Part shown: positions 1 through 20,203 of the stretch, in pieces
Layout of the letters: every line of letters begins with the position of its first letter
Numbering within the stretch: position 1 is the first letter of the stretch
IMG/VR virus record: IMGVR_UViG_3300009484_000148
Span: 1-20,203 of that record
Reading direction: 5' to 3' (one strand)
Length of the DNA stretch: 20,203 bases
From: a virus
Notes under the pieces: generated by a model
Databases searched by the model: none
What the model was told of the DNA's origin: nothing
The model's input: only the letters and a program-made list of their open reading frames with translations
Translations under genes and position numbers: made by a program

Positions 1-303
1 TCATGTTTGCACTTTTCTAATAGCTTCAGCCACATATTTTCCTTTGCAGGATTGGCATTGTAATAAGAGTTCGAGGTGAAGGTCATAATTAGTGGTTTCG
101 AGTTTAATTATTTTAAGATCGCCTCCGCATTCACATTTTGTTTTTTCGACGTTTTCCGGTGAGCATCGTCCGATGTATTCTCCGGTTTTATGATCTGCGA
201 AGAAAACTGTACCAAAGTTACTAAGATCGATTTCGTATGTTGTTCCAATTCCTGTAACCTGTCCATTTTTATTCCTTAGTATTTCAGTCTTTATCTTTTT
301 CAT
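1..303 (-). CDS. Small zinc-ribbon-like phage protein, 100 aa
   Basis: I do not recognise a family. The protein is 100 residues long with a C-terminal half carrying a CxC motif (KCECGG) and, about 30 residues later, a CxxC motif (CQSC). This four-cysteine layout suggests a zinc ribbon. The start is set at 303 because AAGGAG lies a few bases upstream of that ATG; the open frame extends to 393 but has no ribosome site there. It overlaps the upstream gene by 20 bp and is the last gene of the leftward operon in view. Its TGA stop is at 1-3, and bases 4-1 read ATGA on the minus strand, so a further gene may start there and run off the window. Function is unknown; DNA or RNA binding is only a guess. 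Confidence 0.75.
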   Translation of the reverse strand: MKKIKTEILRNKNGQVTGIGTTYEIDLSNFGTVFFADHKTGEYIGRCSPENVEKTKCECGGDLKIIKLETTNYDLHLELLLQCQSCKGKYVAEAIRKVQT

Positions 304-574
304 GTAATTCTCCTTCAAGGTCTTGTAGATTGATTGTTGGGTAAGGATCGGAGTGACAAACTTTAGTATTTTTTTCTGGAGTGCGATATCCATGAATAAC
401 TCTTATGATGCAGTCGTTAGAGGAAGTGAACTCTTCCGTTGCTTTGAGACCTTTTGATTTGTTTTCGATTGCGTCTGCATATTCTCTTAGGGCTTTAGCG
501 GTGGCCATAGAGAAAAGTTCATTTTCGGTACAGAGTTTTTGAACCATGATATTGAGTAATCTAAACATTTTCAT
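284..574 (-). CDS. Hypothetical phage protein, 96 aa
   Basis: This is a 96-residue protein of no family I recognise. The start at 574 is supported by GAGGAGG just upstream. The N-terminal half is predicted helical, around a run of Ala, Glu and Leu near residues 23-40, and the C-terminal third is polar and acidic, ending ELHEKDKD. There is no signal peptide, membrane segment or clear metal-binding motif; only isolated cysteines are present. It begins one base after the end of the 49-aa zinc-finger gene and overlaps the following 100-aa gene by 20 bp, so it is part of the tightly packed leftward early operon. Small early phage proteins of this type often modify host functions, but nothing in the sequence shows this. 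Confidence 0.7.
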   Translation of the reverse strand: MKMFRLLNIMVQKLCTENELFSMATAKALREYADAIENKSKGLKATEEFTSSNDCIIRVIHGYRTPEKNTKVCHSDPYPTINLQDLEGELHEKDKD

Positions 575-575
575 T

Positions 576-725
576 TTAATCCTCCTCGATTTGAAAAGAG
601 ATAACAGTAATTACTCTGATAATTTGTCCGTCTCCTTTACAGCAAATACAGTCTATTGATGGTAAGTACGGATCGATCCCCGTACCTCCACAATAGGTGC
701 AAGTTTCAGTAATTCTAATTTTCAT
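576..725 (-). CDS. Very small DnaJ-type zinc-finger protein, 49 aa
   Basis: A complete 49-codon gene fills the gap between its neighbours. Its ATG at 725 is preceded by AAGGAG at good spacing, and its TAA lies at 576-578. The translation has two DnaJ-like CxxCxGxG half-sites, CTYCGGTG at residues 9-16 and CICCKGDG at 26-33. Such paired repeats bind one zinc ion in DnaJ cysteine-rich domains and in many small phage proteins. There is no J domain, so it is not a chaperone partner in its own right. It sits 23 bp after the PP-loop gene and one base before the 96-aa gene, in the same operon. Role unknown; a small protein-binding or nucleic-acid-binding zinc module is likely. Confidence 0.75.
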   Translation of the reverse strand: MKIRITETCTYCGGTGIDPYLPSIDCICCKGDGQIIRVITVISFQIEED

Positions 726-748
726 AATATCTCCTTAAACATAAAATT

Positions 749-1468
749 TTATTTTTTATCTTGGTATCTTCTGAATGAAAATAGTTTTGGGTCGGCTGTT
801 TTGATTATTTTATGGTGAAGATCAAGATTTAGTGTAATATCGGAAGTCAAGACAACCTTAAGAACCTTTTCACCTAAGATCGGGTAAAAGATGTTCCCAG
901 GAAAATCGGCGGCATTTTTAGCATAAGTGTGATAATAGTATTTATTGATCCAGTCTGAAAAATTATGGTTATTTTCGAAAAATCCATAAGAAAGTAATTC
1001 ATTAAAATACCCGCATGAATATATTTGAATATTGTCTATAGGTCTTTCATTATTTGCATATCTGATGGCGTTTAGTCCATGCTTTGTTCCCAATCTTGGC
1101 GCGGTTAAATAATCGTTTCCATTACTGATATATCTCATAATTTTAGCAAATTCACTACCTTCTGGAAACAGGCATACATAAATTAAATTTTTAAGGTTTA
1201 GCTTTTTTATGGTCCAGGATAACATCCTGCTATCATAGCCACTTGAATGAAGAATAATATGATACTTACTTTTATCCCAGGTTTCAAGAACAGTTTCCTT
1301 AAATGCTTCAATAAATTTTGAACAAAATTCTTCCTCTGATATTTTTATTGATCGCAATGGAATTGAAGTTATATTTTCATAATCTTCAAAAAGTTTTTCA
1401 GGCGGAATGATGTCTCCAATTACTTCTTCGTTGCCAAATCTAACTTGTTTAAATTCTATTAATTTCAT
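749..1468 (-). CDS. Asparagine-synthetase-like PP-loop ATP-pyrophosphatase
   Basis: The 239-aa protein carries HSSGYDSR at residues 74-81, a variant of the SGGxDS(R) PP-loop that binds ATP in asparagine synthetase and related AMP-forming amidotransferases. A later stretch, YSCGYFNELLSYGF, sits where asparagine synthetases have the G-E-x-DE-x-GGY region. The C-terminal YPILGEKVLKVVL resembles the family's P-F/L-L-D-x-x-v-x-x-l segment. The N-terminal glutaminase domain of true asparagine synthetase is missing, so free ammonia, an amino group from another donor, or a separate partner would be needed. The family adenylates a carboxylate or carbonyl and then attaches a nucleophile; the substrate here cannot be told. 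The start at 1468 follows TAGGAGA and lies 9 bp after the upstream gene. The motif has Ser and Tyr where Gly and a small residue are usual, so it may be divergent or altered in activity. Confidence 0.6.
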   Translation of the reverse strand: MKLIEFKQVRFGNEEVIGDIIPPEKLFEDYENITSIPLRSIKISEEEFCSKFIEAFKETVLETWDKSKYHIILHSSGYDSRMLSWTIKKLNLKNLIYVCLFPEGSEFAKIMRYISNGNDYLTAPRLGTKHGLNAIRYANNERPIDNIQIYSCGYFNELLSYGFFENNHNFSDWINKYYYHTYAKNAADFPGNIFYPILGEKVLKVVLTSDITLNLDLHHKIIKTADPKLFSFRRYQDKK

Positions 1469-1476
1469 TTTATCTC

Positions 1477-2235
1477 CTAATAGATTTTTTTGTTATAAGT
1501 TGCTTCTTCCGGTGGATTTGCGAAATCCTCGAACATTAACTTTGGCTTTGGTTTCTTCTTCACCGGAATATGATCAATGATATTTCCAAAAAATTTTAGA
1601 TCACGCTGCAATAGAACATGGCAATCTTCAAACGATACTCCCCAAATCTCAAAAGGATTAAAACCGTTGAATTCTTTGAACCTGATCGGATTAAGATAAT
1701 ATTTACAGAAAGCAAAGATCGAAACATAGGCGAATTCATAAACCCTATATTCGCTGTAGTAGAGGTTTTTAAGGTCTTCAAGATAATCTATTAACTTTCT
1801 GCTTTGAGTACAAGTGCAAAGTATTCTTGACATTGGGTACATCATTAACTCATTAAGGTTGCCAACTTTATATGACATTTGACCAGTTAATCCGGAAAAT
1901 TCTTTTGTTTCTTCTTCAAATCTTGGTGTAGTGTGAGCGAAGAGATTTGGAACTTTAATGTATCCTGAAATACAGTTGTTGCAGCCTTCATAAAGTTTTG
2001 TTTGTGTTTTATTCAAGGTTTTATTTTTCTTAAACACGGTCCAGGCAAGATCAATAAGTTTTTGCGGAAATGGCTTTGTCTTTCCGGTATTTTTGATTAT
2101 AACTTCCATGAATTCCTGATAGGTTATACCTTGGGGAATTTTTCTGAAAATTATTTCCTGCTCATCATAACTATACGCCCATTTTTTCTTCTGCTCTAAA
2201 GCAGTAAAGAATCCTTCTTTATCCGAATCAATCAT
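1477..2235 (-). CDS. Early phage protein with CxxC/CxC motif, replication-associated by context
   Basis: This 252-aa protein matches no family I can name with confidence. It has a Cys pair C85-x-x-C88 (YEGCNNCISG) and a second pair C140-x-C142 (ILCTCTQ), a likely single zinc site split by about 50 residues. The region before it (residues 35-75) is mostly helical. The C-terminal tail is basic and then acidic (KKKPKPK followed by MFEDFANPPEE). It lies directly downstream of the replication-initiator and RusA-like genes, 16 bp from the latter. Phage operons often encode a helicase loader or second replication protein in this position, and a CxxC/CxC zinc site is seen in some of these, but there is no Walker A motif that would make it a DnaC-type AAA+ loader. 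A replication role is inferred from position only. Confidence 0.6.
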   Translation of the reverse strand: MIDSDKEGFFTALEQKKKWAYSYDEQEIIFRKIPQGITYQEFMEVIIKNTGKTKPFPQKLIDLAWTVFKKNKTLNKTQTKLYEGCNNCISGYIKVPNLFAHTTPRFEEETKEFSGLTGQMSYKVGNLNELMMYPMSRILCTCTQSRKLIDYLEDLKNLYYSEYRVYEFAYVSIFAFCKYYLNPIRFKEFNGFNPFEIWGVSFEDCHVLLQRDLKFFGNIIDHIPVKKKPKPKLMFEDFANPPEEATYNKKIY

Positions 2236-2251
2236 TTTGACCCTCCAATTT

Positions 2252-2800
2252 TTATATTTCTAAACTGATTTGCTTTTCTTCGATGAACATTCTTTCAACG
2301 TAAACTTCAGTACGAGGATTTTTTTTATCAAAGAAAACCCTGCTGCCGTCCGTACTGATAACACAGGTTGAGTTATCATCCATAATAAACCTTGCTTTAA
2401 CTAAGATATCACAGGTAGCTTCCAGAAGATTTACAAGATCAACTCTTCTTTTTGTTTCTCTATAGTACAACACTCTCAAATTTATCTGATCAAATGGTGT
2501 TCTTACCATTGGAACATAATCTAACGCTTTCTTCTGATACTTCTTGAAGATATCGGAAGGAAGAATTATTATTCTCCATCCAAGTTCCATGTGATGATGA
2601 TATTGTTTTTTATAATCCTTTCCCCTTATGATTATCGGAATAGGATTATTCTTTTTGGGCTTTGGATCACTTGGAATAGTAAATTGTTTTAAAAGTTTAT
2701 ACCTCACAGAAACATCATCGTAAAGTACAAATCTACCATTATCATCTTTTCGAATTATCGGAATTCCACCTTTTCTTAATACTTCATACCTCTGGAACAT
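2252..2800 (-). CDS. RusA-family Holliday-junction resolvase-like protein
   Basis: The 182-aa protein has the RusA signature in its C-terminal half: RRVDLVNLLEA (D121) followed 21 residues later by the acidic pair D141-D142 in IMDDN, then a basic and hydrophobic end (PRTEVYVE). RusA enzymes are dimeric endonucleases that resolve Holliday junctions and branched DNA in late replication or recombination; E. coli RusA is about 120 aa, so this one has an N-terminal extension of about 50 residues. Aligned by eye to RusA, D121 matches catalytic D70 and D142 matches D91, but the positions of D72 and K76 are V123 and E127. Whether it is fully active is therefore open. The start overlaps the upstream stop by one base (TAATG), indicating translational coupling to the replication gene. 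Confidence 0.75.
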   Translation of the reverse strand: MFQRYEVLRKGGIPIIRKDDNGRFVLYDDVSVRYKLLKQFTIPSDPKPKKNNPIPIIIRGKDYKKQYHHHMELGWRIIILPSDIFKKYQKKALDYVPMVRTPFDQINLRVLYYRETKRRVDLVNLLEATCDILVKARFIMDDNSTCVISTDGSRVFFDKKNPRTEVYVERMFIEEKQISLEI

Positions 2801-3528
2801 TACTTACCTCTGAATTCTCTTAATACCCAATCCCGCGCCTTAGCTTCCCAATCTTTCATTTTAGTTCTTTTGTTCCCCCCCGCCATATACGTCCAATTAC
2901 AATCTTTAGAGCTATAGAAATTAACAAACTTCTCTGATAGTAAACGAATTGCATCGTAGCTTATATCATATTCTTTATCATAACAATACTTGTTTAGATA
3001 ATTAGAAACATCTAAAACATCTGGAGGATTTTCATAAACAAATTTTTCAATTTTTGGGTTTTTTTCTTTTACACTTTCTTTTTCTTTTTCTTTTTCTTTT
3101 ATTCTTACATTCTTACATTCTTTACTTCTTACATTCTTGTTAGTGTTCACTCGTTGTTCACTCGTTGTTCGTTCGTTGTTCACTGGTTGTTCAGTTTGTT
3201 GTTCACTATTTTGATATTGTTCCCAATTAAGTATTGATATAAGACGATTTGAGTTAGTAGTTTGTTGTTCAATCTGCTGTTCGATTTTGAAGGTTTTTAA
3301 AATTCTTTGAACCTTGCTCTCAGAAATGTTAAATTTGTCGGCTATTTTTTTTCTACCAGTGATAAGCTGCCCCGGGCATAACACAATTTTTTCTTTATTA
3401 AAAAGCATATCTATTTCTTTATGTGTTGCTTTCAATAAAAGATAAATCCAAACCGTAAAATAATCCTTGTCTTTACACACGATAGGATTGTCTAAGATAT
3501 CTCGATGTATTTTAATCCACCCCGACAT
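2800..3528 (-). CDS. Phage replisome organiser / replication initiator-like protein
   Basis: The 242-aa protein begins SGWIKIHRDILDNP and has the VWIYLLLKATHKE and GQLITGRKKIADKFNISESKV segments typical of the winged-helix N-terminal domain of phage replication proteins of the DnaD/replisome-organiser type. These bind the phage origin and recruit a helicase loader. The N-terminal domain covers about residues 1-107. A low-complexity linker rich in Gln, Asn, Glu, Thr and then Lys-Glu runs from about 82 to 160. A C-terminal region of about 75 residues ends with the W-E-x-K-A-R-D-W-V pattern common at the end of these proteins. The start at 3528 has only a weak site (TAGGTG), 7 bp after the upstream gene. 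The linker-coding DNA holds non-triplet tandem repeats, annotated separately as a candidate origin. Confidence 0.8.
   Translation of the reverse strand: MSGWIKIHRDILDNPIVCKDKDYFTVWIYLLLKATHKEIDMLFNKEKIVLCPGQLITGRKKIADKFNISESKVQRILKTFKIEQQIEQQTTNSNRLISILNWEQYQNSEQQTEQPVNNERTTSEQRVNTNKNVRSKECKNVRIKEKEKEKESVKEKNPKIEKFVYENPPDVLDVSNYLNKYCYDKEYDISYDAIRLLSEKFVNFYSSKDCNWTYMAGGNKRTKMKDWEAKARDWVLREFRGK
3059..3284. other. Candidate replication origin inside the initiator gene
   Basis: Three repeat types lie side by side within the coding region of the replication-initiator-like gene. From high to low coordinates on the + strand they are: about nine TGTTCA-like elements (six of them in tandem at 3144-3206), three copies of TTCTTACA at 3102, 3110 and 3126, and a pyrimidine-only tract at 3074-3100 with CTTTTT at 6-bp period. 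Iterons beside an asymmetric AT-rich tract within the initiator gene is the layout of the lambda origin, and origins within replisome-organiser genes are known in lactococcal phages. The initiator encoded here would be the natural ligand. This is inferred from the pattern only. Confidence 0.5.
3144..3206. repeat. Six tandem 11-12 bp iteron-like repeats
   Basis: The consensus TGTTCACTCGT recurs starting at 3144, 3155, 3166, 3177, 3188 and 3200 (spacings 11, 11, 11, 11, 12). The first two copies are identical and the others have one to four changes. Further TGTTC elements occur at 3219, 3266 and 3278. Eleven base pairs is close to one helical turn, so all copies would face the same side of the DNA. 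Because 11 is not a multiple of three, successive copies encode different amino acids, which points to conservation of the DNA rather than of the protein. Confidence 0.75.
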
Positions 3529-3535
3529 ATCACAC

Positions 3536-3733
3536 CTACTTATCTTCCGGTTTTCTAACGAGCCAATCTAACACTTCAGACCAGACAAATTTTTTGTGTC
3601 CTCCTCCAGCAATATTGTAATATGGCATTCCCTCCTTCATCCACCTAACAGTAGTATGATATGTACTTGGTAAACCGATTTCTTTTAACTTCTTCTCTAA
3701 TTCAAGCTGAGTAATGTAGATTTTTTCTTCCAT
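3536..3733 (-). CDS. Small MerR/excisionase-like helix-turn-helix protein
   Basis: The 65-aa protein has the pattern of a minimal winged-helix excisionase/AlpA-type DNA-binding domain: an N-terminal ITQLELEKKLKEIGL helix, then TTVRWMKEGMPYY as the recognition region, a glycine-rich turn (AGGGHKKF) and a C-terminal EVLDWLVRKP helix. Proteins of this kind act as excision factors or small transcriptional regulators. It is the first gene of the leftward operon, facing terL across about 200 bp, and its ATG at 3733 follows AGGAGG. The position favours a regulator of the divergent promoters. A role as excisionase would need an integrase, which is not seen. A small terminase subunit also has an N-terminal helix-turn-helix, but this protein lacks the oligomerisation and C-terminal parts and is on the opposite strand to terL. 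Confidence 0.7.
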   Translation of the reverse strand: MEEKIYITQLELEKKLKEIGLPSTYHTTVRWMKEGMPYYNIAGGGHKKFVWSEVLDWLVRKPEDK

Positions 3734-3863
3734 TTATTCCTCCTATTTAAAAATACAAAACAATAAAAGAGTTATGGCTTATTCTTGTCTATATATTTTT
3801 TCATAATATTTCACATAAATGCGTAATATGTAGAAATAGCAACAACTTACAAATAAAAATTAC

Positions 3864-3893
3864 TTGACTTTATTATGCCAAATTACCTACGAG
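3864..3893 (+). promoter_or_regulatory. Possible sigma70-type promoter for the late operon
   Basis: TTGACT at 3864-3869 matches a -35 box in five of six positions. The best -10 at suitable spacing is weak (TACGAG at 3888). An alternative is TATTAT at 3871-3876 as the -10, with a poor -35 (TTACAA at 3847). Late phage operons often rely on an activator or antiterminator, which would fit a weak -10. The call is tentative. Confidence 0.3.
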
Positions 3894-3901
3894 GTTGAAT
3901 G

Positions 3902-3919
3902 TGTCATAAATAAGTGACA
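3902..3919. repeat. Inverted repeat, possible operator upstream of terL
   Basis: TGTCA at 3902-3906 is mirrored by TGACA at 3915-3919 with an 8-bp AT-rich spacer, an 18-bp site of the size bound by dimeric helix-turn-helix regulators. It lies just downstream of the TTGACT hexamer and abuts the terL Shine-Dalgarno site. A five-base arm can occur by chance in such AT-rich DNA. Confidence 0.35.
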
Positions 3920-3930
3920 AGGAAGTAAAA

Positions 3931-6606
3931 ATGTCGGCTGCTCTGATCAATATTCACTCTGGAAAACAAACAGAATTTATTAGATCAACAGCAGACCGTT
4001 TATTTTTTGGTGGAGCAAGGGGCGGGTCGAAAGGACAACCCCTGGATTCAATTATATACACTCCCTTCGGTCAAATAAAGATGGGTGAAGTAAAGGTCGG
4101 TCAAAAAGTATGTACTCCGAATGGAAGAAACGCAAATGTCATTGGAATATTCCCTTTGGGAGAAAAAGATATTTATGAAGTAACCATGCAGGACGGCGGT
4201 AAAACAAGAGTCACGGAAGATCATCTTTGGAAATATAGTATATCTTGTCACAACTGGAGAAAATCAAAAGTTGATTGGAAACTTGCACTAACAAGCCAGA
4301 TAATTGAAATGATGGAATCTGGCAAAAGAATAATGCTTCCGGTTACAATGCCGGTTCAATTTACAAAATCATACAAATGTGATATGAGACCGCTTCATCC
4401 ATATTTTTTAGGATTACTTCTTGGTGATGGGTGTATGACTGGAACTGCAAGAGTTGGATTAACTACCGGAGATAAACAAATAAAAGAATGGATATCTGAA
4501 AATTATGATGTTGCAAATATTCTAAAAGTTAAAAACCAATACGAAATCAAATTTGATAATTCTGGTCTTACCGAAACTGCTTTAAAAAAAATGGATTTAA
4601 TCGGAAAATATTCCGACACTAAATTTATACCTAAAAGTTATCTTTGGGCTCCTGTAGTGGACAGATGGGAATTGCTTCAAGGTTTAATGGATACCGATGG
4701 TCACGCCACATCGGATGGTAAGGCATATTATACATCTGTGTCTAAGCAATTAGCCGAAAATGTAAGATTTTTAGTAAAAAGTTTAGGCGGAAGATGCACG
4801 ATGACGGTAAATCCGGCGGGATATAAAAAAGATGGCGTATATATTGAATGCAAGGATGCCTATGGTCTTTATATTAGGATGAGAGATAATAGTAAATTAT
4901 TTAAGCTTAACCGCAAAATAAACAAAGGTGGATTAAATAACGGCGGGAATGGTGAACTGAAAAACAAAATAGTTTCCATAGTAAAAGTTGGCAAAGAACA
5001 AGCACAATGTATTAAACTTGATAGTGTTGAAAGTCTGTATTTAACTGATGATTTTATAGTAACACACAATACTTTCGGTGGATGTTATAAAGCAGCATAT
5101 CAGGCCAGAACTTATCACTACGAAGATGCAGAAGGTGAAAAGATAGACAGAAAGAAATATTTGGGACAAATAAAAATGAACCTAAATCCTCGAATAATTG
5201 TTGATACAGTTTCGATCGACTATCCTGAATATAAAGCTTTAATTATCAGAAGAACTTTCCCGGACCTCGAAATTAACGTAAGACCTGAATGTGATAAATT
5301 ATATTTGAAGGATGCTCATGGAAATCCTTTTGCCTATTGGCTTGATAAAAAGAAATGCTATGTTTTTCCCTCTGGAGCAAAAATTTTCCTCGTGCATTGT
5401 AGAGACAGAAATGCTTTAACAAAGTATATCGGTGGTAATAACCATTTTGTATTTATCGATGAAGCAAATCAATTTCCTTGGGAATGGGTCGAAGATATCG
5501 GTTCAAGTGTAAGATCGTCAAATCCATTATTAAAAGCTCAAATGATATTAACGTCTAACCCTGGGGGTATCGGACACTATTGGCTGAAATCAAGGTTTGT
5601 TGATAACTGCCCTCCAGTGGAATTGGGTAAGAAAATTTTCTACAAAGAATTCAATGTTTCAATCCAACCTTACGCAACGGCCCCTTCCTATATCGATCCA
5701 GATGGTGTTGAATGGCAATTTATTCCGGCAACTGTATTTGACAATCCAAGCCTTTTAGCAAATCCAAATTATGTTAATGTTCTGAAAAACATAACAAATC
5801 CTGTCAAAAGAGCAATGTGGCTCGAAGGACGTTGGGATGCTGCACCTGGATTATTCTTTGATAATTTTATTTATGATGATGCTCATGTTTTACAGCAAAA
5901 AGATTTTATTTTTGATAGAGATTTTTCAACCAATACACACAACTTTTATAGATTTATAGATTATGGTACCAAGAACGCGACGGCTGTATTATTCGCGGCT
6001 GTAAATAAGAAAACTGCAAAAATGGTAATATTCGACGAATTGATTATGCGCCAAGGAAATCTCGTTAAAGATGAATTTGATTTCGATTTTGATGTTTCAA
6101 GCGCACCTTCAGTACAAGCAAGAATGATATTGGCCTATACAAAATCGCGACACCCTTATTTACATGAAGCAGATTTTGAGGAAAATATTGCAGACTCAGC
6201 AATGTGGCAAAAAACATCCGAAAAGAATAACGAACTTTATAGTCCTGCTGAATTATTTGAAGAGGCTGGTTTAGAATTAACTTCTTGCGGTAAAAAAGAA
6301 AGAGTTAATGAAGCAGCAATAGTTTATAACAGTTTTGTTCCTTTAGAAGATGGAATTCCAAGAACACAGATCACAGAGAATTGTCTTTATTTAATAGAAA
6401 CAATTCAATCTGCAGACCAGAATCCAAATAACATTGATGATCTCGACACTCAGGGAGAAGATCATGCTATTGACGCTCTCAAATATGGTTCAAAATATGT
6501 TTTTGGAACCGTTACAGAGCAACCAAAAAAAGAACCTGGCTGGAGAAATGAACTTAAAAATGAAATCAATGATCAGCAAAATGGTCACAGTTGGCGGGCG
6601 GCATGA
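3931..6606 (+). CDS. Terminase large subunit (TerL) precursor containing an intein
   Basis: TerL is the ATP-driven motor that cuts and packages phage DNA into the prohead through the portal. The 891-aa precursor is interrupted at residues 35-380 by an intein; the spliced protein would be 545 aa, a normal TerL size. Joining the exteins restores the Walker A motif GGARGGSK|TFGG. Walker B is FVFIDEAN with D510-E511. The C-terminal RNase-H-like nuclease begins with YRFIDYG (D677), with further acidic residues in IADSAMW and in the terminal GEDHAIDALKYG segment. The start at 3931 follows AAGGAAG. No small terminase gene is found beside it. The stop overlaps the next start as ATGA. Packaging should depend on splicing, because the unspliced precursor has a broken ATP site. 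Confidence 0.95.
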   Translation: MSAALINIHSGKQTEFIRSTADRLFFGGARGGSKGQPLDSIIYTPFGQIKMGEVKVGQKVCTPNGRNANVIGIFPLGEKDIYEVTMQDGGKTRVTEDHLWKYSISCHNWRKSKVDWKLALTSQIIEMMESGKRIMLPVTMPVQFTKSYKCDMRPLHPYFLGLLLGDGCMTGTARVGLTTGDKQIKEWISENYDVANILKVKNQYEIKFDNSGLTETALKKMDLIGKYSDTKFIPKSYLWAPVVDRWELLQGLMDTDGHATSDGKAYYTSVSKQLAENVRFLVKSLGGRCTMTVNPAGYKKDGVYIECKDAYGLYIRMRDNSKLFKLNRKINKGGLNNGGNGELKNKIVSIVKVGKEQAQCIKLDSVESLYLTDDFIVTHNTFGGCYKAAYQARTYHYEDAEGEKIDRKKYLGQIKMNLNPRIIVDTVSIDYPEYKALIIRRTFPDLEINVRPECDKLYLKDAHGNPFAYWLDKKKCYVFPSGAKIFLVHCRDRNALTKYIGGNNHFVFIDEANQFPWEWVEDIGSSVRSSNPLLKAQMILTSNPGGIGHYWLKSRFVDNCPPVELGKKIFYKEFNVSIQPYATAPSYIDPDGVEWQFIPATVFDNPSLLANPNYVNVLKNITNPVKRAMWLEGRWDAAPGLFFDNFIYDDAHVLQQKDFIFDRDFSTNTHNFYRFIDYGTKNATAVLFAAVNKKTAKMVIFDELIMRQGNLVKDEFDFDFDVSSAPSVQARMILAYTKSRHPYLHEADFEENIADSAMWQKTSEKNNELYSPAELFEEAGLELTSCGKKERVNEAAIVYNSFVPLEDGIPRTQITENCLYLIETIQSADQNPNNIDDLDTQGEDHAIDALKYGSKYVFGTVTEQPKKEPGWRNELKNEINDQQNGHSWRAA
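4033..5070 (+). mobile_element. In-frame class-3-type intein with LAGLIDADG homing endonuclease in TerL
   Basis: The 346-residue insertion (precursor residues 35-380) begins GQPLDSIIYTP and ends TDDFIVTHN before extein Thr381. It lacks the usual Cys1 or Ser1. Instead it shows the residues that define class 3 inteins: Trp in block B (DHLW, W100 of the precursor), Cys in block F (AQCIKLD, C360) and Thr in block G (VTHN, T378), followed by the terminal Asn380. Two LAGLIDADG motifs are present: FLGLLLGDG near 159-167 and LLQGLMDTDG at 248-257, with probable catalytic D166 and D256. The endonuclease would cut intein-free terL genes to spread the element. The exact boundary is inferred: starting at Gly35 restores the conserved P-loop Lys-Thr pair, while starting at Gln36 would leave an extra Gly between them. 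Confidence 0.9.
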
Positions 6607-7091
6607 GAGAAAAAATAGTACCAATAACAAATTATGAAAATTTTTATGCTATTAGTAATTATGGTTATGTGATTAGCTACCATCATAAAAAACAACATAT
6701 ATTAAAACCAATGAAGAATAAGGGTGGATATTTGTTTGTACAATTATCACATAAAAGTGATTGGAAAAATTTCCAATTGCATGCACTTGTTTGGGATCAC
6801 TTCGGAAATGAACAGAGGAATGGACATCAATTAGAAGTGGATCATATTGATGGAAATAAACTAAACAATCATATAAATAATCTACAAATTTTATCTGCCA
6901 GGCAAAATTCAGTAAAATATCGGGAAACACAAAAAACATCGAGTAAATATATTGGCGTGTGTAGGGATAAAAGAAGAGAAACATGGTATTCGAGAATTAG
7001 GCATAATGGAAAACAAATATATTTAGGTAGTTACAAAAACGAATATGACGCGTATTTAGCTTACCAAAAAGCACTGAAGGTGATAGTATGA
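6603..7091 (+). CDS. HNH homing endonuclease with NUMOD4 and AP2 domains
   Basis: The 162-aa protein has three parts: an N-terminal NUMOD4-like segment (NYENFYAISNYGYVIS, about 10-25), an HNH_3 nuclease core (H60 in QLHALVWDHF, then VDHIDGNKLNNHINNLQ at 79-95 with D80, H81 and N93), and a C-terminal AP2-type DNA-binding domain (SSKYIGVCRDKRRETW to LAYQKAL, about 113-158). This is a free-standing homing endonuclease, a selfish gene that nicks or cuts a target in related phages that lack it. The start at 6603 is preferred to an in-frame ATG at 6591 because it overlaps the terL stop as ATGA; no strong ribosome site precedes it, so translation is probably coupled to terL. Its stop overlaps the portal start in the same way. 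Confidence 0.9.
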   Translation: MREKIVPITNYENFYAISNYGYVISYHHKKQHILKPMKNKGGYLFVQLSHKSDWKNFQLHALVWDHFGNEQRNGHQLEVDHIDGNKLNNHINNLQILSARQNSVKYRETQKTSSKYIGVCRDKRRETWYSRIRHNGKQIYLGSYKNEYDAYLAYQKALKVIV

Positions 7092-8980
7092 ATTATGCAA
7101 AAATGGAATATGATCCAAGAATAGAAAAAGTTTTAAGGCTAAAAGATTATAGTGCTTCAGCTTTTAATGATGCAAGAAAATCTTCCGAAAAGGTTATGAG
7201 ATATTTGAACAATACCCAATGGACTGATGCTGATATTGCTCAATGCAAAAAACTCAAAAAACCATATCTTACTTATAATATTATTGTTCCAATTTTTGCC
7301 GCCTTGAAAGGTCACGAAGAACTAATGAGGCGCAGACCTAAAATAAAACCTATTAACAACAAAGAAAGCCATATTTCACAGATTTTACAGGGCAGATATA
7401 ATGCCTTAATGAATGAACAGGATTATGTAGAAAAAAGACTTTTAGTCTTTATTGACGCTCTGGCTACAAGGATGGGTGGATGGATTCAAAGAGACGTTGC
7501 CGTTAATGAGTTAGGATATCTTGATTTCCATTATTCTGTACCGAACAATATGAGAATTTATATTGATCCTGAAACGATGGCTTATGATCTTTCGGATTGC
7601 CAATGGATTATTAAGGAAGCATGGTATTCTCTTGAAGAAATTCAGGATAAATGGGGAATAGATAAAAACCTCGTTTATAAAGATGCAGATTTAAAATGGT
7701 GGGATAAAGTTGTTGATAGTATAAAAAAAATGACTTCTTCTTCATACAGTAATGAAGATCATTTTGATAAGCAAAACGATAAGTACCGCGTCTATGAAAT
7801 GCAGGAAAGAATTATTCATCCATGCTATATTCTTTTCAATGGTAGCGATTATGCCTATGTTTTTAAAGATGAATATGAAAAATCAAAAGAACTTTATGCG
7901 GATTATGAGATAATCATGTCCGATACAAAACGAAGATTAAAGATTACTACAATTTGTCCATATTTTGAAAAGGTAGTTTTACAGGATAGTTTTAGTCCTT
8001 TGCCTACAAGTAATTTTGATGTTTTTCCAGCATGGGCCTTTAACTATAATATTCAAAAATCAGAAACAACCTGTCTTGGTGAAATGCTGATTGATCCACA
8101 AGATGATTTCAATGTTGGGATGTCTCAAATTAGAGAATTTGTAACGCAGTCAATTAGCTCTGCCTTATATGTCCCAAGGGATAAAGCCCTGAGCCAGCAA
8201 ATAAAAGAACATGGAAACACCGCCGGTAATGTTTATGATGTTAAATCAAAAGATCATGCACCTTTTAGACTTCCTCCAGAAAATATGCAGCAGGAAATTT
8301 TTAGCTCACCAAATAATTCGGTTAATTTTATTGGTATTATTTCAGGCGTTCAAGATGCAATTTTAGGTAGAGAAGGAAAATCTTCTGAGTCCGGAGCATT
8401 AAGAGAAAAGAAATTACAACAGGCAACTGCTTCTGTTAATGACTTTTTCCACAATATTTGGCTAATGGATTTATTGATAGCAAAAGACTTTGTTGATTTA
8501 TTCCCTTATGTTTACAGTGAAAGAGATAGATTAATTAGAATTAAACAGGCAAATGGACAATTCGAGGAACAAATTATAAATCTTGAACTTGGAGGACAAA
8601 TCCTCAATAATGTTGAAAACCTTTCTATGTATGTTGAAATAGATGAAGGCGAAGATAGTGTTTCGGTTCAAGAGGATTCATTTGAAAAATGGTTAGCCCT
8701 GGCAAACGTAATAGCTCAAATCAATCCAGCTTTTGTAGATGTTAAGGGATTAGTAGCTGAAGCACCTATACCAAATGTGGACTCATGGATTGCTCATATT
8801 GATAAAGTTTTACAAGAAGAAGGTGTTGATTCAGATAGAGCTAAAAATTTAGCAGAAATTAAAATGCAGTTAGAAAATCTTAAAATCGAAAGAGATATGA
8901 TAACGGACGCTGAAAAAGTTAAGATCGAAGCCAAAAAAGCACAAAAAGAAAATAGTAAGCCTATGGCTAAGGCGAGTTAA
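7088..8980 (+). CDS. Portal protein, P22 gp1-like
   Basis: The 630-aa protein has the features of the P22-type portal family: an N-terminal region with a WTDADIAQCKKLKKPYLTYN segment followed by GHEELMRRRPKIKPIN, a YIDPE motif in the wing region, the SGALREKKLQQATASVNDFF helix region in the second half, and a long charged C-terminal helix with many Glu and Lys. Twelve copies form the channel at one capsid vertex through which TerL drives DNA and to which the tail connects. Its size is between compact siphovirus portals and the 725-aa P22 protein. The start at 7088 follows AAGGTGA, which lies within the end of the HNH gene, and overlaps that gene's stop (ATGA). Confidence 0.85.
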   Translation: MNYAKMEYDPRIEKVLRLKDYSASAFNDARKSSEKVMRYLNNTQWTDADIAQCKKLKKPYLTYNIIVPIFAALKGHEELMRRRPKIKPINNKESHISQILQGRYNALMNEQDYVEKRLLVFIDALATRMGGWIQRDVAVNELGYLDFHYSVPNNMRIYIDPETMAYDLSDCQWIIKEAWYSLEEIQDKWGIDKNLVYKDADLKWWDKVVDSIKKMTSSSYSNEDHFDKQNDKYRVYEMQERIIHPCYILFNGSDYAYVFKDEYEKSKELYADYEIIMSDTKRRLKITTICPYFEKVVLQDSFSPLPTSNFDVFPAWAFNYNIQKSETTCLGEMLIDPQDDFNVGMSQIREFVTQSISSALYVPRDKALSQQIKEHGNTAGNVYDVKSKDHAPFRLPPENMQQEIFSSPNNSVNFIGIISGVQDAILGREGKSSESGALREKKLQQATASVNDFFHNIWLMDLLIAKDFVDLFPYVYSERDRLIRIKQANGQFEEQIINLELGGQILNNVENLSMYVEIDEGEDSVSVQEDSFEKWLALANVIAQINPAFVDVKGLVAEAPIPNVDSWIAHIDKVLQEEGVDSDRAKNLAEIKMQLENLKIERDMITDAEKVKIEAKKAQKENSKPMAKAS

Positions 8981-8999
8981 TCTTTAATCCAATAACCGC

Positions 9000-9024
9000 G
9001 ACGCCTGTATAAACAGAGGACGTC
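9000..9024 (+). promoter_or_regulatory. mRNA hairpin just upstream of the scaffold ribosome site
   Basis: Bases GACG-C-CTG at 9000-9007 can pair with CAG at 9014-9016, a G at 9018 or 9019, and CGTC at 9021-9024, around a TATAAA loop, giving an imperfect stem of about eight pairs with a small bulge. AGGAGG (9025-9030) follows at once. There is no T-run, so it is not a terminator. A 5' hairpin beside a strong ribosome site could stabilise a processed scaffold-capsid message or tune its translation. Confidence 0.4.
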
Positions 9025-9035
9025 AGGAGGAAAAA

Positions 9036-10022
9036 ATGCCGAAAGAAGAAAAAGAAAGAGTAATCATCGAGGAAGAAGGTAAAATTTACGCTCGTGTTCC
9101 AGAGGAAGAAGAAGAAGAAGTAAAAGAACCGGAACACGAATTCACCGACGAAGAACTTGCAGAAGAACCAGAAGAAAACGAAGAAGAAGAACCGGAAAAG
9201 GAAGAACCAGAAGAAGAAAAAGAACCAGAAGAAAACGAAGAAGAAGATAAACCTTCAGATCAAGACCAGGAGATCAAGGAAAAGTATCAGGGTAAAAGTG
9301 CCGAAGAGTTAGTTAAAATGCTCGATGATCGCGATAAAACCATTGGGAAACAGGGAACGGAACTTGATAAGTACCGCAAACTCGATCCAAAGGAAATGTC
9401 AAAAGACGAATTGAAAGAAAAACTCAATTCTACCGATCTTCGACAGGGGTTACTCACCCTTAAAAAACAGGTTCGTGCTGCACGTCAAAAACTGGATGAA
9501 ATGGATTCAGATATTGATGGCGAAGAAAAAGTAAAGGCAGCCGAAAAAGAACTCAATGAGCTACTCGACGCCCAGGACTTAATTGAAGTCGATCTGGCCG
9601 AGAAGAAAACTGAAGAAGGAATAAATAATAAACTGACTTCTGAAACAAACCTTAAATTCCTGAAAGAGAAGAAGTCTGAATTTGAAACTAAGCTTGGCAT
9701 TCCAGGTGAAGAATTCGATAAAATCGTGGATGCTTCCAAAGGCTATATTGGGAATGACGGACAAATCTCAATGGATGCTTTAGGTAAAGGCATGATCGAT
9801 TTGAAGAATTTTGAAGGTGTAGCCAAACTATATGAAATCTCTGGAAATAAAAAAGCTCGTGAAGAAATCAAAGACGCCTCAACCAAAGTAGAGAAAAAAG
9901 TCTCAACTGTGACCAAAGGCGGAAAGAAAACTAAGTTGATCCATGTAACCGACGATATGTCAGACAGAGCAGTCAAAAGTATTGTTGGCAACATGTCAAA
10001 CGACGAGCTTTTTGAAGATTAA
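9036..10022 (+). CDS. Capsid scaffolding protein
   Basis: The 328-aa protein lies directly before the major capsid gene, the usual position of a scaffold. Residues 5-85 are extremely acidic (runs of Glu with Pro). Residues about 90-220 are strongly helical and charged, with coiled-coil character (LKKQVRAARQKLDEMDSDIDGEEKVKAAEKELNE region, about 148-181). The C-terminal 50 residues carry a Lys-rich patch (KKVSTVTKGGKKTK) that could contact the capsid protein, then end in DELFED. Scaffolds of this type guide capsid assembly and then leave the prohead. No protease motif is seen, so exit without cleavage is more likely than self-digestion. AGGAGG at 9025-9030 decides the start. The acidic segment contains a 27-bp direct repeat. 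Confidence 0.8.
   Translation: MPKEEKERVIIEEEGKIYARVPEEEEEEVKEPEHEFTDEELAEEPEENEEEEPEKEEPEEEKEPEENEEEDKPSDQDQEIKEKYQGKSAEELVKMLDDRDKTIGKQGTELDKYRKLDPKEMSKDELKEKLNSTDLRQGLLTLKKQVRAARQKLDEMDSDIDGEEKVKAAEKELNELLDAQDLIEVDLAEKKTEEGINNKLTSETNLKFLKEKKSEFETKLGIPGEEFDKIVDASKGYIGNDGQISMDALGKGMIDLKNFEGVAKLYEISGNKKAREEIKDASTKVEKKVSTVTKGGKKTKLIHVTDDMSDRAVKSIVGNMSNDELFED
9164..9247 (+). repeat. Pair of 27-bp direct repeats in the acidic part of the scaffold gene
   Basis: The 27 bases at 9164-9190 are repeated exactly at 9221-9247, an offset of 57 bp or 19 codons, coding for a Glu-Pro-Glu-Glu-Asn-Glu-rich stretch. The repeat keeps the reading frame, so expansion or contraction of the acidic domain by recombination would be tolerated. 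Confidence 0.85.
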
Positions 10023-10036
10023 TAATTGGAGGCATT

Positions 10037-11293
10037 ATGCCTATTGATCAAGACAGTAAACTTAATCTCGCGAAAGTCGATGAAAGGATGTATCGCAAGG
10101 TTAATGATAATCTTCTGTTTGCCAATCTGATCGGACTTCAAAAACCCGATGGAGAGGACGAAAATGGACAGAAGAAGTACAAAGCTTCCGGCTCTATCAT
10201 TGAAAAATCAACAGTTCCCATAAATTTCAGTGATGGCGTTGATCATGGTATTCTTACTATGGAAAACGACCTGGTTGGTGATCCTCTTTATGGTGATACA
10301 GCAGCAGCAGGAACCGGTGAAGAATGGGCGTGGAATCACATGCGCGTACACGTTAATCAAACGCGTAAAGTTGTTAAAGTCAAATCTGGTGACATGAGCG
10401 AACTTCGTGGAAACAGATACAAAATTCGTGAAAGAGCGCGTCCGAAACTTGAACAATGGTTCGTTGAGCAGCAAAACGCTCATTATATTCAAGCGATCTA
10501 TGAAGGTGCAAGCCGAAACCTTACAACAGGAACAAACATTGCCAAAAATGGAATTGGTCTTTCTGCACGTTATCCGTCAAATATGTACTATCAGTCTGCT
10601 GATGGAACATTTACAACCGTTGGGACAGCAAGCTACAGTAAAACTGCCGCTGAGATCGATACTGCCTCTGGAACGGCAATGACACCAATGACCAACAAAA
10701 CTATTGAAGCAGCCGCATTGCTTTGTCAAGAGTTGAAGATCGGTCAAGCTGCCATGTATCAAGGAAAAAAAATGTGGGTGTGGGTAGTTTCTCCATATCT
10801 TATCAAATATCTCCGAGTTAATGACACTTCCTGGAGAGCTGCTGAGGTTGCTTTTGCAACAGGGAAAAGAAGTAGCGATAGTCCACTTGTAAGCGGCTGT
10901 ATCAATGCTTATGGTGGCTTCCTTTGGATGGTTGATATGCTGGCAGTTCGCCCCTGGGACTCTGATATCCAAAGCTTTGCTGGAGATAATGGCTGGAGAG
11001 GAAGAGGTACTTATGCTTCCGGAGAAGTACATGATTGCTCTTATATCATGGGTAAAGGTGTTTTGGCCGTTTCTGAACCAAGAAAATATCGTCTTAAAGA
11101 AGAATCGGAAGATTTTGATTCCGATATTGAAGTTTGTGGAAGTATTATCGATGGTATCGAACGAGTTGATTTTGTATCTTCATCTAATGACGCTGCTTTC
11201 TTTGCAAAAGGAAAAACAGTATTCACTCCGTTGGCTACAGCATACGAAGTTATCAACAATCAGCTTTTGATGCTTATGATTGACAGGGTATAA
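10037..11293 (+). CDS. Major capsid protein, Phage_capsid_3/DUF4043-like
   Basis: The 418-aa protein follows the scaffold gene by 14 bp and has the shape of the DUF4043/N4-gp56-related capsid family. An early section binds into the HK97-type shell with FSDGVDHGILTMENDLVGDPLYGD (about 65-88). The family-typical N-Q-T-R-K-V-V-K segment follows at about 107-114, then a helical ERARPKLEQWFVEQQNAHY region (the spine helix), and a C-terminal domain with WVWVVSPYLIKYLR and IIDGIERVDF. It forms the icosahedral head. The ribosome site GGAGG precedes ATG 10037. There is no N-terminal delta domain long enough to be a scaffold fusion, which agrees with the separate scaffold gene. Base composition is visibly richer in G and C than in the flanking modules, as expected for a highly expressed gene. 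Confidence 0.85.
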   Translation: MPIDQDSKLNLAKVDERMYRKVNDNLLFANLIGLQKPDGEDENGQKKYKASGSIIEKSTVPINFSDGVDHGILTMENDLVGDPLYGDTAAAGTGEEWAWNHMRVHVNQTRKVVKVKSGDMSELRGNRYKIRERARPKLEQWFVEQQNAHYIQAIYEGASRNLTTGTNIAKNGIGLSARYPSNMYYQSADGTFTTVGTASYSKTAAEIDTASGTAMTPMTNKTIEAAALLCQELKIGQAAMYQGKKMWVWVVSPYLIKYLRVNDTSWRAAEVAFATGKRSSDSPLVSGCINAYGGFLWMVDMLAVRPWDSDIQSFAGDNGWRGRGTYASGEVHDCSYIMGKGVLAVSEPRKYRLKEESEDFDSDIEVCGSIIDGIERVDFVSSSNDAAFFAKGKTVFTPLATAYEVINNQLLMLMIDRV

Positions 11294-11306
11294 GGGGAGG
11301 TAAATT

Positions 11307-11699
11307 ATGCAAACACCTTATGCGATTAAAAAACAAAAGAACACTATGTTCAAGATCAAGACAGCAGATTACACTATCCTTCCCGATACGGAAGACATGT
11401 GGGCTACTTTCTCTAATTCCGGTGCTGCTGGAACAGGAACGGGTGGCGGAATTGTTACGTTTACTCTCCCTTCTGCTAAAGTTGGAATGGGTTTCCATTT
11501 TCTGGTCCAAACTGCTTGCCGTTTGAGAATTGATCCCGCTACAGCAGATTCAATCTATTTGCCTTCCGCCTCTGCGTACCAGACTGCCGGATATTGGATA
11601 GAAGCGAATGCCGTTGGTGAACATATTGAACTTGAATGTCGCACCCTTTTGTATTGGGATGTGAATAGTTACTTTGGAACATGGACAGTCCAGAGCTAA
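11307..11699 (+). CDS. Probable head decoration protein, 130 aa
   Basis: This small beta-rich protein is coded 13 bp after the major capsid gene with a GGGGAGG ribosome site. Its make-up (TADYTILPDTEDMWATFSN, then IVTFTLPSAKVGMGFHFLV, RIDPATADSIYLPSAS, and a final YFGTWTVQS) matches a recurrent beta-sandwich type found next to phage capsid genes and in fibre tips, with short polar strands and Thr, Ser and Gly-rich turns. Such proteins sit on the outside of the capsid and stabilise it or present a surface. An intrinsic terminator follows. It is a possible acceptor for the sugar/acyl cassette coded next, though that is inference from position. The C-terminal domain of the fibre-like protein at 16221 has a similar look. 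Confidence 0.65.
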   Translation: MQTPYAIKKQKNTMFKIKTADYTILPDTEDMWATFSNSGAAGTGTGGGIVTFTLPSAKVGMGFHFLVQTACRLRIDPATADSIYLPSASAYQTAGYWIEANAVGEHIELECRTLLYWDVNSYFGTWTVQS

Positions 11700-11724
11700 A
11701 CTAACTTAGCCGATGTTATGGCTG

Positions 11725-11768
11725 ACAGGGGAGGTTGGATTGACCCTCCGCTCCCTCCCCTGTTTTTT
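11725..11768 (+). terminator. Intrinsic terminator after the capsid module
   Basis: ACAGGGGAGG at 11725-11734 and CCTCCCCTGT at 11754-11763 form a perfect 10-bp, GC-rich inverted repeat with a 19-nt loop. A run of six T (11763-11768) begins at the last paired base. This is a textbook rho-independent terminator. It ends the scaffold-capsid-decoration message and separates it from the radical SAM gene, whose start lies 10 bp further on. Since no clear promoter follows, downstream genes probably depend on partial read-through or antitermination. Confidence 0.9.
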
Positions 11769-11777
11769 AGGAATGAA

Positions 11778-12476
11778 ATGATACAAAGAATGGTTTTGTC
11801 GATCAAGACGATAGCTGCCTGTCAAAACAGATGCAGCTTTTGTCCTGTTATACCTTGGATGGAAGAACTAAAAGGTTTTGAAACAAGTCTGGACGATATT
11901 AAAAACTTAGTTTATTATAGTGTAGCAGCCGGATATCATTTCAAAAGGATAATATTTTCTGGAGGGGAACCGCTCTTATGGAAACATTTAAAAACAGCAG
12001 CAAATATAATTAATCTTTCCGGAATAACTCAGAGCCTATATTTTTATACAAATGCTTTAAAGGTAGATAAAGATTACCTTCCAGAATTCAGAGTAATATG
12101 CAGCTTATTCGATAAAGCTGTAGTTTCTCAATATGATAATAACGAAGAAAATGTTAAGCTTATAAAGTCTTCAGGAATACCAAATATTATAGTAATGAAC
12201 AGAGAAAAATATTATATCACTCCCAAAAATCCTATTCCAGATTCATTGCCGGCAGATTGTGGATGTCAAGCTTTCGGGATGGTTGGAAATAAAATTACAC
12301 TTTGCTCTTTCCAGGATCACATGATATCATATCAAAATTGGAATAGAAATAAATTTCAAGATCAAGAAGTAGAAATTGGGGAAAATTTCCTCAGTAAATT
12401 TGAAAACGTAAATCCTTTTATCAGAGAAATGTGTGCTTATTGCATTGGTAATATAAAGGTTAAAAATGAATTATGA
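11778..12476 (+). CDS. Radical SAM enzyme with extra C-terminal cysteines
   Basis: The 232-aa protein has the radical SAM CxxxCxxC cluster (C15, C19, C22 in ACQNRCSFC) that binds the 4Fe-4S/S-adenosylmethionine centre, followed by the SGGEP motif at 61-65. The C-terminal part has more cysteines, CGC at 161-163, C176 and CAYC at 219-222, a SPASM/twitch-like set that may hold an auxiliary iron-sulfur cluster. Such enzymes modify sugars, peptides or nucleosides by radical chemistry. The substrate is unknown. An upstream in-frame ATG at 11718 was rejected because those codons lie inside the terminator; TAGGA at 11768-11772 supports the start at 11778. The gene overlaps the acyltransferase by 11 bp, so the two are probably coupled. 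It is not a viperin or QueE, judging by the cysteine pattern. Confidence 0.85.
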
Positions 12477-12855
12477 AGTAATTGATCGAGAAGGCAAGGG
12501 CGGAAATATCACTATTGGAGATAGAACTCGAATTGCCAGAAGAGGTTCTTTTGATATTAGCGGAACAATATACATTGGAAACGACTGCATGATCTCAGAA
12601 GATGTTTTGATCATTACTCATAGTCACGATAAAAAAGACTTTATGAACAGAGATAAAATTAAAACAAATATTCTTACAATCGGCAATAATGTGTTTATCG
12701 GAGCAAGAACTATCATCACAGAAAAAGTAAATATTATAGGAGATAATGCTTTTATTGGGGCAGGATCAATAGTAACAAAAGACGTAAAATCGAATACTAC
12801 TGTCGTCGGTAATCCGGCCAGAGTAATAAAAAAAACGGAGGGTACAAATGATTGA
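12466..12855 (+). CDS. Left-handed beta-helix (hexapeptide) acyltransferase
   Basis: The 129-aa protein consists of hexapeptide repeats of the [LIV]-G-x-x-x-x type ([48 protein letters not shown]), which build a left-handed beta-helix that trimerises. THSHD at 51-55 provides the usual catalytic His, and [10 protein letters not shown] near the end is the standard family terminus. These enzymes transfer acetyl or a longer acyl group from a CoA thioester to a sugar hydroxyl or amine, commonly in surface polysaccharide pathways (WbbJ/LacA/CatB-like group). It is shorter than the about 180-200 aa bacterial relatives, lacking the N-terminal helical part. It overlaps the radical SAM gene by 11 bp and the glycosyltransferase gene by 8 bp. 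Confidence 0.85.
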
Positions 12856-14209
12856 AATGACGGTTGCATTACCAATGTTCAAGGCTGGAAAGATCGCGGA
12901 GGTTACACTTGAAAGTCTTTGCGCGCAAAAAGAAATCAATTTTGAATGGGAATTGATTGTTATTGAGGAAAGAAAGGTCGCAAATAATCCATTAGTTTTT
13001 GGTAGAAACAAGTTAATGAAGTATAGAGAAAGACTTGCAAAAATTGGCTGCAAAAGAATTAAGTATATCAGTATCGACAAATGGATTCCTCTTTCGCATA
13101 AGTGGATTGATATTTACGAAAATAGTTCAGAAAGCTCCAAAGCATTTATGCTTCAGGCTGCTGATTGTTGGGCGCATTCTTTACGTTTAGCTGTTTCTTT
13201 TCAGAAGATAGTAAAGGAAGGATTCGATTGGTACCAGCAGGAAAAAGGTTATTTTTATGATATCGGGAATAATGCAATGGCTATTTTTGATTCAAGAAAT
13301 ACAGTAAGCTACCATCCATGTTCCGTAAATATGACAATTCGCAAAGAATTACTGGGAATTTTAGAAAAAGAAGGGGTTGATCATTTTATAGATTCTTGGA
13401 TGTATAACAGAATTAGACCTAAAAAGGTTTTTGATGATCAAATCTTGTATGAGGACGGGCTTGACATAAATGGCCACAATATAATTTCCCACAATAGAGG
13501 TAAATTAATCACAGAAGTAAAGGCTCCGTTTATAAAAACAGATAAAAAACTGGAAGATATCATACCAAATAAGAAAATTATTGATATTCTTAGAAATAGC
13601 AGAGAAAAACTTCCGGCAATAAATACCAGATTTCCAGACGTCACAACTGTTGTTTTATGGCATCGGGAGGAAAAGATATTCTTGGGTGCGATGTCTTCAG
13701 CAAGCGGTCAGGTTTATCCTGGTGTTCATAAATCTAAATTTCTCGATAATCGTAAAAACGAATTTACCATTCCACAAGGTTTTAATAAACTCGTGGAAGA
13801 ATGTGATACTGAATACATTAATTTTCTTGGGGACGATGATAAATTATCGAAAGAGATGGTTCTATGTTTAATGATGGCCATTGAAGCCGCAATTAGACAT
13901 AATCATAAGAACCCTGTTTGTGCAGTAAGCAATATGACGCTTATTGATGCTGTTGGGAATAAATCACCAATGCCTATATGGGGCATAAGTCCAGGAATGT
14001 GGAAAACAGAATGGCTCAGAAAGCATCCATTTGATGAGAAGGTTACAGATCATGTAACCTACAACTACCATAAAACCATGCAGGATAAATTCGGAATAGT
14101 TCCAATTCATGCCTACTGGAATTTCGGATATTTTTACTATCAAGGTAAGGATAACCTAAGCGGGAATAAATTTGAAACAATTACGGAGGAATCAGATGGA
14201 AACAAATAA
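12848..14209 (+). CDS. Glycosyltransferase with two GT-A-like domains
   Basis: The 453-aa protein opens with [24 protein letters not shown], like the N-terminal nucleotide-sugar-binding strand and helix of family 2 glycosyltransferases. It contains a second GT-A-like segment from about residue 265 ([20 protein letters not shown], then [23 protein letters not shown]). The DDD at 329-331 fits the metal- and sugar-nucleotide-binding DxD motif. The first half has only a weak equivalent (QAADC, D106) and may be non-catalytic or use different contacts. The enzyme would transfer a sugar from a nucleotide sugar to an unknown acceptor in the cytoplasm; no membrane segment is seen. Its ATG follows GGAGGG and overlaps the acyltransferase stop. 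A downstream ATG at 12857 is an alternative. Bifunctional two-domain transferases often build disaccharide repeats. Confidence 0.8.
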
Positions 14210-14813
14210 AGTTTTAAAAGTTCAGGATATCAGCCTGAAAAAAGGTATGCCGGCAAGTTCTAAATTCTTCACCTCAGAAGAATATATGAAATTATATCCA
14301 GGCGGAATTAGAAGAAGCAAAAACTTTCTATTTTGTCCTGGGATGTCGGTAGAAATGCCAGAAAAAGAGGCTTTTGCTTTGGTTGCAAAATATGAAAATT
14401 TGAGAATATTGGATCAAAACCTTGAACCGTTATCATTCCAAGACGATCTTGACGCTATTGAAAAAATGAAGGATTTGCAAAATGTTGCTGGAACCTATGG
14501 CATAGACCTTGTGGATAAAACGAAAGATCAAGTCAAACAGGCAATCAGAGAAGCCAGAGCTGCAGGAATTGATCCTATTCCAATGGAAAAATATCTTGAT
14601 ATAAAAAAGAATGCCCCTTACATTCGCAATAACAAAATCAATTTTCAAAAAAGAATTGATGGGATTGATCCTATAAAAAATCAAGATAAAAAGGCTAAAC
14701 TACAGCAGTTGATGGACGAAATAGATAACGATAACTTTGAACAAAAGTTTAAAGAAATCAGAGAAATTTTTAGCTCATTAAGCAGGGTAGTAAAGGCAAA
14801 AGCTAAGGAGTAA
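14196..14813 (+). CDS. Hypothetical phage protein, 205 aa, virion-region
   Basis: I do not recognise a family. The start at 14196 follows GGAGGA; the open frame extends to 14172 but without a ribosome site. It overlaps the glycosyltransferase gene by 14 bp and is 3 bp ahead of the first connector-like gene. The N-terminal 80 residues (FFTSEEYMKLYPGG, LFCPGMSVEMPEKEAFALVAKYENL) look like a compact mixed domain. The remainder is helical and rich in Lys, Asp and Ile, with charged helices ending VVKAKAKE. It could be a minor head or connector component, since it heads the block of head-completion genes, or the last member of the cargo cassette, to which it is joined by overlap. Confidence 0.7.
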   Translation: METNKVLKVQDISLKKGMPASSKFFTSEEYMKLYPGGIRRSKNFLFCPGMSVEMPEKEAFALVAKYENLRILDQNLEPLSFQDDLDAIEKMKDLQNVAGTYGIDLVDKTKDQVKQAIREARAAGIDPIPMEKYLDIKKNAPYIRNNKINFQKRIDGIDPIKNQDKKAKLQQLMDEIDNDNFEQKFKEIREIFSSLSRVVKAKAKE

Positions 14814-14816
14814 CTC

Positions 14817-15470
14817 ATGGCAGACTGGACATTGCTCGAATTAAAGAAAAAAGTTGGACGGACCTGTGGCGATCCGGATGCTTTAACCTATCCAGATGAT
14901 ATTAAAAGTCACATTGTTAATGCTATAGAGTCAATGGCTGAGAATATCGTTGCTATTTCTGATCTTAACAGGTCGCTAAACGACGAAGAAAGAAAAGCAT
15001 ATCAGGAAGTAATCGGATTAGCAGAGTCAGAAATCTTTCCAATGTTAAAGGATATTGAAGGCACTCCAAGCTATTCTAATAAAGTTGGGTTTTATCAATT
15101 TGATAATACTATTTTTAAATCAATGATAAGATTGAGAGATGTGCAAGTATCTTCTACTCAAAGCAAAACGTATAACTTTAAGAAGATTAACTCACTAAGA
15201 GAATTCAATCGAATTAAAGGCAATCCTCATTTGATGCCAGATGAAGGTGAAGCTGTTTGGTTCAATTCTGGTAATAAGGTTTATATTATGTGGGGTTCAG
15301 AAAAAATACTTTCCCTTGTATTCTCATGCCTCGTTAGCCTTAATTATAGCAGTTGGACGGATGCTACAGATTTACTGCAAACATTAGGATTCGGTTCCAA
15401 TTTCCTGGTAGCGGTCAGCAAAAGAGCTTCATACACTATGAGACTCCAAATTGGCTTAGAAAAGGAGTAA
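14817..15470 (+). CDS. Probable head-tail connector protein, 217 aa
   Basis: Between the capsid module and the tail proteins stand two consecutive genes of 217 and 242 aa, the place where podoviruses code for portal-adaptor and tube proteins (P22 gp4 and gp10 type). This first one starts MADWTLLELKKKVGRTCGDPDAL and is helical at its N-terminus (ESMAENIVAISDLNRSLNDEERKAYQEV). The middle and C-terminal parts hold beta strands (NKVYIMWGSEKILSLVFSCL) and a basic helical end (KRASYTMRLQIGLEKE). AAGGAG lies upstream at good spacing. A gp4-like adaptor role is inferred from position, size and fold outline; I cannot assign a named family by eye. Confidence 0.6.
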   Translation: MADWTLLELKKKVGRTCGDPDALTYPDDIKSHIVNAIESMAENIVAISDLNRSLNDEERKAYQEVIGLAESEIFPMLKDIEGTPSYSNKVGFYQFDNTIFKSMIRLRDVQVSSTQSKTYNFKKINSLREFNRIKGNPHLMPDEGEAVWFNSGNKVYIMWGSEKILSLVFSCLVSLNYSSWTDATDLLQTLGFGSNFLVAVSKRASYTMRLQIGLEKE

Positions 15471-15473
15471 AAT

Positions 15474-16202
15474 ATGGCTCAATATAAATTAGAGTTTCAG
15501 AAATTATTTGATGAGATTGCTGCACAGTTACCTGAACAACCTCAAAAGAATGAGGTTAGGTTAGCTCTAAATAGGGCATTGAGAAGAATAAACTCTATTA
15601 TGACTCCAGAGGAAAAGATAATTACAATCACAGGTTCCGAAGGCGGAACAACCATTGGAGATATGACCACAGTTACAATCGGCAATTTAACAGATGCTAC
15701 TATTGGAGCCTATACCAGGTTTGGAACAGATTTTTCCTATGATTCTACAGACTATTCTCTAAAACTTGATGATTCAATTACGAGAGTTGCAAAGGTATTT
15801 CTGGACGATGAAGAGTGGGAAAACTGGCCTTACGAGGTAGTGAAAAATACTTCTAATTCAGATCAGCACATTTATCATTTTAATGGCAGAAATATCTATT
15901 TTCCGAAGGATATTGGAGAGTCCTCAGAAGTTATTAAGTTGATCGTGGAAATGTATTTTCCAGAAATCACAGAAGACATGGTACTCGTCCCTCTTACTTA
16001 TCAAAACATTCTCATCGATGGAGCTATGTATTATTTAATGAGAATTCCAAAATACAGGGATGAAACAAAATATTCGACTTACTTTAATGAAGTTAAAAAA
16101 TCATTCTTCGACCAAATTGAAGAATTGGAGCAGAAAAATTTTGAGTTAGCTCCAAAACAATATGTGCCGAAGAAGTTCTTTTATAAACAATTTAATGATT
16201 AA
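15474..16202 (+). CDS. Probable connector or tail-tube adaptor protein, 242 aa
   Basis: The gene follows the 217-aa connector-like gene by 3 bp. The N-terminal 45 residues are helical (FQKLFDEIAAQLPEQ, RLALNRALRRINSI), as in adaptor proteins that dock on a portal. Residues about 55-85 contain a short repetitive strand-forming segment with TTIGD, VTIGN and ATIGA spaced 8 to 9 residues apart. The rest resembles the pattern of small phage head-tail joining proteins, with the ILIDGAMYYLMRIPKYRDE segment near 180 that is common in such proteins, followed by a long charged helix. No catalytic motif is seen. Function is inferred from context and shape; alternatives are a tail completion or stopper protein. 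Confidence 0.6.
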   Translation: MAQYKLEFQKLFDEIAAQLPEQPQKNEVRLALNRALRRINSIMTPEEKIITITGSEGGTTIGDMTTVTIGNLTDATIGAYTRFGTDFSYDSTDYSLKLDDSITRVAKVFLDDEEWENWPYEVVKNTSNSDQHIYHFNGRNIYFPKDIGESSEVIKLIVEMYFPEITEDMVLVPLTYQNILIDGAMYYLMRIPKYRDETKYSTYFNEVKKSFFDQIEELEQKNFELAPKQYVPKKFFYKQFND

Positions 16203-16220
16203 AAAAAACAGGAGGAAGTA

Positions 16221-17738
16221 ATGAAAACTTCTAAAATTTTAGGATTCGCAGGTGTGGTTTTGCTGCTGATAGTTTTAGCTAACGTCATTTTTGCCGATAT
16301 CAGCACACAGTATTTCGGAACAATCTACAAACGCTTTTTGGTGTTAAGAAACGATACAACCGCAACAGGGATTAATGCTACAACGCCTGATCGAGTTTAT
16401 GATGGAGCTTTTACTGCTACACCGATATCAATGTCTCAGGAAGAAGTATTGATTTATGGTGATCTGCAATTACAATTCAGAGACGGAAACCAATTTATAC
16501 ATTCAGATGGGGCAACGTCTTTATTAATTGATGGTAATGCTGATTTAAAATTAACCGGTACAGCAATAACTATGTCAGGAGTCGTGAGTTGTGGAAATTT
16601 TATAACAACTGGAGGTGGTTCAAGTGCGATTAACGATATTCCTATTGGGGCTGGTACTCCAGACACAGGAGCGTTTACAACTTTAGCCTGTACGACAATA
16701 GCTGCAAGTGGAGCAGCTCAGTTATCTTCAACCTTAAAAGCTGAAGGTAACGTAAGTTTTGATGGTGGAACATTTATTTACAATGAAACTGGAGCTGACC
16801 TCGATGCAAGGTTTGAAGGCGATACAGCAGTTAATCTTTTATTTCTTGATGCAAGCGCGGATAAAATTGGGATAAATACAAACACGCCTTCTCACACTCT
16901 TGATATTGTGGGAACATTGGAAGTGTCGGGAGTTTCTGTTTTAACTGGAGCAATCACGGCTACAGGCGGATTAGTTGGCGACGTGACAGGTGATTTAGAA
17001 GGAGACGTAACCTCTTCTGGAACGTCTGCTTTTACTGTAGTAACTATTTCAAGTACAACTACAATGTCCGGTGATCTTTCCCTGAGTTCTGCTGATATTT
17101 TAATGAAGTCAGGAAATGCTATTGATTTTGATGATGATGCAGATGTTACGGGATTTATAAGCAATGCCGACAATAATCTAAGTTTCCTGATAGGTGGAAC
17201 AAATGAAATTACTTTAAATAATACTTACTTTTACCCTTCTACTAATTTAGGTCTTTCATTGGGAAATCCGAGTTATGCTTGGAATTATCTCTATGTAGCT
17301 AATATAGAAACAGCTACTTTAGATGTTAGTACAACCTCACAATTTGACGGAGTCGCAACCTTGACAAGTGGGTTTAACTCAGATGGTAATTCAGATTTTG
17401 ACGACCTCGTGACTATTTCTGATTTACTTGCTTTTAATGGAACTCCACAGGATATGACGACTACGGCCGCAGAAAATGTAGTAAATGCAACAACAACTAT
17501 AACTATGATAAGAACAGGCGGTGCTCATGCAATTACTATCGCAGATGGAGTAACGGAAGGACAATTAAAAATCATTAAAATGTACTCAGATGGGGGAGAC
17601 GGAACATTAGCGGGGGCAAATCTGGTAGGTACAAGCCTTGTATTTGATGATGTTGGTGAATCTGCAATCCTTGGATGGGATGAAGTAAACGGAGTTTGGT
17701 ATGTGTGGGCCGTAAACGGCGCAACTTATACAGCATAA
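16221..17738 (+). CDS. Fibre-like beta-repeat protein with N-terminal signal peptide
   Basis: The 505-aa protein has a typical Sec signal at residues 1-25: basic MKTSK, a hydrophobic core (GVVLLLIVLANVIF) and an AD cleavage-like site. The body is low in charge and rich in Gly, Thr, Ser and Ala, with repeated strand-turn units such as IPIGAGTPDTGAFTTL (about 145-160), KIGINTNTPSHTLDIVG and GDVTGDLEGDVTSSG. This is the style of trimeric phage fibres and tailspike shafts. A C-terminal domain (about 400-505, ending AVNGATYTA) looks like a compact beta-sandwich tip. AGGAGGAAG precedes the ATG. A signal peptide is unusual for a virion protein because virions assemble in the cytoplasm; the segment might instead act as a hydrophobic anchor or be an exported host-interaction protein. 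Confidence 0.7.
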   Translation: MKTSKILGFAGVVLLLIVLANVIFADISTQYFGTIYKRFLVLRNDTTATGINATTPDRVYDGAFTATPISMSQEEVLIYGDLQLQFRDGNQFIHSDGATSLLIDGNADLKLTGTAITMSGVVSCGNFITTGGGSSAINDIPIGAGTPDTGAFTTLACTTIAASGAAQLSSTLKAEGNVSFDGGTFIYNETGADLDARFEGDTAVNLLFLDASADKIGINTNTPSHTLDIVGTLEVSGVSVLTGAITATGGLVGDVTGDLEGDVTSSGTSAFTVVTISSTTTMSGDLSLSSADILMKSGNAIDFDDDADVTGFISNADNNLSFLIGGTNEITLNNTYFYPSTNLGLSLGNPSYAWNYLYVANIETATLDVSTTSQFDGVATLTSGFNSDGNSDFDDLVTISDLLAFNGTPQDMTTTAAENVVNATTTITMIRTGGAHAITIADGVTEGQLKIIKMYSDGGDGTLAGANLVGTSLVFDDVGESAILGWDEVNGVWYVWAVNGATYTA

Positions 17739-17748
17739 GAGGGAATAA

Positions 17749-20203
17749 TGCCTAAATATCGGGATTTTTCTAAAGGATTGAATAATGCTAATCCTTCTGA
17801 TCAAATAGAAGATCAAGAGCTTTCCAGAGCAGAAAATGTGGAATATAATCATTCTACTTATCCGGAAAGAAGACCAGAAATAAAAATATCTGAATTAAAT
17901 GTTGTTATGGAAAAGCTTAATATTTCTCCAAATGGGAAATACTTAGTTTGGGCTCCAAAGGTTATGCCTATCAATTCATCCGGTTCTTTTGTATATTTCA
18001 TCTATGATACAAGCTATGTTTTACATTTAGTTTATAAAAATACGTCCGGAACGTGGAATAACCATAATATTAACATAGAAGGAGTTACATATAATGTTGA
18101 TTCAGTTATTTCATTTGCAAAAACACCGGATAGAGTAGTAATAAATGATGGAGTCAATAAAGCTCATTCCTTTAAAATAGACGAAGATGGTTTATTTATT
18201 GAAGCTATTTTAGAATACCCTGCTCCAAAATATGTTCCCAAAATTGATGTAATGCAGGTTTATAATTCTGAATATTTTGAAACAAATTCTGAAGAAAACT
18301 ATATGGGAGATTGTGGACTCTATCTATATTGCTGGTGTTATGCTGATGAAAATGATAATTTAAGTAATCCTTCACCTGTTAGCGATCCGGTAGATAGACA
18401 ATTCTTTAGTTATGACACAGATGGTGATGCCGATAAATGGGTTGAATTTATTAGAGTAGGGAATATGAAACTTCCTGCTCTGGATGAAGATACTAAAAAA
18501 AGAATGAAATATATTTATCTTTTCCGTAAATATTTTAAGCATTCTGAAGACCTCACAAATATTGATTGGGATTTATATAATGTTTACGAAATCAAAAATT
18601 TAGATGATTTCAATGAGTATATTGATAGTTCTGGAACAGCAGAAGGGCAAAGCTTAGATTACGGCAACATTGCTCCTGTAGCAGATCAAGCTTTAGCACA
18701 GGGTGATTCAATCTTTCTGGCGGGGTGTAAAACTAAAACTGAATTCCTTTGGGATTTTGAGTGGACATTTCCAATACTGGTTGATAATAAGAGTAATGAT
18801 AAAAAAGTAAACAGGATTTACAGAATAAGAATTTCAGAAGCAATCGTAGGTAGAAGAAACGGAGTAATTTCTAATCCTTTTATTTTAGCTCATTTCTTTT
18901 CTTCAGATACCGCAACAAATGAAAGAATCCGACAACTATGTTTCTTTGCTCAGGACAAAACGACTCCATTAAAATCCATGCTCATAGAGTCCGGAACAAG
19001 TACTCAGGGTTTTGGTTATTTTGATGCTTTTATTCAGGTTCCAGAATTAAACGCTGGAGTAAATAAAATATATTTTTGCTTCACTCCATTATATAATATA
19101 CCGGATAGGGTAGGCATTCCAGTCGAATTCGCAGAAAGCGTGGATAAATTCCGGTATGGTAGAATGTTCATTCCTTACGATCTTGGTGGTACTTTAGTAT
19201 TTGATAATTGGGGCGCGCAGGTAATGTTCGGTCATGGGCTACTTGAAAACAGCAGGAATATTGTTTGCTGTCCTATGTTTGTCGAGTCTCCAGAAGAAGA
19301 TGAAATAATCAATCGTTATGATGATGAATGGAATGGTGTTTTAACGGATTGTACGATTGGAAATAAAGAGATTGCGAATGTTCCCTGTTTAAGCAATATT
19401 GTTACAGGCGGTACTCCAATCAAAACATTTAATGTGAAATTTGACAATATTAATTCTAAAGTAATATTCGGAGATAATATTGATTCAAATAATGAAGATG
19501 ATTTTTTGATTAAGTTTAGATATAAATTTAATACTCAATATTTAACTTTAGATATTTATAATCCGTATAGACCAGATTTATATGCGCAATACATATATAA
19601 TACTATTATAGGTAATACCAATTTTGTGAATAACGATAAAATGGAAGGATGGAGTTTTGGCATAAAAAAACAAAACAATGGGGATGGCACATATACTTCG
19701 TACTTTGTACTTTATGTTGGTATGCAGGAAGATGATTATAAGGTTTACGAATATAAATGGATTTATCCATTAGATACTTATTACACAGGGTTTAGAATCT
19801 GGAATTTAGATATTGCATTATCAATATCAATTAACAGAAAAAAAGCATGGCTTTATGTTTTAGATGAAAACAATAATCTTCATATTGGAGGAGTTATAAA
19901 TTTAGGTTTTGAAGATTATCATATAGGCGATAATATGAAGTTGGGATTTGGACTTATTGATACTGATATTGTAGCTTACAAGTCAGTTGAATGGGGTGGC
20001 AATAATTACACTGTATATCTTAATCAATGTGCTATACCAAATTCTGCAATAACAGCTATATCTTATGTCAAAAAGCGAACCGTAGAAAGTGTTGCAGTTG
20101 CTAAAAATATCGCAAACTCTATGTATTATTCAGATGCAGTTGGCATAATTGGCTATGATTGGGGTGAAACACATAATCTAAATATCAACATTCAAGAAGG
20201 ATT
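17749..20203 (+). CDS. Large virion protein, C-terminus beyond the window
   Basis: The frame stays open from ATG 17749 to the right edge, 818 codons, and the stop lies outside. GAGGGA precedes the start, 10 bp after the fibre-like gene. The N-terminus, MPKYRDFSKGLNNANPSDQIEDQELSRAENVEY (with the F-S-x-G-L-N and L-x-x-x-E-x-x-N-V-E-Y elements) followed by Pro-Glu-Arg-Arg-Pro, is the recurring opening of large structural proteins at the tail end of podoviruses, where a phage tail, stopper or needle-complex component is coded. The rest is beta-rich with many Asn, Asp and Tyr, and is not enzymatic by any motif I can see. It is likely a tail hub, tailspike base or similar virion component. Identity beyond this is not supported. 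Confidence 0.7.

What the first reader, a model, noticed from the sequence alone, without database searches (positions are those of the whole stretch)
4033..5070. Class 3 intein without Cys1 splits the TerL P-loop between Lys and Thr
The insertion starts with Gly (or Gln) and carries the Trp/Cys/Thr set of class 3 inteins, which splice by first using the block F cysteine. It interrupts the ATP-binding loop itself, so packaging is impossible until splicing. Class 3 inteins are thought to have a phage origin, and this one keeps both LAGLIDADG motifs, so it may still be mobile. A Gly1 or Gln1 start is worth recording.
Basis: partly seen in the sequence, partly recalled or inferred. Interest (0 to 1): 0.6.

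Follow-up and report, generated by a model that had tools for sequence, protein, structure and literature searches.

The report
Class 3 intein in phage terminase

Summary
ORF 3931-6606 is a terminase large subunit (TerL) interrupted by a 346-residue in-frame intein at exactly 4033-5070. Three intein-free relatives (73-75% identical) align without a gap across the joined flanks (GGARGGSK|TFGG), so the boundary is Lys|Gly...Asn|Thr. Residue 1 is Gly; Gln1 is excluded. The class 3 signature is complete: no N-terminal nucleophile, Trp66 (B:12), Cys326 (F:4), Thr344 (G:5), plus His64, His345, Asn346 and Thr+1. Both LAGLIDADG motifs keep their acidic residues. AlphaFold gives a confident two-domain model (pLDDT 94) matching class 3 DnaB inteins and PI-SceI. 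A related intein sits at the same site in L003, whose flank is 95.8% identical over 5.27 kb to intein-free L004, starting at the splice point: recent gain or loss. But this is a known kind. 1701 class 3 inteins were counted by 2020, and the P-loop Lys|Thr site is the published 'classic' TerL1-a site. Gly1 is a minority state: 8 of 171 other inteins with a readable position 1; Ala dominates. One small point: A1G abolished splicing in the class 3 AceL NrdHF intein, yet natural Gly1 recurs. Splicing and endonuclease activity are inferred, not shown.

The parts
3931..4032 (+). N-extein of TerL (34 aa), ending in the P-loop GGARGGSK
   Evidence: Translation; aligns without gap at the junction to intein-free L001/L002/L004
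4033..5070 (+). Class 3 intein, 346 aa, Gly1 to Asn346, with LAGLIDADG endonuclease domain
4222..4230 (+). Block B: His64 (B:10), Leu65, Trp66 (B:12, W of WCT)
   Evidence: Alignment
4426..4428 (+). Asp132 in first LAGLIDADG motif (LGLLLGDG)
   Evidence: Conserved in 160 of 173 relatives
4696..4698 (+). Asp222 in second LAGLIDADG motif (GLMDTDG)
   Evidence: Conserved in 169 of 173 relatives; PF14528 hit
5008..5010 (+). Cys326 (F:4; precursor Cys360), predicted first nucleophile
   Evidence: Conserved in 172 of 173 relatives
5062..5070 (+). Block G: Thr344 (G:5), His345, Asn346 (precursor Asn380)
   Evidence: Invariant in 173 relatives
5071..6606 (+). C-extein of TerL (511 aa plus stop), starting with Thr+1; Walker B-like FVFIDEAN
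   Evidence: phrog_979 terminase large subunit, E 4e-30; 74-76% identity to TerL of L001-L005

Best explanation
The insert is a full-length, probably active class 3 intein with a LAGLIDADG homing endonuclease, inserted between the Lys and Thr of the Walker A loop of a phage TerL. Expected splicing (inferred from the family): Cys326, activated by His64 and Thr344, attacks the Lys-Gly1 bond and forms a branched thioester. Thr+1 takes over the N-extein by transesterification. Asn346 cyclises and releases the intein, and an O-N shift leaves ...GGSK-TFGG... . The endonuclease domain should cut intein-free terL alleles, so that repair copies the intein in. Shown here: anatomy, exact boundary, complete residue set, confident predicted fold, and presence/absence in close relatives. 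Inferred: splicing, cutting and homing.
For: WCT, B:10 His, penultimate His, terminal Asn and Thr+1 all present, no Cys/Ser1. Full-length match to hundreds of phage inteins. Gapless empty site in three relatives. L003 (intein) and L004 (no intein) 95.8% identical over 5272 nt beginning at the C-terminal splice point. AlphaFold pLDDT 94.3; model matches 6bs8 'class 3 DnaB intein' (Z 20.0, 1.5 A over 123 residues), 6rix/6riy MchDnaB1 (Z 19.6) and PI-SceI (Z 27.3, 333 residues). Mechanism of the class: PMC7664689, PMC7891396, PMC3196547.
Against: No experiment. The block F position that is often His (334; in 75 of 173) is Ser here, although 98 of 173 relatives also lack His there. A1G abolished trans-splicing of the AceL NrdHF class 3 intein (PMC7891396), so Gly1 might slow this one. 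The Walker A residue before Lys is Ser rather than Gly in the intein-bearing allele.
Confidence: 0.93

Rival explanations
1. It is a decaying class 3 intein: the endonuclease or the splicing is already impaired and the element is only passively inherited.
For: Gly1 is uncommon and A1G was inactive in one class 3 intein (PMC7891396); Ser replaces the frequent block F His.
Against: Frame open over 346 codons, all catalytic and LAGLIDADG acidic residues kept, high-confidence full fold. TerL is essential for packaging, so a non-splicing intein here would kill the phage (inference). A related intein (66% identical over 244 residues) at the same site shows recent movement or loss.
Confidence: 0.05
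2. It splices by the class 2 route, with Thr+1 attacking the N-junction directly; Cys326 is not needed.
For: No nucleophile at residue 1, which class 2 also lacks.
Against: The WCT triplet is complete and the intein sits among inteins that carry it almost without exception; the best-matching mini-intein structures include the class 3 DnaB inteins. By the sequence rule used to classify inteins it is class 3 (PMC3196547, PMC7891396).
Confidence: 0.02

Closest known systems
TerL1-a inteins of mycobacteriophages (PMC5050341)
   Different: Other TerL family and other phages; the mycobacteriophage TerL inteins compared here are distant (about 25-29% identity); which of them is exactly TerL1-a was not verified
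Acinetobacter phage TaPaz TerL intein (L007)
   Same: Annotated intein-containing large terminase, K|T site, WCT, LAGLIDADG motifs, full-length match
   Different: 32.6% identity; Ala1 instead of Gly1
Class 3 DnaB inteins MsmDnaBi1 (6bs8) and MchDnaB1 (6rix, 6riy)
   Same: Same HINT fold (1.5-2.0 A), class 3 by their depositors' titles or PMC7664689
   Different: Those are mini-inteins without endonuclease, in DnaB helicase
L003 intein (IMG/VR contig, same TerL lineage)
   Same: Same site, 66% identical over 244 shared residues, DFIVTHN|T end
   Different: Contig begins inside the intein, so its residue 1 is unknown

Membership tests
Class 3 intein | No Cys/Ser nucleophile at residue 1 | tested here: met
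   Gly1, boundary fixed by three intein-free relatives
Class 3 intein | Trp at B:12, Cys at F:4, Thr at G:5 (WCT) | tested here: met
   Trp66, Cys326, Thr344 aligned with 173 inteins
Class 3 intein | Block B His, penultimate His, terminal Asn, Cys/Ser/Thr at +1 | tested here: met
   His64, His345, Asn346, Thr+1
Class 3 intein | HINT fold | tested here: met
   AlphaFold model pLDDT 94.3, 6bs8 Z 20.0 at 1.5 A
Class 3 intein | Splicing through a block F Cys branched thioester | not testable with these tools
   Needs expression and C360A/N380A variants
LAGLIDADG homing endonuclease | Two LAGLIDADG motifs with acidic residues | tested here: met
   Asp132 and Asp222; PF14528; PI-SceI fold match
LAGLIDADG homing endonuclease | Cuts the intein-free allele | not testable with these tools
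   Only indirect: intein presence/absence between L003 and L004
Phage terminase large subunit | TerL family match, Walker A and Walker B, place beside the portal gene | tested here: met
   phrog_979; GGARGGSK|T and FVFIDEAN; P22-like portal at 7088-8980

The most novel reading that the evidence does not exclude
Natural Gly1 class 3 inteins, recurrent and mostly at TerL-like P-loops (7 of 9 including this one), have a compensated N-junction that does not need the strained Ala1 geometry proposed for AceL NrdHF, i.e. a distinct way to activate the N-scissile bond.
Probability: 0.12. Interest if true: 0.4.

Novelty: new member of a known kind. Interest (0 to 1): 0.2.

Why it matters
It adds one well-delimited class 3 intein from an uncultured phage lineage, with a near-identical pair of relatives (L003/L004) that differ by the intein. 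That pair could serve a homing test, and the Gly1 set could test whether residue 1 strain is needed for class 3 splicing. It does not change what is known about intein classes or sites.

Tried and rejected
Gln1 start: the extein would keep an extra Gly absent from all intein-free relatives. Class 1 reading: no Cys/Ser at residue 1. A single-sequence scan of viral contigs with the intein found no relative; the alignment-based scans did. An own-record search showed one copy only, and that the window is the whole 20203-base virus record. The structure tools do not return coordinates, so active-site distances were not measured. Tori and Perler 2011 (PMC3133030) is not held, so the residue-1 survey was made here. 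Pfam showed no terminase model on this TerL at E 0.01; PHROGs did.

Full report
What is there. ORF 3931-6606 on the + strand encodes 891 residues. Its outer parts are a phage terminase large subunit: phrog_979 at E 4e-30 and 74-76% identity over 511 residues to TerL of five IMG/VR contigs, L001-L005. The gene lies before a P22-like portal and a capsid gene. Residues 35-380 are an intein, encoded at 4033-5070.

Boundary. In L001, L002 and L004 the P-loop is uninterrupted: GGARGGGK followed directly by TWGG or TLGG. The window's joined flanks align to these three full TerLs with no gap at the junction, at 75.3, 74.0 and 72.7% identity. So the intein begins after Lys34 and ends before Thr+1. Gly1 is fixed and Gln1 is excluded, since Gln1 would leave an extra Gly in the P-loop.

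Class. Class 3 inteins are defined by lack of the residue-1 nucleophile plus Trp B:12, Cys F:4 and Thr G:5 (PMC3196547, PMC7891396). All are met, with His64, His345, Asn346 and Thr+1. In 173 other distinct inteins collected from phages, viral contigs and genomes, the three positions read W 168, C 172, T 173. These were gathered by similarity and by patterns that include VTH(N), so they show where the family is conserved, not an unbiased frequency. AlphaFold on a 68-row alignment gave mean pLDDT 94.3. The model matches PI-SceI over 333 residues (Z 27.3) and the class 3 DnaB inteins 6bs8 (Z 20.0, 1.5 A, 123 residues) and 6rix/6riy (Z 19.6). Class 1 gp41-1 scores nearly as well (Z 19.0), so the fold alone does not decide the class; the residues do.

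Residue 1. Among relatives with a readable position, Ala stands in 127, Ser in 10, Gly in 8, then Leu, Glu, Asp, Met and others. Gly1 occurs in L039, L052, L065, L068, L080, L119, L131 and L142. Their mutual identity is 30-42%, except L068/L080 (98%) and L119/L142 (63%), and the tree needs about seven changes (quick tree, weak deep support). Seven of the nine Gly1 inteins including this one sit at P-loops of the TerL type (.GG...G.K), judged by motif only. Gly1 is thus a recurrent minority state. It is mildly interesting because A1G abolished trans-splicing of the class 3 AceL NrdHF intein, explained there by a strained N-junction (PMC7891396).

Mobility. L003 carries a related intein (162 of 244 shared residues identical) at the same site, and its downstream 5272 nt are 95.8% identical to L004, which has none; the matching stretch starts at the splice point. 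This is a presence/absence difference between close relatives. Gain or loss cannot be told apart, because L003's contig begins inside the intein. Asp132 and Asp222 of the two LAGLIDADG motifs are kept. Cutting activity is untested.

What is known. A 2020 survey counted 1701 class 3 inteins, 82.5% with LAGLIDADG motifs (PMC7891396). TerL is the commonest intein host in mycobacteriophages, and the Lys|Thr P-loop site is called 'classic' there; several TerL inteins were shown to splice and two to cut intein-free alleles (PMC5050341). [quoted passage not shown] A phage origin of class 3 inteins was proposed by Tori and Perler 2011 (cited; not read here). The finding is therefore a new member of a known kind. 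Splicing here is inferred from the family.

Verdict. Observation confirmed, interpretation supported, novelty low.

Noticed in passing
window 6591-7091 (+): A free-standing HNH endonuclease gene with NUMOD4, HNH_3 and (below cut-off) AP2 domains, homing type, lower G+C (0.30 against 0.35), overlaps the terL stop and separates terL from the portal gene; it is absent from all five close relatives L001-L005, so a second homing element has entered next to the intein-bearing gene.
   Followed up: partly
L005:3961-4000: The intein-free terL of L005 has two extra codons with an in-frame TGA (GGARGG*GGKTYGG) right beside the intein insertion site; no other TGA in the rest of the gene. Could be a sequencing error, a broken gene or a scar at the homing site; L005 and intein-bearing L003 bear the same metagenome number.
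   Followed up: partly
window 11718-12476 (+): A radical SAM protein gene (PF04055) sits shortly behind the capsid gene, followed by a hexapeptide-transferase-like gene and a weak glycosyltransferase match; unusual company in a structural operon.
   Followed up: no
window 4024-4032: The intein-bearing allele has Ser before the P-loop Lys (GGSK), where the intein-free relatives have Gly (GGGK); Ala or Ser also occur there in some other intein-bearing TerL-type loops.
   Followed up: no
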